DNA of 64,000 bases, taken from assembly GCF_001306175.1 (NCBI RefSeq), contig NZ_LGKN01000006.1, positions 62,001-126,000 on the forward strand, in the 5' to 3' direction. The translations under genes and the position numbers were made by a program. This document shows, piece after piece, positions 1-64,000 of this stretch (position 1 is its first letter; every line of letters begins with the position of its first letter). This DNA comes from Ardenticatena maritima. GTDB lineage: Bacteria; Chloroflexota; Anaerolineae; Ardenticatenales; Ardenticatenaceae. Below the pieces are notes generated by a model that made no database searches, had not been told where the DNA came from, and saw only the letters and a program-made list of their open reading frames with translations.

Positions 1-813
1 GGGCTGGAAGTAGGCATGCCTGTCTCGGCGGAAGGGCACATTGTGGACCACACCTGCGCCGCCTGCCGCGCCGGGCAAGCCCATCTCTGCCGCAACACGC
101 AAGTGATTGGCATTGACCGCCACGGGGCGTTCGCCGAATATGTGCTGGTGCCCGCCGAAAATGTCTGGGTGAACGCGCCCGATACGCCGCCGGAAATCGC
201 CTCGCTGCAAGACCCCTTCGGGAATGCCGTCCACACCGCTTTTGCGTTTGACCTGGCGGGACAGCATGTGCTGGTGAATGGGTGTGGTCCTATCGGGCTG
301 ATGGCGATTCCTGTGGCGCGCGCTATTGGCGCGAAAACCATTTTCGCGACCGATGTCAACGAGCAACGACTGGCGCTGGCGCGTCAAATGGGCGCCGACC
401 ACACACTCAACCCCCGCCATGATGATGTCGTCGGCGAGATTCTGGCGGCGACCGAGGGCGACGGGGTGGATGTGGTGTTGGAAATGAGCGGCGCCGCGCC
501 AGCGATTCGCACCGCGCTGGAAGCCTTGCGCCCCGGCGGGAAAGTAGCCGCCCTGGGGCTTGTCGGTAATGCGCTGGAACTCGATTGGAGCGACCTGATT
601 GTCATCAAAGGCGCCACCGTGCAAGGCATCTACGGGCGCAAAATCTGGGACACTTGGTACCGTATGCGGGCGCTCTTGCAGACAGGTGCGGTCAATTTGG
701 CACCGCTGATTACGCACCGCATCGCGCTTGACGAGTTCGAGCGCGGGTTTGAGTTGCTGATGAACCCCGGCGACGAAGTAGTCGCCAAGGTGGTGATGTA
801 TCCCAACGCGTAG
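1..813 (+). CDS. tdh: L-threonine 3-dehydrogenase, 5'-truncated by window edge
   Basis: Zinc-dependent, NAD-linked medium-chain dehydrogenase that oxidises L-threonine to 2-amino-3-oxobutyrate. The frame is open to base 1, so the N-terminal quarter lies outside the window and the ATG at 16 is internal. Visible are a structural-zinc loop ending [14 protein letters not shown], the NAD-binding glycine motif [10 protein letters not shown], and the TDH-type segments [19 protein letters not shown] and [12 protein letters not shown]. One structural-zinc cysteine seems replaced by Asp (HIVDHTC), an acidic ligand also known in some archaeal ADHs. It sits 31 bp before kbl, the next enzyme of the pathway, so the two form an operon. 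Confidence 0.95.
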
Positions 814-830
814 CCCAACAAATGCTGAAC

Positions 831-837
831 AAGGAGG
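831..837 (+). promoter_or_regulatory. Ribosome binding site of kbl
   Basis: AAGGAGG lies 7 nt before the ATG at 845 and fixes the kbl start. It sits in the short tdh-kbl gap. Confidence 0.8.
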
Positions 838-844
838 ATGGCGC

Positions 845-2038
845 ATGAACACACAACATGACCCGTTAGCCTGGATTGACGATGAAATTGCCGCACTGAA
901 AGAAGCCGGGTTGTACACGCATATTCGCGTGATTGATTCACCCCAAGGAGCGTGGCTGACGATTGACGGTCGCCGCGTGCTCAATCTCTGCTCGAACAAC
1001 TACCTGGGGCTTGCCAACCATCCGCGCCTTGTCCAAGCCGCCAAAGAAGCCATGGACAAGTATGGCGTGGGACCGGCAGCGGTGCGCACCATTGCCGGCA
1101 CGATGTCGCTCCACGTGGAATTGGAGCGGCGGTTGGCGGCATTCAAAGGCGTGGAAGCCGCCATCACCTTCCAAAGCGGTTTCACGGCGAACCTGGGCAC
1201 GATTCCCGCCATTGTGGGGCGTGAGGATGTGATTTTCAGCGACCAACTCAACCACGCCAGCATCATTGACGGTTGCCGTCTGAGCCGCGCGAAAATCATC
1301 GCCTATCCGCACAATGATGTGGACGCGCTGGAAGACCTCATCAAGGAACACCGCGGCAACTACCGCCGCGCGCTCGTTGTCACCGATGGCGTATTCAGCA
1401 TGGACGGCGATATCGCCCCCTTGCCGCAACTGGCGGAAGTCGCCAAGCGGCACAACTGCATTTTGATGGTGGATGACGCGCACGGCGAAGGCGTGTTGGG
1501 GCGTGGCGGCCGCGGGATTGTGGACCACTTCGGTTTGCACGGCATTGTGGATATTGAAGTAGGGACGCTGTCGAAAGCGTTTGGTGTGGTGGGCGGCGTC
1601 GTGGCGGGCAGCAAGCGGCTGGTGGAATGGCTCCGCCAGCGCGGGCGGCCGTTCCTCTTCTCCAGCGCGATGACCGTGCCCGATGTAGCGGCGTGCCTGG
1701 CGGCGCTTGATTTGCTGGAAGAAAGCACCGAACTGGTTGACCGCTTGTGGGAAAATGCGCGCTACTTCAAAGCCGAAATGCAGGCGCTGGGCTTCGACAC
1801 GGGGCAAAGCGAAACGCCGATTACACCGGTGATGTTGGGTGAAGCGCCGCTGGCGCAAACCTTCAGCCGCCGCCTGTTTGAAGAAGGCGTCTTCGCCACC
1901 GCCATTGGCTACCCCACCGTCCCGCGCGGCGCGGCGCGTATTCGCGTCATGCCGAGTGCGGCGCACACCAAGGAAGACCTGGACTTTGCGCTGCAAGCCT
2001 TTGCCAAAGTGGGGCGCGAATTGGGCGTGATTGGCTGA
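845..2038 (+). CDS. kbl: Glycine C-acetyltransferase (2-amino-3-ketobutyrate CoA ligase)
   Basis: PLP enzyme of the alpha-oxoamine synthase family. It cleaves 2-amino-3-oxobutyrate with CoA to glycine and acetyl-CoA, completing threonine breakdown begun by the upstream dehydrogenase. At 397 residues it has the normal family length. The PLP lysine is K244 in TLSKAFG, and the substrate and cofactor motifs [15 protein letters not shown] and [10 protein letters not shown] are all present. A strong ribosome site precedes the ATG. 8-amino-7-oxononanoate synthase (BioF) is a related fold, but the tdh neighbour and the high similarity to Kbl make Kbl the clear choice. Confidence 0.96.
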
Positions 2039-2060
2039 GCGCACACCTTGCCGACAACAA

Positions 2061-2088
2061 AACGCGGGGCGCACATGTGCCCCGCGTT
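2061..2088. terminator. Bidirectional intrinsic terminator between kbl and gdhA
   Basis: A 10-bp perfect stem (AACGCGGGGC / GCCCCGCGTT) with an 8-nt loop is followed by a T run on the plus strand. It lies between the convergent 3' ends of kbl and the glutamate dehydrogenase operon. Confidence 0.85.
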
Positions 2089-2114
2089 TTTCGTGCTCGC
2101 TGCCCAATGCGTGT

Positions 2115-3440
2115 TCAGGGCCAAATGCCCCGGTCGAGCGTGGCTTGCGCCACACGTTCAATCGCGCAGACGTAAGCCGCCGTGCGCAGGGGAACGTCCA
2201 GCCGCTCGGCCGTCGCCCAGGTTTTATCCAACGCCCGCAACATGACTTTGCGCAACTGCTTTTCAATTTCCTCTTGCGACCAGAAGAAACTTTGCAAATC
2301 CTGCACCCACTCGAAATAACTGACCACCAACCCGCCGGACGCCGCCAAAATGTCGGGAATGAGCACCACGTCGGGCTTTTCAGCCGCCAAAATGCGGTCG
2401 GCGCGGGGCGTGACCACGCCAGGCCCCCCTTCGACGATGACGCGGGCTTGCACCAGGTGGGCGTTGTCAGCGCGAATCTGGTTGCCCAGCGCCGCCAGCA
2501 CCAGGATGTCAACCGGCATCGTGAGCAAATCTTCGTCGCCAATGGCTTCGGCGCGCGGGAACCCCGCCACCGAGCCATGCTCGCGGGCGTACCGCTGGAC
2601 TTCTTCCACATCGAACCCGGTGGGGGCGTAAATGCCGCCGCCCATGTCGGTAATCGCGACAACACGCGCCCCCCGCGACCACAAGTAGCGGGCGGCGTGT
2701 GAACCCACACGCCCAAAGCCCTGGACGGCAACGGTGGCGCCTTCCAGGGGCATGTTCAGGCGCGCCAAAATCTCTTCGGTCACATACGTCAAGCCCAACC
2801 CAATCGAGCCACGCCACCCCACTGTACCGCCCAACGGTTCCGGCTTGCCGGTCGCAATCGCCGCCACGGAGTAGCCCTTTGCCATGGAAACCGTGTCCAT
2901 AACCCATGCCATAATCTGCTCGTCCGTATTGAAGTCGGGCGAGAGGATATCTTCCTCAGGACCGATGTTGGGCAAAATATCCATGACATAGCGGCGGGTC
3001 AGTCGTTCCAATTCCTTCTCGCTCAGTTCAAAGGGATTGACGGCAACGCCGCCCGCCGCACCGCCAAAGGGAACGTCAACCAGCGCCGCCTTCCACGTGT
3101 TCCACATGGCAAACGCCGTCACTTCCGAAAGGGTCAAACCGGCATGGTAGCGGATACCACCATGCGACGGACCAAGCGTCACGTCGTGCTGAACGCGGAA
3201 GCCGTCAAAGACGCGCACACTGCCGTCATCCATGATGACGGGAAAATTGACAATCACCGCGCGGTCGGCATGGCGCAAAAATTCAATCAACCCGGCTTTG
3301 AGTTTGAGGTACGGCAAAGCACTTTCAAACTGCTCAATGGCGATATCGAAGGGATTGGGACCGCTGGCAAACGCCCCGGTTCGGTGGCGCAATCGGCGCA
3401 ACGGCATATCGGCTTCTGTTGAAGAAATGCGATAGGTCAT
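2115..3440 (-). CDS. gdhA: Glutamate dehydrogenase-like subunit lacking the catalytic lysine (putative regulatory subunit)
   Basis: A 441-residue Glu/Leu/Phe/Val dehydrogenase homologue. ATG 3440 is chosen because AAGGAGG precedes it; the frame also stays open further upstream. The fold motifs are kept: TWKAALVDVPFGG with K117, SPDFNTDEQ with D169, and the Rossmann motif VQGFGRVG. Two key residues are lost: the substrate lysine of GPAKGG is H93 (GPSHGG), and the catalytic lysine of GGAKGG is A129 (GGAAGG). It is the second gene of an operon with an intact paralogue 46 bp upstream. In Thermus thermophilus a non-catalytic GdhA partners and regulates catalytic GdhB, and I infer the same role here. 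It may be unable to catalyse on its own. Confidence 0.85.
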   Translation of the reverse strand: MTYRISSTEADMPLRRLRHRTGAFASGPNPFDIAIEQFESALPYLKLKAGLIEFLRHADRAVIVNFPVIMDDGSVRVFDGFRVQHDVTLGPSHGGIRYHAGLTLSEVTAFAMWNTWKAALVDVPFGGAAGGVAVNPFELSEKELERLTRRYVMDILPNIGPEEDILSPDFNTDEQIMAWVMDTVSMAKGYSVAAIATGKPEPLGGTVGWRGSIGLGLTYVTEEILARLNMPLEGATVAVQGFGRVGSHAARYLWSRGARVVAITDMGGGIYAPTGFDVEEVQRYAREHGSVAGFPRAEAIGDEDLLTMPVDILVLAALGNQIRADNAHLVQARVIVEGGPGVVTPRADRILAAEKPDVVLIPDILAASGGLVVSYFEWVQDLQSFFWSQEEIEKQLRKVMLRALDKTWATAERLDVPLRTAAYVCAIERVAQATLDRGIWP

Positions 3441-3486
3441 ATATGCCTCCTTGCATATTGACAAGTAGCGAGATGAAAGGGAATGC

Positions 3487-4746
3487 TCATGGATAAAAAC
3501 CGCGCAGTTTGTATGCGGTCGCCACACGGCTCAGCGCCAGCATGTACGCCGCGACACGCAACGGTACATTGTGTTCCTGCGCCAAGGTATAGACCTGGTC
3601 GAACGCGCGCACCAGAATTTTGCGCAACTGCTGGGTGACCTGTTCATCCGTCCAGAAGAAACTTTGCAGGTCTTGCACCCATTCAAAGTAGGAAACAATC
3701 ACACCGCCGCTGTTGGCGAGAATGTCGGGAATGACGTGGACACCTTTTTCGCGCAAGATGGCGTCGGCGGCAGGCGTGATGGGGGCATTGGCGGCTTCCA
3801 CAATCACACGGGCGCGGATAGTTTCCACATTGTCAGCCGTGATAATGTTTTCGACAGAGGCGGGAACAAGCACGTCACACTCCAGAGCGAGCATGTCAGC
3901 GTGCGAAATAGGCTCACCATGCGGATACCCGACGACTGTTCCCGTTTCTTCCTTGTAGTTGTACAAATCACGGATATCGAACCCATTGGGGTTGTAAATC
4001 GCGCCGCTCCGGTCGCACACGGCAATCACGGTTGAACCGAGGACGTGTTCAAGCATGTACGCTGCTGTGACGCCCACCTTGCCAAAACCATGCACCACCA
4101 CGCGCGCCCCCCGCAAATCCAGCCCAATGCGGTCGGCAAATTCACGCAGAACGAACACCACACCACGCCCCGGCGCACGTCGCCGCCCCGCCGAGCCGCC
4201 AATGACCGGGGGCTTCCCTGTGACGACCGCCGGCACCGAATAGCCCTTGACCATCGAGTACGTGTCCATAATCCACGCCATGACCTGCTCATCTGTGCCG
4301 AGGTCAGGGGCGGGGATATCGCGTTCGGGACCAATCAGCAAAATAATTTCAGTGGTGAAGCGGCGGGTGAGGCGTTCCAGTTCGCCTTTGGAAAGCGTTT
4401 TGGGGTCGCACAACACACCACCTTTAGCGCCGCCAAACGGCAAATTGACGACGGCGGTCTTCCACGTCATCAGCATGGCCAGCCCGCTGGCTTGTTCGAG
4501 GGTCAAGTTGGGGTAGTAGCGCAAGCCCCCTTTGGCGGGACCTCGCACCGTGTTGTGGTGGACGCGGAAGCCGGAGAACATCTTGACGCTTCCATCGTCC
4601 ATCTTGACGGGGAAATGCACATCGAGAATGCGCTGCGGGACATAGAGTTGGTCGCGCACGCCCTGGTCAATCTTCATCAATTCGGCGGCTTCTTCGTAAA
4701 AATGGGTCGCGACTTCTTGCATGGTTGGGCTATCGTTGCCGTTCAC
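3487..4746 (-). CDS. gdhB: NAD(P)-dependent glutamate dehydrogenase, catalytic subunit
   Basis: Interconverts glutamate with 2-oxoglutarate and ammonium. The start is GTG at 4746 with AAGGAGGAG 5 nt before it; a longer open frame to 4920 runs into gatB and is rejected. The product has 419 residues, the usual GDH length. All catalytic residues are present: K72 (GPAKGG), K96 (MTWK), K108 (GGAKGG) and D148 (APDLGT), with the nucleotide motif VHGFGKVG. It is first in an operon with the lysine-less paralogue at 2115-3440. Both end in matching C-terminal segments (YFEWVQDLQSFFW), so they arose by duplication. Another amino acid dehydrogenase (Leu, Phe) is less likely given the length and motifs. 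Confidence 0.93.
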   Translation of the reverse strand: MNGNDSPTMQEVATHFYEEAAELMKIDQGVRDQLYVPQRILDVHFPVKMDDGSVKMFSGFRVHHNTVRGPAKGGLRYYPNLTLEQASGLAMLMTWKTAVVNLPFGGAKGGVLCDPKTLSKGELERLTRRFTTEIILLIGPERDIPAPDLGTDEQVMAWIMDTYSMVKGYSVPAVVTGKPPVIGGSAGRRRAPGRGVVFVLREFADRIGLDLRGARVVVHGFGKVGVTAAYMLEHVLGSTVIAVCDRSGAIYNPNGFDIRDLYNYKEETGTVVGYPHGEPISHADMLALECDVLVPASVENIITADNVETIRARVIVEAANAPITPAADAILREKGVHVIPDILANSGGVIVSYFEWVQDLQSFFWTDEQVTQQLRKILVRAFDQVYTLAQEHNVPLRVAAYMLALSRVATAYKLRGFYP

Positions 4747-4783
4747 AAGCCTCCTCCTTGAGGTCTTTTCGCTTTTGCACACG

Positions 4784-4811
4784 ACGGGGCGGGCGTTATC
4801 ACCCGCCCCGT
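4784..4811. terminator. Hairpin between gatB and gdhB
   Basis: A 10-bp GC-rich perfect stem (ACGGGGCGGG / CCCGCCCCGT) with an 8-nt loop lies 7 bp past the gatB stop and ahead of the gdhB start. The U tract on the minus-strand transcript is poor, so termination may be partial. Confidence 0.6.
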
Positions 4812-4817
4812 TTGGCT

Positions 4818-6275
4818 CTACTGGGTTCGTCGTGCTTCCAGTTCCTGCGTCAACAAATCCAGCACCACTGTGGGGTTGGCTTTGCCGCGTGTCGCGCGCA
4901 TCACTTGCCCCATCAGCCACTTGGCAACCTGTTCACGCCCGCCAAGGTAGGCGGCGACTTCGTCGGGGTGTTCGTCAAGCACCTGGCGCACGACGCTCAG
5001 CAAGGCATCGGTATCGCTCACCTGCTTCAAGCCTTTGGCTTCGACAATCGCGGCGGGCGACTGCCCCGTTTCCAGCACTTCAACGAGCACCTGTTTGGCG
5101 ACGTTGTTGTTGATGTCGCCCTTTTCGACCAGGGCCAGCAATTCCACCAGGTGCGCCTGCGTCAGCGGCATGGTCTCGAAGGACATTTCGCGTTCACCCA
5201 GGCGGCGGAACAATTCGCTGGTAATCCAGTTGGCAATGGTCTGGGCGTTCACGACCGGTTGGCTTTGCGCCCCCAAGCGCACCGCTTCTTCAAACCACTC
5301 GGCGGTGGCACGGTCGGCTACGAGCAAGCCGGCGGCGTATTCGCTCAGCCCATATTCGGCAATGAAGCGGGCGGCTTTCTGGTCGGGCATTTCGGGCAAC
5401 TGGGCGCGGATGGCGTCCACCCATTCGCGGCTCACGGTCAGCGGCGGCAAATCGGGTTCGGGGAAATAGCGGTAATCGTGGGCTTCTTCCTTGGAGCGCT
5501 GCGAGACCGTGCGGTTCTCGCTTTCCACCCAACCGCGCGTTTCACGCACCACCGCGCCGCCGCTTTCCAGCACCTCAATCTGGCGCTGGATTTCGTATTC
5601 GAGCGCGAGTTTGACACTGCGAAACGAGTTCATGTTCTTGACTTCGACCTGTGTGCCGAAGCGGTCGCTGCCTTTGGGGCGCACGCTCACATTTGCGTCC
5701 ACACGCAACGCACCGGCTTCCATGTCGCCGCTGGAAACGCCGAGATAGCGCAAGATGGTGCGCAATTTCTGCAAGAACAGGCGCGCTTCTTCCGGCGAGC
5801 GGATATCGGGCTCGGTGACGATTTCCATGAGCGGCACGCCGCTACGGTTGTAATCCACGAGCGCCTTGCCGCCCATGTGGTAGAGCCGCCCGGTATCCTC
5901 TTCAAGGTGAATGCGGCGAATACCGACGCGACGGGTCTCGCCTTCCACCTCAAATTCAAGGTAGCCGTTGCGAGTCAGCGGCAAATCGTACTGCGAAATC
6001 TGATAGGCTTTGGGCAAGTCCGGGTAATGGTAGTTCTTGCGGTCCCACTTGGTAAATTCGGGAATCTCGCAATTGAACGCCAGCCCGGTGAGGATGGTGT
6101 ATTCAACCGCACGTTTGTTGATGACAGGCAACGAACCGGGCAAGCCCAAACAGACCGGACACACATGGGTGTTGGGCGGAGCATCCTGGTAAGCGGCATC
6201 ACAGCCGCAAAACATTTTCGATTGTGTCAGCAACTGGGCATGGACTTCCAATCCAATGATGGCTTCGTATTCCAT
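4818..6275 (-). CDS. gatB: Asp-tRNA(Asn)/Glu-tRNA(Gln) amidotransferase subunit B
   Basis: Subunit B of GatCAB, which phosphorylates and amidates mischarged Glu-tRNA(Gln) or Asp-tRNA(Asn). The 485-residue protein starts [15 protein letters not shown]. It carries the zinc site C23-x-C25...C39-x2-C42, the GatB signature [12 protein letters not shown], and a C-terminal helical tRNA-binding (GatB/YqeY) domain from about residue 330. It is the last gene of a minus-strand run gatC-gatA-nucleotidyltransferase-aminotransferase-gatB, so the three Gat subunits share an operon with two unrelated genes between A and B. ATG 6275 has a GAGGAA ribosome site. Confidence 0.96.
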
Positions 6276-6298
6276 AGAGATTCCTCACACGTTCCTTT

Positions 6299-7498
6299 TT
6301 ACTTCGCCACCCGCACGCGCTGTTCACGCTTGACGCGCGCCACAAAGCGGTCCATGCGGTTCAATGCTTCTTCGATTTGCTCATACGCGGTGGCGTAGGC
6401 GCACCGCACAAAGCCTTCCCCGCTGGCGCCAAAGGCGTTGCCGGGGATCACCGCGACATGCTCTTCCTGCAACAAACGCATGGAAAACGTTTCGCTATCC
6501 AAGCCCGTAGGACGTATATCCGGGAAAGCGTAAAAAGCGCCGCGCGGCTCAAACGTTGGCAACCCAATGGCGTTCAATCCGTCCACAATCAAGCGGCGGC
6601 GGCGGTCGTAGGATTGGCGCATCCGCTCTACTTCGGCTTCGGCGTCCGGCGATGTGAGCGCCGTAATAGCCGCGTACTGGGCGATTGTGGGGGCACTCAT
6701 AATCAGGTATTGGTGCATTTTGCGCATGGCGGCAATCAGCGGCGCGGGACCACACGCATATCCCAAGCGCCAACCGGTCATCGCGTAGTCTTTGGAAAAA
6801 CCGCCCAGGTGGATGGTGCGTTCACGCATGCCGGGCAAGGCGGCAAAACAGATATGCTCGACGCCGTACACCAGGCGGTCGTAAATTTCATCGCTGAACA
6901 CGAGCAGGTCGTGGCGTTGGGCAACGTCGGCAATTTCAAGCAGGCGCTCACGTGTCATCACCGCGCCGGTGGGATTGTTGGGGTAGCCAATCAGAATGGC
7001 TTTGGTGCGTGGTGTGACGGCTTGCTCGATCGTCTCGCCCGTGACCTGGAAGTCATGCTCAACGTAGGTGGGCACATACACCGGCACGCCTTCGGCCATG
7101 GCAACATTGGGACCATAACTCACAAAGCAAGGCTCAGGGATGATGACCTCTTCACCGCTTTCGACGAAACTCGCGGCGGCGAGGAAAAGCGCCTCACTGA
7201 CGCCCACCGTCACGAGCACTTCTGTATCGGGGTCATAGTGCACGCCGTAACGTGTTGCCAGCATCTCAGCGATTGCGCGCCGAAGTTCCGGCAAGCCGCT
7301 GTTGCCGGTGTAGGCGGTTTTACCGGCTTGCAAGGCGGCGATACCGGCTTCGATAATGGGACGTGGCGTGACAAAATCCGGCTCACCAATCCCTAGCGAG
7401 ATGACATCGGGCATGTCGTTGAGGATGTCGAAGAACCGCCGGATACCGCTCGGCGGCACCTTCCGAATACGGTTGGCAAGAAAGCGTTCGTACTCCAC
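6299..7498 (-). CDS. Class I/II PLP-dependent aminotransferase
   Basis: Fold-type I aminotransferase of the aspartate/aromatic (I-gamma) group. GTG 7498 is preferred because AGGAAGGAG lies 6 nt upstream; the ATG at 7525 has no ribosome site. The 399-residue product shows YTGNSGLPELR, the NPTG motif (N175-G178), SDEIYDRLVY, and the PLP lysine K236 in GGFSKDYAMTGWRLGYACG. Family members transaminate aspartate, aromatic amino acids or related substrates, and the sequence alone does not settle which. It lies 23 bp upstream of gatB and 33 bp downstream of the nucleotidyltransferase, inside the gat operon. Confidence 0.9.
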   Translation of the reverse strand: MEYERFLANRIRKVPPSGIRRFFDILNDMPDVISLGIGEPDFVTPRPIIEAGIAALQAGKTAYTGNSGLPELRRAIAEMLATRYGVHYDPDTEVLVTVGVSEALFLAAASFVESGEEVIIPEPCFVSYGPNVAMAEGVPVYVPTYVEHDFQVTGETIEQAVTPRTKAILIGYPNNPTGAVMTRERLLEIADVAQRHDLLVFSDEIYDRLVYGVEHICFAALPGMRERTIHLGGFSKDYAMTGWRLGYACGPAPLIAAMRKMHQYLIMSAPTIAQYAAITALTSPDAEAEVERMRQSYDRRRRLIVDGLNAIGLPTFEPRGAFYAFPDIRPTGLDSETFSMRLLQEEHVAVIPGNAFGASGEGFVRCAYATAYEQIEEALNRMDRFVARVKREQRVRVAK

Positions 7499-7531
7499 GG
7501 CGTGCTCCTTCCTCTCCCCCTGCACGTTGCT

Positions 7532-8524
7532 TCATCGGCTAAAATCAACCGATGATGAATCCCCCACGTTGAGGCGACGATACCGCCCGCGCACGGTCGC
7601 CCCTTTTCCTACGAGCGATTGGTCAAGCATGGTGGCTTCGATATGGGCATCCGCATCAATAATGCTATCACGCACAATGGACTCAACAATGGTGCACCCT
7701 TCCGCCAACGTCACGTAGGGGCCCACAATTGAGTCGCGAATGACCACATTTTCGCCAATGTACACAGGCTGCACAATGGTACTGTTTTCCAGCACGGCGC
7801 TTTCGGGCACTTCCAGATGGTTCTTTTCCAGCAAATAGCGGTTGGTGTGCAAAATAGCGTCGGGTGTGCCGCAATCTTCCCACACCGAAACAGGCCAGGC
7901 TTCCAGTTTGGCGCCCCGCTCAATCATCAGTTGCAGGGCGTCCGCCAGGAAGTATTCGCCCTTTGTCATGATGTTGCGGGCGATAAGTTCATCAATGGCT
8001 TCAAACAAACCCTGATAATCTTTGATGTAGTACACACCAATGACGGCAAGGTTGGAAATCGGTTCGCTCGGTTTTTCGACAAAACGGGTGATATAGCCTT
8101 CGTCATTGAGCGTCACCACGCCAAAACGGCGCGGGTCTTCAACTTCTTTGACAAAAATCACCCCATCGGAGGAGATGTTGCGCAAACCGGCCAAATCGGC
8201 TTCAAAAATGGTATCTACAAAGATGATGAGCACAGGCTCATGCACGAATTCGCGCGCCATGGCGATGGCATGCGCCTGCCCTTTGAGTTCGGTCTGCTCT
8301 GCGTAGTGCGTGCGAAAATCGTAGTTGGCTTCGACGTATTCCCGAATCTGGTCGCCAAGATACCCCACGATGAAGGTGATTTCTTCGACGCCAATCTCTT
8401 TGAGCATGTCCAAAATATGCCCTAGCACCGTGTTGCCCGCCACTTGCATGAGCGGCTTGGGCTTGGTGTAGGTATGCGGGCGCAAACGGCTTCCAAATCC
8501 CGCAACGGGAATGATGACATGCAT
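7532..8524 (-). CDS. Sugar-1-phosphate nucleotidyltransferase with left-handed beta-helix tail
   Basis: Transfers a nucleotide to a sugar 1-phosphate. The N-terminal GT-A domain has the pyrophosphorylase motif GFGSRLRPHTYTKPKPLM within the first 30 residues. From about residue 230 the hexapeptide-repeat helix follows (VYIGENVVIRDS, VGPYVTLAEGCTI, IVRDSIIDADA). The 330-residue length and layout fit glucose-1-phosphate thymidylyl- or uridylyltransferase-like archaeal and Chloroflexota enzymes; the nucleotide and sugar are not certain. It is in the gat operon between gatA and an aminotransferase. Confidence 0.88.
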   Translation of the reverse strand: MHVIIPVAGFGSRLRPHTYTKPKPLMQVAGNTVLGHILDMLKEIGVEEITFIVGYLGDQIREYVEANYDFRTHYAEQTELKGQAHAIAMAREFVHEPVLIIFVDTIFEADLAGLRNISSDGVIFVKEVEDPRRFGVVTLNDEGYITRFVEKPSEPISNLAVIGVYYIKDYQGLFEAIDELIARNIMTKGEYFLADALQLMIERGAKLEAWPVSVWEDCGTPDAILHTNRYLLEKNHLEVPESAVLENSTIVQPVYIGENVVIRDSIVGPYVTLAEGCTIVESIVRDSIIDADAHIEATMLDQSLVGKGATVRGRYRRLNVGDSSSVDFSR

Positions 8525-8541
8525 GAGCGACTCCTTTGTCT

Positions 8542-10011
8542 TTATGCGTTTGTCAGGGACGGCACGGAAGTATGCCAGTCGGTGGCTTGTTCGTACACGT
8601 GCGCCATTTGTAAGAGCGTGGTTTCATCCCATGCACGCCCAATCAACTGCAACCCAACGGGCAAGCCGTCGGCAAAGCCGCATGGAATGCTGATGCCCGG
8701 CAAACCAGCCAGGTTGACGGTGAGCGTGAAAATGTCAGCAAGATACATTTGAATGGGGTCGTCGGTGCGTTCACCAAGTTTGAACGCCGGCACAGGTGAT
8801 GTCGGCCCCACCACCACATCAACCTGCTGGAACGCCTCTTCAAAATCGCGGCGGATGAGCGTGCGCACTTTCTGCGCTTTCTTGTAGTACTGGTCGTAGT
8901 AGCCCGCCGACAAGGCATATGTACCCAACATAATGCGCCGCTTGACTTCGGGACCAAAACCTTCGCCGCGCGATTTGGCGAAGAGGTCCCAAATATCTTC
9001 GGTGTGTGCCGCGCGATGGCCATAGAGTACGCCATCATAGCGCGCCAGGTTCGACGAGGCTTCCGCCGGCGCAATCAAGTAGTACACGGGCAAACCGTAC
9101 TCGCTATGGGGCAACGTAATGTCCACGAGCGTTGCGCCAAGCGATTCATAGGTTGCCAGCGCAGTTTGCACGGCGTCGCGCACACCGGGATGCAAGCCGG
9201 CGTTGTCGAGCCATTCGCGCACAACCCCCAAGCGTTTGCCCTTCACGTCCGCTTTGCTCAACGCCGCCAGGTAATCAGGCACAGGGTGCTGCCCCGAAGT
9301 CGAGTCCAGCGGGTCGTGCCCGGCAATGACCGACAGGAGCAAGGCAGTGTCGGCGACGGTGCGTGTCAGCGGGCCAATCTGGTCGAGCGAGGAGGCGTAG
9401 GCAATGAGGCCGTAGCGGCTTACACGCCCATAAGTGGGCTTCAAGCCGACAACGCCACACAGTGCGGCGGGTTGGCGCACGCTTCCCCCTGTATCAGTGC
9501 CAAGCGCGGCGGGGGCTTCGGCGGCCGCCACGGCGGCGGCGCTTCCCCCGCTGGAACCGCCCGGCACGCGGGAGGTATCCCAGGGGTTGCGTGTCGCGCC
9601 AAAGGCGGAGTTTTCGGTCGAAGAGCCCATGGCAAATTCATCGGTGTTGGTTTTGCCCAGAAAAACCGCGCCGGCCTCGCGAAGTCGTTGCACCACAGTG
9701 GCATCGAAAGGCGGGACATAGGTTTCAAGCATGCGCGAGCCGCATGTTGTGCGAATACCCGCCGTCGAAATCACATCTTTGATAGCGAGCGGAACCCCCA
9801 AAAGCGGTGCGTTTTCCCCTTGCGCACGGCGTTCATCCGCCTGGCGGGCTTGTTCACGCGCCACATCGGGGGTCACGGTGAGGAAAGCGCGGATATGCGG
9901 CTCAAGCGTTTCGATACGCGCCAGATAGGCGTCGGTCAACTCCTGCGCGGTCGTTTCGCCTTCGTCGAGCAGTCGTTTGATCTCAACAAGGGTCAAGCGT
10001 TCGATATCCAT
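8542..10011 (-). CDS. gatA: Asp-tRNA(Asn)/Glu-tRNA(Gln) amidotransferase subunit A
   Basis: Glutaminase subunit of GatCAB, an amidase-signature enzyme that releases ammonia from glutamine for the GatB site. The 489-residue protein has the Ser-cisSer-Lys triad: K78 (PLAIKD), S153 (PGGSSGGSA) and S177 ([11 protein letters not shown]). It lies 40 bp after gatC. Because GatCAB can amidate either tRNA, the window alone does not say which synthetase (GlnRS or AsnRS) the organism lacks. Confidence 0.97.
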
Positions 10012-10051
10012 CGTTCAGCAACCTTCTTGAATCGTGTTTGTCGTGGAACCG

Positions 10052-10348
10052 TTATGCGTGTTCTTCCAGCACCGTTGGCACAATGACAAAGCCATCTTGC
10101 GCCTGCGGTGCATTTGCCAACGCCGCATCGCGTGGTAACGAGGGGCGCACAACATCGTCGCGCATGACACCTTGCACATCAACAGCGTGGGCAGTGGGAG
10201 GAATGGCGTCGGTATCCAATTCTTGCAATCGCTCGGCGTAGGAAAGAATGGCCGACAATTGCGAACGGAACATCTCTTTTTCGTCTTCACTCAGCGCAAG
10301 GCGTGCCAACTGGGCAATGTGTTCGACCTCTTCACGTGTCAAAGCCAT
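10052..10348 (-). CDS. gatC: Asp-tRNA(Asn)/Glu-tRNA(Gln) amidotransferase subunit C
   Basis: Small stabilising subunit of GatCAB. ATG 10348 (MALTREEVEHIAQLARLAL) matches the GatC N-terminus; the frame stays open to 10516 but that extension is non-homologous. The 98-residue product ends with the typical D-x-V-RP-SLPRD-ALANAPQ...FVIVPTVLE pattern. It is first in the operon, with a TATAAT-type promoter about 36 bp upstream. The Shine-Dalgarno sequence is weak (GGGGTG). Confidence 0.95.
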   Translation of the reverse strand: MALTREEVEHIAQLARLALSEDEKEMFRSQLSAILSYAERLQELDTDAIPPTAHAVDVQGVMRDDVVRPSLPRDAALANAPQAQDGFVIVPTVLEEHA

Positions 10349-10384
10349 ATGAACACCCCATTCATTTGTTCTCGAAGCGGCGCT

Positions 10385-10413
10385 ATTATACTCGCGAATG
10401 ATGAGATGGCGAA
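10385..10413 (-). promoter_or_regulatory. Putative sigma70 promoter of the gat operon
   Basis: On the minus strand TTCGCC, a 17-bp spacer and a consensus TATAAT (10390-10385) precede gatC. The predicted start leaves a leader of about 30 nt. The -35 is poor and the -10 is perfect. Confidence 0.6.
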
Positions 10414-10551
10414 TGCCATTCAAAGCCTGGGAAGAAGTTTCACGCCGCACCATGCAGATTCCCAAGCCTTCCCAAACGTGCGCATTGACAGGCGCATACC
10501 GGCAAAAAATCAACAAAAGTTTATTTGTCTTGTCAACTTCTTGCTAAAAAT

Positions 10552-10579
10552 TTGACAGAAATTCCTATTCTCTTATAAT
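10552..10579 (+). promoter_or_regulatory. Consensus sigma70 promoter for leader and CxxC protein
   Basis: A perfect TTGACA (10552-10557), a 16-bp spacer and a perfect TATAAT (10574-10579) lie in an AT-rich patch unlike the surrounding DNA. Transcription should begin near 10586. Confidence 0.85.
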
Positions 10580-10608
10580 GTAGCGTGTTCGAGGAAAGGG
10601 TTGAGCAG

Positions 10609-10662
10609 ATGACACGAGTGAGTGAACTTAGCAACCAGCGCCGTACATACGAAAGGGCGTGA
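10609..10662 (+). CDS. 17-residue leader peptide
   Basis: A short ORF, MTRVSELSNQRRTYERA, with an excellent ribosome site (GAGGAAAGGG at 10591-10600, 8 nt before the ATG). Its stop codon (10660-10662) lies inside the left arm of the terminator hairpin at 10655-10683. A ribosome reaching the stop would cover that arm and should block terminator formation. There is no run of a single amino acid, only an Arg pair, so it is not a classical amino-acid attenuator. No homology is recognised. The position between a strong promoter and a terminator suggests a regulatory leader; the peptide itself may have no function. Confidence 0.55.
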   Translation: MTRVSELSNQRRTYERA

Positions 10663-10689
10663 GCACGATGGGCTCTCACGCCCTTTTTT
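10655..10689 (+). terminator. Intrinsic terminator/attenuator in the leader
   Basis: GGGCGTGAG pairs perfectly with CTCACGCCC across an 11-nt loop, extended by AAA/TTT pairs and a run of six T. It lies about 70-100 nt after the predicted transcript start and about 45 nt before the next ORF. It either ends a ~105-nt RNA or attenuates the CxxC gene. Confidence 0.85.
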
Positions 10690-10734
10690 CTTTGGTCAAA
10701 GCCCATCATGAAGAAAGAAAGGATGCGGCAGCCT

Positions 10735-11100
10735 ATGTTTGGATCAAAAACCCCCTTCTTATTTCCGCATGAAAGCGTTCCGCACCTTCGTGATTGTCGT
10801 TCCGACAAGGCCTGGGTTGAACTTGTTGACCACGTTGCCACCCTTCCCGAAACACATGAAGACAGCCTGGCGTTTCAGCTGATGGTGATTCACATGGCTG
10901 GATGCCTGCGCTGCACCAACTACAAAGCCAATTTGGGATGCACGGTCTGCTCACAACGCGCTGTCCGCAACACCAAAGCCCCCATGAGCACCATCATGCG
11001 CTGGTTCAAACGCGCCCAAAATGAGGTGCGCGAGTTTCTGGCAACATTCACTGAAGAAAATAAAGCCGTCGCCGGCGGCGATGACAGACGCGCCGCTTAA
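10735..11100 (+). CDS. Small hypothetical protein with paired CxxC motifs
   Basis: A 121-residue protein of unknown function. The central segment has C57-x2-C60 and C69-x2-C72 (AGCLRC, GCTVC), a possible zinc or Fe-S site or a redox pair. The C-terminal part (STIMRWFKRAQNEVREF) is likely helical and basic. There is no signal peptide or membrane segment. ATG 10735 has AAAGG about 12 nt upstream; ATG 10708 in the same frame is possible but has no ribosome site. It is the only gene between a strong promoter/leader/terminator unit and a second strong terminator, so it is an independently controlled single-gene unit. Confidence 0.7.
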   Translation: MFGSKTPFLFPHESVPHLRDCRSDKAWVELVDHVATLPETHEDSLAFQLMVIHMAGCLRCTNYKANLGCTVCSQRAVRNTKAPMSTIMRWFKRAQNEVREFLATFTEENKAVAGGDDRRAA

Positions 11101-11119
11101 AGAAAGTCCAGACAAATTG

Positions 11120-11145
11120 AACCCCGCCTGCGAAGAGGCGGGGTT
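11120..11145 (+). terminator. Intrinsic terminator after the CxxC protein gene
   Basis: AACCCCGCCT / AGGCGGGGTT form a perfect 10-bp stem with a 6-nt loop, followed by TATTTG. It lies 19 bp after the stop. Confidence 0.85.
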
Positions 11146-11199
11146 TATTTGTTGCGGTGGTTTTTATTCGGAACGCATGAGGCCTTCGCGCCAGGCTGA

Positions 11200-12123
11200 T
11201 TACTCGTCCGGCTCCATCGCGCCGGTTGTCAGCGAATATGTCCACGTGGTTCCCTGATCATCCACCAACTGGATATGCTCACTTGCCTGCCAGATGACAT
11301 CGAGGAAGGTCTGTTCGTCTGTTGCCAGCACCCGCTGAGCCTCCTGACTACTTGCATCGAAAAGGAAAAGCCGCGATGGGCCAGCAGGTGGGCAGAGGGT
11401 CTGCACAAACAAAAGCGCCACCCGTTCGCCGTCGGGCGACCAGGCAACGCCGGCTAGCACCCCCTCTTGCGGAAACGACCAGCGCGCGATTTCGCCGCCG
11501 TCCACATCCCAGAGCGCCAGCGCCGACGGCTCAATAACCGCCAGGCGTTGCCGGTCGGGCGAGAAGATGGCGGACCACATCACTTCGCGCCGGCGTGTCT
11601 GGACATCAAACCGCGCGACAGCCCCCGCCCAAAATCCGCACCCGTCCGGGACGCCTTCACGCGTAGGTGTGTAGTAGAGATAGCGGCTATCCGGCGACCA
11701 GAGAAGCAGGTCAAACCCTGCCGCGCCAAGGCCGCCACAGGCTATCGTCTGCTCATCAACCTGCACAATCGCCCCATCGGTCGCCCGCAGAAGCAGCACT
11801 TCATAGGCATATTCGGGTCCTTCGCTCCCAAACGCCACGCAATCGTAAACAAGTACCTCTGCTTCCCACATCCCATCCGGCGAAGAGAGCGTCTTGTAGA
11901 CTCGCGGCGTTTGCTGTGCCGCCACGGTTGCCGCCAGGTTTGGTGTTGCCACGGGGGGCGGTGTTGGTGAAGGCGACGCTGACGCAGTTGGCGTCGCGCG
12001 CGTTGCTGTTGGCGAAGGCGTCATCGTGGGCAAGGGGGCGGACGCCTCACGAGCAGACACACACCCACTTATCAACAACACACATGCGACCAACCATACG
12101 CCATACGCAGAAGATTTCAGCAT
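11200..12123 (-). CDS. Putative lipoprotein with beta-propeller-like WD/TolB repeats
   Basis: The 307-residue product starts MLKSSAYGVWLVACVLLISGC, a signal peptide ending in a lipobox, so it is probably anchored outside the membrane. A Thr/Pro/Ser-rich linker (PTMTPSPTATRATPT) spans about residues 30-60. Repeats of the type WSPDSRYLYYTP, FSPDRQRLAVI and WSPDGERVALLF follow, typical of TolB/WD40-like propellers. ATG 12123 has AAAGGATG about 12 nt upstream. No catalytic motif is seen; a binding or sensing role is likely but unproven. The sister lipoprotein at 60587-61726 has the same plan. Confidence 0.75.
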   Translation of the reverse strand: MLKSSAYGVWLVACVLLISGCVSAREASAPLPTMTPSPTATRATPTASASPSPTPPPVATPNLAATVAAQQTPRVYKTLSSPDGMWEAEVLVYDCVAFGSEGPEYAYEVLLLRATDGAIVQVDEQTIACGGLGAAGFDLLLWSPDSRYLYYTPTREGVPDGCGFWAGAVARFDVQTRRREVMWSAIFSPDRQRLAVIEPSALALWDVDGGEIARWSFPQEGVLAGVAWSPDGERVALLFVQTLCPPAGPSRLFLFDASSQEAQRVLATDEQTFLDVIWQASEHIQLVDDQGTTWTYSLTTGAMEPDE

Positions 12124-12145
12124 GCTTATAAGCACATCCTTTTGT

Positions 12146-12658
12146 CTATAGGTTGCCTTTCCACACATTCCACACATTCAACATGCGTGCAGCCAACGCA
12201 GCAGCCACCTCGGCACGCTGCTCCCCGCCTTCCCACACCATCCCCACAGCCTCATCTGCCACCTCTTCCCACACCGCTTCCACAAAGAGACGCCCTTTCG
12301 GGAGTTGATAGGCCGCGCCGGCCATTTCACCATGCGGCGGCCATTCACTTTCAACATCCCAAAAGATGCCCATCTGCTCTATTGCCTTCGTCGGCACGCC
12401 GGCCGCCAACAAGTGTTGGGCGATCATCATGCGCAAAGGCTCCTCCCACGCTTCCTGTACATACGCCACACACATTCGTTGCAACGTCTCAGCCTCTTCG
12501 CGCACCCATTCGATCAAGTCTTCTTCAAGAGGATGCTGCCAATGGGCTTCCAGCGTTCCCCAGCGAAAAGCAATCTCACCGTCTGTTTCTTCAATGTGCC
12601 ATGGCGCCGGTTCATCTATGTACCCTGTCACTTCACGAACCAACATATCGAGATGCAT
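12146..12658 (-). CDS. Hypothetical protein
   Basis: A 170-residue acidic, Trp-rich soluble protein starting MHLDMLVREVTGYIDEPAP. AGGAGGGG precedes ATG 12658; the open frame extends upstream into the carbonic anhydrase terminator and is rejected. The sequence has a beta-rich N-terminal part (WHIEETDGEIAFRWG) and helical remainder (EEDLIEWVREEAETLQRM, AAALAARMLNVWNVW). I recognise no family. It lies 23 bp upstream of the lipoprotein gene, so the two are probably co-transcribed. Confidence 0.7.
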   Translation of the reverse strand: MHLDMLVREVTGYIDEPAPWHIEETDGEIAFRWGTLEAHWQHPLEEDLIEWVREEAETLQRMCVAYVQEAWEEPLRMMIAQHLLAAGVPTKAIEQMGIFWDVESEWPPHGEMAGAAYQLPKGRLFVEAVWEEVADEAVGMVWEGGEQRAEVAAALAARMLNVWNVWKGNL

Positions 12659-12694
12659 ACGCTCCCCTCCTGAGATGGCGCATGAGACAAAGAA

Positions 12695-12713
12695 GGGGGG
12701 CTGCTTGCCCCCC
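12695..12713 (-). terminator. Intrinsic terminator of the carbonic anhydrase gene
   Basis: On the minus strand GGGGGGC / GCCCCCC form a 7-bp stem with a 5-nt loop followed by TTCTTTGTCT. It lies about 20 bp after the stop at 12733. Confidence 0.75.
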
Positions 12714-12732
12714 TCTGCACTGTTCTCCTTGC

Positions 12733-13614
12733 TCAGACCAGCGAGCGCCGCCGTATGACCAGCCCCACGCCCGCCAGCGCGACACCCGCCCCCATCAACC
12801 ACCATCCCACGGGTACCGACGCACGCCCCGTTTCCGGCAGCATTTGCGGTGCCCCGCCAACGTAGAACAAGCGTTCATTGAGCGGCTGAACAGGGCGGTT
12901 GTTGTGGTCGTAGATCGCCGTGAAAGCCGCAATCTGTTCCGCCGACATCTCCACCGGCGTGGCCATAACCACCCACTTGACGCCCTCCGTGCATGGCGGC
13001 GTCGTAAAAGAACCGTCATAGCGATAGTAGGACAAATCCGCCGGCAACAAATCCATGGCGTTGACACTGACTCCCTCGATCGTTTGCGGCTCGCCAACAT
13101 CTGCCGGCAGGTGCGCCCATACCGGTTGATAGGCGGCGTTTTCAGCCCCCTCACGAATAAAAACCCCGACTACAGCATACTCGCCATCCTCGCTTTGGTG
13201 CACAAAATGGGCTTCAATGGGGAAGAACTGCCCCTGCATGGTGTGCTCACTGGGGGCATGGAAATGGAATTGAAGCAGATTGTACTGCTTGCCTTCGAGC
13301 GTCATGAAACTGCCCTGGTCGTATTCCACCTTGATCGTGTGCCCATTGTTGACAATCGTCAGATTTGTGGGGTCATACACAAATTGAATGTCAGGTTGAT
13401 TGAGCGGCGCCCATTCGGGGATATCAATCGGCGATTGTTCGCGCCCCTGTGAGCACGTCGCATACTCTGGGCTCAATTCTCCCCAATGCTCAGGCCCATG
13501 TTCGCCCTCATAGCCCCATTCCGCGCCTCCTTCTGCGGCGACACCTCCGGCAAAGAGCAGAACGCCCACCCACACCAACAAGACCGACAACAAATTTCGC
13601 GCAGACTTACGCAT
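12733..13614 (-). CDS. Secreted alpha-carbonic anhydrase with LPETG cell-wall sorting signal
   Basis: Interconverts CO2 and bicarbonate outside the membrane. The 293-residue product starts at ATG 13614 (AAGGAGG 6 nt upstream) with a signal peptide (residues 1-27, ending GGVAA). The alpha-class motifs are QSPIDI (60-65), the zinc ligands H117, H119 and H136 in QFHFHAPSEH and EAHFVHQ, and TTPPCTEGV. The C-terminus has LPETG at 259-263, then a hydrophobic helix and RRRSLV, the layout of a sortase substrate. Bacterial alpha-CAs are usually soluble secreted enzymes, so wall anchoring is unusual. No sortase gene is in the window. Confidence 0.95.
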   Translation of the reverse strand: MRKSARNLLSVLLVWVGVLLFAGGVAAEGGAEWGYEGEHGPEHWGELSPEYATCSQGREQSPIDIPEWAPLNQPDIQFVYDPTNLTIVNNGHTIKVEYDQGSFMTLEGKQYNLLQFHFHAPSEHTMQGQFFPIEAHFVHQSEDGEYAVVGVFIREGAENAAYQPVWAHLPADVGEPQTIEGVSVNAMDLLPADLSYYRYDGSFTTPPCTEGVKWVVMATPVEMSAEQIAAFTAIYDHNNRPVQPLNERLFYVGGAPQMLPETGRASVPVGWWLMGAGVALAGVGLVIRRRSLV

Positions 13615-13917
13615 TGCGTTCCTCCTTTTTGCAAAATTGACAAGGTTGGGCACAACTGCGGGGGTACAACCATCTCTGTCGCTACGGAGCACCTCCTTTC
13701 TATGAAGCTTCTGACGTCAAACCTTCGCTGATAAAGAAGTAAAAAATCATCATGGAAATACACCGACACACACCACAACGTTGAGATACAACTACGAGGA
13801 GACGAAGAAAGCACCATTGAAGAAATCAAACAACAAGCACATCCTATCAAGGCACACAGGCAATGTCAACCCAAAATCTTTATGTATTCAACCTGCTTTG
13901 CGCCTCGCCCGCCAACA

Positions 13918-13951
13918 ACATGACATATCTCATCCCCAAAACATGACATAT
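13918..13951. repeat. Two 11-bp direct repeats, putative operator
   Basis: ACATGACATAT occurs at 13918-13928 and again at 13941-13951, 23 bp apart (about two helical turns). The second copy ends 15 bp before the -35 box of the iron-transporter promoter. This placement suits a regulator binding two sites on one DNA face. Confidence 0.6.
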
Positions 13952-13966
13952 TGTTGAGTAAATCAC

Positions 13967-13994
13967 TTGACATTATCGTGAACCCATATATCTT
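13967..13994 (+). promoter_or_regulatory. Putative promoter of the iron transport operon
   Basis: TTGACA (13967-13972), a 16-bp spacer and TATCTT (13989-13994) lie about 50 bp before the binding-protein start. Confidence 0.65.
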
Positions 13995-14044
13995 ACAAGC
14001 CCGCTTTGAGAGATAAACTATTCGTCACAGGAGGCACACCACCT

Positions 14045-15148
14045 ATGTCACGCGCAAAAATCAGCCTTTTGTTCACAGTTCTGTTGGTGGCGATCTTCGT
14101 CATCGCTTGCGGGAACAGCGGCGGCGAAGCGACGCCTGAACCGAGCGTCAGCCCGGAAGCCAGCGCCAGCCCCGAAGCGAGCGCAGAACCGGGACACAGC
14201 GATACCGACCTGGAAAGCGGTGGGCTGGTCATCTATTCGGGCCGCTCCGAAAGCCTGGTGGGTCCCATCATCGAGCAGTTTGAAGAAGAAACCGGCATTG
14301 ACGTGAAAGTGCGCTACGGCGGCACCGCCGAAATGGCCGCCACCATTCTGGAAGAAGGCGAACGCTCGCCCGCTGACATCTTTTATGCACAAGACCCCAG
14401 TGGTTTAGGGGCGGTTGCCGTGCAAGGGCTGTTCCAAACATTGCCCAACGATATCCTCGAAACCGTTGACCCGCGCTTCCGCGCCGACGACGGCTCGTGG
14501 GTAGGCATTACCGGCCGCGTCCGCGTGGTTGTGTACAACACCGAACGTCTCTCCGAAGACGACCTGCCCACCGACATGTGGGGCTTTACCGACCCGCAGT
14601 GGAAAGGGCGCATCGGCTGGGCACCCACCAACGGCTCGTTCCAGGCAATGGTGACAGCCATGCGCGCCATTTGGGGCGAGGAACGCACGCGCGAATGGCT
14701 GGAAGGCATTCTCGCCAACGAACCGACGGTCTATGAAAACAACACATCCATCGTTGCGGGCGTTGGCGCAGGCGAAGTTGACGTCGGCTTTGTAAACCAT
14801 TACTATCTCTACCGTTTCCTGGCTGAACAAGGCGAGTCCTTCCCGGCGCGTAATTACTTCTTGCCGGGTGGCGGTCCTGGTTCGATTGTCCTGGTCTCGG
14901 GTGTGGGCATTCTGAAGAACGCCGAACACCAGGAAGCCGCCGAGCAGTTCGTGCGCTTCCTACTCTCAGAAGAAGCCCAATCGTACTTTGCTGAAAAGAC
15001 CTACGAATACCCGATGAACCCGGCCGTCAAGCCTTATGGCGACCTGCCGCCGCTGGACTCGCTCAACGTGCCGGACGTTGACCTGTCGAACTTGACCGAC
15101 TTGCAAGGCACGATCGAACTCTTGCGTGAGGTTGGAGCACTGCCGTAA
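14045..15148 (+). CDS. Ferric iron ABC transporter substrate-binding lipoprotein
   Basis: Captures Fe(III) outside the membrane for import (FbpA/FutA family). The 367-residue protein starts at ATG 14045, where GGAGG precedes the start; an in-frame ATG at 14006 is weaker. A lipobox places the lipid on C22 (FVIACGN), followed by a low-complexity Pro/Glu/Ala/Ser linker to about residue 60. The fold markers LVIYSGRSE, PADIFYAQDPSGLGAV and the tyrosine group NHYYLYRF (Y253, Y254, Y256) match iron-binding members. The stop overlaps the permease start (TAATG), so the two are coupled. Confidence 0.92.
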   Translation: MSRAKISLLFTVLLVAIFVIACGNSGGEATPEPSVSPEASASPEASAEPGHSDTDLESGGLVIYSGRSESLVGPIIEQFEEETGIDVKVRYGGTAEMAATILEEGERSPADIFYAQDPSGLGAVAVQGLFQTLPNDILETVDPRFRADDGSWVGITGRVRVVVYNTERLSEDDLPTDMWGFTDPQWKGRIGWAPTNGSFQAMVTAMRAIWGEERTREWLEGILANEPTVYENNTSIVAGVGAGEVDVGFVNHYYLYRFLAEQGESFPARNYFLPGGGPGSIVLVSGVGILKNAEHQEAAEQFVRFLLSEEAQSYFAEKTYEYPMNPAVKPYGDLPPLDSLNVPDVDLSNLTDLQGTIELLREVGALP

Positions 15149-16788
15149 TGGCACACACGTCGAATCCTCGCTTACAGCGCCGAACACGAGGGGGACGATT
15201 TCATCGTCCCCCTCCTTTGCGTGTCAGCACAGCCCTCATGCTCTGGGTGCCCTCGCTGACCGCTTCCCTGTTGGTCCTGCTCCCCATGAGTTACCTGGCA
15301 CTGCGCGTGCTTGGCGGGGGGCTTTCCGCCTGGCGACTGGTCTTTCGGCCAAGCACCCTTGAAGTGATTTGGAATTCAGGCGTGCTGGCGGCCGCCGTCA
15401 CAGCCTGTTCCGCCCTCATTGCCGTCCCCCTCGCCTGGCTGACCGTGCGCACCGATCTGCCTGGTCGCCGAACCTGGACGGTGCTCATCTCGCTGCCGCT
15501 GGTCATTCCCAGTTATGTGGCCGCCTATCTCTTCATCGCGGCGCTTGGACCGCGCGGCATGCTGCAACAGTGGCTCGAAGGCGTGTTTGGCATCACCCGC
15601 CTGCCCACCATCTACGGCTTTCCGGGCGCGTTGATTGTCCTCACGCTGATGACCTACCCCTACATGTACCTGAGTGTCCGCGCCGCCCTGCAAGGGCTTG
15701 ACCCCAGCCTGGAAGAAGCCGCGCGCAGCCTGGGGCATACGGGATGGGAAACTTTTCGCCGCATCACACTTCCGCAACTGCAACCCGCGCTGGCCGCCGG
15801 CGGCTTGCTTGTTGCGCTGTACACCTTGCGCGACTTCGGCGCCGTCTCACTCATGCGCTACAACACCTTCACCCGCGTGATTTATGTCCAGTACAAATCC
15901 TCCTTCGACCGCACATCCGCCGCCGCCCTGGCGTTGGTGCTGGTTGTCCTGACGCTGGTCCTGCTCGTCATCGAGTCGCGCATTCGTGGGCAAGCCCGCT
16001 ACCACCGGGCGGCTGTGGGGGCGGCGCGTCGCGCCAAAACCATCAAACTGGGGCGCTGGCGCTGGCCAGCCCTGGCATTTTGCGCGAGTGTGGTTGCGCT
16101 GGCGCTGGTTCTGCCGGCGACGGTGTTGTTCTACTGGCTGATACGCGGCTGGCTCGCCGGAGAAGAATTCGTTTCGCTTTGGGCGCCGCTCCGCAATTCG
16201 CTCAGCGTCTCGGCGATTGCCGCCATTGTGACAACGGCGTTTGCCCTGCCCATCGCCTTTGTCGAAATCCGCTGGCCGAGCCGTCTCAGCCGCTTTGTGG
16301 AACGTACAACCTACATCGGCTACGCACTGCCGGGCATCGTTATCGCGCTGGCGTTCGTCTTCTTTGGCGTGCGTTTTGCCCGCCCCATCTACCAGACCAT
16401 CTGGCTGCTCATTCTCGCGTATGTCGTGCTCTTCCTGCCGCAAGCCGTGGGGGCAATACGCGCATCCCTCTTGCAAGTCAACCCCTCGGTGGAAGAAGCC
16501 GCGCGCAGCCTGGGACGCAAACCGTGGGAAGTCCTTGTGTACATCACACTGCCGCTCGTGCGCCCTGGGCTGGTGGCTGCTTTCGGGCTGGTTTTTCTCA
16601 CCACGATGAAGGAACTCCCCGCTACCCTCATCCTGGGACCGTTCGACTTCAAGACGCTGGCAACCGTCGTCTGGGGGGCGGTATCCGAGGCCTTTTTTGC
16701 ACGCGCCGCCGCGCCCGCCCTGCTCATCATTCTGGCCTCTTCGGTGCCCATGGCCTTCTTCGTCGTGCGTGAAGAAGCCGGCGAATAG
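15148..16788 (+). CDS. Iron ABC transporter permease (fused two-domain type)
   Basis: A 546-residue membrane protein with about 12 transmembrane helices. It consists of two binding-protein-dependent permease domains fused, as in FbpB/FutB. Each carries an EAA loop that contacts the ATPase: EEAARSLGHTGWETFRRITLP near residue 189 and EEAARSLGRKPWEVLVYITLP near residue 449. The start overlaps the stop of the binding-protein gene by one base. The operon ends here: no ATP-binding subunit gene follows, and a terminator stands 18 bp downstream, so the ATPase must be encoded elsewhere or shared. Confidence 0.93.
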   Translation: MAHTSNPRLQRRTRGGRFHRPPPLRVSTALMLWVPSLTASLLVLLPMSYLALRVLGGGLSAWRLVFRPSTLEVIWNSGVLAAAVTACSALIAVPLAWLTVRTDLPGRRTWTVLISLPLVIPSYVAAYLFIAALGPRGMLQQWLEGVFGITRLPTIYGFPGALIVLTLMTYPYMYLSVRAALQGLDPSLEEAARSLGHTGWETFRRITLPQLQPALAAGGLLVALYTLRDFGAVSLMRYNTFTRVIYVQYKSSFDRTSAAALALVLVVLTLVLLVIESRIRGQARYHRAAVGAARRAKTIKLGRWRWPALAFCASVVALALVLPATVLFYWLIRGWLAGEEFVSLWAPLRNSLSVSAIAAIVTTAFALPIAFVEIRWPSRLSRFVERTTYIGYALPGIVIALAFVFFGVRFARPIYQTIWLLILAYVVLFLPQAVGAIRASLLQVNPSVEEAARSLGRKPWEVLVYITLPLVRPGLVAAFGLVFLTTMKELPATLILGPFDFKTLATVVWGAVSEAFFARAAAPALLIILASSVPMAFFVVREEAGE

Positions 16789-16805
16789 CCGCGCAGAAAA
16801 ACAAA

Positions 16806-16827
16806 AACGCCCCCGTCTGGGGGCGTT
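16806..16827. terminator. Bidirectional terminator between permease and YceI-like gene
   Basis: AACGCCCCC / GGGGGCGTT form a perfect 9-bp stem with a 4-nt loop. The minus-strand transcript continues TTTGTTTTTC, an ideal tail for the YceI-like gene; the plus-strand side is weaker. Confidence 0.85.
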
Positions 16828-16847
16828 GGCGTACATGCACGTGCGCG

Positions 16848-17657
16848 TTATTGGGCTTCCGCCGCAAAGTTGAGAATCAGCGTCACCTCATCGGCGACGC
16901 CCGTCACCGCCGGCACTTCGGGAATGGAAACACCCCAATCAGCGTATTGAACAACCGCGCGCGCCGTCCCTTCCACGCGGTTCTCGCTCACCACCGTTGC
17001 CTCCACATCAAACACAACTTCGCGCGTCGTGTCGAGAATCGTCAAATCCCCCACCACCTGGAACGTGTAGGTCTGCCCCACTTCGACACGCTCCGGCGCA
17101 CCCACAACGCTTTTCGGTTCAAACGTGATGAACTCGTACTGGTCGGTCAGCAGAATGCGATTCTTGATAGCGCGGTCGCGGCGTTCATCGTCGGTGGCAA
17201 AGGTGCGTGCATTGATGAGAATGGGCGAGAACGATATCTCGGCGGAGTTGGCAAAGTCAACCGTGAACGTGCCGGCGACATCGATCGTCGAGCCAACAAC
17301 GGTTTTGGGCGAACCGCGCAACACTTCATCAATGATGAATTGCGCTTCGGTCTCCCCATCCACAAAGGCAAATGTGCGCGCCGTACTCGTTTCGCTTGCC
17401 GCGGTCGGTTCGGCTGTGGCTTCCGGCGGCGTGGTTGGTTCCGCCGTCGGTTCAACAGCCTGCGTAGGCGTCGGTTCGGCCGTGGGCGCTTCCGGTTGCT
17501 CTGTTGGCGGTTGCTCCGCCTGGACGGTCGCCAGGGCTTCTTCCGCGCTCAGGCTGGCTTCTTCGGGGGTGCGCAAGAACGAATACGCCACCGCCGCGAC
17601 GCCAAGCACACCAATCACAACCACAGCAAGAACAGCCATGGAAAGATTGCGTTTCAT
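16848..17657 (-). CDS. Membrane-anchored YceI-family protein
   Basis: A 269-residue protein. An N-terminal transmembrane helix (about residues 6-28) is followed by a Pro/Thr/Glu/Ala linker (to about 100) and then a YceI-like lipocalin domain (GSTIDVAGTFTVDF, INARTFATDDERRD, FEPKSVVG, YTFQVVGDLTI). YceI proteins bind isoprenoid-type lipids such as polyprenyls. The linker suggests display outside the membrane. ATG 17657 is chosen for its MKRNLSMAVLAVVVIG signal helix. It lies 77 bp downstream of the small hypothetical gene on the same strand. Confidence 0.85.
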   Translation of the reverse strand: MKRNLSMAVLAVVVIGVLGVAAVAYSFLRTPEEASLSAEEALATVQAEQPPTEQPEAPTAEPTPTQAVEPTAEPTTPPEATAEPTAASETSTARTFAFVDGETEAQFIIDEVLRGSPKTVVGSTIDVAGTFTVDFANSAEISFSPILINARTFATDDERRDRAIKNRILLTDQYEFITFEPKSVVGAPERVEVGQTYTFQVVGDLTILDTTREVVFDVEATVVSENRVEGTARAVVQYADWGVSIPEVPAVTGVADEVTLILNFAAEAQ

Positions 17658-17734
17658 AGTTGCAAGATCTCCGTATTGATTGTTTTCATCTTTGACTATA
17701 CGCCGCACATGTGGAGAAACGATGAAGAAACCCG

Positions 17735-18109
17735 CTAGAAACGTCGCAAATGCCGCCGTATGCGCCCCAGCCAGCCGTCAGTTTGCCGCTCGGCGGCTTT
17801 GAGTTTGCGGTAAAGCCGCACAAAACGCTCGTTCGCCTCCGGACGCCCGACCACGTAGCCGCGCAAACGCAACGCCCGGTCGGCGTAGTGCAGCCAAAGC
17901 CAGACCGCGCGGCGCGACCACTCGACACGCTGGGGCGCACCTTTTTCGACAAGTGCGGCGACTTCCTCGGCTTGCGCTTGTAGCCACTCGCGTTCCACAC
18001 CATGCACCGAAAGCGCGCCCGTCTTCAATTCGCTTTGCAAGACATCCAGCGCGCCCTTCAACGCCAGCACATCATCGGCGTCAAACTGCACGCGCACCTG
18101 CTCATCCAT
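17735..18109 (-). CDS. Hypothetical helical protein
   Basis: A 124-residue soluble protein, mostly alpha-helical by composition, with an acidic N-terminal half and a basic tail (GRIRRHLRRF). A clear GGAGGAA ribosome site precedes ATG 18109. No recognised domain. It is upstream of the YceI-like gene and divergent from dnaG. Confidence 0.7.
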   Translation of the reverse strand: MDEQVRVQFDADDVLALKGALDVLQSELKTGALSVHGVEREWLQAQAEEVAALVEKGAPQRVEWSRRAVWLWLHYADRALRLRGYVVGRPEANERFVRLYRKLKAAERQTDGWLGRIRRHLRRF

Positions 18110-18179
18110 GCTGTTCCTCCTCCGCCCTCACATGGTGCCAGATTGTAGCCAGGCGTTGCACAAGACGAAATGCGCCAAC

Positions 18180-18206
18180 TTGCCAGATAGGTGAGCGGCG
18201 TATACT
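18180..18206 (+). promoter_or_regulatory. Possible dnaG promoter
   Basis: TTGCCA and TATACT (18201-18206) lie 48 bp before dnaG. The 15-bp spacer is short, so the -35 assignment is tentative. Confidence 0.45.
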
Positions 18207-18254
18207 CACACATACCCAAACCGAACGGAACCACAGAAAGCACGCGCACGCCCG

Positions 18255-20246
18255 ATGAGCCATCAAGCCGTAATCGAAGAAATCAAACAGCGCCTTGATT
18301 TGGTGGACGTGGTAAGCCGCTACGTGCAACTCAAACGTTCGGGAAGCACGTACAAAGCGCTCTGCCCCTTCCACCAGGAAAAGACGCCCAGTTTTGTGGT
18401 GTTTCCTCACACGCAAACGTGGCGGTGTTTTGGCGCGTGCGGCGAAGGCGGCGACATTTTCTCGTTCGTTATGAAAATCGAGGGGCTTTCCTTCCCCGAA
18501 GCCCTGCGCCAACTGGCGCGCGAAGCCGGCGTGGAACTGGAAGCCCCCGACGCCCGCACCAGCGCGCTCCAGCAACAGCGCGAACGCCTGCGCACAGTGT
18601 GCGAAACCGCCATGCGCCTCTTCACCGAGTGGCTTCGCGCCCCGGAAGGCGAGACCTGCCGCGCCTATCTCGAACGCCGCCGCGTCAGCCCCGACATGGT
18701 GCTGGCGTTTGGCTTGGGCTACGCGCCCGAGGGGTGGGATACGCTCTTGAACGCCATGCTGGCGAAAGGCTACACCCAGCAAGACCTGCTGGACGCGGGG
18801 TTGGTCATCGCCAACGAGCGCGGTAGCGTGTACGACCGCTTTCGCCATCGCCTCATCTTCCCCATTCGCGACGTGCGCGGGCGCGTGGTGGGGTTTGGCG
18901 GGCGCGCGCTGGACGACGAGCAGCAACCCAAATACCTCAACTCGCCGCAAACCCTGCTCTTCGACAAGGGGCGCTTGCTCTACGGGCTTGACCTGGCTAA
19001 AGACGCCATCCGCCGTGAAGACCGCGTGGTGCTGGTGGAAGGCTACATGGACGTCATCGCCGCCCATCAGGCGGGCTACCGCAACGTGGTGGCTAGCCTG
19101 GGCACCGCCCTTACCCCCGACCAACTGCGGCTCATCAACCGCTTCACCAAAAACATTGTGCTGGCACTCGACGCCGATACCGCCGGCACGGAAGCCGCCA
19201 AGCGTGGCATTCACGCCGCCCGTGAAGCCCTGGCGCGCCACTTTGTCCCCAGTGTTGAAGGGGGGCGCTTGCGCCCCGTGGTGGAAATGGCGGGCGATTT
19301 GCGCGTGGTGCGCCTGCCCGCCGGCTACGACCCCGACGACCTGCTCAAAGAAGACCCCGCGCAATGGGGTGAATTGGTGGCGAACGCCTTGCCGGTGGTG
19401 GAATTTTTCATCCAGGAAGCCATCGCCGGGCGCGACTTGAACGACGCCGCCCAAAAGCGGGCGGTCGCCGAGGGAATTTTGCCCATCATTGCCGAGATAC
19501 CCAACACCATCGAGCGCGCGCACTACCTGCAACGCCTTGCCTTCTACCTGCACGTCCCCGAGGACGACCTCGCACGCGAAATGACCCTGCTGGTCCGCCA
19601 GCAACGCACACAACGCCGCCGCACGCCGCCGCCGCCACCGCCCACATTCGACGCACCGTTCGACGACGTTCCGCCGCCCCCCGACGAGGAAGAGAGCGCC
19701 GACATCGGCGTCGAACAGCCCACCACGCCACGCCTGCGCGTCCGCTTCGACGACTACGAAGCCTATCTGCTCTACCTGCTCTCGCAACGCCCCGACCTGC
19801 TCGCCGAAGTGGAGCAGGAAATCACGCCGCAAGATTGGCATTCACCCGAATGGCGGCAACTCTACGAGACACTGCTGTTTGATATGCCCATGAGCGGCGC
19901 AGAAGTGGAAGCCCTGTTTGAAGAATTGCCCGACATCTTGCAGAGGCTCGCCACCGACTTGCTCAACTACTACCACGACAGACCACTGCCCGATGAAAAC
20001 GAACTGATTGGCGAAGTGCGGCGCACCGCGTTGCGCATCAAACGCGCCGCGATTGAGCGCACATTGAAAGAAATTGCGTTCCTGGTACGCGACGCAGTGG
20101 AAGAAAACGACAAAGCCCGCCTGCAATCGCTGGTTGCCACGCGCAAAGCCCTGCAACGCCAGCAGAAAGAGATTGACCAGCGCATCCGCACCCCCGACGC
20201 CACAGCCGCCCCCATTCCCCAGGAAGAAGAAGACGACTTCTTCTAG
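18255..20246 (+). CDS. dnaG: DNA primase
   Basis: Synthesises RNA primers at replication forks. The 663-residue product has the CHC2 zinc finger C37, H40, C58, C62, the basic catalytic core, and a TOPRIM domain with the metal-binding E262 in VVLVEGYMD and a DAD motif in ALDADTAGTEA. A Pro-rich linker (TPPPPPPTF...VPPPPDEEE, about residues 455-480) separates it from the C-terminal helicase-interaction region. That makes it slightly longer than the ~600-residue norm. No clear ribosome site precedes ATG 18255. It overlaps the convergent LysE-type gene by 4 bp. Confidence 0.97.
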   Translation: MSHQAVIEEIKQRLDLVDVVSRYVQLKRSGSTYKALCPFHQEKTPSFVVFPHTQTWRCFGACGEGGDIFSFVMKIEGLSFPEALRQLAREAGVELEAPDARTSALQQQRERLRTVCETAMRLFTEWLRAPEGETCRAYLERRRVSPDMVLAFGLGYAPEGWDTLLNAMLAKGYTQQDLLDAGLVIANERGSVYDRFRHRLIFPIRDVRGRVVGFGGRALDDEQQPKYLNSPQTLLFDKGRLLYGLDLAKDAIRREDRVVLVEGYMDVIAAHQAGYRNVVASLGTALTPDQLRLINRFTKNIVLALDADTAGTEAAKRGIHAAREALARHFVPSVEGGRLRPVVEMAGDLRVVRLPAGYDPDDLLKEDPAQWGELVANALPVVEFFIQEAIAGRDLNDAAQKRAVAEGILPIIAEIPNTIERAHYLQRLAFYLHVPEDDLAREMTLLVRQQRTQRRRTPPPPPPTFDAPFDDVPPPPDEEESADIGVEQPTTPRLRVRFDDYEAYLLYLLSQRPDLLAEVEQEITPQDWHSPEWRQLYETLLFDMPMSGAEVEALFEELPDILQRLATDLLNYYHDRPLPDENELIGEVRRTALRIKRAAIERTLKEIAFLVRDAVEENDKARLQSLVATRKALQRQQKEIDQRIRTPDATAAPIPQEEEDDFF

Positions 20247-20863
20247 GCGTTCCCCCACGCCTGCCACGCCATCCAAAATTGCCAGCCCGCCATCAACACA
20301 AGCAAGCCCACCGAGACAAGCGCCAGCCGCCGCCGCAACGTCGCGTCGAAACGCCCCGTCAACCCGAAGAGGAGCACCAGCGCCGCCATTCCCCCGATGA
20401 GCAACGTGTACATGCCCAGCAAAAAACTCACCGCGTGCCAAGGGGAAATCGCCCAGCCCCGCCGAATAATGGGACCGCCGACAAAACTCCAAAAAATGTA
20501 GGGGTTGGGATTGAGCAGGTTGGTGATGGTGGCTTTGGTCAGCACATCACGCAACGAACCGCCACTTTCGATATGGGCTTCCGCCTCGGCTTGCAGGGCG
20601 TGGTAGGCCGAGCGCGCCAGATAGAGCAAGAAGAGCCCCCCCGCCACGTGCAAGCCCGCTGTGAACTGCGGCGGCACACTGCTAATCAGCAAGAGGGCGA
20701 CCGCGATGATAAACCCATCGCTGAGCAACGGGGCGAACGCCGCCCAAATGGTGCGCCGCCACCCATAAATGGACGTGTACGAGAACAGAAAGGCTTTGAA
20801 TGGACCAGGCAACCACGCCGCCGAGAGCCCCAGCGCCATGCCTTGCAGCAAAAATGTCAGCAT
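20243..20863 (-). CDS. LysE/RhtB-family exporter
   Basis: A 206-residue inner-membrane protein with about six hydrophobic helices. It carries the family's N-terminal pattern GLSAAWLPGPFKAFL and the internal TNLLNPNPYIFW. Family members export amino acids or other small metabolites; the substrate here is unknown. ATG 20863 follows AGGGGGGAACA. The gene is convergent with dnaG and overlaps its stop by 4 bp. Confidence 0.85.
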   Translation of the reverse strand: MLTFLLQGMALGLSAAWLPGPFKAFLFSYTSIYGWRRTIWAAFAPLLSDGFIIAVALLLISSVPPQFTAGLHVAGGLFLLYLARSAYHALQAEAEAHIESGGSLRDVLTKATITNLLNPNPYIFWSFVGGPIIRRGWAISPWHAVSFLLGMYTLLIGGMAALVLLFGLTGRFDATLRRRLALVSVGLLVLMAGWQFWMAWQAWGNA

Positions 20864-20948
20864 TGTTCCCCCCTTGTTTGTGCACTCAGCCGACAAGTAT
20901 CCTCACATCAGGCAGAGCGCAAAATACCAAACAACCATTTGATTTGTC

Positions 20949-20976
20949 TTGTCAGTTGGCGGGCTTTTCATACAAT
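20949..20976 (+). promoter_or_regulatory. Putative pabBC promoter
   Basis: TTGTCA (20949-20954), a 16-bp spacer and TACAAT (20971-20976) lie in an AT-rich gap 22 bp before the GTG start of the pabB-pabC fusion. Confidence 0.65.
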
Positions 20977-20998
20977 ACGCGCGCCAAGGGGGAAAGCC

Positions 20999-22780
20999 GT
21001 GGAAGCAATCATCCATGATGAACGCCGCCGCAAATGGTGGCGTTTTACACATCCAATTCGCTACATCCAGGCAACCAGATACGACGAGGTACTGCCTGCG
21101 CTGGCGGAAATCGAAGCCGCCGCAGAGCGCGGCGCACACGCCGTCGGCTTCATCACCTATGAAGCCGCTCCCGCCTTCGACCCGGCGTTGCAGACGCAAC
21201 GCCCCGATGGCGTTCCCTTGCTCTTGTTCGGCATCTTCAACGCCCCCGAACCCGTCGAACTTCCCCACCATGTGGACGCCACCTACGAGGTGGACGCATG
21301 GGAACCCGATATGTCCCGCGACGCTTATCAGCGCGCCATCGCCGCCATCAAAGACGCCATCGCGCGTGGCGACACCTACCAGGTGAACTTCACCATGCGG
21401 CTGCGCGCCCCGTTTCGCGGCAACCCGTGGGCGCTCTTCGTGGATTTGTACCAGACGCAGGAAGCCCCGCTTGCCGCCTACCTTGACCTGGGTGAAACAG
21501 TCGTCTGCTCGGTTTCGCCCGAACTTTTCTTCGCTGTACAGGGTGAACGCATCTGGTCGCGCCCGATGAAGGGCACTGCGGCGCGCGCCCCCCTGCCGCG
21601 AGAAGACCGCCTGCGCGCCAACTGGTTGCGGCATTCCGAAAAGAACCGCGCCGAAAACGTGATGATTGTGGACATGATTCGCAACGACCTGGCGCGTATC
21701 GCCGAAGTGGGAAGCGTGGACGTTCCGCACCTGTTCACCATCGAGCGCTACCCGACCGTCTGGCAAATGACATCTACCGTAGAAGCGCGCACGACCGCTG
21801 ATTTGCCCAGCATCATGCAGGCGCTCTTCCCGTGCGCCTCGATTACGGGCGCGCCCAAAGCCAGCACCATGCGCATCATCGCTTCACTGGAAACCAGCCC
21901 GCGCCACATCTACACCGGCACCATCGGGTGGGTCGCCCCTGGGCGGCAAATGCAATTCAACGTCGCCATCCGCACCGTGGTCATCAACCGCCAAACCGAA
22001 ACGGCCGAATATGGCGTGGGGGGCGGCATTGTGTGGGATTCCAACGCCGAGGATGAATACGCCGAATGCCAGGCAAAAGCGCGCGTGCTGACCGAACGCC
22101 GCCCCGTGTTCGACCTGCTTGAAACCATGCTCTGGACGCCGCGCGCGGGGTTTTTCTTGTGGGACCGCCACCTTGAACGGCTCCGCCTCTCAGCGGACTA
22201 TTTTGGCTTCTCGCTGGACATGCGCCGTCTGTACGAAGAAGCCGAAACACTTGCCGAAACACTTGCCCCCGTGCCCCAGCGTGTGCGGCTCACCCTCTCG
22301 CGCGACGGCACGACGCAGTGGACGCATACCCCCCTCGCCAACGCCCCCTACCCCGACCGCGTGCGCCTGGCGCTTGCGCCCGCGCCCATCTCCACAAAGA
22401 ACGTCTTTCTCTACCACAAAACCACACACCGCGACGTGTACGAACAAGCCCGCGCCGCCTGCCCCACCGCCGACGACGTGCTTCTGTGGAACGAACACGG
22501 GCACATCACTGAAACCACCACCGCCAACATCGTCGCCTGGCTGGACGGCCACCTTGTGACGCCACCCGTGCACGATGGCTTGCTCAACGGTACGTTGCGC
22601 AGTTGGCTGGTGCAACACGGCATTGTGGAAGAGGCGTCCATCCCCATCGAAGCCTTGCACACCTGCCAAAAACTCTACGTCATCAACTCCGTGCGTGGCT
22701 GGCGTCCCGCCCTGCTCATCAACGAGCACGCTCACGCCCACAAGCCGCCGTGGACATCCACCACAGCCCCGCTGACGTAA
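20999..22780 (+). CDS. pabBC: Aminodeoxychorismate synthase component I fused to aminodeoxychorismate lyase
   Basis: Makes 4-aminobenzoate for folate. The chorismate-binding PabB domain fills residues 1 to about 350 (YQVNFTMRLRAPF, GRQMQFNVAIRTV, MIVDMIRNDLARI, MKGTAAR). A PabC-type fold-IV PLP domain then runs to 593 (ETMLWTPRAGFFLWDRHLERL, TETTTANIVAWLDG). The fusion carries out amination of chorismate, with ammonia from a separate PabA glutaminase not in the window, and then pyruvate elimination. GTG 20999 is preceded by AAGGGGGAAAG; the open frame upstream to 20279 is antisense to the LysE-type gene and rejected. Its 3' end overlaps the SDR gene by 49 bp. Confidence 0.93.
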   Translation: MEAIIHDERRRKWWRFTHPIRYIQATRYDEVLPALAEIEAAAERGAHAVGFITYEAAPAFDPALQTQRPDGVPLLLFGIFNAPEPVELPHHVDATYEVDAWEPDMSRDAYQRAIAAIKDAIARGDTYQVNFTMRLRAPFRGNPWALFVDLYQTQEAPLAAYLDLGETVVCSVSPELFFAVQGERIWSRPMKGTAARAPLPREDRLRANWLRHSEKNRAENVMIVDMIRNDLARIAEVGSVDVPHLFTIERYPTVWQMTSTVEARTTADLPSIMQALFPCASITGAPKASTMRIIASLETSPRHIYTGTIGWVAPGRQMQFNVAIRTVVINRQTETAEYGVGGGIVWDSNAEDEYAECQAKARVLTERRPVFDLLETMLWTPRAGFFLWDRHLERLRLSADYFGFSLDMRRLYEEAETLAETLAPVPQRVRLTLSRDGTTQWTHTPLANAPYPDRVRLALAPAPISTKNVFLYHKTTHRDVYEQARAACPTADDVLLWNEHGHITETTTANIVAWLDGHLVTPPVHDGLLNGTLRSWLVQHGIVEEASIPIEALHTCQKLYVINSVRGWRPALLINEHAHAHKPPWTSTTAPLT

Positions 22781-23448
22781 GTCGCCTCATCGGAACAGAG
22801 CCACGCCACCGCCGCCGCGACATCATCCGGCGTGCCCAACCGCTGCAAGGGAATGTGGCGCACAACCTCTTCGCCCACTCCCGCCGGGTCAATCATGCCG
22901 GGGTTCACCACATTGGCACGAATGCCATGGCGTCCCTCACTCCGCGCCACCGAGCGCGTCAGCACAACCAACGCTGTTTTGAGCGCGTTATACACCGCGG
23001 TGTTGGGCGCGCCCCGCGCCACGCCCGCATTCAACGAACCGAGATTGACGATGACGCCCCCGCCCTGTTCCCGCATGACGGGAATGACCAGGCGCATGGT
23101 GTAGAACGCGCTCCCCAGATTGCCGTCCACCAGCAAACGCCACTCGCCCAGGTCGGTTTCGGCGAGCGGCTTGGGCACGAATGGACCGACACAGTTCACC
23201 AGCACATCCACACGCCCAAAATGCGCCAGCGTCTCGCGCACCAGGTGCTCCGCCCCCTCAGGCGTGCTCACATCCGCGCGAAAAGCGACCGCCTCGGTCA
23301 GCGCCGCCAACGCGGCGACGGTTTCTTGCGCGGCGCGTTCGTTGTGGCGGTAGTTCAACGCCAGCGCGTAGCCCTCGCGTGCCAGCCGTGCGGCAATGGC
23401 GCGCCCAATGCGGCGCGTGCTTCCCGTGATCAACGCTACACGCTTCAT
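22732..23448 (-). CDS. Short-chain dehydrogenase/reductase, possibly pteridine or dihydrofolate reductase-like
   Basis: A 238-residue NAD(P)-dependent SDR. It has the glycine motif TGSTRRIGRAIA (Arg favours NADPH), NCVG near residue 88, catalytic Ser in NLGSLN and the YNALK pair. It ends with an SDR tail motif VSGAVVDVHGG. The annotation default is 3-oxoacyl-ACP reductase-like. The TGxxRRIG motif and the tail-to-tail overlap with pabBC (22732-22780) make a folate-linked pteridine reductase a fair alternative, but this is inference. AGGGGGAG precedes ATG 23448. A terminator separates it from guaB upstream. Confidence 0.85.
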   Translation of the reverse strand: MKRVALITGSTRRIGRAIAARLAREGYALALNYRHNERAAQETVAALAALTEAVAFRADVSTPEGAEHLVRETLAHFGRVDVLVNCVGPFVPKPLAETDLGEWRLLVDGNLGSAFYTMRLVIPVMREQGGGVIVNLGSLNAGVARGAPNTAVYNALKTALVVLTRSVARSEGRHGIRANVVNPGMIDPAGVGEEVVRHIPLQRLGTPDDVAAAVAWLCSDEATYVSGAVVDVHGGLWA

Positions 23449-23476
23449 CGCTCTCCCCCTGTCGCATCATAGACAA

Positions 23477-23512
23477 AACGCCCAACATCGGCGGGAGCCG
23501 ACATTGGGCGTT
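23477..23512 (-). terminator. Intrinsic terminator of guaB
   Basis: A 16-bp imperfect stem (two mismatched pairs) with a GGGA-type tetraloop is followed on the minus strand by TTTTGTCT. It lies 31 bp after the guaB stop. Confidence 0.85.
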
Positions 23513-23543
23513 CCTTCTCCATCAGTGCAGGCACGCCGTGCGG

Positions 23544-25064
<1,521 letters not shown>

Positions 25065-25067
25065 TTA

Positions 25068-25093
25068 CAAAAAACGGCCGCCGAAGCGGCCGT
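25068..25093 (-). terminator. Intrinsic terminator inside the guaB leader
   Basis: On the minus strand ACGGCCGC-TTCG-GCGGCCGT forms a perfect 8-bp stem with a UUCG tetraloop, followed by a T run. It lies between the guaB promoter and the guaB start, about 17 nt after the predicted transcript start. No other gene in the gap needs it. Confidence 0.8.
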
Positions 25094-25116
25094 CGTCGTT
25101 GGCGAATGCAAGGAGC

Positions 25117-25144
25117 AGTATAGCCGCGAGGCGCAAGGCGTCAA
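25117..25144 (-). promoter_or_regulatory. guaB promoter
   Basis: On the minus strand TTGACG (25144-25139), a 16-bp spacer and TATACT (25122-25117) give a good sigma70 promoter about 75 bp before guaB. Confidence 0.75.
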
Positions 25145-25208
25145 AACAGTGTCATGTCAGCCTGCTCTCTTCCCAACGCCGGTTGACAGGTTGGCTTTTT
25201 GCAGAAAA

Positions 25209-25228
25209 ATGACTGACCAGTCAGTCAT
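25209..25228. promoter_or_regulatory. TetR-type palindromic operator
   Basis: ATGACTGAC-CA-GTCAGTCAT is an inverted repeat with two perfect 9-bp arms. It overlaps a CATAAT -10-like box (25226-25231) just before the tetR-like gene, the expected place for autorepression. Confidence 0.85.
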
Positions 25229-25251
25229 AATATTGCGTAGGAGCGTCAACA

Positions 25252-25860
25252 ATGCCTCCCACAGCGCCTGAGGAACGCCGAGCGAAGATTCTGCAAGCGG
25301 CTGCACGCGTCTTCGCGCAACAGGGCTTTCAGGCAGCCCGCATGGAAGACATCGCCGCCGAAGCAGGGGTGGCCAAAGGCACACTCTATCTTTACTTCAA
25401 AAACAAAGATGATTTGGTGCTGGGGCTGTTAGAGCAGTTCTTCACTGTTGAATTTTCATCTTTGCATGCCCTGCTCGATGCGCCCGGCAGTGTGCGCGAG
25501 CGACTCGAACAACTCTCTTTGCACCTCGCGCAAGAAACCCTTGCCATGCAAGACCTGCTTGCCATTGGGTACGAGTTTTATGCTGTGGCTGCGCGCCGCC
25601 CCGACGTGCGAGAGGTCTTGCGCGCCTACTTCCAGCAATGGCACGAGGCCCTTGCCACACTTTTGCAACAAGGGGTCGAACGGGGCGAACTCCGCGCGGT
25701 GGATGTAGATGCCGCCGCGACCACGCTCATCGCGCTGTTTGAAGGGACGGTATTGCTTTGGTTCACAGACCCCCAGAGCGTGCGCCTGACATACCACCTG
25801 CAACAAGGAATTGCGCTTTTCTTTGATGGCATGACCAAGCAACCAGGAGGAACACCATGA
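25252..25860 (+). CDS. TetR-family transcriptional regulator
   Basis: A 202-residue repressor. The N-terminal helix-turn-helix (about residues 8-55) reads ILQAAARVFAQQGFQAARMEDIAAEAGVAKGTLYLYF, given here in part: the core is the family pattern GV-KGTLY-YF. The C-terminal part is the ligand-binding and dimerisation domain. It most likely binds the palindrome at 25209-25228 and represses its own operon. Its last codon overlaps the ATG of the ABC ATPase (ATGA), so it is co-translated with the exporter it presumably controls. The inducer is unknown. Confidence 0.92.
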   Translation: MPPTAPEERRAKILQAAARVFAQQGFQAARMEDIAAEAGVAKGTLYLYFKNKDDLVLGLLEQFFTVEFSSLHALLDAPGSVRERLEQLSLHLAQETLAMQDLLAIGYEFYAVAARRPDVREVLRAYFQQWHEALATLLQQGVERGELRAVDVDAAATTLIALFEGTVLLWFTDPQSVRLTYHLQQGIALFFDGMTKQPGGTP

Positions 25861-26585
25861 TGAACACAACACCACTTGCCGCCTTGCACAACGTTTCCAA
25901 AGTGTACCAACTTGGCGATGTTCCCGTGCATGCTCTCGATAACGTCTCCTTGGAGATCGCCGAGGGGGAACTGGTCGTCGTACTCGGTCCATCTGGTTCG
26001 GGGAAAACCACCACACTCAACCTGCTGGGCGGGCTGGACCGCCCTACCGAAGGGCGCATTCTCGTCGCCGGTGAAGAGATTTCAGCCTACGATGATGACG
26101 CCCTGACCGATTATCGCCGCCGCATGGTCGGGTTTGTCTTCCAATTCTTCAACCTGATGCCCACGCTCACCGCGCGCGAAAACGTGGAGTTTGCATTGGA
26201 ACTGGTCGAATCAGACCGCCGCCGTATCACCCAGCGTGCCGAGGAGATTCTGGCGCAGGTAGGCCTGGCAGAGATAGCCGACCGCTTTCCTTATCAAATG
26301 TCAGGTGGTCAACAACAGCGCGTCGCCGTGGCGCGTGCGGTCGCCAAACAGCCGCGGCTTCTGCTGTGCGATGAACCCACCGGCAACCTCGATACCGAAG
26401 CGGGGCGCAATGTCCTTGAAACCATTCAATCGCTCAATCGCGAATACGGCACCACAGTTGTGCTTGTGACGCACAACACCGCTATCGCTGAAATGGCCGA
26501 CCGTGTCATCCGCATGCATGACGGCCGTATCGCCGAGGAACACCGCAACCCGGCCCCCAAACCCGCTTCGGCGATTACGTGGTAA
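25857..26585 (+). CDS. ABC transporter ATP-binding protein (LolD/MacB type)
   Basis: ATPase for the permease that follows. The 242-residue protein has Walker [10 protein letters not shown] (44-52), a Q-loop ([11 protein letters not shown]), the signature [14 protein letters not shown], Walker [13 protein letters not shown] and the switch His in VTHN. This is the MacB/LolD subfamily, which drives mechanotransmission-type permeases rather than classic import. The start overlaps the tetR stop (ATGA); a second ATG directly follows and could also be used. Confidence 0.94.
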
Positions 26586-26595
26586 GGAGGCGACC

Positions 26596-28950
26596 ATGAC
26601 TCGCACACTCTGGCGTAAACTCTGGCGTGATATTCGTGCGAACCGCGGGCAAACTGCGGCGTTGGTCTTGTTGATTGCATTGGGTATCGCCAGTTTTATG
26701 GCGATGATTGGCGCCTACCGCGATCTCTCGCTTTCGTATGAACACACCTACGAGCAGCTCAAATTTGCCGACTTGACCATAAAAGTGCTGGGCGCGCCGC
26801 AAACCGTGGTTGACGAAATCGCCCAGGTAGAGGGCGTACAAGCCGCGATGGGGCGCTATGTCGTGGATACCGGCTATGACGCCGGCGAAACCACACTCCG
26901 CGCACGCTTGATTGGTATCCCTGACGAACACCGCCCCACCGTCAACGACCTGCTTTTGCTCGAAGGGCGCTACTTTGAGCCTGGCGAAACAGGTGTGGCA
27001 CTCCTCGAAAAACATTTTGCCGAAGCCCACAACATCCACCCCAACGATACCATAACGCCCATCCTGAACGGGCAATCTGTGCCGCTGAAAGTGGTTGGCA
27101 TTGTCGCCAGCCCGGAGTATCTGATTGTCAGCCCCAGCCGCTACGAGCTCATCCCGGCCAATCGCACCTTCGCCGTCATCTTTACCCCCTTGAACGACCT
27201 GCAACGCCGCCTGGAAGTCGGTCAGACCATCAATGAAATCACCGTGCGTATTGACGACAACGCCGACCTCGCCGCAGTTGAACAACGTTTGCGCGAACAT
27301 CTTGCGCCTTACGGCCTCGTCGAAAGTATCACACGCGATGAACAACCTTCCCATGCCGCCCTGCAACTCGACATTGACGGCTTCCGCCAAATGGCATACG
27401 CCATTCCGGCGCTCATGCTCTTTGTGGCGCTGATGGCGCTTTCGATGCTGGTGGGGCGGCTGGTCCACACACAACGCCCCCTCATCGGCGTTATGCTTGC
27501 CTTTGGGCATACGCGGCAAACCGTATTGCGATTCTTCTTGCTCCTAGCACTCACCATTGGCCTCTTGGGGGCTGCGGCTGGCATTGCCCTGGGAGTGCCG
27601 CTCGGCACTGCCCTGACAAGCGCCTACGCTCACGAGCTGGGCATTCCCCTCGTCAAAACACGCCCGCACCCCGACGCCATGTTCCTCGCCGTCGCGCTGA
27701 GCTTGCTCACAGCAACCCTTGCGGCGCTTTCACCTGCTCGCCACGCGACACAGGTCGAACCAGCGACCGCCATGCGGCAAGACCCCGCGCTGAGCGTCGT
27801 GGCTGTGCGCCCCCTCCGGCTCGAACGGGTCTGGCGCTTGCCTTTGACAGCACGCCTGGCACTCCGCAACCTCTCACGCAACCGCCGCCGCACATTTGGC
27901 ACATGGCTGGCACTCGTCCTGACGCTGGTGCTGTTGTTGGTTTCCCTGGCGTTGGTAGATTCCATGAACACACTGCTGCAAACACACTTTGAAGAGATTG
28001 AGCGGTGGGATATTCTTGTTGTGTTTCAGCAACCCCAACCTATGGAGCGCGTGCAAGACCTGCAAGCGATTGAAGGCGTCACAGCGGTTGAACCGCTTTT
28101 GCAACTGCCCGCCCAGTTGCACGCCAACAACAAGGAGGAAGAAATCTTGCTCAACGCCTTGCCCGCTTCAACCACCATGCACACGTGGAACCTTCCGCGC
28201 CGTCTCACGGTCGAAGAAGCGTTTGCCCCTGGGCATGTCATCATCACTCGCGCGATGGCCGATGCGCTTGGGGTTGCACGCAACGACACCGTGGACATCG
28301 AGACACCCTATGGGCGGCGCACGTTCCGCATTGGCGGCGTTTCAGACGAAATGGTCGGGCCGGTGGCGTACATTCGTTTGGATGACGCACAAGCACTGAT
28401 TGGAGCGGCGCTCTGGAATAGCGCCTATGTCAAAACCAAAGCCGACCGCGAAACCGTGCAAAATGCGTTCTACCATCTCTCCGGTGTCGCGCTTGTACAA
28501 AACAAGCACGATATGAAGCGCGAATGGCAAACGCTGATGGGGCTGTTTTATGCTTTCGTGAGCGTGATGCTTTTGTTCGCCATTCTCATGGGCGGCGCTG
28601 TGCTCTTCAACACCATGAGTATGAACGTGCTCGAACGCCGCCGCGAACTGGCGACAATGCGCGCCATGGGAACACCATACCAGCGCCTGCGCCGCCTCAT
28701 CGCAATCGAAGTCGCCCTCATCTGGGCGTTGGCGTTGCTGCCCGGCATGGTCGCCGGCTATTGGGTCGCGCTTCAGTTTGGGCGTCTCTTCAACAGCGAG
28801 CTGATGACGTTCCGCGTCACCATTGCGCCCATTTCCTACATCGGTGCGGCGCTCGCCGTATTGGTCACTGCATGGGGAGCAACATGGCCCCCTCTGCGCG
28901 GTATCAAACGGCTCAATCTGGCCGAAGCCATCCGTGAACGCATCGCATGA
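26596..28950 (+). CDS. FtsX-like ABC permease with two FtsX domains
   Basis: A 784-residue membrane protein. After an N-terminal helix (about residues 18-38) comes a MacB-type extracellular domain, a group of three helices (about 290-400), then a second extracellular region and another FtsX helix group at the C-terminus. The last part has the family pattern ERRRELATMRAMGTPYQRLRRLIAIE. ATG 26596 has TAAGGAGG. Such permeases with LolD-type ATPases export or extract lipids, peptides or drugs; the substrate is unknown. Control by the TetR gene suggests an inducible efflux or lipid-handling system. Confidence 0.92.
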   Translation: MTRTLWRKLWRDIRANRGQTAALVLLIALGIASFMAMIGAYRDLSLSYEHTYEQLKFADLTIKVLGAPQTVVDEIAQVEGVQAAMGRYVVDTGYDAGETTLRARLIGIPDEHRPTVNDLLLLEGRYFEPGETGVALLEKHFAEAHNIHPNDTITPILNGQSVPLKVVGIVASPEYLIVSPSRYELIPANRTFAVIFTPLNDLQRRLEVGQTINEITVRIDDNADLAAVEQRLREHLAPYGLVESITRDEQPSHAALQLDIDGFRQMAYAIPALMLFVALMALSMLVGRLVHTQRPLIGVMLAFGHTRQTVLRFFLLLALTIGLLGAAAGIALGVPLGTALTSAYAHELGIPLVKTRPHPDAMFLAVALSLLTATLAALSPARHATQVEPATAMRQDPALSVVAVRPLRLERVWRLPLTARLALRNLSRNRRRTFGTWLALVLTLVLLLVSLALVDSMNTLLQTHFEEIERWDILVVFQQPQPMERVQDLQAIEGVTAVEPLLQLPAQLHANNKEEEILLNALPASTTMHTWNLPRRLTVEEAFAPGHVIITRAMADALGVARNDTVDIETPYGRRTFRIGGVSDEMVGPVAYIRLDDAQALIGAALWNSAYVKTKADRETVQNAFYHLSGVALVQNKHDMKREWQTLMGLFYAFVSVMLLFAILMGGAVLFNTMSMNVLERRRELATMRAMGTPYQRLRRLIAIEVALIWALALLPGMVAGYWVALQFGRLFNSELMTFRVTIAPISYIGAALAVLVTAWGATWPPLRGIKRLNLAEAIRERIA

Positions 28951-28972
28951 ACAGACTTTCGAGGCAAAGAGG

Positions 28973-29620
28973 ATGAGAACACCACCTTCACCCGCTGCCA
29001 TTCAGCATTTTTATGAATGGCTGGGGCGGAAACACGATTGGGCGGAAGTGTACGAAAGCCGCGCCAAAAAACGTGCGCTGGCACTGCTGGATATCCAGCC
29101 GGGAATGCGGGTGCTCAACGTAGGCGTTGGCACAGGGAAAGACCACCGCCGCCTGGTGCAAGCGGTCGCACCAGGTGGCATCGCCGTCGGTGTGGACATT
29201 GCCGCCACCATGCTGCGGCTCACGCAACGCCGCACAGGCGCCCCCGTTGTACAGGCGGACGCCCGCGCCTTGCCCTTCCCCGACAACACATTCGACCGCC
29301 TTTTTTGCGCCTACATGTTCGACCTTCTCCCGCTTCCCGACCTGCGCCCCACCTTGCTTGAATGCGTGCGTGTCGTGCGCCCTGGGGGGCGGCTCGTCCT
29401 CGTCTCGCTTGGGGAAGGCGTCACTCGCACCAGCCAATTTGTGATGCGGCTCTGGAAGGGGCTTTACCAACTCGCGCCGCTGGCATGCGGCGGCTGCCGC
29501 CCCATTCCACTGGCGCACATTGCCACGACCCTGCCGGCTGTCCGCGTGCAACATGAAACGATTGTCCAGTGGGGCGTGCCAAACGAAATGGTTGTGATTG
29601 ATATTGAAAGCGATGAGTAG
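28973..29620 (+). CDS. Class I SAM-dependent methyltransferase
   Basis: A 215-residue methyltransferase of the UbiE/MenG-like group. It carries motif I VLNVGVGTGKD, the acidic motif II GVDIAATML, motif post-I VVQADARALPFPDNTFD and motif III RPGGRLVLVS. The substrate is unknown; phospholipid or quinone methylation are common in this group. It lies 22 bp after the permease gene and so is probably the fourth gene of the tetR-ABC operon. ATG 28973 follows GAGGCAAAGAGG. Confidence 0.85.
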   Translation: MRTPPSPAAIQHFYEWLGRKHDWAEVYESRAKKRALALLDIQPGMRVLNVGVGTGKDHRRLVQAVAPGGIAVGVDIAATMLRLTQRRTGAPVVQADARALPFPDNTFDRLFCAYMFDLLPLPDLRPTLLECVRVVRPGGRLVLVSLGEGVTRTSQFVMRLWKGLYQLAPLACGGCRPIPLAHIATTLPAVRVQHETIVQWGVPNEMVVIDIESDE

Positions 29621-29636
29621 CCCTTTCCACTCGCAC

Positions 29637-29665
29637 TTGACACGCCAGACCAAAGCCGATATACT
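29637..29665 (+). promoter_or_regulatory. Promoter of the DUF302 gene
   Basis: TTGACA (29637-29642), a 17-bp spacer and TATACT (29660-29665) form a near-consensus sigma70 promoter 41 bp before the start codon. Confidence 0.8.
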
Positions 29666-29705
29666 CCCCCCGTGTACAGCGATTGCGGAAGAAGGAGGTG
29701 CCAAC

Positions 29706-30113
29706 ATGAGCACACAAGTCACCTACGGCATGACCAAAAGCCTGAATGTCCCCTTTGAAACGGCCGTCGAACGTGTCACCGAAGCGCTCAAAGAGCAAGG
29801 CTTCGGCATTCTCACCGAAATTGACGTGAAAGCCACCTTGAAGAAAAAACTCGACGTTGATTTTCGGCGCTATGTGATTTTGGGGGCGTGCAATCCACCG
29901 CTGGCGCACCGTGCGCTTTCGACCGACATTCACATTGGCTTGATGCTCCCGTGCAATGTCGTTGTGTACGAAGACGAGAGCGGGACGGGAAGCGTGGTTG
30001 AAATCGCCGACCCCATCGCTATGCTGGGCATTGCCAATTCGCCCGACCTGATGCCCATTGCGCAGGAAGCCCGCGAACGCCTGCAAAAAGCACTCGACGC
30101 CCTGGATCAATAG
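29706..30113 (+). CDS. DUF302-family protein
   Basis: A 135-residue cytosolic protein of the DUF302 fold, whose function is not established. It has the family pattern: an N-terminal helix (FETAVERVTEALKEQGFGILTEIDV), then YVILGACNPPLAHRAL and LMLPCNVVVYED. The conserved Cys (LGACNP) and the LPCNV Cys are both present. GAAGGAGGTG precedes ATG 29706, and a near-consensus promoter and a bidirectional terminator make it a single-gene unit. Confidence 0.9.
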   Translation: MSTQVTYGMTKSLNVPFETAVERVTEALKEQGFGILTEIDVKATLKKKLDVDFRRYVILGACNPPLAHRALSTDIHIGLMLPCNVVVYEDESGTGSVVEIADPIAMLGIANSPDLMPIAQEARERLQKALDALDQ

Positions 30114-30142
30114 ACAAACCAGAGGGTTGCGAGCCCACACAA

Positions 30143-30170
30143 AAACGGGACGCCGCGCGGCGTCCCGTTT
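30143..30170. terminator. Bidirectional intrinsic terminator
   Basis: AAACGGGACGCC / GGCGTCCCGTTT form a 12-bp perfect stem with a GCGC loop between the convergent DUF302 and class V aminotransferase genes. Confidence 0.85.
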
Positions 30171-30188
30171 GACGTTGTTGCCTAGGGG

Positions 30189-31337
30189 TCAAACGCCTAT
30201 CTCATCCAGCACCGCCAGCAAGCGCTCGATATCCGCCCACGTGTTGTAGAAATGCGGCGAGACGCGAATCCCGGGACCACGCACGGAGACATGCACATCC
30301 GCGGCTTTCAGGCGCTCCCACACCTGCTCGGCGGGGACGCGCGGATGCTGGAAGGTCACAATCCCCGCGCGCTCCTCATCACGGGCGTGCGGCGTGACGA
30401 CCTGCATACCACGTTCCAGCAAGGCTTCGATGAGCCGCCCCGTCAACGCCAGCACATATTCGGCAATCTGTGCCACTCCCACCTCGCTCAGCAAGGCAAT
30501 GCTCTCCATCAAGCCGACCAAGCTGGGCCACGCCAGCGTCCCATGCTCGTAGCGGCTTGCGGTGGGGCTGAGCGGCATATCGTAGTCAAAGAAGTTCATG
30601 GGGTTGACCGTTCCCAGCCAGCCATAAGCGCGCGGGTCGAGCAGGTCGAGCAACTCACGCCGCACGTAGAAAATGCCCGCGCCCAACGGTCCCATCAACC
30701 ACTTCGGTCCCCCAGCCGCCATGAAGTCAATCCCCATGGCTTGCACATCAATCGGCAACACACCCGCTGCCTGAATCACATCCACACAGACCAACACATC
30801 GCGACGATGCGCCTCTTCCGCCAACTCGGCGATTGGGTTGCGATACCCCGTAAAAAACTCCACATAACTGAGCGCGAGTAAGCGCGTGCGCTCGTCCATC
30901 GCCGCGACAATCTCGCGCGGGTCAATACGCCCATCACGCGCGGGGACACGCCGAATTTCCACGCCCGCCGCTTCCAGATTGCGCCACGGGTACACATTGG
31001 CGGTAAACTCCGTCTCGGCGGTCACCAGGTTGTCGCCCTCGCGCCAAGGCAAACCACGCGCCACCAGCAACAACCCTTCCGACGTGTTGCGCGTGAAGGC
31101 AATTTCATCGGGGTGGGCGTGAAAAAAAGCCGCCACACGTTGGCGAAACGAAGGCAACAAGTCGGGGTTTGCGAACGCCGGTGGGTGTCCATGTTGCATA
31201 CGCGCATCAATCCAATCTTGCACGGCTTGCGCAGTGCGGACGTTCAACGGCGAGACAGCGGCATGGTCAAGGTACGCAGCATGCTGAGTAATGGGGAACA
31301 ACGCCCGTGCGGCGTCACTGCCGGGTACGAGTGCCAT
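30189..31337 (-). CDS. Class V PLP-dependent aminotransferase/desulfurase-like enzyme
   Basis: A 382-residue fold-type I enzyme related to isopenicillin-N epimerase, cysteine desulfurase and kynureninase-like proteins. It has YLDHAAVSPL near the N-terminus, FTRNTSEGLLLVA, CVDVIQAAGVLPID, and the PLP lysine in GGPKWLMGPLG, where most relatives have a His before the Lys. There is no desulfurase Cys loop, so sulfur transfer is unlikely; the substrate is unknown. AAGGAG precedes ATG 31337. Confidence 0.85.
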   Translation of the reverse strand: MALVPGSDAARALFPITQHAAYLDHAAVSPLNVRTAQAVQDWIDARMQHGHPPAFANPDLLPSFRQRVAAFFHAHPDEIAFTRNTSEGLLLVARGLPWREGDNLVTAETEFTANVYPWRNLEAAGVEIRRVPARDGRIDPREIVAAMDERTRLLALSYVEFFTGYRNPIAELAEEAHRRDVLVCVDVIQAAGVLPIDVQAMGIDFMAAGGPKWLMGPLGAGIFYVRRELLDLLDPRAYGWLGTVNPMNFFDYDMPLSPTASRYEHGTLAWPSLVGLMESIALLSEVGVAQIAEYVLALTGRLIEALLERGMQVVTPHARDEERAGIVTFQHPRVPAEQVWERLKAADVHVSVRGPGIRVSPHFYNTWADIERLLAVLDEIGV

Positions 31338-31524
31338 GTTCGACTCCTTGATGCTTCTTCAAAGTTGGTTCTTTTGGGAACAAAGGAGCACCATGAAGCG
31401 AACAGGTGAGAAAAACATGGCGCTCCCAAGGGGACAGTATAAGCCGAAATGCAGCGGAACGCACACTGTGTAGAGGGTGAATCACAAACCTGGAAGAAAC
31501 AAGCGGATGAAAAATTGACGCCCT

Positions 31525-32208
31525 TTAGGGGTGCAAAATACCCAGAAGAGCCTTCGCCTTCTGCCAAAGAAAGAAGATTCTCCCGCCTGGTCCTTTTGGT
31601 TGAGGAAATTCCAAAAGCGGCGGTTTGTCATAGAGTGCATCTTCCGCCAAGGTCAATTGAAGATCCTCCAACGAACGAGAAGGTTCTTCAAAAGAAAGTT
31701 GGTATAAAAGTCTTGCACATCCCCAAAGCTTTTCTTTTTCTTCCTGCTGGGGGCAAATAATTTCATAAAGCCTTCCATCAGCGGCCACATACACATAGGC
31801 GCTGGGATCCATACCGGGTACACTATCAACCATAACGCCCCGGTAACCATCCACCAACACTTGTTCAACACCAAACTGCCAGCCCGGGAACTCTCGAATC
31901 AATTTTAGAACACGCAATTCTATCTGGTTTGGTGCATCGCGGTGACGCCACGCCACCCGCAATACCATACGCCCATCTGAATCCACAAGCGTAAAGCCAA
32001 AATCGTCGGCAAGATACTGATCTTCAACAACACGTGTTCCTGAGGGGAGCGCCCGTAGCGAGACCCCTAGAACGTCATTACGATAGATGGGAGTGCTTTT
32101 TTCTCCAACAATGGGAGATGTCCCCTGCACCATTACCCAGTTGTTTCCTGAACCAAGCAGAGAAAGCAGAACACATATGAAAACAGATAGCAGTTTGGCC
32201 TTGCGCAT
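31525..32208 (-). CDS. Secreted hypothetical protein of lower GC
   Basis: A 227-residue protein with a signal peptide (MRKAKLLSVFICVLLSLL) and no recognised domain. The mature part is beta-rich (YVYVAADGRLYEIICPQ) and carries two Cys (ICPQ, WGCARLL) that could pair. It has an A/T-richer sequence than its neighbours and unusual codon use, so recent transfer is possible. AAAGGAG precedes ATG 32208. Its upstream region has a candidate promoter and an 18-bp perfect palindrome. Confidence 0.75.
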   Translation of the reverse strand: MRKAKLLSVFICVLLSLLGSGNNWVMVQGTSPIVGEKSTPIYRNDVLGVSLRALPSGTRVVEDQYLADDFGFTLVDSDGRMVLRVAWRHRDAPNQIELRVLKLIREFPGWQFGVEQVLVDGYRGVMVDSVPGMDPSAYVYVAADGRLYEIICPQQEEKEKLWGCARLLYQLSFEEPSRSLEDLQLTLAEDALYDKPPLLEFPQPKGPGGRIFFLWQKAKALLGILHP

Positions 32209-32253
32209 ATTTGTCTCCTTTCTTTTTCAGTTCACTTCCTGATAAGACAACCA

Positions 32254-32271
32254 TCAATCTGCGCAGATTGA
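32254..32271. promoter_or_regulatory. 18-bp perfect palindrome, putative operator
   Basis: TCAATCTGCGCAGATTGA is its own reverse complement. It lies 46 bp before the orphan start and just downstream of the candidate promoter. Confidence 0.55.
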
Positions 32272-32279
32272 CGCCAAAC

Positions 32280-32308
32280 ACTTTATCCAAAAAAGTTATC
32301 TTTTACAA
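32280..32308 (-). promoter_or_regulatory. Putative promoter of the secreted orphan
   Basis: On the minus strand TTGTAA (32308-32303), 17 bp, TAAAGT (32285-32280). Confidence 0.5.
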
Positions 32309-32581
32309 TCCCCTTTTCCGAGGATTTTTCTCATCTCCCCCTGAGTATTAGGGGTACAATCGAACCCAAAACCCACAAAACGCGCTGACCTCAACCAAGA
32401 ACGCTGAACAAGCAAAAGTGCACGCACGGAGATGTGAAGCCCTGAGAGGAAAGCCTGCGGGTACGCATTGCCAACAAAAGGGGCATGCAGAAACGCGCCC
32501 ACCACCTCGCGAAGTGCGCGGCGGTGGACGCGCATTGTTCACTGCCTGATTGCGTCGCGTTGACAACTCCGACGCTATGCG

Positions 32582-33475
32582 TTATTGCGCGCGGTATTTG
32601 TGCCAGTAGCGGTACATGCCATCCGCAGACATCCAGGGGGGCGAGACGACCTCGTACATGTGCCACCACGCTTCATCTAACCCCTGCGCCTCGGCTTGCG
32701 CCCGAATCCAGTCGGTAAACCGCTTGCGCAGCGTCTCGCGATCGGGATTGTCGCGCATGGTCTCCACCAGCCACGCCTCGGCGGCGTCCAATGCTTCACG
32801 CGCCGCCGCCAGATGAAACGCGACATCGTCGTAGATGCCAAAATGCGTCGGCGCAATACGTGCCACGTCGAGCTGTTGCAAACGGTCAAGGCTGGCGCGC
32901 CATCGCTCAATGTGAAACTCCGGCGGCGGCATGGGCAAGCTGACAAAACGGTTGCCGAACCGCATTCCCCCCACGTCTCCCGTGAAGAGCACATCGCCCA
33001 ACCGGTAGCTCACGTGGTGGTTGGCATGCCCCACGGTTTCCAGCACCTCAATCGTCAACTCTTCGATGTGCAGCGTCATATTGTCAGCCAGTTCGTGCAC
33101 CTGCTCAGCCGGCACCGGCAAAAATTCCCCCCACAAGCGGTCCATGTCGTCGCCGTAGATGCGCCCTGCGCTTGCCAGCAACTTTTCGGGATTGATGAGG
33201 TGCGGCGCACCGCGCGGGTGAACATGCACGCGCGCCCCATGCCGTGCCACCCATCCAACCGCGCCGGCGTGGTCCAGGTGAATGTGCGTCAACAAGACGT
33301 CGGTGATGTCCTCCATGGTGAAGCCATGCGCCCGTACACCGGCTTCAAGCGCGGCGGTGGTTGTGCCCGGACCGGTTTCAATGAGCACCGCCCCCCGCGC
33401 ATGTGGAATCAGATACGCAGCAATAGTGCCGGGAAAGCCCTGAAAATTCAGGTCGAGTGTGTGTATCGTGGTCAT
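32582..33475 (-). CDS. MBL-fold metallo-hydrolase
   Basis: A 297-residue metallo-beta-lactamase fold hydrolase. The metal motif is THIHLDHAG (H64, H66, D68, H69), with later ligands in ETVGHANHHVSYRLG, FTGDVGG and PTHFG. A C-terminal helical extension (from about residue 215) ends in a Trp-rich tail. The overall plan is like glyoxalase II or lactonase-type enzymes; the substrate is not predictable. ATG 33475 has CGAGGC upstream. It is separated from tkt by a terminator. Confidence 0.88.
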   Translation of the reverse strand: MTTIHTLDLNFQGFPGTIAAYLIPHARGAVLIETGPGTTTAALEAGVRAHGFTMEDITDVLLTHIHLDHAGAVGWVARHGARVHVHPRGAPHLINPEKLLASAGRIYGDDMDRLWGEFLPVPAEQVHELADNMTLHIEELTIEVLETVGHANHHVSYRLGDVLFTGDVGGMRFGNRFVSLPMPPPEFHIERWRASLDRLQQLDVARIAPTHFGIYDDVAFHLAAAREALDAAEAWLVETMRDNPDRETLRKRFTDWIRAQAEAQGLDEAWWHMYEVVSPPWMSADGMYRYWHKYRAQ

Positions 33476-33547
33476 GGTTCTGCCTCGCGTTGTTTTGGAT
33501 TATGCGCCTCTGTGTCTTCTCTGTTATAAACTCGCTTGCGCAAAGCG

Positions 33548-33574
33548 ACAAAGAGGCCGCAAGGGCCTCTTTGT
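33548..33574 (-). terminator. Intrinsic terminator after tkt
   Basis: ACAAAGAGGCC / GGCCTCTTTGT form an 11-bp stem with a 5-nt loop, 30 bp past the tkt stop. Confidence 0.75.
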
Positions 33575-33604
33575 CATCCTCATCGTCTGCGGTCACCGAC
33601 AGGC

Positions 33605-35620
33605 TCAGCCCGCCACCCGTTCGAGCAAGGCTTTGGCACGCGCCACCACGTTTTCCACCGTGAAGCCAAATTGCTCTTGCAGTACCTTGTACGGGGCGGA
33701 TGCGCCAAACCGGTCAATGGCGATGATATCGCCGTCCAGCCCCACCCAGCGCTCCCAGCCCAACGAAGCGCCGGCTTCAATCGCCAGGCGGGCTTTCACC
33801 GCGCTGGGCAACACGCTCTCGCGGTATTCCGGCGATTGCTCGGCGAAGAGTTCCCACGACGGCATGCTGACCAGGCGCACGCGCACCCCTTCAGCCGCCA
33901 ACTGCTCGTAAGCGGCAGCCGCCAATTCCACCTCAGAACCGGTCGCGATGAGAATCAGGTCGGGGGTGGCGGCGTTTTCAGCGAGCACATACGCGCCATA
34001 GCGCAGGTTGGCGGCGTCGGCGTAGCGTGTGCGGTCAAGCGTGGTGATGCTCTGGCGAGAGAGCGCCAACGCCACCGGGCGCGACGTTTCCGCCAGCGCC
34101 ACCCGCCACGCTTCCACGGTTTCGTTGGCGTCGGCGGGGCGAATGACAACCAGGTTCGGCATGGCACGCAACGACGCCAAATGCTCGATGGGCTGGTGGG
34201 TCGGGCCGTCTTCCCCCAGCCAAACGCTGTCATGCGTATAGACGAAAATCACCGGCAGATGCGACAACGCCGCCAGGCGCACAGCCGGGCGCATATAGTC
34301 GCTAAACACCAGGAAGGTGCCGCCGTAGGGGCGCACGCCGCCATGCAACGCCATGCCGTTCATCGCCGCGCCCATGGCATGCTCGCGAATGCCCCAGTGC
34401 ACGTAGCGCCCATCGTAGGCGTCGCGTGCGAAGATGTGCGCCCCCTTGAATTTGGTGTTGTTGGAAGGCGTCAAGTCGGCGGAGCCACCGATGAGGTAGC
34501 CCAACTTGGGCATGATGGCGTCGAGCACTTTGCCGCTGGCTTTGCGTGTGGCGAGTTTTTCACCCGCGGCAAAAGTGGGCATATCAGCGTCCCAGCCTTC
34601 GGGCAAGGCATACGACCAATAGTGCCGCCAGGCTTCGGCTTCGGCGGGATACTCGGCGGCGTACCGCTCGAAGAGCGCCTGCCATTCGTGTTCCCACGCT
34701 TCGCCCCGCTCGACGGCTTGCCGCATGTGTGCATACACCTCATCCGGCACGTAGAACCATTTATCCTCAGGCCAGCCAAGGTTGCGTTTTGCCAGGCGCA
34801 GTTCTTCTTCACCCAAAGGCGAACCGTGCACGCCTGCTGTGCCCTGCTTGTTGGGCGCGCCGTAGCCGATGGTCGTGCGCACCATAATCAGCGATGGGCG
34901 GCTCAGGTCGGCGCGGGCTTCGGCAATGGCTTGTTCGATGGCGTCCAAATCATGGTCGCCATCCTCAACCTCCAACACTTGCCAGCCATACGCCTGGAAG
35001 CGCATGGCAACGTCTTCGGTGAACGCCAGCGATGTATCGCCGTCAATGGTGATGTGGTTGTTGTCATAGAGATAAATCAGGCGCCCCAGCCCCAAATGCC
35101 CGGCAAGCGAGGCGGCTTCACTGCTGATGCCTTCCATCAAATCGCCGTCGGAGACAATCGCGTAGGTGAAGTGGTCCATGATGTCATAGCCAGGGCGGTT
35201 GAAGACAGCCGCCAGGTGGCGCTCCGCCATTGCCATGCCCACGCCATTGGCAAATCCTTGCCCCAGCGGGCCGGTGGTTGTTTCCACGCCGGGCGTCAAA
35301 CCATATTCGGGGTGGCCGGGGGTGATACTCCCCCACTGGCGGAAGTTCTGAATGTCTTCCATGCTGACGTCGTAGCCTGTGAGATGCAGCAATGAGTAGA
35401 GCAGCATGGAACCGTGCCCGGCGGACAGAATAAAGCGGTCGCGGTTGGGCCATTTGGGATTGCGGGGGTTGTGTTTCAAGAAGCGCGTCCAGAGCACATA
35501 CGCCATCGGCGCAGCCCCCATGGGCAAGCCGGGGTGTCCGCTGTTGGCTTTCTGGACGGCGTCGGCTGAGAGAAAACGAATGGTGTTGATTGCCAATCGG
35601 TCAAGGTCGGTGTATGGCAT
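33605..35620 (-). CDS. tkt: Transketolase
   Basis: TPP-dependent transfer of two-carbon units in the pentose phosphate pathway. The 671-residue product shows the TPP motif [23 protein letters not shown] in part (GDG...NN pattern with [10 protein letters not shown]), HPG near residue 28, the pyrimidine domain [19 protein letters not shown] and the C-terminal domain [12 protein letters not shown] 35620 ([11 protein letters not shown]) follows AAAGGGAG; the ATG at 35644 lacks a site. It lies 32 bp after the nuclease gene and probably ends the cmk-plsC-nuclease-tkt operon. Confidence 0.96.
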
Positions 35621-35652
35621 AGGTCGCTCCCTTTGTGTGTCCACGTTTCGAT

Positions 35653-36612
35653 TTATTCACCATCAAGCAACGCCAGTTGCACAACGTCGCGCAAGACAAT
35701 TTGCGGCGTCCCTTTGTAGAGTTGAACCCGCCCCTGAATGGCAATGCACCGGTTGAGCAGGTAGGTTTCGGGGGGGTCGGGAAAATCTTGCCAGCGGTCT
35801 GGGAAAATGACCACGTAGAAGTGCCCTTGGTAGGGGTCGTGCGAATTCAAGAAGACCGCCTTGCCGCTGTTGTGCGTGGAGACGACGCGAAAGACAATCG
35901 TTGCGGTTTGGTCAATCACGTTCCGCGCCTCTTCGGGACCAATGGCGCCGGGCACGAGCGAGGGGTCGCACGCCTCGGCGTTGGCGGGAGCGGGCGCAGC
36001 GGCGGCTTCCTCGGTCGCCGGTGTTGGGGCAACCGCGCCGCTGCCCCCTGCAATCGGCTTGAATTCCGACCAGACGCCGCGCCGCTTTTCGCGCGCCACA
36101 AATTCGAGGTCGCGCAGCAGGTCGGCGTAGCGGTCATCCGGCGGGACAATGTTCACAAAAGCGTAGCCCAGGCGCACCATTTCGGCTTCCACAAGCGTGC
36201 CGTCTTCGAGGAAAATCCAGCGTAGCAAGCGCCCAAAATGGTCACGGTCGGTTTGGTCGGGTTCAAGATAGACGATTTTGCCTTCCACCAACTGGCGGTT
36301 GAACTCGGTCGCTTCGGGTCCGTAAAATTCCGCACTGCTCAGGTTGGGGTTGACGTCCGATTCAGGCGTGTCAATGCCCAGGTAGCGGACATGCTCGCCG
36401 TTCTCGATTTCGATGGTATCGCCGTCAATGACCCGCACCACGCGCGCCGGCTGTCGGTTGTTGGGCAAGGCGGGCACGGTGGGCGTTGGCGCTACCGCCG
36501 CAGAGGGTTCGGCGCGATTTTGCAAAACCAACACCGCCAGCGCGATGTTGGTCACCGCCAGAAAGACGACTGCAAGCGCCAGAAGTTTCCATGCGTTTTT
36601 GGACATGTTCAT
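35653..36612 (-). CDS. Membrane-anchored thermonuclease-like protein with extra C-terminal domain
   Basis: A 319-residue protein. An N-terminal membrane helix (about 8-32) is followed by a staphylococcal-nuclease domain (about 52-190) with the catalytic and Ca motifs [17 protein letters not shown] and [11 protein letters not shown]. An Ala/Pro linker leads to a second beta-barrel-like domain (about 215-315; [35 protein letters not shown]) that resembles an OB or SNase-like nucleic-acid domain. It should cut extracellular nucleic acid. The ATG overlaps the plsC stop (ATGA), so the two are co-translated. Confidence 0.88.
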
Positions 36613-37271
36613 TCACCTTCGGAGACACAATTGGCATACACCCCGCGATAGGCGGGGGGCAACAGGCGCGCAATTTCGCACATGATGCGCTGTGTGGCTT
36701 CGGCGCGTTGTTCACGCCGACGAGCGGGGTCGAGGGGGGGCAAGCGGAACGGTTCGCCAATGTGGATGACGATATGCCCGCGGCGACCATGCCGCCAATC
36801 GTCGAAAAGACGCTCGGTGCCCCACATGGCGACGGGCAAAATGGGCACGCCCGCTTTGAGCGCCAGATAGCCCACCCCTTCGCGGGCTTCGCGCAGTTGG
36901 GCGTCGTCGCTGATACCGCCTTCGGGGAAAATGGCGACGCGCTCGCCCCGTTCCAACGCTTCCAGCACCTGGCGGATGGTGTCAAGCGTCAATCCGCCGT
37001 CGCGGCGCACACGAATAGGCGCATAGAACGAGAGCAAAGGCGGGAGCAAGGGACGCTCCCACAGGTCCGCCGCAGCCACGTACTCGATAGGTTCGGGCAT
37101 GGCGTGGAGCAGTGCCGGCGGGTCGGCGTCGCCGATGTGGTTGCATGCAATCAACAAAGGACCGGGGGGAATGTCGCGCCGACCGCGAATTTCCACCTTG
37201 ACAAACAACCGCGCCACCAGGCCAACCGCCCACTTGGCAAGCCAACGCCGCAGACGCAAAAAACGCCTCAT
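36609..37271 (-). CDS. plsC: 1-acyl-sn-glycerol-3-phosphate acyltransferase
   Basis: Second acylation step of phosphatidic acid synthesis at the membrane. The 220-residue protein has the catalytic HX4D motif NHIGDAD (H45, D50) and the substrate motif FPEGGISDD (F115-E117). The final P of the fourth motif is in GVPILPVAMWG. The start overlaps the cmk stop by 4 bp (ATGA) and the stop overlaps the nuclease start by 4 bp. cmk-plsC neighbours are common in bacteria, since CTP and CDP-lipids meet in phospholipid synthesis. Confidence 0.93.
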   Translation of the reverse strand: MRRFLRLRRWLAKWAVGLVARLFVKVEIRGRRDIPPGPLLIACNHIGDADPPALLHAMPEPIEYVAAADLWERPLLPPLLSFYAPIRVRRDGGLTLDTIRQVLEALERGERVAIFPEGGISDDAQLREAREGVGYLALKAGVPILPVAMWGTERLFDDWRHGRRGHIVIHIGEPFRLPPLDPARRREQRAEATQRIMCEIARLLPPAYRGVYANCVSEGE

Positions 37272-37981
37272 GAGGATGAAACCTCCTCGCGTGCTCCCAG
37301 CAGGTCGAGCAAACGTTCGACCACCTCATCGCGCGAAAGCCCGGTGGTGTCCACATAGATGGCGTCGGGCGCGCGGCGCAGCGGCGCCACGGCGCGCGTG
37401 CTGTCCAACCGGTCGCGTTCGCGCAAATCCGCCAGAATGGCGTCGTAATCGGCTTCTTGCCCACGCGCCACCAATTCATCGTAGCGGCGGCGGGCGCGTT
37501 CTTCGGGTGAAGCGTCGAGATAGAACTTGATATCCGCATCGGGCATGACCACGGTGCCAATATCACGCCCTACCATGACGACCCGCCCACGTTGCCCAAT
37601 GCGGCGCTGTTGGGCGGTGAGCGCCAAGCGCACGCGGGGGTGCGCCGCCACATACGAGACACTGGCATCCACCTGAGGCGTGCGGAGCGCCCAGGTGATG
37701 TCGCGCGCGCCGACGAGGACGGTGTAGTAGCGCCCGTCATCGTGCCCGGCGGGTGGTTGAACGTCAATGATCGTTGTTTCCGCCAGCACGCCTAACGCCT
37801 CTTCATCATCCAAGGGAACCCCCTGCTCCAACGCCAACAAGGTGATCGCACGGTACATGACACCCGTATCGAAGAAAAGGTATCCCAAGTGCTGCGCCAA
37901 CGCCAGCCCAACACTGCTTTTTCCAGCCGCAGCCGGTCCATCAATCGCTATGGTCTTGGCTTTTCGATGTTCAGGTTTCAC
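37268..37981 (-). CDS. cmk: Cytidylate kinase
   Basis: Phosphorylates CMP and dCMP. The start is GTG 37981 (VKPEHRKAKTIAIDG) with GAGGAG about 10 nt upstream; the open frame to 38167 crosses a terminator and is rejected. The 237-residue product has the P-loop GPAAAGKSS (15-23), FFDTGVMYRAIT, the CMP-binding VVMVGRDIGTVV and the lid AQQRRIG. It is first in an operon with plsC, the nuclease and tkt. A TTGCTC-16-TATAAC promoter lies upstream. Confidence 0.95.
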   Translation of the reverse strand: MKPEHRKAKTIAIDGPAAAGKSSVGLALAQHLGYLFFDTGVMYRAITLLALEQGVPLDDEEALGVLAETTIIDVQPPAGHDDGRYYTVLVGARDITWALRTPQVDASVSYVAAHPRVRLALTAQQRRIGQRGRVVMVGRDIGTVVMPDADIKFYLDASPEERARRRYDELVARGQEADYDAILADLRERDRLDSTRAVAPLRRAPDAIYVDTTGLSRDEVVERLLDLLGAREEVSSS

Positions 37982-38020
37982 AACAACAATGCTCCTCGCT
38001 CTCAAAGTATGGGTGATGTT

Positions 38021-38048
38021 GTTATACCGCAGGCAAGCAGAAGAGCAA
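38021..38048 (-). promoter_or_regulatory. Promoter of the cmk operon
   Basis: On the minus strand TTGCTC (38048-38043), 16 bp, TATAAC (38026-38021), about 40 bp before the GTG start. Confidence 0.65.
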
Positions 38049-38082
38049 GCAGGGGGTGGTTTGCCAACACATCCAACACAAA

Positions 38083-38111
38083 CGGGGCGGCGCGTCTCCC
38101 GCGTCGCCCCG
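38083..38111 (-). terminator. Intrinsic terminator after the lipoprotein gene
   Basis: A 12-bp stem (one G-U pair) with a 5-nt loop, followed by TTTGTGTTGG on the minus strand, 8 bp after the stop. Confidence 0.8.
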
Positions 38112-38118
38112 CTCGGCT

Positions 38119-39126
38119 TCACTGCGCCCCCAGTGCCTCCCAGACCGGCGCCAGCACAACCTCCCACACGTCATCCACCGACTGCGTGGCCTCTTCCCAC
38201 CCATCGGGCACGTCGGGGAAGGTGAGCGTCTGCCCCGTGAGCGTCTCCAAACGCGCGAACCCATCCACACTGTTCGCAAACGTCGGCGGGGGCGGTGCGC
38301 CGTCGTTCACAACCTGAAACACCCAGACCCCCGTGCCGTGCGTTTCGCCGTCTTCTTGCAACATGCGCACCCACTGCGCATGCGTGGGCGCGGTTTCGGG
38401 CAATTCGCGCGCCACAGCAAAAGCGCGCCCCTGCTCGGTGATGAACCAATGCTCGTAGTACATGCTTTCCGCCTCGGCGTACACATCCACGCCCAGGTGC
38501 TCGTTGTACTGTTTGATGAAGGGTTGCCCATCCGCGGCTTGCCGCAAAACAGCGGTCGTGCAGACCACCGCAACGCGCTCTTCCCGCAGGGGCGGCGTCA
38601 GCCCTTCATCCGGCTGGTAGCAGGCGTGCGGCGCAACCGAGACGGTAATGGGCGACCATGAACGCAAGGGAAGATGCCCAGCGATAAAACCGCGATTGTA
38701 AGCGACGGGCTTGGGGCGTGCGCGCCCATCCGGGGCTTCCACAGGCACAAATGCCGGCCATTCTTCATACGGCGGGTAGCGCCCAGCCAAAATCTCATCG
38801 TAGGTGACCACCGACGAAGACCACAGCCCCGTGATGGCGTAAATTTCCGGCGCGCTCAAACCGGTGTGGTAGAGCATATCGGTGGCGGTTGCCAGAAAAA
38901 TGGCGTCGTATGCGCACGGCGGCGATAGGCGATACATCATCACGGCTTCCACGCCGGTGGTGTTGGTCAACGTCCACTCGGCGGGCGCAGGACATCCCGA
39001 AGCGGTAGCCGCCGCGGACGACGTCGGTGTCGGCGCAGGCGTCGGCGTCGCCGTTGCGAGCGGACGGCACGCCCCCACCACCAGCACAGCACACACCCAC
39101 CACGCCATTGTGAAGACACGTCGCAT
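38119..39126 (-). CDS. Hypothetical lipoprotein
   Basis: A 335-residue protein. A signal peptide ends in the lipobox VVGAC (C20), followed by a short Thr/Pro/Ala linker (PTPAPTPTSSAAATA). The mature region has no recognised domain. It contains WTLTNTTGVEAVMMY and an aromatic acidic middle (YNEHLGVDVYAEAESMYYEHWF). AAGGAGGG precedes ATG 39126. It is a single gene closed by a strong terminator and divergent from the carbamoyltransferase gene. Confidence 0.7.
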   Translation of the reverse strand: MRRVFTMAWWVCAVLVVGACRPLATATPTPAPTPTSSAAATASGCPAPAEWTLTNTTGVEAVMMYRLSPPCAYDAIFLATATDMLYHTGLSAPEIYAITGLWSSSVVTYDEILAGRYPPYEEWPAFVPVEAPDGRARPKPVAYNRGFIAGHLPLRSWSPITVSVAPHACYQPDEGLTPPLREERVAVVCTTAVLRQAADGQPFIKQYNEHLGVDVYAEAESMYYEHWFITEQGRAFAVARELPETAPTHAQWVRMLQEDGETHGTGVWVFQVVNDGAPPPPTFANSVDGFARLETLTGQTLTFPDVPDGWEEATQSVDDVWEVVLAPVWEALGAQ

Positions 39127-39214
39127 AGAACGCCCTCCTTCATGCGGACTTCACGGCGCCAGACTATAAACAGGCTCGCCGCGGAGACAAGTCCCGCTGT
39201 TCAGCCAGTGCGCT

Positions 39215-39244
39215 TTGCCCAAGCAACGCCCTCGGTGATAGAAT
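39215..39244 (+). promoter_or_regulatory. Putative promoter of the carbamoyltransferase operon
   Basis: TTGCCC (39215-39220), an 18-bp spacer and TAGAAT (39239-39244) lie 85 bp before the start codon. Confidence 0.45.
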
Positions 39245-39329
39245 GGCGCTCCATTTGGTGCGCAGATGCGCCCGCCCAGCAGTCTGGTTGCGAAAATGCC
39301 CACACCTGAAACGCAAAACGGAGGACCCT

Positions 39330-40307
39330 ATGCAAACGTACTTACGCGGTCGTGACCTCATCACCACGCAAGAATGGCGCAAAGAAGAGATTGAAACCCT
39401 GCTCGACGTCGCCTTTGACCTGAAGCGCAAACGCGCGCTTGGGCAACCGCACGCCTACTTGCGCGATAAAGTGCTGGCGATGCTCTTTTTCTTCACCAGC
39501 ACCCGCACCCGCGCCAGTTTTGAAGCCGGCATGGCACAGTTGGGCGGGCACGCCGCTTTCATCGAATCGCGCACCACGCAAATCTCGCACGGCGACACCG
39601 CCAAGGAAATCGGCGAAATCCTGGGGCGCTACTTCGACGGCATTGCTATCCGCCAGTGCGATTGGGGCGTCGGCAACCGCTACATCCGCGAGGTGGCCGA
39701 CGCCAGCCGCGTGCCGGTGCTCAACATGCAATGCGACATCTACCACCCCTTCCAAATCCTCGCCGACCTGATGACCATCATCGAAAAGAAAGGCGACCCG
39801 CGCGGCAAAACCATCACCGTCTCGTGGGCGTATGCGTCCAGTTATCAGAAGCCGCTTAGCGTGCCGCAGTCGCTCATCCTGTTGATGACCCGCTTTGGCA
39901 TGAACGTGCGCCTCGTCCATCCCCCCGAATACAAACTCATGCCCGACATTGTGGAACAAGCCGCCGAAAACGCCCGCAAGCATGGCGGTTCGCTGGAACT
40001 CATGGACGATTTCGATGCCGGCTTCAAAGACGCCGACGTGGTCTATCCCAAATCGTGGGGATGCTGGCTCACCACCGAAGACCCCGAAGAAAGCGCCCGC
40101 ATTGGGCAAAAGTACACCGACTGGATTGCCGATGAACGCCGCATGGCGCTCGCCAAACCCGACGCCATTTACATGCACTGCCTGCCCGCGGACCGCAACA
40201 TTGAAGTGACCGACGGCGTTATTGATGGTCCGCAAAGCGTGGTGTACGATGAAGCCGAAAACCGCTTGCACGTGCAAAAAGCCGCTATGGCGCTCACCAT
40301 GGCATAA
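39330..40307 (+). CDS. Aspartate/ornithine carbamoyltransferase family protein, YgeW-like
   Basis: A 325-residue carbamoyltransferase. It has the carbamoyl-phosphate motif STRTR (57-61), HPFQILADLMTI (H139-Q142) and HCLPA (283-287). In place of the ornithine-type SMG loop it has DVVYPKSWG (K241-G244), as in the YgeW group of uncertain substrate. It is therefore probably not the biosynthetic ArgF. Carbamate kinase follows 49 bp downstream, so the pair likely splits a carbamoylated compound and makes ATP. GGAGG precedes ATG 39330. Ornithine carbamoyltransferase is the main alternative. Confidence 0.85.
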   Translation: MQTYLRGRDLITTQEWRKEEIETLLDVAFDLKRKRALGQPHAYLRDKVLAMLFFFTSTRTRASFEAGMAQLGGHAAFIESRTTQISHGDTAKEIGEILGRYFDGIAIRQCDWGVGNRYIREVADASRVPVLNMQCDIYHPFQILADLMTIIEKKGDPRGKTITVSWAYASSYQKPLSVPQSLILLMTRFGMNVRLVHPPEYKLMPDIVEQAAENARKHGGSLELMDDFDAGFKDADVVYPKSWGCWLTTEDPEESARIGQKYTDWIADERRMALAKPDAIYMHCLPADRNIEVTDGVIDGPQSVVYDEAENRLHVQKAAMALTMA

Positions 40308-40356
40308 TCCCAAAAAACAACCTGCATTTTGATGCAACAAGGAGGTTGCAAAGCCT

Positions 40357-41310
40357 ATGAACGATCGTCAAAAACCCGTTGCCGTCGTCGCGATTGGCGG
40401 AAACTCGCTCATCAAGGACAAAGAGCACACCGCTGTTCGCTACCAGTGGGAGGCGGTGCGCGAAACCGCCACCCACATCGCCGAAATGATTGCCCAGGGG
40501 TGGACCGTCATCGTCACGCACGGAAACGGTCCGCAAGTTGGGTTTATTTTGCGCCGTAATGAACTCGCCGCCCACGAAGTCCACACCACCCCGCTCGACC
40601 TCATCGTTGCCGATACGCAAGGCTCTATCGGCTACATGCTCCAACAGGCGCTCGACAACGAATTTGCGCGGCGCGGGCTCTATCGGCGCGCCTTCACCAT
40701 CGTCACCCAGGTGCTGGTAGACCGCGACGACCCCGCCTTCCAGAACCCCACCAAGCCCATCGGGGGTTTCCTCACCAAAGAAGAAGCCGAACGCTTTGCC
40801 GCCGAAGGCTGGCCGGTGGTCGAAGACGCCGGGCGCGGCTGGCGGCGCGTGGTTGCTTCGCCGCAACCCAAAGCCATTCTTGAAGAAAACGCCATCCGCG
40901 CCGCCGCCGAAGAAGGGTGGATTGTGATTGCGGTGGGCGGCGGCGGTATTCCCGTCGTGCGCAACGAGAAGGGGGAACTGCGCGGCGTGCCCGCCGTGAT
41001 TGACAAAGACCGCGCGTCAAGCCTGCTGGCGCGCTCCATCAAAGCCGACCTCTTCCTGATTTCGACCGGCGTGGAAAAGGTGGCGCTGCACTTCAACACC
41101 CCTCAACAGCGCGACCTCGACCGCGTGACGGTCTCCGAATTGCGCCGCTACATGGCCGAAGGGCATTTCGCCCCCGGCTCGATGCTCCCCAAAATCGAAG
41201 CCGTCATCGAATACATGGAAGCCGGCGGCAAACACGCCATCATCACTAATCCGCCCAACATTGTGCGCGCGCTGAACGGTGAAACAGGCACGCACATTGT
41301 GCACGGCTAA
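40357..41310 (+). CDS. arcC: Carbamate kinase
   Basis: Makes ATP from carbamoyl phosphate and ADP, releasing CO2 and ammonia. The 317-residue product has the amino-acid-kinase fold motifs AIGGNSLI, VTHGNGPQVGF, IAVGGGGIPV and SPKPKxI-type SPQPKAILEE, plus the ligand loop ISTGVEKVAL. CAAGGAGG precedes ATG 40357. Paired with the upstream carbamoyltransferase, it forms a catabolic module; no arginine deiminase or allantoin gene is in the window, so the source of carbamoyl phosphate is open. Confidence 0.96.
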   Translation: MNDRQKPVAVVAIGGNSLIKDKEHTAVRYQWEAVRETATHIAEMIAQGWTVIVTHGNGPQVGFILRRNELAAHEVHTTPLDLIVADTQGSIGYMLQQALDNEFARRGLYRRAFTIVTQVLVDRDDPAFQNPTKPIGGFLTKEEAERFAAEGWPVVEDAGRGWRRVVASPQPKAILEENAIRAAAEEGWIVIAVGGGGIPVVRNEKGELRGVPAVIDKDRASSLLARSIKADLFLISTGVEKVALHFNTPQQRDLDRVTVSELRRYMAEGHFAPGSMLPKIEAVIEYMEAGGKHAIITNPPNIVRALNGETGTHIVHG

Positions 41311-41329
41311 CCACGCCACCCAACGGCAG

Positions 41330-41352
41330 CGGGGCGAGCGCGACTCGCCCCG
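41330..41352 (+). terminator. Intrinsic terminator after arcC
   Basis: CGGGGCGAG / CTCGCCCCG with a 5-nt loop, followed by TTCTGTTTTG, 20 bp past the arcC stop. Confidence 0.85.
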
Positions 41353-41378
41353 TTCTGTTTTGAAAAACGTCAGGGCTC

Positions 41379-41406
41379 TTGCTTCCACCTTCATCTGCGG
41401 TATAGT
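41379..41406 (+). promoter_or_regulatory. Promoter of the epimerase-glycosyltransferase operon
   Basis: TTGCTT (41379-41384), 16 bp, TATAGT (41401-41406), directly after the arcC terminator and 40 bp before the epimerase start. Confidence 0.7.
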
Positions 41407-41445
41407 CTTGCCCATCACAAGGCAATGCAAGGAGGCTGATGGCTC

Positions 41446-42405
41446 ATGCGCATTTTGGTGACCGGCGCCGCGGGATTTATCGGGAGTCGGCTCAGCCGCG
41501 CCCTGCTGGAACGCGGCGATACCGTTGTCGGGCTGGACAATTTCAACCCGTATTACCCCGTCGAACACAAACGGCGCAACGTCGCCGACCTGACGCCGCA
41601 CACGCGCTTCACACTCATCGAAGGCGACTTCCGCAACGCCGCCCTGGTTCATGACCTGTTCGCCCGCCACCACTTTGACGCCGTCGCACACCTGGGCGCA
41701 ATGGCCGGCGTGCGCTATTCACGCACCCGCCCCCATCTCTACACCGAGGTCAATCTGGTGGGCACCATCAACATCTTTGAAGCCGCCCGCGAACACCAAA
41801 CCCCCAACGTGGTCTATGCCTCAACTTCCTCGGTGTACGGCAACACGGCGCGCATTCCCTTCCAGGAAGACGACGCCGCCGACCATCCGCTGGCACCCTA
41901 TCCCGCCAGCAAACGCGCCTGCGAACTCTATGCGTACAGTTATCACAACCTCTGGGGCATGAACCTGACCGGGCTGCGCTTTTTCAGCGTGTACGGTCCA
42001 CATGGTCGCCCCGACATGATGCCCTGGCGCTGGACGGAACAAATTTTGCGGGGCGAACCGCTCACCCTCTACAACGGCGGCCGCCTCAGCCGCGATTGGA
42101 CCTACATTGACGACATCGTGCAGGGCGTCATCGCCGCCCTCGACCGCCCGCTGGGCTACGAAATCATCAACCTCGGCGCGGGGCACCCGATCGAAAACCT
42201 GCGCTTTGTCGCCCGTCTGGAAGAACTGTTGGGGCGGCAAGCCATCATCCAGGACGTTCCCGTGCCCCCCACCGAAGCCCTGCACACCTACGCCGACATC
42301 TCCAAAGCGCGCCGCCTGCTCGATTACAACCCAACCGTGCCCGTGGAAGAAGGCTTGGCGCGTTTTGTCGAATGGTATCAACGCAACGTCTTGGGGAAGG
42401 CATGA
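41446..42405 (+). CDS. NAD-dependent sugar epimerase (UDP-glucuronate/UDP-glucose 4-epimerase-like)
   Basis: A 319-residue extended SDR. It has the NAD motif TGAAGFIGSRL, the sugar-nucleotide region LDNFNPYYPVEHKRRN, the catalytic Ser in YASTSSVYG and the YPASK pair. RFFSVYGPHGRPDMM is characteristic of UDP-glucuronate 4-epimerase and its relatives. AAGGAGG precedes ATG 41446. The stop overlaps the next start (ATGA), tying it to a membrane glycosyltransferase, so it likely supplies a nucleotide sugar for envelope glycan assembly. Confidence 0.9.
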   Translation: MRILVTGAAGFIGSRLSRALLERGDTVVGLDNFNPYYPVEHKRRNVADLTPHTRFTLIEGDFRNAALVHDLFARHHFDAVAHLGAMAGVRYSRTRPHLYTEVNLVGTINIFEAAREHQTPNVVYASTSSVYGNTARIPFQEDDAADHPLAPYPASKRACELYAYSYHNLWGMNLTGLRFFSVYGPHGRPDMMPWRWTEQILRGEPLTLYNGGRLSRDWTYIDDIVQGVIAALDRPLGYEIINLGAGHPIENLRFVARLEELLGRQAIIQDVPVPPTEALHTYADISKARRLLDYNPTVPVEEGLARFVEWYQRNVLGKA

Positions 42406-43676
42406 GCACGCAGGTGCAAAGCCGCATTCGTCTGCAACGACCACCCTGGACGCTCCTGGTGCTGGTGGTGCTTTTTCGGCTGGGGACGCTCCTCTTGCTG
42501 CGCCCCGGCGGCTTTGTGTACGACTTCTCCGATTACGGGTGGTATCGCCAAATGGCGCAGTATTCCAACGAAGGGTTTTACCCCTTCATCCACTACTGGA
42601 TGGAATACCCGCCGCCGTTTCCCTGGCTGAATGTGCTTGTCTATCGGCTCAGTCTCTGGCTGCCCCCCGCGCTGGACGCCCGCCTTTGGCACCACTGGCT
42701 GTTAGGGCTGGCGCTTCTGCCTTTCGACATCGGCATTCTGGCGCTTTTGCACACCCTGGCGCGCGCATTGCACGGGCGCGGCTTTGCGCTTTGGGTGGCA
42801 AGCGTGTACGCCCTGCTCTTCATTCCGCTTTACACATGGGCGGGCTGGTTCGACAGCATGGCGGTTTTCATGCTGCTCCTCGCCGTCTGGCTGATTCTGG
42901 CTGAGCGCCCGGCGTGGGCTGGTTTTGCGTTGGGCGTGGGGTTTTTGGTCAAAGTCTCGCCCATTTTGCCCATCGTGGTCGCTGTGCAACGCTTTCGCCA
43001 GCCTGAACAGGGCTGGCGGGGCTGGGTAAGCCGCGCCAATGTGCGCCTGGTGCTCGCCCTTGCCGCCAGCCTCGCCGCGTTGAGCCTGCCCTGGCTCTGG
43101 CTGAACGCGGACATGTTCCTGGCAACCTTTCGCTCACTTACCGGGCGCTCATCGTGGGAGACCATCTGGGCGTTGCTGTCGGGCTACTTTGGCTACGGCG
43201 TCGTCAGCCCCGAACGGTTTATCCCCGCCCCGCCCCAAGCCATTCACCCCGAACGGGTGCCCGGCGTGCTCATCCTGTTCATCACCGCGCTTTTTGGGTT
43301 CTGGCTCTGGACGCGCCCCCTCGACTGGAAACAGCCGCGTGTGCAAATTGGCTTTCATGCGCTGACGCTTTCCATGTTCTTGCTGGCAAGCCCCGGCTGG
43401 AGCCCGCAATTTCTCACGTGGGTGTTGCCCTGGGTGTTGCTCGTCATGCCCCTGGCGCCTTCACCACACCAACGGCTGACGCCCGCCTGGCACGCTGTTG
43501 GGCTGGCGCTGCTGCTTTCGGTGGTCAACACGCTGGAATGGCTCTATTTTCCTCTGTGGTCGGCGTATCCGCTCGTGCTGGCGCTCATCGTCATCATCCG
43601 CACGGCGGGGCTGGCGTGGCTTGCATGGCACGCCTGGCGGCTCTGCCGGGAAACAACAAGGAGCAGTGTCGCATGA
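42402..43676 (+). CDS. Polytopic membrane glycosyltransferase-like protein
   Basis: A 424-residue integral membrane protein with about ten hydrophobic segments. Its short extracytoplasmic loops include RPGGFVYDFSDYGWYRQMAQ, an acidic region typical of polyprenyl-phosphate-dependent (GT-C) mannosyltransferase-like families. The exact family is not certain. It is joined by ATGA overlaps to the epimerase before it and the next glycosyltransferase after it. Confidence 0.75.
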   Translation: MSTQVQSRIRLQRPPWTLLVLVVLFRLGTLLLLRPGGFVYDFSDYGWYRQMAQYSNEGFYPFIHYWMEYPPPFPWLNVLVYRLSLWLPPALDARLWHHWLLGLALLPFDIGILALLHTLARALHGRGFALWVASVYALLFIPLYTWAGWFDSMAVFMLLLAVWLILAERPAWAGFALGVGFLVKVSPILPIVVAVQRFRQPEQGWRGWVSRANVRLVLALAASLAALSLPWLWLNADMFLATFRSLTGRSSWETIWALLSGYFGYGVVSPERFIPAPPQAIHPERVPGVLILFITALFGFWLWTRPLDWKQPRVQIGFHALTLSMFLLASPGWSPQFLTWVLPWVLLVMPLAPSPHQRLTPAWHAVGLALLLSVVNTLEWLYFPLWSAYPLVLALIVIIRTAGLAWLAWHAWRLCRETTRSSVA

Positions 43677-45900
43677 AGAACCGTGCCACAACCGACGGCC
43701 GTATCGCGCTCCATCTTGCGTTCCTTGTGCTGGCGGCCACCATGTTCTTGTGGAGCGGTCGCCTGCATTCGAGCGATGGCTTTGCCATGTACGCCGTCAA
43801 CGACAGCCTGGTGCGCTATGGGCGCTACGACATCGAACAACTGCACTGGATGGACATCCAGCAAGGCACTTATGGCCGCGGCGGCTGGCTCTATTCGCGC
43901 AAGGGGCTGGGCACCAGCATGGCGGGCTTTCCGCTGACCGTGCTGGGCTTCGTCCTGCCCGGTCTTGGGCCTGTGCAAACATCCCTGCTTCTCGCTCCCC
44001 TGCTGACGGCGCTCAGCGCAGCCTTGCTCTACCTGGCGGCGCGGCGCGCCTTCCCCCATACACCACGCGCCGCCGCCTGGCTTGCCACTGTGGCATGGGC
44101 GCTTGGGAGCGTCGCCTGGCCCTACACGAAAACGTTTTTCAGCGAACCGCTGGTTGCGCTGGCAACCATTGGCGCTTTTGAGCGCCTGCTGGCGCTGCGC
44201 GACCACCCACAGAGTCGCCGCGCTGCGTTCGGCATTGGCGCATGGGTCGGTCTGGGCATTGTGACGCGCTCCGCCCACGCCATTGTTGCGCCCTTTTTTG
44301 CCCTGACGGCGCTCTTCATCACCTGGCCGCGCGACCTTCCCCCTCGCGACATCGTGCGCCGCTGGCGCGCGCTGCCGTGGGGCGTCTGGTTGAGTGCGGC
44401 ATGGCCGCTGATGGTGGCGCTGGGGCTTGTGCTGGGCTACAACTGGGCGCGCTTCGGCAACCCCTTTGAGAGTGGCTACCTTGATTTTGAAACGTTCAGC
44501 GCCAACTGGCTGATTGGCATCAGTGGGCAACTCATTTCGCCGGGGCGCGGGTTGCTCTGGTATGTGCCGTGGCTGGTGCTTCTGCCGCTGGGTGTGCGTG
44601 CGGCATGGCGGCGCGCGCCTGAGGGAACAGGTGTGGCGCTTGGCGTGTTCGCGGCGTATGTCCTGCTCTACGGCAAATGGTACATGTGGAGCGGCGGCTC
44701 GGCGTGGGGTCCGCGTTTTCTCGTGCCCACTGTGCCCTTGCTGGCGTGGCTGTCCACCCCCATCGCCGCGCGCCGCCCCCGGTTGTTGGGGCTGTTTGTC
44801 TTGCTGGGTATCGGCGTGAATGCGGTGGCATGCTGTGGGATTTCGACATCCACGAAGCATGGCTCGCCAATCTGGGCTTTGAACCGTACGCGCTGCCAAC
44901 GTTTTTTGAAGCGCAGTACGCCCAAATCCCCAACATGGTGCGCCTGGGGCTGCACGCCCCGCTCGACGTTGCCTGGGTGCCGACGACGACCATCCACCCG
45001 CCCACCTTGCTCGCGGCAAGTGTGGTCAGCCTGCTGGCGTTCGCCACAGCCGTCGCCAGCCTGGAACGCCCCCGACGGCAAACCGTCGCACTCATCGGGC
45101 TGGTCATCGCCGCCACATGGGGGCTGCTCTGGCAAGCCCACGAAGCCCAATCGCCGCATTACGCCGCGGTGGCGGCAACTATCGAACGCATGCCGTCCGC
45201 GCGCCTGCGCATCTGGCAAGATGGCCCACCCGGCACCGAACTCTTTTTGAACCACTACCGCGGGCGTGCGCCCATTCTGGGCGCCAATGTCGCCGGGAGC
45301 GACCTGCCCGCGCTGGAAGCCACGCGCGTGTTCGATCAAGTGGAAGAGCCGCGCGCCCTCTGGATTGTGAGCGATGGTCCCTCACGGGCGGCCAATGCGC
45401 TCGACAAAGTGGCATCCACGCGCAAAGCGTTTGTTGATGAAATCACCTTCGAGGACGTGCGCGCCACCTTCTACTTCGACAGCGCCACCTGGCACGCAAC
45501 CGACATCAACACGCCCCTGGCGTTGGACGGCCAACCGACCTTGCACCTGCAAACCGTCGCCTTCACCCCCTCTCCCGACCTCGGCATCATCGGCGCGCGT
45601 CTGACATGGCGCGTGCTAGCATCTCCAGGCGAACCTGTGCAAACCTTTGTGCACCTGTTCAACGAACAGGGTGAAAAAGTCGCCCAACATGACGGCGCGG
45701 CGCAAAACGGCTGGCGGTCGGCCGAAACGTGGCAAGTGGGCGACGTGCTGACCGACACGCATGCCATTCGTGTGGCGACACTGCCGCCCGGCACATACAC
45801 CGTGGTGGTGGGCTTCTACCGTCTGCGCGACATCGCGCCCTTGACAACGCCCGACGGCGCGGGTAGCCTCACAGTAGGCACCATCACCATCGCACCCTGA
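43673..45900 (+). pseudogene. Membrane glycosyltransferase-like gene interrupted by a frameshift
   Basis: One gene by homology, split over two frames. Frame one runs from ATG 43673 (ATGA overlap with the previous stop) to about 44830. It encodes an N-terminal helix, a SSDGFAMYAVNDSLVRYGRYD loop and about nine membrane helices ending LFVLLGIGVNAVA. Beyond that the frame is nonsense to 45250. From about 44827 the next frame takes over smoothly (MLWDFDIHEAWLANLGFEPY) and runs to 45900 with a beta-rich C-terminal domain (FVHLFNEQGEKVAQHDG). One base missing near 44820-44832 explains it: a sequencing error, a real lesion, or phase variation. No slippery heptamer is evident. Confidence 0.7.
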
Positions 45901-45933
45901 CGCCCGATTTGATTGCTCAGCCAAGGGGCGCTT

Positions 45934-46311
45934 ATGACGCACCCGCTCACACCCGAACAACTGGCGCGCTACCGCGAAACGTACCGCAAGCGGCGCGAAG
46001 CGCGCGCCCGCGCGCTGGCGGCGCGGCGCGAGCAGGCGTGGGCTGAGGCGCGGAAGGCGGCGCGCCTGCTCAAAGAAGAATTTGGCGCGCAACGAGTCGT
46101 GCTCTTCGGCTCGCTGGTACGTGAGGGTGGCCGCTTCTTCGATGAACGCTCCGACATTGACCTAGCGGTGTGGGGTCTTGCGCCGGAGCACTTTTTTGAC
46201 GCTTGGGCGGCGGTTGAGCGGGCGACAAGCCAGCCTTTCGATTTGGTGGACGGGGCTCACGCTTCCGCCAGTCTGCTTGAAGTGATTGAAGCCGAAGGGG
46301 TGGCATTGTGA
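45934..46311 (+). CDS. MNT-type minimal nucleotidyltransferase, copy 1
   Basis: A 125-residue protein. An N-terminal basic helix (about 1-45; RKRREARARALAARREQAW) precedes the MNT fold with the nucleotidyltransferase motif FGSLVREG...SDIDLAVWG (GS and the D-x-D pair). Such proteins are antitoxins of MNT/HEPN toxin pairs, often AMPylating the HEPN toxin. ATG 45934 follows AAGGGGC. Its first 224 coding bases are almost identical to copy 2. The partner downstream is only a 32-codon remnant. Confidence 0.85.
   Translation: MTHPLTPEQLARYRETYRKRREARARALAARREQAWAEARKAARLLKEEFGAQRVVLFGSLVREGGRFFDERSDIDLAVWGLAPEHFFDAWAAVERATSQPFDLVDGAHASASLLEVIEAEGVAL
45952..46175 (+). repeat. Near-identical direct repeat, copy 1
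   Basis: A 224-bp segment repeats at 46421-46644 with about four mismatches. It covers the N-terminal helix and catalytic motif of the two MNT genes. Sequence identity ends abruptly on both sides: C-terminal parts of the genes differ. Confidence 0.9.
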
Positions 46312-46406
46312 CCTACGTAGCCTTGGCGGCACGCCTGCAACGTGAACTGGCCGATTTGGCCCGTGTGGTAGAACGGGTGCAGATACACTTCGGCGAAACA
46401 CCATGA
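46308..46406 (+). pseudogene. 32-codon micro-ORF, probable HEPN/HepT toxin remnant
   Basis: Starts at GTG 46308, overlapping the MNT stop (GTGA), and ends at 46406, overlapping the next ATG (ATGA). The peptide (MTYVALAARLQRELADLARVV...) resembles the first helix of HepT-type HEPN toxins that normally follow such MNT genes, but stops after one helix. It lacks the Rx4-6H catalytic motif. It may be non-functional, or a small coiled-coil protein in its own right. Confidence 0.45.
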
Positions 46407-46783
46407 GCCACCACATCTCTCCCGAACAACTGGCGCGCTACCGCGAAACGCACCGCAAGCGGCGCGAAGCGCGCGCCCGCGCGCTGGCGGCACGGCGCGA
46501 GCAGGCGTGGGCTGAGGCGCGGAAGGCGGCGCGCCTGCTCAAAGAAGAATTTGGCGCGCAACGAGTCGTGCTCTTCGGCTCGCTGGTACGTGAGGGTGGC
46601 CGCTTCTTCGATGAGCGCTCCGACATTGACCTGGCGGTGTGGGGCATGGGCTGGCGTGATCTGCTCCGCGCATGGAGCCGCCTCAACGCGTCCCCCTTCA
46701 CCTTTGCTTTTGATGTCATGCTCATTGAAGACGCGCGTCCCTCGTTGCGCGAGCGTATCGAACACGAGGGGGTGAACCTATGA
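46403..46783 (+). CDS. MNT-type minimal nucleotidyltransferase, copy 2
   Basis: A 126-residue paralogue of copy 1. The N-terminal helix and motif FGSLVREG...SDIDLAVWG are virtually the same, while the C-terminal third (GWRDLLRAWSRLNASPF...) is unrelated. Differing C-terminal halves suggest different partners. The start and stop both overlap neighbouring short frames by 4 bp, so translation is chained. Confidence 0.85.
   Translation: MSHHISPEQLARYRETHRKRREARARALAARREQAWAEARKAARLLKEEFGAQRVVLFGSLVREGGRFFDERSDIDLAVWGMGWRDLLRAWSRLNASPFTFAFDVMLIEDARPSLRERIEHEGVNL
46421..46644 (+). repeat. Near-identical direct repeat, copy 2
   Basis: Second copy of the 224-bp repeat, offset 469 bp from the first. 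Confidence 0.9.
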
Positions 46784-46836
46784 CCGGGACGCTGCTTTTC
46801 AACATTGACCGCTCTCGACGAGGAGAACGCGCATGA
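46780..46836 (+). other. 18-codon micro-ORF between MNT copy 2 and threonine synthase
   Basis: The frame MTGTLLFNIDRSRRGERA overlaps the MNT stop (ATGA) and ends with a TGA overlapping the ATG of the threonine synthase gene. No similarity to HEPN proteins is seen. It may be a translational bridge or chance. Confidence 0.3.
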
Positions 46837-48122
46837 CGCATAAGCCCCTACCAGCGCCGACCGCTTACGACGCCATCACCGCCCTGCGCTGCCTCATCTG
46901 CGGCGCGGAATACGCCCCCGGCGAGGTGCGCTATGTCTGCCCGCACCACGGCACCGAAGGCATCCTCGATGTGGTGTACGACTACGCCGCCATCGCCGCC
47001 CACACCGACCGCGACGCTCTGACGGCAAACCACCGCCGCGACATGTGGCGCTATCTGCCACTGCTTCCCATTGCCGAGCCGCGTTTCATCCCCCCGCTTG
47101 ACGTGGGATGGACGCCGCTCTACCACGCCCCACGCCTGGGCGCCCTGCTCGGCCTCCCCAACCTTTGGGTGAAGGACGATGGGCGCAATCCCACCGCCTC
47201 GTTCAAAGACCGCGCCAGCGCGCTGGCGGTTGTCAAAGCCCAGGAAGCCAACGCGCGCACCATCACCACCGCCAGCAGCGGGAACGCCGCCGCCGCCTTG
47301 GCGGGCATGGCCGCCGGGGTTGGGCTGGAAAGCGTGATTTTTGTGCCGGCCAGCGCCCCGCAAGCCAAAATTGCGCAACTGCTCATCTACGGCGCGACGG
47401 TTGTGCTCGTTGAAGGCACCTACGACCAGGCGTTCGACCTCTGCATTGCAGCCGCCAACCAGCAGGGGTGGTACTGCCGCAACACCGCCTACAACCCTTA
47501 CATGACCGAAGGCAAGAAAACCGCCGCCTACGAAATCGCCGAGCAGATGGGCTGGGAAGCGCCCGACCGTGTGTTCGTGGCGGTTGGCGATGGCTGTATC
47601 ATCGGGGGGCTGCACAAAGGCTTTGCCGATTTGCACGCGCTCGGCTGGATTGAGCGCATGCCCCGCCTGATGGGTGTGCAGGCGGAAGGTAGCGCCGTGC
47701 TCTACGAGGCGTGGCGGCGCGGCGTGAACGAGATTCGCCCGATTGTGCCCCACACGATTGCCGACAGCATCAGCGTGGGCGTCCCGCGCGACCGCCTGAA
47801 AGCCCTGCGCGCTGTGCGCCAGACGGACGGCGCGTTTGTCGTCGTCTCCGATGAGGAGATTTTGGCCGCCATGCGCGACCTCGCCCGCCTGACGGGTGTT
47901 TTCGCCGAGCCGGCGGCGGCCGCGGCGGTTGCAGGGGTGCGCCGCGCTCTGGCTGACGGGCAGGTGGGGCGCGATGAGCGCGTGGTGGTTGTCATCACCG
48001 GCAACGGGCTGAAAGACATCCCCGCCGCCATGCGTGCGGTTGAAGGCGAGGGCAAAGCGGTGCGCCTGCCACCGACGGTGGACGCGCTGATGGCGTGGTT
48101 GCATGTTCAAGAGAAAGACTAA
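46833..48122 (+). CDS. thrC: Threonine synthase-like PLP enzyme
   Basis: Fold-type II enzyme of the threonine synthase family, which converts O-phosphohomoserine to threonine. The 429-residue product has an N-terminal zinc ribbon-like region (CLIC...CPHH), the PLP lysine K125 in NPTASFKDRAS, the SSGNAAAALAG phosphate-site motif and VAVGDGCIIGGLHKGF. It matches the ThrC subgroup found in Chloroflexota and archaea. Threonine dehydratase-like activity cannot be excluded. CGAGGAG precedes ATG 46833. It stands between MNT genes 2 and 3. Confidence 0.85.
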   Translation: MTHKPLPAPTAYDAITALRCLICGAEYAPGEVRYVCPHHGTEGILDVVYDYAAIAAHTDRDALTANHRRDMWRYLPLLPIAEPRFIPPLDVGWTPLYHAPRLGALLGLPNLWVKDDGRNPTASFKDRASALAVVKAQEANARTITTASSGNAAAALAGMAAGVGLESVIFVPASAPQAKIAQLLIYGATVVLVEGTYDQAFDLCIAAANQQGWYCRNTAYNPYMTEGKKTAAYEIAEQMGWEAPDRVFVAVGDGCIIGGLHKGFADLHALGWIERMPRLMGVQAEGSAVLYEAWRRGVNEIRPIVPHTIADSISVGVPRDRLKALRAVRQTDGAFVVVSDEEILAAMRDLARLTGVFAEPAAAAAVAGVRRALADGQVGRDERVVVVITGNGLKDIPAAMRAVEGEGKAVRLPPTVDALMAWLHVQEKD

Positions 48123-48134
48123 CACGCGAAACGT

Positions 48135-48629
48135 ATGCACTCACCGAAAGGCGAGCCACCTTCGGGCACAAACCAATCTCACTATGACGACCAACTCGCA
48201 GCGCTAGCGGCCCGCTACGACCTTATCGCCATCTACGCGTTCGGCAGCCGCGCCAAAGAAGCCGCTGCGGTGGTGCGCGGCGAACAGGCGCGCCTTTCCC
48301 GCGACACACCGTCCGACCTGGATATTGGCGTTGTGCCGCGTATGGGGCGGCGGCTCTCGCTGGACGAAAAAGTCAAACTGGCGCTGGCACTGGAAGACCT
48401 GTTCGACGTGCCGCGCGTGGACCTCGTCGTTGCGCCCGACGTCTCCATCTGGCTGGCGGTGGACATTGTGCACGGCGAGTTGCTCTACACGCCCGACCCG
48501 GTCGCCGAAGCCGAATACCAGCTCTATGTGCTGGCGCGTGCGAACGACCTCTATCCGTGGTCTCGCGAAGCCATTGAAGCGTTCAAACGAGAAGGCATTT
48601 TTGGGAAGAAAAACGATGACGCCCGGTAA
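48135..48629 (+). CDS. MNT-type nucleotidyltransferase, third gene
   Basis: A 164-residue MNT-fold protein unlike copies 1 and 2. Motif IYAFGSRAKEAA precedes SDLDIGVV (D-x-D), with a long insert (VVRGEQARLSRDTP). The C-terminal end (ELLYTPDPVAEAEYQLYVLAR) is typical of antitoxins with DUF86 HEPN partners. Here the partner is cut to 21 codons. No good ribosome site precedes ATG 48135; coupling to thrC, 13 bp upstream, is likely. Confidence 0.85.
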   Translation: MHSPKGEPPSGTNQSHYDDQLAALAARYDLIAIYAFGSRAKEAAAVVRGEQARLSRDTPSDLDIGVVPRMGRRLSLDEKVKLALALEDLFDVPRVDLVVAPDVSIWLAVDIVHGELLYTPDPVAEAEYQLYVLARANDLYPWSREAIEAFKREGIFGKKNDDAR

Positions 48630-48681
48630 GATTCAGGCCAAAATTGTGCGCGAACGCTTGCTGTGGATTGCCGACATGTAA
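48616..48681 (+). pseudogene. 21-codon DUF86/HepT remnant
   Basis: An ATG overlapping the MNT 3' end by 14 bp starts MTPGKIQAKIVRERLLWIA, the typical first helix of HepT-type HEPN toxins, and stops at TAA 48681. The rest (including the Rx4HxY region) is missing, and the next gene's ribosome site follows directly. Confidence 0.55.
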
Positions 48682-48695
48682 AACAAGGAGCGCCT

Positions 48696-50075
48696 ATGTC
48701 CACCCAACCGTCCATCATCCCCGGCCCAACCTACGCCGAAATGTTACACCCGCTCAAACTGCCGCGCGACCTGCGCGAGCGTGTAGCCGCCGTCCAGGAT
48801 GAGTTCGACCCGCTCAACCTCTTCCGCATCACCTGGAAGCCCGACGGGCTGAGCGTGCACCACGTGGTGCTCCCACCCCAATTGACGGGCGTGGCCTGCA
48901 ACATCATCGTCATGTTGGGCGACCACTTTCCCAGCGGCAGCCACAAAGTCGGGCCGGCGTATGCCACGCTGGCCGAAGCCGAGGCCTTTGAAGGGTTGCG
49001 CCCCGGCCAGAAAACTATTGTGGGACCGAGCACGGGCAACTTCGGCATCGGCACGGCGTATGTGGCGCGGCTGAAAGGCTACCGCGCGCTGGTCGTCATG
49101 CCCGACGACATGAGCGACGAACGCTATGAGCGCATTCGGCGCTACGGGGGCGACCTCGACCTGACGCCCGGCACCGAAAGCGACGTCATCCTCACGCTGG
49201 AACGCACACACACGCACTACATGCGCAATCCTGAGTACAAAGTGCTGGCGCAATTCGAGTTGCTGCCCAACTACCGCTTTCATCGCTACGTCACGGGCAA
49301 TTCGGCGCTGGAAGTGGCGCGGCAATACGGCAATGGGCGCGTGGCGGCGTTCGTCAGCGCACCGGGCAGCGCCGGCACGATCGCCGCCGGCGATGAAATC
49401 AAGCACACCTTCCCCGATGCGGTGGTGGTGGCGCTCGAACCGCGCGAATGCCCGACGCTCTTCAACGGCGGGCAGGGCGTGCACCGCATCGAAGGCATTG
49501 GCGACAAAATGGTGACGCTCATCCACAACGTGCTCACCACCGACTACGTGATGCTCATCCACGATGAGGATACCATCCGCGGCACCAAAGTGCTGCAAGA
49601 CGGCACCGATGTACTCGTGGAGCAGTTGGGTGTGCCGCGCGAAGCCGCCGAAGCCCTGCGCGGGCACTTTGGCCCGAGCGGGGTCTGCAATGTGATTGGC
49701 GCGATCAAAACCGCCAAACTGTTGGGGCTGGGGCCAGGCGAGAATGTGGTCACCATCGCCACCGACGGCTTCGACCGCTACCCCAGCGTCATGCGCGATT
49801 TGGAAGCGCGTTGGGGGCGTCCCATCACAACCGACGACCTGGAACTGTGGGCAAAAGCCGTCTTCCTGGGGGCGACGACGCAAGAGGTGCTGGACGTGCG
49901 CGGAACGCGCCAAAAGCAGCGCCTACACGAGATGAAGAAAGCCCTCTGGAAACACTTCGGATACGATGAGGAATATCTGGACCGCATGCTGACACCGGAT
50001 TTTTGGGAAGCCGAGTATGCGCGCATTGCCGAGATAGACGCCGCGATTGCAGCGGGGCGTAGCCAGGCTGTCTGA
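48696..50075 (+). CDS. Fold-type II PLP-dependent enzyme
   Basis: A 459-residue enzyme of the cysteine synthase/threonine synthase fold. The PLP lysine is K84 in SGSHKVGPAYA, and GPSTGNFGIGTAYVA is the phosphate-binding Ser/Gly loop. A substrate-specific class is not evident; the length (longer than CysK) and the GSHK motif fit an uncharacterised group near cystathionine beta-synthase and diaminopropionate lyase. AAGGAG precedes ATG 48696. It follows the third MNT gene and ends the long plus-strand run at a strong terminator. Confidence 0.8.
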   Translation: MSTQPSIIPGPTYAEMLHPLKLPRDLRERVAAVQDEFDPLNLFRITWKPDGLSVHHVVLPPQLTGVACNIIVMLGDHFPSGSHKVGPAYATLAEAEAFEGLRPGQKTIVGPSTGNFGIGTAYVARLKGYRALVVMPDDMSDERYERIRRYGGDLDLTPGTESDVILTLERTHTHYMRNPEYKVLAQFELLPNYRFHRYVTGNSALEVARQYGNGRVAAFVSAPGSAGTIAAGDEIKHTFPDAVVVALEPRECPTLFNGGQGVHRIEGIGDKMVTLIHNVLTTDYVMLIHDEDTIRGTKVLQDGTDVLVEQLGVPREAAEALRGHFGPSGVCNVIGAIKTAKLLGLGPGENVVTIATDGFDRYPSVMRDLEARWGRPITTDDLELWAKAVFLGATTQEVLDVRGTRQKQRLHEMKKALWKHFGYDEEYLDRMLTPDFWEAEYARIAEIDAAIAAGRSQAV

Positions 50076-50096
50076 TACCCCCAACACCATCATGCA

Positions 50097-50132
50097 AAAA
50101 CGCGCCGCGGGAAGAGCTCCGCGGCGCGTTTT
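50097..50132. terminator. Bidirectional intrinsic terminator
   Basis: AAAACGCGCCGCGG / CCGCGGCGCGTTTT, 14 bp perfect with an 8-nt loop, between the convergent PLP enzyme and RpiB-like genes. Confidence 0.9.
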
Positions 50133-50153
50133 GTGTGCCTCTTCACTCGCCTC

Positions 50154-50615
50154 TTATTCGCCACTGCTGAACTCAGCCTCCAGCGCGCGAATACGCGCCA
50201 TCTGTTGCAGATTCCACTCATCCTCTGAAAAGGGCGTCTCGAACCAGGCATCCAAAATTTCCTTGGCAATGGGGATTGACGTCGCACGCAAACTGAGCGC
50301 CAAAACGTTGGCATGATTCCAAATACGCGCACCACGCGCCGTTTCGGCATCATGGCAGAGCGCAGCACGAATACCGCGCACCTTATTCGCGGCAATGCTT
50401 GCGCCCGTCCCCGTCCAACAACAGACAATGGCCTCGTCCGCTTCACCATTGACAACAGCGCGCGCTGCGCGACTGCTCGCCAGGGGCCAATCTACGTCGG
50501 GGTCGTTTTCGGCAATGGCGCCGAAGAGGAGCACCTCATGGCCGCGTTCACGCAATTCGCGAATGAGAAAATCGGTCAATTCCGTGCGTTCGTCACTGCT
50601 CAAGGCAATGCGCAT
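50154..50615 (-). CDS. RpiB/LacAB-family sugar-phosphate isomerase
   Basis: A 153-residue isomerase of the ribose-5-phosphate isomerase B / galactose-6-phosphate isomerase fold. The core motif is CCWTGTGASIAANKVRGIRAAL; the usual CGTG is CWTG here, with the catalytic-position Cys kept. N-terminal MRIALSSDERTELTDF replaces the common phosphate-loop pattern. The substrate is therefore uncertain. GAGGGAGG precedes ATG 50615. Confidence 0.85.
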   Translation of the reverse strand: MRIALSSDERTELTDFLIRELRERGHEVLLFGAIAENDPDVDWPLASSRAARAVVNGEADEAIVCCWTGTGASIAANKVRGIRAALCHDAETARGARIWNHANVLALSLRATSIPIAKEILDAWFETPFSEDEWNLQQMARIRALEAEFSSGE

Positions 50616-50677
50616 CGTCCACCTCCCTCGCTCATCGCTTGTAGAAGCCTCCCCAACTGTAGCACAAACGGGGCGAC

Positions 50678-50695
50678 CATCAAGGCCGCCCCGTA
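50678..50695 (-). terminator. Probable terminator of the giant secreted protein gene
   Basis: On the minus strand ACGGGGCG pairs with CGCCCCGT across about 10 nt, followed by TTGTG. Approximate ends; it lies about 20-45 bp after the stop at 50719. Confidence 0.6.
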
Positions 50696-50718
50696 TCGCG
50701 CGAAGTCAGCGCCAATGT

Positions 50719-53700
50719 TTAGCGGATAACCAGCGGGAGATAGATGGCATACGTTGTTGGCTGCAAGAACACCCCCTTGCGCGTGCTAGCCGTCACATTG
50801 CCCGCTTGGTCAACCGCTTGCACGAAGAACGAAACCGATGATTGATCAACAGGCAACGTCCCAACCCACAACCTCGAAGCGTCATCATAACTGAGTGGCA
50901 GCGAGCGCCAGGCGCCGTCGGTATCCAAATACGTCACATACACACGATACAGTGGTGCCGTTTCATTGTCGGGATCATAGGCATTCACCGCAAAAGTCAC
51001 CGTGTTCTGGAACTGTACCGCTTCGACTTGCCAGATGGCGGGGGGCGTCCAGTCATCACTGGTCGAATAGAAGATTTGCGTTTGAGCGTAGGTGTACAGC
51101 CGCTCGGAGTCTGTTTCAGCGTTGTATTGCCCCGCCACGAATGTGAGATAATCGCGGTCGCCAAAGCGGTTGACGTAGAACGGTTTATCGGGATACCACC
51201 CCGGCACATCGAACGCCGGCTCAGGCAAGGTCACATCAGTAACAGGGCGCGTGATATAGGGGTCGAAATTTTTGAACGTGGTGTATTCGGCTTCGATAAG
51301 CACAATGCCATGCGGTTCCCCCGCTGCCTGCGCCAGCGGTGTGGCAATTAAGGGTTGAACCGGCAACCCGGGGCTGCTTTGCACCACGCCATCGGCGCTG
51401 AAATAGGTGCCCAGCGAGGTCGTTCCGCTGAAGGCTTCATGTGCTTGCAAGGTGGGCGTAATCGTTGCCGTGAGCACCTGCAAGCCCGTCGTGCTTTGCG
51501 GCACTCTGGTTGCTGGTGCAAACGAGACGGGCGAAGAAGCCGCCTCAACGTCTGCCATCGTTGCTTTTGTGTTGAAGACAAGGCGCGTCATGGGCAAACC
51601 GTAAAGCGTGGCCTCGGCTAACGATTTTTCATCATAGAGACCAAACCCACCACTGGGGAGCGTGCCGACATAGCGTTGCTTGGCAAGTCGCCAGGCATCA
51701 CCAACCGTTGTCACGGTAGGATCTGTAAGCACGTCTGCAAAAGTTGCCATCAAGCGCTCTGAGAAGGCGATAGAGTCATCCATGCCGTAGCCATACCCCG
51801 TATTGGCAAACCAAAGCGATTGGCGCTGCGCCATCGCCTGCGGGAAATCTGGGCTGGTGGCGCCGGCACTCGGCTGTACATCGCGGTCAACCACGTTGAA
51901 GCCGCTATGGCAGCCCATCGAAAACGCCAGTATGTTGACAAAGGTCGCGTTGACGACATCCGTATTCAAGAAGGGGGGCGAGGTCGTCAACGCCGGGTAG
52001 GCTTCAAAGTGTGCAAAGTGCGCGTTAATCGAAGCCAGGTCAGGTTGGGGGGTCTTCTGCGTCCAGACGTTCCGCAAATCGGCATTATTCCATGTCTCCC
52101 CAACGAGCGGCGTGATTGGAAGCCCCAACGAAGCCAGCGTATTGCTGATATGTTCAGCACTATCGGTCAGGAAATCGTAGCCTGTCACGGTCGCATTCGT
52201 CACCGTGATGACCCCACCCGTGGCGATGAAGTTTTGCACAACGCCCTCTATTTCGCCGGGCGTCTCAATCAAGCGCCCCACGGCGACATCGGGCAGGGCA
52301 AATGCACGATTGCGCCAATAGAGAGGGTCGCGGTCGCCATAGATGTCGTCCGAGAGGATGAAGCCCCCCGCCAACGCTGCACGCAACGCGCTCAGGTTAA
52401 GGCGCGCTTCTCCTTCGTAGGTGCGCTCATTGGCGATAGTTGTTTCGTCGAGAATACGGCGGAATGGCACAATCTCATCATTCCCCACAATCACAACAGA
52501 CTTGATAGATGGGTAGGCTTCCAGGTAGGGCACAATAATCGTCTGCCAGATTGCCTCAACAGGCAGGTTGGCGCTTGCCGGATTGCAATAGTCGCTATTC
52601 CATGTTTCGTAAGCGCCAACCACCGCCGGCTCGGTTTCAACCGGATAGACCACTCCCTTCACTTGGGACTGGTCAGCCAACAGGTTGAGAGTGGTCCATA
52701 GGTTCAGTGTTTGGGTATACCCATACACGGCAGCCAGACGTTCAAAATTGCTGACAATGAGCGTCTCAGGCGGCGTGGCTTGTGTACCCGTGTAGACCGG
52801 GAACTGTGCTGTTATGGGTGGGTTGGGTGCCGTCCACGCACACATTTGGAGACTCAGCGGCGTGACCTGGATATCAAGCGCATAGGGTGATGTGCGGTTG
52901 TAGACGCCATTATCGCCTAAAATCAGGATGTAGTAGGTGCCAGGGGTGAGGGCGAGCGTGGATGCTTGCTCATCGAGTGTACCTGGATTGGCGGAGATGG
53001 CACTTATCCTTCCTATTGCGCTAATACGACCTATCGCGCTTATCCTTCCTATTGCACTAATTCGGCCTATCGCACTAATACGTCCTATCGCGCTAATACG
53101 CCCGGCTGCATCAACCTGCGAATTATCTCCCAACTCACCTAACACTTGTGTATCGCTTATCGCTGGCTCAGACAAATCACCAAAAAGAAACAAATCGTAA
53201 TCTTCCGCCAAATTACTCAGAGTCACCGTGATCAATGAGGCGGTTTGGACATCCAGACGATACCAGTCTATGTCTTCTTCAGAACTGATGTAGGCGTTGT
53301 ACAGCGCATTCGGCAACAAGGGGTAGGCGTCCTCCCATGTATCGTTTGGCTCATACGGGTCAACAAATCCCCCTTGTTGGTTCACAAAAGTAGTGTTGAC
53401 AATCGCATACAACCCGCCATTACTACCACTCCCTACAATATGCAGCGCCCCGCGAAACGGCGGCGGAACATCCTTTGCGTGGATAACCAATTGCTGATTG
53501 GGGAAAATGGTCCGCTGAAACGAGCCGTAAAACGAACCATCTTCATTGTATAACGAAAACGTGAGCGTATCTGTGAATATCGAGTAGAGGTAGAGGAACG
53601 ATTCCTGCTCAGACGTTTGATCAAAGTAGGGTATTTCGAGCGCCGGCACACCAGCAATGCCCGCCGTCCCATTATAGGCGGCACGCGATTGCCCATCATC

Positions 53701-54915
53701 ATTCACTACCGTACTCATGAGCGCCGGCACTGTCGTCGTTGTCGGCGAAAATAGATTGAACCAGGCCGTACCTTGCCATGCATCGGGCAAAAAGGCGACA
53801 TTTGAGAGGTCTTCTTCAATCAGCCCAGTCCCACTGAAATCATAGAATTGTGAGCCGGCGGGGTTTCCATTCATTTCCGAATAATCTACGGTCAGCGTCA
53901 ACGGAAACGTCAGGCCGCTGCGCTGATACGAATACGGGTAAAGAATATCTTGCGGAATGCGATATGTCGTCCAGATGGAGTCAAGCGGTTCACCCCCCGT
54001 ACCTTTTGAAAGCCACCCCAAAAATGCGCCTTGATACACATCATATGCCCCTATGCTGGAAACAGCGAAGGCGTCACCTGTTTCGGGCACATTGAGCACA
54101 ACCCCTACAGGCGCTACATAGGCTGTCAAATCATCCATCAGCGCCATCCACCCTTGAAAACCTGAGGGGATGCCTGGAATCATGCACAAATCGAAAATAT
54201 CGTTTCCCAACGGGGGCATGGCATACGTATCAGTGTAGACAGGCGCACCTGTACCATCAAACAATACCAATTGACCACTTATAAAAAGTGTTGTCGGATT
54301 TTGTATGTGAACCTGTGAGCATACATCCGTGGTTTTGTACAAACCGGGAAAGAGTGAGGTTTGCCCAGTGGGGAAGGGTGGGGTATACGCCACGGCGCCA
54401 TCAATATTGCTCCCTGACTTTGAGACAATATGCACGACAACGCTTGCAGGTCCCACATTTTCTTCAAACAAGAGCCGACCACTGCCAATAAAAGGCTGCA
54501 CGCCCAATGCGGCTGGACTCCATTGAAGACGTGCATTTGCGGGAATCATCAAAGGAACCGTTACAGAGAGCGGGCCTTGATGTTCAACAATCTGCAATGT
54601 TGCCGTCAACGCAACCGAAAAAGGATTGTAAACGGAAACTTTCGACTCCAATGAGCCTGAGTAGATCAGCAAAGGCAATGGTGTGTCCAAAGAAAACCAC
54701 GGCGGTGTTTCATATGCTGCGGCAGCGATTGGCGTAGATTGGGCGCTCTTCGTTTCCAGCGGCGTTTTGAGCGCCGAAGGTGTAAAAGATGTCGAAGAAG
54801 AAGCTTGCACAACGGAAACACGTTGGATGACCAACACACTCAGGGTGGCCAAAACGAGGATGAAACCCACATAGAACGCAAACGTGAGAGCCAGCAACCG
54901 GCGCGAGGGGAACAT
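50719..54915 (-). CDS. Giant secreted protein with PPC-like domain, GRISAI repeats and gingipain-like (C25) region
   Basis: A 1398-residue protein. An N-terminal membrane helix or signal (about 8-33) is followed by beta-rich domains to about 520. A PPC-like domain (DPYEPNDTWEDAYPL, WYRLDV, DYDLFLF) is interrupted by six GRISAI repeats (605-640). A caspase/gingipain-like region (about 740-1130) follows, with candidate catalytic His in NAHFAHF and Cys in FSMGCHSG. It ends in a Fn3/beta-rich tail with QAVDQAGNVTAST. It is probably a cell-surface or secreted protease or a degenerate relative. AAGGAGG precedes ATG 54915; the cyclase gene lies upstream. Confidence 0.8.
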   Translation of the reverse strand: MFPSRRLLALTFAFYVGFILVLATLSVLVIQRVSVVQASSSTSFTPSALKTPLETKSAQSTPIAAAAYETPPWFSLDTPLPLLIYSGSLESKVSVYNPFSVALTATLQIVEHQGPLSVTVPLMIPANARLQWSPAALGVQPFIGSGRLLFEENVGPASVVVHIVSKSGSNIDGAVAYTPPFPTGQTSLFPGLYKTTDVCSQVHIQNPTTLFISGQLVLFDGTGAPVYTDTYAMPPLGNDIFDLCMIPGIPSGFQGWMALMDDLTAYVAPVGVVLNVPETGDAFAVSSIGAYDVYQGAFLGWLSKGTGGEPLDSIWTTYRIPQDILYPYSYQRSGLTFPLTLTVDYSEMNGNPAGSQFYDFSGTGLIEEDLSNVAFLPDAWQGTAWFNLFSPTTTTVPALMSTVVNDDGQSRAAYNGTAGIAGVPALEIPYFDQTSEQESFLYLYSIFTDTLTFSLYNEDGSFYGSFQRTIFPNQQLVIHAKDVPPPFRGALHIVGSGSNGGLYAIVNTTFVNQQGGFVDPYEPNDTWEDAYPLLPNALYNAYISSEEDIDWYRLDVQTASLITVTLSNLAEDYDLFLFGDLSEPAISDTQVLGELGDNSQVDAAGRISAIGRISAIGRISAIGRISAIGRISAIGRISAISANPGTLDEQASTLALTPGTYYILILGDNGVYNRTSPYALDIQVTPLSLQMCAWTAPNPPITAQFPVYTGTQATPPETLIVSNFERLAAVYGYTQTLNLWTTLNLLADQSQVKGVVYPVETEPAVVGAYETWNSDYCNPASANLPVEAIWQTIIVPYLEAYPSIKSVVIVGNDEIVPFRRILDETTIANERTYEGEARLNLSALRAALAGGFILSDDIYGDRDPLYWRNRAFALPDVAVGRLIETPGEIEGVVQNFIATGGVITVTNATVTGYDFLTDSAEHISNTLASLGLPITPLVGETWNNADLRNVWTQKTPQPDLASINAHFAHFEAYPALTTSPPFLNTDVVNATFVNILAFSMGCHSGFNVVDRDVQPSAGATSPDFPQAMAQRQSLWFANTGYGYGMDDSIAFSERLMATFADVLTDPTVTTVGDAWRLAKQRYVGTLPSGGFGLYDEKSLAEATLYGLPMTRLVFNTKATMADVEAASSPVSFAPATRVPQSTTGLQVLTATITPTLQAHEAFSGTTSLGTYFSADGVVQSSPGLPVQPLIATPLAQAAGEPHGIVLIEAEYTTFKNFDPYITRPVTDVTLPEPAFDVPGWYPDKPFYVNRFGDRDYLTFVAGQYNAETDSERLYTYAQTQIFYSTSDDWTPPAIWQVEAVQFQNTVTFAVNAYDPDNETAPLYRVYVTYLDTDGAWRSLPLSYDDASRLWVGTLPVDQSSVSFFVQAVDQAGNVTASTRKGVFLQPTTYAIYLPLVIR
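52996..53103 (-). repeat. Six 18-bp tandem repeats encoding GRISAI
   Basis: Six tandem codon blocks each encode Gly-Arg-Ile-Ser-Ala-Ile exactly (residues 605-640 of the giant protein). The DNA units differ by silent changes: Arg is CGT, CGA or AGG, and Ser is AGC or AGT. It is not a CRISPR array; there are no spacers. Confidence 0.95.
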
Positions 54916-54930
54916 AAGAAGCCTCCTTTT

Positions 54931-54958
54931 GAGATACAGAAAAAATGAAAAGTGTCAA
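54931..54958 (-). promoter_or_regulatory. Putative promoter of the giant secreted protein
   Basis: On the minus strand TTGACA (54958-54953), 16 bp, TATCTC (54936-54931), just before the start codon region. Confidence 0.55.
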
Positions 54959-55048
54959 GAGCCTGTCTATCCTTTCGTATCCCGGCACCTCCGCGAAAAT
55001 CACTTTTACCCTTTCTGCGCCATGCGGAAACCATTCACCACCTTCACC

Positions 55049-58000
55049 CTACTCCCAATCCTCATCTTGCAACTGCGCCAGCTCATGCATGGCGCCTATC
55101 TGCTCAAATAAGGCGCGTGCACGCTCACGGTATTGATACGCCTCATCAAATGCCTGGCGGGCGATTGCCAGCCGACTGAGTACGACATAGGTTTGCGCCA
55201 ATTCGTAAGGCGATTCCACATCCTGTAAAGCGTCCAACGCACGCTCCAAACAGCGTGCAGCATCTTTCAACCGCGAAGCATGCAAGGCAATCTGCCCCAA
55301 AATGCGTAAAGCAATTCCCTCTTCGAGTTGCATTTTTTGCCGGCGTGCCATCTCCAGCGAGACCTCAGCGGCCGCCTGCGCCTCGGTCAAGTGCCCTATA
55401 CCAAGCCAGCATTCCGCTTTGTGCCGCATAACCTCCACTAACCAATCTTCCACCCCCAATTCATGCAGCAACGCCTCACTGGCGTTCAAATGCTGCATAG
55501 CTGCGTGCCACTGCTGTTTCTTCATCGCAACGACCGCCAAATTGTTATGCAGGACAGCCTGACCAAATGCCGAGCCTAATTCTTCCCAAATCTGCATACT
55601 TTGCTCATACGCTTCTTGCGCACGCTCAAAATCCCCCTGGTAGAGATACACTTCACCTAAATTATTTGCCATTACGCCAACGCCATATACATCACCAATT
55701 CGTTTTTTGAGCTCCATCCCCTTGTTATAAAAAAGCGCCGCATCATCTAAACGCCCCCAATCAAAATACACGTTTCCTAAAGTAATATGGGCTTGAGATA
55801 ACCCTTGAATATCTTCCAATTCCTCATACATTTTGGCGCTTTGATGCGCCAAGTCGGCGGCTTCTTCCAGTTTTCCAAAACGCCGTGCAATTTCCGCCAT
55901 GAGGAAGAGCAAGTGTGCGCGGGTACGTTTGGAAGAGTCGGTATCCAGGTGTGCCAGTTCCGCTAATCCACGGCGGCACCATGCAAGCGCTTTATCGTTC
56001 GCGCCCAGACGATGATAAATGCCCGCCCCAAGACGATAGAGACGCGCCGCCTGCAAATGCGCTTCAGGCGCTTCCTGCAACTCGGCCAATCCCTGCTCGA
56101 CAAGGGCAAGCGCTTTCTCAAACTCGCTCTGTTTCTCCATCACTTCGGCCATATGCAAGAAGAGGTCGGCACGGCGTGGGGCATGTTCCGACGGTGCAAA
56201 GGCGTGCGGCAATACGCTTTCGGCCTGCCGATAGGCGGCCATGGCCTCATCGTATTCGCCAATCAGGCTGAGCGACGCCCCCAAGTGCGCCAGGGCATCA
56301 AACTGCAACGCGAACATCTCGGAAGGCGAGGGGGACAACCTGGCAATGGCTTTCAACGCCCGGCGAAACATGGCCACTGCGGTCTCATTCGCGTATTCCC
56401 GTTGCGCCATTGCCCCGGCTTGAAAGGCATAAACCGCTGCTTTTTCCCACACTTCCCCTTCGTAGAAGTGGTACGCCAGCATCGCGGCCACGGCTGCTGT
56501 GAAGTCGTGGCTGCTGGTACGTTCGAGGTAGTCGGCAATTTGGCGGTGAAGCACACGACGCCGCGAGAAGGAGAGGCTCTGGTGCGCCACTTCCTGCGTC
56601 AATGTGTGGGCAAATGTGTATGTCGGTACGGTGCTAAACGATTCGCTCAACAATAAACCCCGTTCAACAAGGCGCGCCAAACTCTGGTGAACATGCTCGT
56701 GGGGATAAATAGCGGTCAACAAATCAAGCGAGAAGGTTTGCCCAATACAGGCCGCTGTCTGCAAGACACGCCGTTCTTGCTCTGGCAGGCGATCAATGCG
56801 ACTTTGAAGCAAGTTGTGAATGGTGTCCGGAACTTGCTCATCAAAAGGTGACTCAAAGATGAGATGCTCCGCCTCGTGGCGTACCATGGCGTTTTCTTGC
56901 AAAGTGCGCGCCAACTCCTGAGCAAAGAGCGGATTGCCTTGTGATTTCTGGAAGACAAATGTGCGCAACTCTTCGGGAATATCCAGCGTGTGCAAAAGAT
57001 TGGCAATCAACTGCGCGATATCCTCAACGGTCAGCGGTTCAAGGCGAATGTGGGTTCCCCACGGTTGCCATTGCTGCCCGAATGCGTCTCTTGGGCGATG
57101 GACAGCGCACAGCAAAATGGGTTGGCTGGAGATACGTGGCAAGATGGTGTTGAGCAAATCAAGCGAGGCGTCATCCGCCCATTGCGCATCTTCAATAAAA
57201 ATTGCCAGCCCAGGAAGCGGGATATTCGCTTCGAGGAGCCGCCACACGACTTCAAAAAGGCGCTGGCGTCGCAATTGCGGGGGCAATGCAGCGGTAAACG
57301 AGGTATCCGGGATGGGAATGCCCAGCATTTCGCCGACCAACGGCGCCCACTCCTCGGCGTCAATTTCGGCCAGCGCCGCACGCACATGGGCTTCGGTATT
57401 TTCGTTGGGGAGATCGAGCAAGGTGCGCAAAATATCCACCCAGGGCATATACGGCACTTCGCGGCTGTATGAGAGACAAATGGTGAGGATGGTCACCAGG
57501 CCGCGCTGTCCCATCCGCCGCACAACTTCCCCCACCAAGCGCGATTTGCCCACCCCCGCCTCGCCTTCAACATGAATGAAGCGGCCATGCCCGCTGAGCA
57601 CCGCATCTATGGCTTCATCGAACAGGCGCAATTCTTTCTTGCGGTTGACGAGAGGGTATTCCCACCGCCATTCCATCCCGCCACTTTTGGGCTCCACCGC
57701 GCGATAGAGCATCAATGGCGCACGTTTTCCTTTGACGCGGCGGGCTTCCAGCGGCCAAATCACGATATTCTGGCGCACTTGCTGCATGGTTGCCTCTGTC
57801 AGCACGACCGTGCCCGGCTCGGCAACACTCATCACCCGATATGCTGTGTTGACTTCGTCGCCCATGACGGTGTACTCACGGCGTTGCATGCCACCCACAT
57901 TGCCGGCAAACACAAAACCGGTATTCAAACCGATGCCATGCGCCATCTCATCAGGCCACCCTTGCCGCAATGCCTGCTCTCGCACGGCGCTGAGCATGTT

Positions 58001-59155
58001 CAGCGCCGCCAGGGTTGCCCGCTGTGCATCGTCTTCATGAGCGCGTGGCGCGCCAAATGTTGCCATGATCTGCAAGCCGGTGGGGCTGACACTGAGTTTG
58101 TTGACAATTCCCTCATAGCGACGAATACAATCGCTCATGCATGTGAAATAGCCGTTCAGAATCTCCGACACGTGTTCAGGTGTATAGTGGTCCAGTGCCT
58201 TGCTGATGGCGGCGATGGCCGGCATTTCAGCAAACACGATCGTCGCCCAGCGTACTTCATCCAACACATCGGGCGTTTCCGGCGAAAGACGCAAACGCTC
58301 CAACAGGCCAAACGGCAAAAATGGTGTGAGCAGGTGCAGACGATGCGCCAGCCAGGCGATATCATCTTCCAGGGAGGCGTTTGGAGGGGTATAGGTCAAT
58401 TGCGGCCACACGACACCAGCATACTCCGGCAGCGGCGATTCAGGAATATGGAGATACGCGAATGATGGCGCTTCGGGATGGGGTGTCAGACGTAAACGCG
58501 AAGATACGCTTTCCGCTGTATAAGCGTCAACGACAATTTCACCCGCGTTTGCGAATGATTCAGCCCGCCCCATACGCTGTAACGCGGGTCCCAGAATGGC
58601 GAGTTCGCGTTTCCTTTCATCCCCCAGAATATCGAGAAAGAGGGTTCCACTGCCAATACCAATGGACATGAAAAGCGGAAACGTCTCGCCTTCAACATCA
58701 ACGGCCATTGGGGAATGGCGTAACTGTTGCTGCACACGCAAAGCGGTCAAACAAGCACGCCAGGCATGGTCAACGCCCTCAAAAAAGATGAGCGACGCAT
58801 CACCGCCAAATTTCAGCACAGAGCCACCGTAGCGTGCTGAGATGAGCGCAATGCGATCGAAGTAGGCGTTGACGGCTTGGGTAATCACTTCCGCCCCTTC
58901 GCGCGCCAATTCCGACTGACGCAAGCGCTCCGAAAGGCGCGTGAAGCCGGACACATCAGCAAAAAGAACGCTCCCCTCGCACAGTGTGGCGCGCGGCAAA
59001 CGCCCTTCTTGCACAACCGGCATACGCACCCATTGCGGCACATACGTGCTCACGGTGCGGAGAAGAGTTTGCAAACGCGCACGCACGGCAGGAAGTGCAA
59101 TGCTCGCGGGCTCGTCTCCCAAAAACGGCGATACGTCCACATAATGCGTATGCAT
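55049..59155 (-). CDS. Tandem class III nucleotide cyclase with AAA ATPase and TPR domain, sAC-like
   Basis: A 1368-residue protein. Cyclase domain 1 (about 55-250) keeps the metal residues: D67 in SVLFADVSGF and D119 in KFGGDASL. Cyclase domain 2 (about 300-480) has E310 in place of the first metal Asp and lacks the second, but holds K353 (NKLSV) and the transition-state pair N436 and R440 (GDEVNTAYR). Together they could form one active site, as in mammalian soluble adenylyl cyclase. An AAA/NB-ARC-like ATPase with Walker A GEAGVGKS (531-538) and Walker B AIFIEDAQWAD follows, then TPRs from about 900 to the end. No membrane segment is seen. Confidence 0.85.
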   Translation of the reverse strand: MHTHYVDVSPFLGDEPASIALPAVRARLQTLLRTVSTYVPQWVRMPVVQEGRLPRATLCEGSVLFADVSGFTRLSERLRQSELAREGAEVITQAVNAYFDRIALISARYGGSVLKFGGDASLIFFEGVDHAWRACLTALRVQQQLRHSPMAVDVEGETFPLFMSIGIGSGTLFLDILGDERKRELAILGPALQRMGRAESFANAGEIVVDAYTAESVSSRLRLTPHPEAPSFAYLHIPESPLPEYAGVVWPQLTYTPPNASLEDDIAWLAHRLHLLTPFLPFGLLERLRLSPETPDVLDEVRWATIVFAEMPAIAAISKALDHYTPEHVSEILNGYFTCMSDCIRRYEGIVNKLSVSPTGLQIMATFGAPRAHEDDAQRATLAALNMLSAVREQALRQGWPDEMAHGIGLNTGFVFAGNVGGMQRREYTVMGDEVNTAYRVMSVAEPGTVVLTEATMQQVRQNIVIWPLEARRVKGKRAPLMLYRAVEPKSGGMEWRWEYPLVNRKKELRLFDEAIDAVLSGHGRFIHVEGEAGVGKSRLVGEVVRRMGQRGLVTILTICLSYSREVPYMPWVDILRTLLDLPNENTEAHVRAALAEIDAEEWAPLVGEMLGIPIPDTSFTAALPPQLRRQRLFEVVWRLLEANIPLPGLAIFIEDAQWADDASLDLLNTILPRISSQPILLCAVHRPRDAFGQQWQPWGTHIRLEPLTVEDIAQLIANLLHTLDIPEELRTFVFQKSQGNPLFAQELARTLQENAMVRHEAEHLIFESPFDEQVPDTIHNLLQSRIDRLPEQERRVLQTAACIGQTFSLDLLTAIYPHEHVHQSLARLVERGLLLSESFSTVPTYTFAHTLTQEVAHQSLSFSRRRVLHRQIADYLERTSSHDFTAAVAAMLAYHFYEGEVWEKAAVYAFQAGAMAQREYANETAVAMFRRALKAIARLSPSPSEMFALQFDALAHLGASLSLIGEYDEAMAAYRQAESVLPHAFAPSEHAPRRADLFLHMAEVMEKQSEFEKALALVEQGLAELQEAPEAHLQAARLYRLGAGIYHRLGANDKALAWCRRGLAELAHLDTDSSKRTRAHLLFLMAEIARRFGKLEEAADLAHQSAKMYEELEDIQGLSQAHITLGNVYFDWGRLDDAALFYNKGMELKKRIGDVYGVGVMANNLGEVYLYQGDFERAQEAYEQSMQIWEELGSAFGQAVLHNNLAVVAMKKQQWHAAMQHLNASEALLHELGVEDWLVEVMRHKAECWLGIGHLTEAQAAAEVSLEMARRQKMQLEEGIALRILGQIALHASRLKDAARCLERALDALQDVESPYELAQTYVVLSRLAIARQAFDEAYQYRERARALFEQIGAMHELAQLQDEDWE

Positions 59156-59437
59156 CCTACCCCCTTATAGGCGAAAAAGAGCCCCCCCACGTCAAAAATA
59201 CAACACAAAAAGAGAGTGCTCAATTGGACTTTTGTACCTTATAAAACGCTAGGTATTGGGGACTTTTGAGGAAAAAGGGGTTTGTAATCTTAAAAAGAGG
59301 GGATAACAGAAGATTAATATCAAAAGGCATATCAGCTGGCAAGAAAAAAATGATCTGACATGACAATAAAGGTATTTAAAAAATCAGCTTCTCACTTCGG
59401 CAAAGTGAGAGGCTGATGCTTTGCTACACGCCGCTTT
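59156..59437. other. AT-rich gap upstream of the cyclase gene
   Basis: About 280 bp of low-GC DNA containing the cyclase ribosome site (AGGGGG) and the terminator of the PQQ-propeller lipoprotein gene. No gene is supported. Confidence 0.6.
59383..59417 (-). terminator. Terminator of the envelope operon
   Basis: ATCAGC-TCTCACT pairs with AGTGAGA-GCTGAT (one mismatch), and on the minus strand is followed by TTTTTTAAAT. It lies 21 bp after the lipoprotein stop. Confidence 0.85.
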
Positions 59438-60526
59438 TCAGGGACGTACCGCATAGACACGCCGGTCGAAACTCCCGAAGTAGAGCACATCCCGCGCAAC
59501 AATCGGCGATGACCAGATCTCGCCATAGGTGCGAAAGCGCCAGCGTTCCTCCCCTGTATGCGCATCCACTCCGTACATGACCCCATCCCAATCGCCGAAA
59601 TAGACCACGCCGTCAGCAATGGCGGGCGAAGTGAAAATAGTATCCGACGCCTGAAAGCGCCACCGCTCATCTCCGGTAGCGGTATCCAGGGCGTAGAGTA
59701 GGCCGCTTTCATCACCGATGTACAGCAGGCCGTCTTGAATCGCGGGAGAGGAAGCGACTTCGCCAGCGGTTTGCACACGCCAACGCTCCACACCGCTTTG
59801 CGCATCAAGCGCATAGACATACGTATCGGCGCTTCCAAAGAAGACCATGCCATCCGCTACGGCTGGCGAACCTATCACTTCACCTTGCACATTGAATTCC
59901 CACACCAATTCGCCGTTTTCAATGTCCAGTGCATAGAGCCGCCGCCAGGAATCGCCAATGTAGAGCACGCCATCGGCAACGACGGGTGATGACCAGATTT
60001 CACCGCCGGCGGCAAACGACCAGCGCAATGTGCCGGTTTCCAGATCAAGCGCGTGGACTTTGCGATCCTGACCGCCGTAATAGAGCGTTGTCCCGACAAG
60101 CGCCGGTGAAGAGACAATGCCGCCGCCCGAACGAAACTCGAAGCGCTTTTCGCCTGTGCGGGTATCCAGCCCATAGATGCGGTTGTCCAACCCGCCAACA
60201 TAAACGGTATGCCCTTTCACCACCGGCGAAGAGACCACACTCCCCTGCGTTTCAAAGCGCCAGCGTTCGCGCCCATCGGCCAACTCGATGGCGTACAGAT
60301 GATTGTCTGTACTGCCCACAAAAAGCGCACCATCCGCGATGACCGGGGATGACAAAATGCGCCCATCGGTTTTGAACTCCCACGTCCCTTGGGGTTGGTC
60401 GGCGGGCACGGAAAAAACGCCCGTATGCGCAGCATTCCCCCGAAACATAGCCATCTCGGGCGCACGCGCGGCACACGCCGTCAACAGAAGCACCCCCACC
60501 ACGCCCACCCAGCGCAAACTGTTCAT
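59438..60526 (-). CDS. PQQ-like beta-propeller lipoprotein
   Basis: A 362-residue lipoprotein. The signal peptide has a lipobox (LLTACA). It is followed by about eight copies of the PQQ-enzyme repeat (W-x-F/R-x-T-x-G-x-I-x-S-SP-x-V-x2-G-x-V-Y-x-G), e.g. IWSSPVVADGVLYIGDSWRRLYALD in shortened form. Despite the repeat, no PQQ-dehydrogenase active-site residues are seen; BamB-like scaffolds are alternatives. GAGAGGAG precedes ATG 60526. It is the last gene of the operon. Confidence 0.88.
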   Translation of the reverse strand: MNSLRWVGVVGVLLLTACAARAPEMAMFRGNAAHTGVFSVPADQPQGTWEFKTDGRILSSPVIADGALFVGSTDNHLYAIELADGRERWRFETQGSVVSSPVVKGHTVYVGGLDNRIYGLDTRTGEKRFEFRSGGGIVSSPALVGTTLYYGGQDRKVHALDLETGTLRWSFAAGGEIWSSPVVADGVLYIGDSWRRLYALDIENGELVWEFNVQGEVIGSPAVADGMVFFGSADTYVYALDAQSGVERWRVQTAGEVASSPAIQDGLLYIGDESGLLYALDTATGDERWRFQASDTIFTSPAIADGVVYFGDWDGVMYGVDAHTGEERWRFRTYGEIWSSPIVARDVLYFGSFDRRVYAVRP

Positions 60527-60586
60527 GCGCGCTCCTCTCTCTGTTTTCATGTGGCAGTCCTTAGACAGCCCCCAAATGCGGGTTTC

Positions 60587-61726
60587 TTACCTGCCCGGTA
60601 GCGGCAACCAGTACAGGCTCAAATCAGTTGCGGAGACATACACCATCCCGGAACGGTCGGGCGCAAAGGCAAAGTTGTTTTGCGCCACCTTGAAGGGCGT
60701 TTGCGCCGGGTCAGTGAGGGCTTCATCAGCCCCCGTGGAAATGGTATAGCGACGTATCTGGTGCGATTCAGCCGCCGCCTGGAATGGCAAATACAGAATA
60801 TGGTCGCCGTCTTCCCACGCATACGCGCCAAACCAGGGCAATTTTTGCGGTTCGCCGCCATCCAGCGGCAACAACCACATGCCATTTCGTTCGCGCACCT
60901 GGTCTTGTGCGACAAAAAAGAGCAGAAAACCCCCATCAGGCGCAAGACGCTCGGAACGCATCCGCGCCGCGCGGAACAGTTCCACGCGCGTCTCTGTGGC
61001 GGCATTGTAGCGCTCCAAGACGCGCACAGTCTCATCATCCTCAGCGGTGCGTTCCAGCAGCCACGTGCCATCCGGCAGAAGCGCCACCACACCGCCCCCT
61101 TGCAGGCGCAACACCTCGCGCGCTTCGCTGCCATCAAGCCGCGCCTGCCAGACACGAGTGATACGCTGGTCGAAGGGGATACTGCTGTCGGAATCGCGCA
61201 CACTCCACAAGATATGTTCGCCGTCGGGCAGCAGGCTCACCGAGCGCCCTTCTGTGGGGGGGCGATACTGCATACCATCGCGGCGGTCTTCAATCACCAC
61301 CTGCTCGCCTTCCCAAAACACAAAATAGCGCCCATCGCCCATGTAATAGCCGATGCGTGTTTCGATGCGTTCCGGTGCCCCTCCGGTGAGCGGTACGGCA
61401 TAATAGCCTGTGGGGGCTTCCGGCGACGGCTTGTCAAGGAACGCCACACGCCCATCATCGAGAAAGAAGGGCGCCCAGCAACAACCGGGGGCGTTGGTGA
61501 GTTGGCGCGGCTGTGGCACCGGGGTGGGCGTGGGAGACGGCGACGCCGTGGGCGTGGGCGCGGGCGTTGGGGTGAACGTGGCGCGCGCCACAATTTCGGC
61601 AGGCGTCATCGTCGCGCTGGGCAGGTCGGCATCAGCAGACGTGGGCGCTGTGGGTGTCGGGCGTGCAGTACACGCCAGCATGAACGCCAGCGCAAGCAAA
61701 GGGACGAGCAAAGCAAATCGTTTCAT
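60587..61726 (-). CDS. Lipoprotein with beta-propeller-like repeats and Thr/Pro linker
   Basis: A 379-residue lipoprotein with lipobox (FMLACTA), then a linker of TPTPAPTPTASPSPTPTP type to about residue 75, then LLPDGEHILWSV, LLPDGTWLLE and APDGGFLLFF repeats typical of TolB-like propellers. The linker should span a thick wall. ATG 61726 overlaps the M23 stop (ATGA). Confidence 0.78.
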   Translation of the reverse strand: MKRFALLVPLLALAFMLACTARPTPTAPTSADADLPSATMTPAEIVARATFTPTPAPTPTASPSPTPTPVPQPRQLTNAPGCCWAPFFLDDGRVAFLDKPSPEAPTGYYAVPLTGGAPERIETRIGYYMGDGRYFVFWEGEQVVIEDRRDGMQYRPPTEGRSVSLLPDGEHILWSVRDSDSSIPFDQRITRVWQARLDGSEAREVLRLQGGGVVALLPDGTWLLERTAEDDETVRVLERYNAATETRVELFRAARMRSERLAPDGGFLLFFVAQDQVRERNGMWLLPLDGGEPQKLPWFGAYAWEDGDHILYLPFQAAAESHQIRRYTISTGADEALTDPAQTPFKVAQNNFAFAPDRSGMVYVSATDLSLYWLPLPGR

Positions 61727-62409
61727 CGGCGGAACCCCCGCGGCCATGATTCGGCATAATCGTTGAGGAGTGGACCGCCAAAGCGCACATCGGGTTGGTC
61801 GTCAATGCGTTGCCAACGCCGCGGGTCGGTCAAATCACGCGCAAATTGATGGCCGCCCGTGCCGTAGAGCAGCAGGCTATCCCAATCGGCGTCAATGAGC
61901 GGCACAGGGTTGTAGGCTTCTGTGTGGGCGTTGTTGCGAATTTCAAGGTGCAAGTGTGGAGCGGAATGGCACGTGCCAAACGAATCACCGCTGAGCGCCA
62001 CCACTTCGCCGGCGCGTACCCGTTGCCCCACGGCGAGCGCAGGCTTTTCGAGCAAGTGCCCATAAAATGAGGAGTACCCGTTGGCATGGTCAATCATCAG
62101 GTTGTGGGGTGCAGCGCCATGCGGACCATCCACCTCGCTGACCACACCGTCGCCAATCGCCACAACGAGCGTACCACACGGCGCGAGAAAGTCTATGCCA
62201 AAGTGTACCCCTTGACCGGCGCGGTAGGTGCTGGTGCGCTGGAAAAAGGCGCCGATGGTGTTGCCGTACATTTGCCCAACAAGCCACGTTTCGGGACCGG
62301 GGGGCAGGTTGAACGGCAGGCGGAAGGGCGGCGTCGCGGATTGGGCGTGTGCGGGACGCCACACGAGCGCCAGGCTGAACCAGACCGCCACCAAGAGCCA
62401 CTTTTTCAT
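61723..62409 (-). CDS. M23-family metallopeptidase
   Basis: A 228-residue secreted peptidase of the LytM type, expected to cut peptidoglycan cross-links. The signal peptide ends AHA (about residue 22). Zinc and catalytic motifs are HFGID (H69, D73), YGH (H118) and HLHLE (H152, H154). The C-terminus has no binding domain. The ATG overlaps the hydrolase stop and the stop overlaps the lipoprotein start (both ATGA). Confidence 0.93.
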   Translation of the reverse strand: MKKWLLVAVWFSLALVWRPAHAQSATPPFRLPFNLPPGPETWLVGQMYGNTIGAFFQRTSTYRAGQGVHFGIDFLAPCGTLVVAIGDGVVSEVDGPHGAAPHNLMIDHANGYSSFYGHLLEKPALAVGQRVRAGEVVALSGDSFGTCHSAPHLHLEIRNNAHTEAYNPVPLIDADWDSLLLYGTGGHQFARDLTDPRRWQRIDDQPDVRFGGPLLNDYAESWPRGFRR

Positions 62410-63167
62410 GCAGAAACCTCCGCCGGATAATGATGTTTCAAGAAGCGCACAACCTCCAGGTCGAAGCAGTCGCGCCGCCAGGTGTTGGCGGCTGTGACGT
62501 GAGTGGCGTTTGGCAGCACCCAGAGCGCCGCGGTCGGGATGGTGCGGTACATGGCGAGGGCGGCGTCAAGCGGCACCAACGGGTCGCGATCGCCCACGAT
62601 GATGAGCGTCGGCGCGGTAATGCGGCGCAGGTCGTCCAGTGTGTGGCGGTGGTCAGTGGTCTCGGGGTTGAAAAGGTCGGCGACACGTTGAATAACCTGT
62701 CGCCAGGCGTCCGGGCCGCCTTGGGGCGTGTGAATCTGGCTGAGCCATTTGTCCAATCCCACCTGTCGCCACCGTTCGGGGTTGGCGATGTCGAGCGTGT
62801 GCCGATAGAGCGCGGGGTCTTTGGTGTAGTGAACGCGGTACAAAATGAGCCGCGAGACACGCTCCGGGGCGTCAAGGATGAGCCGCAAGGCAACAGCGCC
62901 GCCCATCGAAGAGCCGAGGACATGCGCTTCAGCAATGTCCAGGTCGTCCAGCAGGGTGCGTACAGCACGCGCCATTGCCCCGATGGAGAGCGGTTCATTT
63001 TCCGGCAAGGGGCTACGCCCATGCCCGGGCAAATCCGGCGCGATGACGCGAAAATGCTTGGCAAATGCGGGAATGTGGCGCCGCCATTCTTCACTGCTCA
63101 TGCCGCCACTGTGCAATAGCAGCAGCGCAGGACCTTCTCCCTCTTCAATGAAGTAAAGCGTTGTCAT
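62406..63167 (-). CDS. Alpha/beta hydrolase
   Basis: A 253-residue cytosolic hydrolase. The nucleophile elbow is GSSMGG (S87), with Asp in GDRDPLV and His in NATHV near the C-terminus, and an oxyanion HSGG motif. The substrate is unknown (ester or haloalkane hydrolase-like). ATG 63167 is chosen for its AGGAGGAAG site; the ATG at 63206 has none. It is first in the coupled operon. Confidence 0.88.
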   Translation of the reverse strand: MTTLYFIEEGEGPALLLLHSGGMSSEEWRRHIPAFAKHFRVIAPDLPGHGRSPLPENEPLSIGAMARAVRTLLDDLDIAEAHVLGSSMGGAVALRLILDAPERVSRLILYRVHYTKDPALYRHTLDIANPERWRQVGLDKWLSQIHTPQGGPDAWRQVIQRVADLFNPETTDHRHTLDDLRRITAPTLIIVGDRDPLVPLDAALAMYRTIPTAALWVLPNATHVTAANTWRRDCFDLEVVRFLKHHYPAEVSA

Positions 63168-63195
63168 TGCCTTCCTCCTGTGTGAGATGGGGCAT

Positions 63196-63223
63196 AGTGT
63201 AGTCAAGCCGCGTCAGGCAACAA
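63196..63223 (-). promoter_or_regulatory. Weak putative promoter of the envelope operon
   Basis: On the minus strand TTGTTG (63223-63218), 16 bp, TACACT (63201-63196), 29 bp upstream of the hydrolase start. Confidence 0.35.
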
Positions 63224-63249
63224 TCGGCACGCCGCCAAAATGGACGAAA

Positions 63250-63277
63250 ACGCCCACCAGCATGCGCCGGTGGGCGT
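63250..63277 (-). terminator. Terminator of the penicillin acylase gene
   Basis: ACGCCCACC / GGTGGGCGT with a 10-nt loop, followed by TTTTCG on the minus strand, 30 bp past the stop. Confidence 0.8.
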
Positions 63278-63306
63278 GGTTCCGCTCTCGCTGATGGGCT
63301 GGCTGG

Positions 63307-64000
63307 TTATTGCTGCGGACGCAACTCCAAACGCTGGGTAGCCGCCGCTTCAACCGCTTCGCGGGTCCACGGGAGCGGTGCGTACTCCATTGTCAGCCAC
63401 ATTGGCGCAAAATCACCATAATGCGGATGGAAGACATGCCCGCTTTGCCCCACGGTAATCACCACACGCGACGCGTCCCAATTGCCCACGTCAAAGAGTT
63501 CGCGATAGCCCGGACCACCACGCACAGCAAACGAGTTGCCAAACACAAAGGAGTTGGCATTGGGCGTCTGATTGTCGCCGGGGGTGGGACCGGCTTCAAC
63601 ATTGAAGAAGCGATTGAGGGGTGAAATGTCGCCAAACACGTTGTGCTTGAAGGTGGTGGTGTGCAAACGCCCCCATGTCCACTCGTGGACCAGGTCGCCT
63701 TGTTGACGCCCCCACCATTCCACAGTGGCGGCAAGCGCGCGCGCCATGATGTCGTCGCGCGTTTCTTGTTCGGGGGTCGTCTGGTCGTCCCACCATGCAT
63801 TGTCGGCGGGCTGTTGCAAGAGCCATTCCATGAATTGGTAATGGCGATGTGTTTGAGCGAGATAGTCGTCGCGCAACGCTTCGGGCAAGTCATCGGCGAC
63901 GGTGGCTTCAATCAGTTTCCAGTACGCCACTTCAAAAATGCCCGCCGCCGCCGAATCGGCGTCCAGGCGGTAATCCCACTCGCGCAAGGCGTCTTGGGCG
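63307..64000 (-). CDS. Penicillin acylase family protein, C-terminal part
   Basis: The last ~230 residues of an Ntn-hydrolase of the penicillin amidase family, open to the right window edge, so its N-terminus lies outside. Recognisable late beta-subunit segments are VFGNSFAVRGGPGYRELFDVGNWDASRVVITVGQSGHVFHPHYGD in shortened form and the GPGYR motif. Such enzymes cleave amides (penicillins, acyl-homoserine lactones). The active N-terminal Ser of the beta chain is not in view, and the first visible TTG is not a real start. Confidence 0.88.
   Translation of the reverse strand, partial: AQDALREWDYRLDADSAAAGIFEVAYWKLIEATVADDLPEALRDDYLAQTHRHYQFMEWLLQQPADNAWWDDQTTPEQETRDDIMARALAATVEWWGRQQGDLVHEWTWGRLHTTTFKHNVFGDISPLNRFFNVEAGPTPGDNQTPNANSFVFGNSFAVRGGPGYRELFDVGNWDASRVVITVGQSGHVFHPHYGDFAPMWLTMEYAPLPWTREAVEAAATQRLELRPQQ

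Follow-up and report, generated by a model that had tools for sequence, protein, structure and literature searches.

Results

A conserved leader in front of a cysteine-rich gene

In the window (the whole 64-kb stretch of DNA that was analysed) from a 3.56-Mb Ardenticatena-like genome of the Chloroflexota, we found a real, conserved leader with the attenuator layout of the direct ribosome-masking kind, located before an unnamed gene in a little-studied phylum. On balance, comparison of related leaders led us to lean slightly toward a ribosome-masked transcription attenuator that would control this cysteine-rich gene in cis. The parts, their overlap and the conservation of their layout were directly observed. 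The promoter, the ORF reaching the terminator, the intrinsic terminator and the structural gene followed each other in that order:

10552..10579, + strand: sigma70-type promoter TTGACA-16-TATAAT, perfect hexamers in the sequence
10592..10599, + strand: leader Shine-Dalgarno site AGGAAAGG, identical in L004
10609..10662, + strand: leader ORF MTRVSELSNQRRTYERA, 17 codons (ATG at 10609, stop UGA at 10660-10662)
10655..10663, + strand: terminator left arm GGGCGTGAG, which holds the leader stop; reaches 10652 with A-U pairs
10664..10674, + strand: terminator loop CACGATGGGCT between the arms
10667..10674, + strand: loop segment GATGGGCT, complementary to 10700-10707 (8 bp)
10675..10689, + strand: terminator right arm CTCACGCCC (10675-10683) and U6 tract (T6 at 10684-10689)
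10700..10707, + strand: candidate pseudoknot partner AGCCCATC in the near-invariant spacer
10717..10722, + strand: Shine-Dalgarno site GAAAGG of the cysteine-rich gene, at a long spacing of 12 nt; GAAAGG(G) in most of L004-L009
10735..11100, + strand: cysteine-rich gene, 121 aa (MFGSKTPF...), CxxC-x8-CxxC, from a family without a name
11118..11147, + strand: terminator after the cysteine-rich gene; the transcription unit is a single gene here

The TTGACA-16-TATAAT promoter claimed in the earlier note was borne out base by base, with the -35 hexamer at 10552-10557, a 16-nt spacer and the -10 hexamer at 10574-10579, and the transcript was predicted to start at about 10586. The pattern TTGACA-N16-18-TATAAT had a single match in the window and none in 100 shuffles. 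Genome-wide, there were 191 matches versus 63 for the reversed control pattern, and therefore this promoter type was really used in the host; the genome-wide controls were samples of promoters. Since the gatC gene upstream of 10552 was on the minus strand, the promoter could serve only the rightward unit. In L004, the closest counterpart of the window leader (L003), the hexamers were conserved and the 16-nt spacer between them had diverged.

The ribosome site and the 17-codon ORF ending in the terminator left arm were both present as claimed, with the UGA at 10660-10662 inside that arm. The terminator itself, described earlier as a 9-bp stem with a T run, needed only a minor correction, namely that the stem was longer if A-U pairs were counted (9 G/C-rich bp, extended to 12-13 bp by the A-U pairs on its flanks; -20.4 kcal/mol). 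The window held a handful of terminators this strong, and only at 10655-10689 did an ORF with a Shine-Dalgarno site end within the left arm. Among 57 other promoters of the host genome, 10 had a hairpin with a T-run 33-170 nt downstream, and a Shine-Dalgarno-led ORF ending in a hairpin arm was found at none of them, except for readings across tRNA genes. Leader terminators were common in this genome, and the overlap with an ORF set this one apart. A second candidate frame, starting from the ATG at 10668 in the terminator loop, was in frame with the gene in L004 and not here, and was rejected.

A search of Rfam gave zero matches at threshold. The Termite-leu RNA (RF01730) reached 27.3 bits at 10648-10721 (E 0.0004), below its gathering threshold of 51 bits; this sub-threshold match was driven by the GGGCG hairpin and the GAAAG stretch, and the second hairpin of the model was poorly formed.

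Three other terminator-like leaders were seen in the same genome (G000). At L157 (G000:C4:576678-577028), a promoter was followed by the hairpin AACGCGCC-GACC-GGCGCGTT with T6 and then a cysteine-desulfurase-like gene (MEKRYVYLDHSATT...). At L138 (G000:C3:951010-951360), the hairpin GGCCAGC-CTGC-GCTGGCC with T6 lay between a promoter and a gene for a cold-shock-like protein (GTVKWFNREKGYGFISP). L140 (G000:C3:1046458-1046808, minus strand) had a promoter and a start-proximal terminator-like hairpin GAGGGCGCACGTTCC-AGAT-GGAACGTGC..T7, after which a Met- and Cys-rich ORF, MTTYATPTIQTHAAAHMMMCMCCMHGVCH..., was read by eye; this ORF may be a Cys/Met-sensing leader peptide.

The cysteine-rich protein

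The small CxxC gene placed after the terminator by the earlier note was found at 10735-11100, behind a 45-nt spacer. Its four cysteines were invariant across 46 aligned relatives, and this pattern made a metal site at C57, C60, C69 and C72 likely. The AlphaFold model was confident and all-helical (pLDDT 87.6). Pfam, NCBIfam, PHROGs and both the sequences and the folds of the PDB yielded no credible match, and family and structure searches recognised no RNA-binding domain. We discarded the best structural match, Cdc37 (Z 3.6), which was meaningless for a helical protein, as well as the Pfam HCV_env and ephrin-receptor matches, which looked like cysteine-pattern artefacts, and a c-type cytochrome match that covered a single CxxC stretch only.

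The gene was present in 210 of 298 genomes of the class (~70% of those sampled), and its synteny with gatC extended within the genus only. In the host order, a second copy (L039 at G000:C4:634195; L036-L041) was located directly after a tRNA Trp-Gly-Gln cluster, and in other families (L059, L061, L077, L098) a tRNA-Lys gene with a T-run lay between the promoter and the cysteine-rich gene. These neighbourhoods raise the possibility of a link between the family and tRNA or translation. In L005, L006, L008 and L009, a long membrane-protein-like ORF (...LVLTWPT..VVDRQDPLLNTWIM..) followed the gene on the same strand; it was absent from the genome of the window.

Leaders in the host order

All seven sampled genomes of the host order possessed the cysteine-rich gene (7/7), and six leaders were readable (L003, L004, L005, L006, L008 and L009), representing five diverged lineages when L003 and L004 were counted as one. 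Each of the six had a TTGAC-type promoter, an ORF ending in GCG-UGA at the terminator, and then the cysteine-rich gene. The ORFs were 17, 17, 15, 19, 18 and 14 codons long, respectively, and encoded MTRVSELSNQRRTYERA, MTRSSESSNQRREYERA, MLLFPNYTNRMNKRA, (M)TLVMFSTGENTRKVHTRA, MFVKLHLDDGNLMSGKRA and (M)YNLGFPPLIANWA. Across genera these peptides shared only their end, mostly Arg-Ala-stop, and upstream of the hairpin the leader sequences were almost wholly different. Shine-Dalgarno sites were AAGGAAAG in L008 and GAGGAGGGG in L009; L005 was without a good one. In dinucleotide-shuffled leaders, with GTG and TTG starts allowed and the length threshold set after looking, an in-frame ORF of at least 14 codons arose in 17-23% of cases per leader (P 0.17-0.23). 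The product of the per-leader P values gave a joint P of ~4e-4 for the five lineages.

The earlier note had made its reading depend on conservation of the leader in related genomes: the architecture was conserved in all six, and the peptide sequence was not. It had also correctly stated that the leader contained no amino-acid run; MTRVSELSNQRRTYERA had no run of codons for a single amino acid, and the peptides of the relatives differed. Since the leader peptide diverged so freely, the signal would not be a specific peptide or codon run.

Two members of the order were particularly informative. In L006, GCG-UGA was still present immediately ahead of a rearranged hairpin (GGGCG...CGCCC), an argument that the ORF end itself is what is maintained. 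The genome G006 had two close copies of the cysteine-rich gene, one (L009) with the leader ORF and hairpin and the other (L035) without a leader; in the latter almost the same promoter (TTGACAAAG...GTGGTATAATTATGTT) was directly followed by the gene's own ribosome site. This natural deletion suggested that the attenuator is a separable unit.

The comparison of L003 with L004 showed where change had been tolerated. Fourfold sites of the cysteine-rich gene differed at 18 of 51 positions (35%), the far upstream region differed by 32% and the region after the gene by 45%. The hairpin and T-run had 0/36 differences, and the spacer from the terminator to the start codon had 2/43 together with one 1-base indel. 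The terminator was therefore flanked by constrained sequence on either side, a pattern that control in cis would predict. The Shine-Dalgarno site and the ATG were kept, and most of the 10 bases between them differed without an indel. The ORF had zero indels and seven changes in three codons, all of them nonsynonymous (V>S, L>S, T>E). Thus, the frame was kept and the peptide was not, the pattern expected if the ORF is translated and its peptide sequence is unimportant, with the caveat that 17 codons make a small sample.

The left arm of the hairpin beyond the host order

The left arm GGG-N-GUGAG(G) before the cysteine-rich gene was conserved in three orders. In the order of G011 it was found in three families (L010, L049, L051, L069, L076, L080), and the hairpin lay there at a fixed 46-49 nt from TTGACA, at the 5' transcript end, with no room for an ORF. 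A third group (L012, L014, L048) had the left arm before a structured leader without a consistent ORF. The right arm drifted by one-sided G-U wobble, with one change in L005, two in L009 and two in L012/L014, and the left arm stayed unchanged. These patterns indicated that the left arm is kept by some constraint additional to pairing and to the stop codon. Since the same arm occurs without the ORF, masking could not be the sole or original reason for its conservation, and it was mainly this conservation beyond pairing and stop codon that kept our confidence in masking from rising above a slight preference.

Four of these leaders (L010, L049, L051 and L080) carried a GTG-TGA start-stop in the left arm; because L069 and L076 lacked it, it was rejected as the shared feature. 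Many other families of the class (e.g., f10, f8, f4 and f5) had the cysteine-rich gene without such a hairpin. Unrelated hairpins with T-runs stood between the promoter and the gene in L027 and L079 (family f42) and in L022 (family f35); the hairpin loops of L027 and L079 had GCAGAGGGT in common.

A candidate loop pairing

The loop segment and its downstream partner (10667-10674 with 10700-10707) could pair over 8 bp. The pairing was kept in L004 with a U-G pair and in L008 with one two-sided change (GAGGGGCT:AGTTCCTC), and it was shorter in L009 (CAGATG:CATCTG). The P values per lineage were 0.005 (L003), 0.025 (L008), 0.06 (L009), 0.125 (L005) and 0.35 (L006), and the 8-bp pairing in L003, L004 and L008 was matched by 168 of 500 shuffles, a comparison of three alignable sequences only. 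Because the polymerase makes the partner only once it has passed the U-run, this arrangement would be compatible with an H-type pseudoknot in the readthrough RNA, which we regard as a lead.

No antiterminator helix was evident in the folds of the six leaders. One candidate for a conserved helix, the 5-bp GCGCC:GGCGU of L003/L004, was dropped because inspection by eye did not reveal it in L008 or L009. The folds also paired the U-run with the GAAAGG site of the gene, which may be a mere consequence of a U-run and a purine-rich site.

Discussion

Proposed mechanism

From these comparisons we infer translation of the leader, regulated readthrough and the kind of signal involved. By default, transcription from the strong promoter would stop at 10655-10689 and yield an RNA of ~105 nt. 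If a ribosome were on the last ORF codons or on the UGA at 10660 as RNA polymerase reached the U-run, its footprint would extend over the left arm into the loop, so that the hairpin would not form and transcription would read through into the gene. What would be sensed is the ribosome occupancy of the leader end relative to the polymerase, not one amino acid; the missing peptide conservation accordingly favours occupancy, or release at the UGA in general, as the signal. Possible inputs would be a pause of the polymerase, the initiation rate, or ribosomes that are slowed or are released slowly at the UGA. As a tentative addition, the loop of the terminator may form base pairs with 10700-10707 once the polymerase has read through.

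In E. coli, termination dropped from ~90% to <10% when a stop codon was placed 5 bp before a terminator, and it was restored when the two lay farther apart (PMC4824070). The earlier note had proposed that a ribosome finishing the ORF masks the left arm and so couples leader translation to readthrough. This interpretation was partly supported, since the layout was kept in the order and masking would fit these experiments. Terminators in the first ~100 bp of a coding sequence usually escape ribosomes, translation being uncoupled yet (PMC4824070). The early position of the terminator here argues that termination would be the default and that a pause or fast initiation would be needed for readthrough.

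Alternative explanations

The conservation of the left arm in three orders, with or without an ORF, may instead mean that the hairpin is a binding site, where a protein or another RNA recognises GGG-N-GUGAG and sets termination or translation. The binder would perhaps be the cysteine-rich protein itself, in a feedback loop, and the ORF would be an addition or accident in one order. The one-sided G-U changes in the right arm opposite a constant left arm (L005, L009, L012/L014) and, in the order of G011, the constant distance of 46-49 nt between TTGACA and the hairpin would both be explained in this way. However, the host order kept the ORF in 6/6 leaders beyond chance, with a Shine-Dalgarno site and spacing, the cysteine-rich protein had no recognised RNA-binding domain, and many families (f10, f8, f4, f5) were without the hairpin. 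We considered a binding site unlikely, and still the most serious competitor of ribosome masking. A combined scheme appeared doubtful to us: a peptide-independent translation sensor, responding to free ribosomes or UGA release, together with a loop pseudoknot on the readthrough RNA and a left arm that has a different trigger in the sister order.

That nothing is sensed, and that a constitutive leaky terminator simply lowers the expression from a strong promoter, was brought to mind by the 10/57 other promoters with terminator leaders, including those of the cold-shock protein and the cysteine desulfurase. A fixed leak, however, needs no Shine-Dalgarno-led ORF ending in the stem and kept in five lineages, and it leaves the almost invariant spacer unneeded, so we regarded it as improbable. 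The lowest standing was given to the ~105-nt RNA (~10586-10689) as a trans-acting small RNA, with the gene expressed by leakage or otherwise. The compact promoter-terminator unit would fit a small RNA, which the earlier note had named as an alternative, and the comparison gave it no support: the 3' spacer past the terminator was as conserved as the hairpin in the two nearest species, the RNA shared almost nothing outside the hairpin between genera, the unit preceded orthologues of the same gene with gatC upstream in the genus only, and Rfam had no match at threshold. A small RNA was thus highly improbable.

Relation to known attenuators

In the pyrBI operon of E. coli (pyrL leader), ribosomes that follow RNA polymerase closely through the leader act directly on an intrinsic terminator and suppress it (PMC5021804, PMC4824070). 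This terminator is part of a 135-bp leader gene, and control operates via UTP-sensitive pausing. The leader proposed here would likewise suppress its terminator directly by translation and would not need a sensing codon run; unlike in pyrBI, its 17-codon ORF stops inside the left arm and no pyrimidine gene is downstream. The E. coli ampC attenuator, which responds to growth rate, has a leader ORF so short that its start codon is directly followed by the stop; this ORF overlaps the terminator, and readthrough is favoured when a ribosome sits there. The overlap of ORF and terminator is common to both, and ribosome availability would be the signal here as well, whereas the ORF has 17 codons rather than a start-stop.

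The order of promoter, leader peptide, intrinsic terminator and structural gene is that of the trp/his-type attenuators. In contrast to them, the leader had no regulatory codon run, an antiterminator was not seen in the folds, and no biosynthetic role is known for the gene. Moreover, in amino-acid attenuators more than 20 bp separate the leader stop from the terminator (PMC4824070), whereas the two overlap here. The antibiotic-sensing attenuators of vmlR and bmrB-bmrCD also combine a uORF with an intrinsic terminator, and in vmlR the uORF sequence can vary and the attenuator still works (PMC9226507, PMC4191407). However, these systems use antiterminator and anti-antiterminator hairpins, none of which were seen here, and the cysteine-rich gene is not a recognised resistance factor.

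If the proposed masking is true, attenuation by direct ribosome masking, for which E. coli has been the main source of examples, would be extended to the Chloroflexota. The natural set of leaders with an ORF, leaders with the hairpin only and a leaderless copy makes the role of the ORF directly testable. The leader would then also provide a first handle on when the four-cysteine protein is needed.

Follow-up and report, generated by a model that had tools for sequence, protein, structure and literature searches.

Three genes encoding MntA-like minimal nucleotidyltransferases (MNT), each overlapping at its end with a downstream micro-ORF (32, 18 and 21 codons, respectively), occupy positions 45934-48681 of the window, that is, the whole 64,000-nucleotide stretch of the Ardenticatena maritima genome analyzed here, from a heat-loving Chloroflexota bacterium. 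With a probability that we place at roughly 0.85, the locus represents a set of disarmed type VII (HEPN/MNT) toxin-antitoxin modules, the toxins of which were lost first and the orphan MNTs of which persist as relics. Two relatives of the source genome (G000; 3.56 Mb, 12 contigs) serve as the principal comparisons, namely G001 (Ardenticatena sp. isolate S012_161, a member of the same genus) and G004 (an Ardenticatenaceae metagenome genome). The features of the locus, with the basis of each assignment, are as follows.

45934..46311, + strand: MNT1, putative orphaned antitoxin, MntA-like, 125 aa, GSx13DxD (PF18765 and alignment to G001)
46308..46406, + strand: stub1, 32 aa, GTG start (alignment to intact HepT1 of G001)
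46403..46783, + strand: MNT2, tandem paralogue of MNT1 (PF18765, alignment, within-genome comparison)
46780..46836, + strand: stub2, 18 aa (comparison with HepT2 of G001; middle piece assigned by eye)
46833..48122, + strand: threonine synthase-like gene (ORF and synteny; family named from sequence by eye)
48135..48629, + strand: MNT3, second MNT type, GSx22DxD, start uncertain (PF18765, NCBIfam MntA model, start alignment)
48616..48681, + strand: stub3, 21 aa (alignment to intact HepT3 of G001)

All three MNT proteins match the PF18765 (Polbeta) profile above its cut-off (MNT1, 2e-7; MNT2, 6e-7; MNT3, 3e-7), and score 30, 24, and 48 bits, respectively, with the NCBIfam MntA antitoxin model, in each case below its cut-off of 60; their fold is not in question. 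The GS..DxD residues are present throughout, with spacings (GSx13DxD in MNT1 and MNT2, GSx22DxD in MNT3) that are common to the intact modules of sister genomes; MNT1 is 81% identical to its G001 counterpart, and MNT3 is 84% identical to those of G001 and G004. Four-base overlaps (GTGA/ATGA) occur at four junctions (46308, 46403, 46780, and 46833), while the overlap between MNT3 and stub3 extends over 14 bases, from the ATG at 48616 to the end of the MNT3 stop codon at 48629. A threonine synthase-like gene separates the second module from MNT3 in the window as well as in G001, where a gene for a 402-aa coiled-coil repeat protein, missing from the window, additionally lies between the threonine synthase-like gene and MNT3 (L053 6721-7929).

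The key to the nature of the micro-ORFs is found in G001, which displays the same gene order and encodes a complete HepT at all three stub positions: HepT1 (159 aa; L053 4011-4490) and HepT2 (163 aa; L053 4864-5355), each matching PF20797 at ~1e-34, and HepT3 (152 aa; L053 8394-8852), which matches PF01934 at 8e-21 and exceeds the cut-off of the NCBIfam HepT model. In G004, HepT1 and HepT3 are intact and the HepT2 site would fall past the end of the contig. Thus, the pairing that defines a HEPN/MNT module, an MNT gene adjacent to a full-length HEPN gene, exists in G001 and G004, while only stubs accompany the MNT genes of the window; at the same sites, toxins that are intact in close relatives are broken here, and the antitoxin frames remain open. 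What the window retains is a remnant rather than a working module. The HEPN RNase motif RX4HXY has been deleted from the window altogether. It is found in HepT3 of G001, as RNRLTHFY, and is not present in exact form in HepT1 or HepT2 of that genome, which carry FRHVIRNVY instead.

Comparison of the stubs with these genes suggests how each toxin was lost. DNA and protein alignments to the full-length counterparts in G001 and G004 identify stub1 and stub3 as HepT N-termini. Specifically, stub1 consists of about the first 25 codons of a HepT1 gene of the PF20797 type fused in frame to its last few codons; relative to G001, 381 bp are gone, GTGC is found at both break points, and the in-frame deletion preserves the overlap with MNT2. 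Stub3 retains the first 21 codons of a HepT3 gene of the PF01934 type and terminates where the two ends meet; the gap amounts to about 399 bp, and the remnant is joined to bases located just 5' of the ribosome-binding site of the next gene. Stub2 has the first six codons (MTGTLL) in common with HepT2 of G001, followed by a short FNID.. piece that by eye resembles the C-terminal FN(L/I)D stretch and then by the leader of the threonine synthase-like gene, a composite structure for which more than one event was probably responsible. Taken together, these alignments show each micro-ORF to be the 5' end of a HepT gene, left behind by large internal deletions.

A preliminary description of this DNA had reported the three MNT genes with micro-ORFs of 18-32 codons and several 4-bp overlaps, all of which are present (the overlaps at the four junctions given above), and had likened two of the micro-ORFs to HepT starts, which holds for stub1 and stub3; the likeness of stub2 to the start of HepT2 had not been claimed. 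The overall picture that it drew is correct and goes beyond chance. Its proposal that the HEPN partners are eroded is strongly supported by the intact G001 genes, and the search for full toxins in sister genomes that it recommended yielded three in G001 and two in G004. Short forms common to relatives, which it had named as evidence against erosion, were not found. In the profile search of the micro-ORFs that it also proposed, Pfam and NCBIfam profiles yielded no matches to the stubs, which are too short, and the likeness to HepT emerged from alignment. Finally, intact MNT/HEPN loci, for which it advised looking elsewhere in the genome, are absent: neither a further MNT nor any HepT/HEPN gene scores above cut-off.

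The last of these results derives from a genome-wide inventory. With PF18765, the three MNTs of this locus are the only ones in the genome above cut-off (an earlier search with PF01909 had missed them), and searches of the genome with PF01934, PF20797, and PF05168 returned nothing above cut-off. Queries with the HepT1 and HepT3 proteins of G001 recovered stub3 only (HepT3 query, E 2.8e-6). All HepT toxins of this genome are therefore gone, and all of its MNTs are kept. No second assembly of the same species was found in the scan for related loci.

These observations suggest the following course of events. Three HEPN/MNT (type VII, MntA-HepT) modules were originally present at the locus, and internal deletions in this lineage removed each presumed RNase toxin apart from its opening 6-25 codons; the frame of the adenylyltransferase antitoxin upstream was not interrupted. 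In an intact module, MntA adenylylates HepT and thereby silences it (PMC7641770). Loss of the toxin would cost the cell nothing, and decay is expected to begin with the toxin because a cell deprived of the antitoxin in the presence of active toxin would die or cease to grow. The orphan MNTs would now be relics, perhaps still expressed, with no known substrate in the genome, and would be expected to decay in turn. MNT3 may already have begun to do so: a 4-base difference near its start places the ATG at 48184, which matches the G004 start, out of frame, and the sole in-frame upstream start, the ATG at 48135, is without an obvious ribosome-binding site. The ancestral start codon of the gene is thus no longer in frame.

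A wider survey, in which MNT and HepT matches from 60 relatives (61 genomes with G000) were paired by position and loci were scored with profiles built from intact copies, revealed the same direction of decay. In 14 of 40 full-length MNT1-type genes, two of them in G000, the HepT is broken or missing; a further 25 are accompanied by an intact HepT, and for the remaining one a contig end prevents a verdict. The broken loci vary: some retain an N-terminal stub, between 14 and about 100 codons long, others have internal deletions or frameshifts, and in others nothing is left. Sequence errors could account for some of the frameshifts, those in draft metagenome genomes, but not for the large deletions. 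In the MNT tree the orphans do not cluster, a distribution that implies about a dozen separate toxin losses. Three MNT3-type loci (in G029, G053, and G042) display the same decay. The reverse case, an intact HepT without an MNT, was not found in the 61 genomes. Three candidates for it were considered: a divergent MNT proved to be present in G044, the match in G050 was short and due to chance, and the locus on contig 363 of G004, which is cut by the contig end, was set aside. Elsewhere in G044, on contig 187 (L100 706-1487), two tandem MNTs precede one HepT, and the first of these, which is among the 14, has neither its own toxin nor a stub and may be a duplicate that never had a toxin. In G016 (L087 678-1390) and G051 (L105), a stretch has been cleanly deleted from within the N-terminal third of the HepT, with its C-terminal half intact, while a sister species has the full gene; the shortened form is possibly a minimal or inactive HepT.

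The timing of toxin loss bears directly upon how the orphan antitoxins should be interpreted. Relative to G001, MNT dN/dS is 0.08-0.13 (0.13 for MNT1), and that of the flanking threonine synthase-type genes is 0.10-0.12. Relative to G004, however, the stub codons also retain a pattern of purifying selection (stub1, pN 0.11 and pS 0.52; stub3, pN 0.03 and pS 0.48) even though toxin function is gone, and the deletions consequently look recent, having occurred late on the branch, an approximate estimate given the small counts. Because the stub codons are constrained as strongly as the MNTs, or almost so, a reading of selection on the orphan MNTs from dN/dS was rejected as uninformative; the low values mostly reflect the time before toxin loss, and open antitoxin frames do not prove a new function. 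Across the class, the terminal branches of orphan and paired MNTs do not differ (p 0.94), which fits recent losses. In G016 and G051, the only pair of sister genomes that may share a toxin loss, a sharing that is itself presumed, the orphan MNT has accumulated 8 nonsynonymous and 6 synonymous changes as compared to 4 nonsynonymous and 22 synonymous changes in its neighbor (Fisher p 0.011), a difference that points to relaxed constraint.

Several observations do sit uneasily with neutral decay. Three toxins belonging to two HepT families were lost on one branch with all MNTs kept, a more coordinated outcome than neutral decay by itself suggests; MNT dN/dS equals that of the neighboring threonine synthase-type genes; and the terminal branches of orphan MNTs are no longer than those of paired ones. 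It is conceivable, if unlikely, that the orphans are kept by selection, either because they neutralize, as anti-addiction antitoxins, HepT toxins that arrive on plasmids or other mobile elements, or because they adenylylate a different target in the cell. Such retention would be in keeping with the low MNT dN/dS, with the anti-addiction roles proposed for orphan antitoxins in Klebsiella (PMC7192599) and E. coli (PMC10790755), and with the intact catalytic motifs of all three MNTs and of 14 of 14 orphan MNT1-type genes, a tally in which only recognizable genes could be detected. A low dN/dS nevertheless says nothing about the time since deletions that look recent, the start frame of MNT3 has been lost, and the orphan MNT of G016 and G051 appears relaxed; the suggestion of the preliminary description that the orphans could confer protection from related toxins or have a new role accordingly found no support. 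Should it nonetheless prove correct, improbable as we judge it, that every HepT was purged and that the MNTs are selected as stand-alone adenylyltransferases, immunizing the cell against HepT toxins of incoming mobile elements or modifying another target, the repeated disappearance of toxins in this class would describe a recurring path from addiction module to immunity gene.

That the toxins disappeared only in the assembly or in culture, and that the wild strain has them in full, seems highly unlikely to us. In favor of an artefact, three toxins are gone at once in G000, which is probably an isolate, while the intact toxins come from relatives known as metagenome genomes. Against it, the break points lie in unique sequence with a repeat of at most 4 bases, unusual for an assembly fault; genomes unrelated to this one have comparable deletions; and stub2 appears to have arisen in multiple steps. 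Hardly credible is the notion that the micro-ORFs encode small peptides with a function, as mini-partners for the MNTs, rather than being remains. Though they begin inside the ends of MNT genes and keep coding-like constraint, and though stub1 was deleted in frame with its overlap with MNT2 retained, they are found in no relative with intact modules, other broken loci end elsewhere (at 14 to about 100 aa, or in frameshifts), and a recent past as HepT N-termini fully explains the constraint on the stubs.

Toxin-first decay of type VII modules, the reading favored here, can be set beside characterized systems. The HepT/MntA pair of Shewanella oneidensis (SO_3166/SO_3165; PMC7641770) has the same MNT-then-HEPN order, a short overlap, and an MntA-like antitoxin, and HepT3 of G001, like its toxin, is a PF01934 protein with RX4HXY. 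The two differ in that the toxin is deleted in the window, that the motif is GSX10DXD rather than the GSx13DxD and GSx22DxD of the window MNTs, and that the toxins of modules 1 and 2 belong to PF20797 (HepT-like_2) rather than PF01934. Orphan antitoxins of Klebsiella (PMC7192599) and E. coli (PMC10790755), described in surveys mainly of type II systems, resemble the present case in that the antitoxin is open and the toxin has been lost at the same site; here, in contrast, the whole HEPN/MNT class of one genome is disarmed and the toxin stubs can still be read. Both orphan antitoxins of degraded pairs (PMC7192599, PMC10790755) and MntA chemistry (PMC7641770) are already known, and the kind of decay is ordinary; the unusual aspect is the disarming of every module in a single genome, together with the existence of intact sister copies for comparison. 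The locus thereby offers an unusually clear case of toxin-first decay caught early, with three modules, intact sister sites, and stubs that serve as an internal clock, to which the class-wide count (14 of 40 antitoxins disarmed and no reverse case) adds, and it provides a testable set of orphan MntA antitoxins with which to distinguish relics from protection against related toxins.

Two further observations concern the locus and its surroundings. MNT1 and MNT2 are nearly identical over their N-terminal ~80 codons and 33% identical in their C-terminal parts (33-38% across G000 and G001). Over the N-terminal ~76 codons (window 45955-46175 and 46424-46645; L053 of G001, 3655-3880 and 4505-4730), the two copies differ at 7 nucleotides within G000 and at 3 within G001, as compared to 33-35 between the genomes, a pattern indicative of concerted evolution (gene conversion) restricted to the catalytic half. 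Upstream of MNT1 (window 43600-45900) lies a membrane protein gene that forms a single 742-aa frame in G001 and is split here, by a single-base difference near 44818-44830, into ORFs 43154-45250 and 44677-45900, reflecting either decay of a second gene or an error in the sequence.
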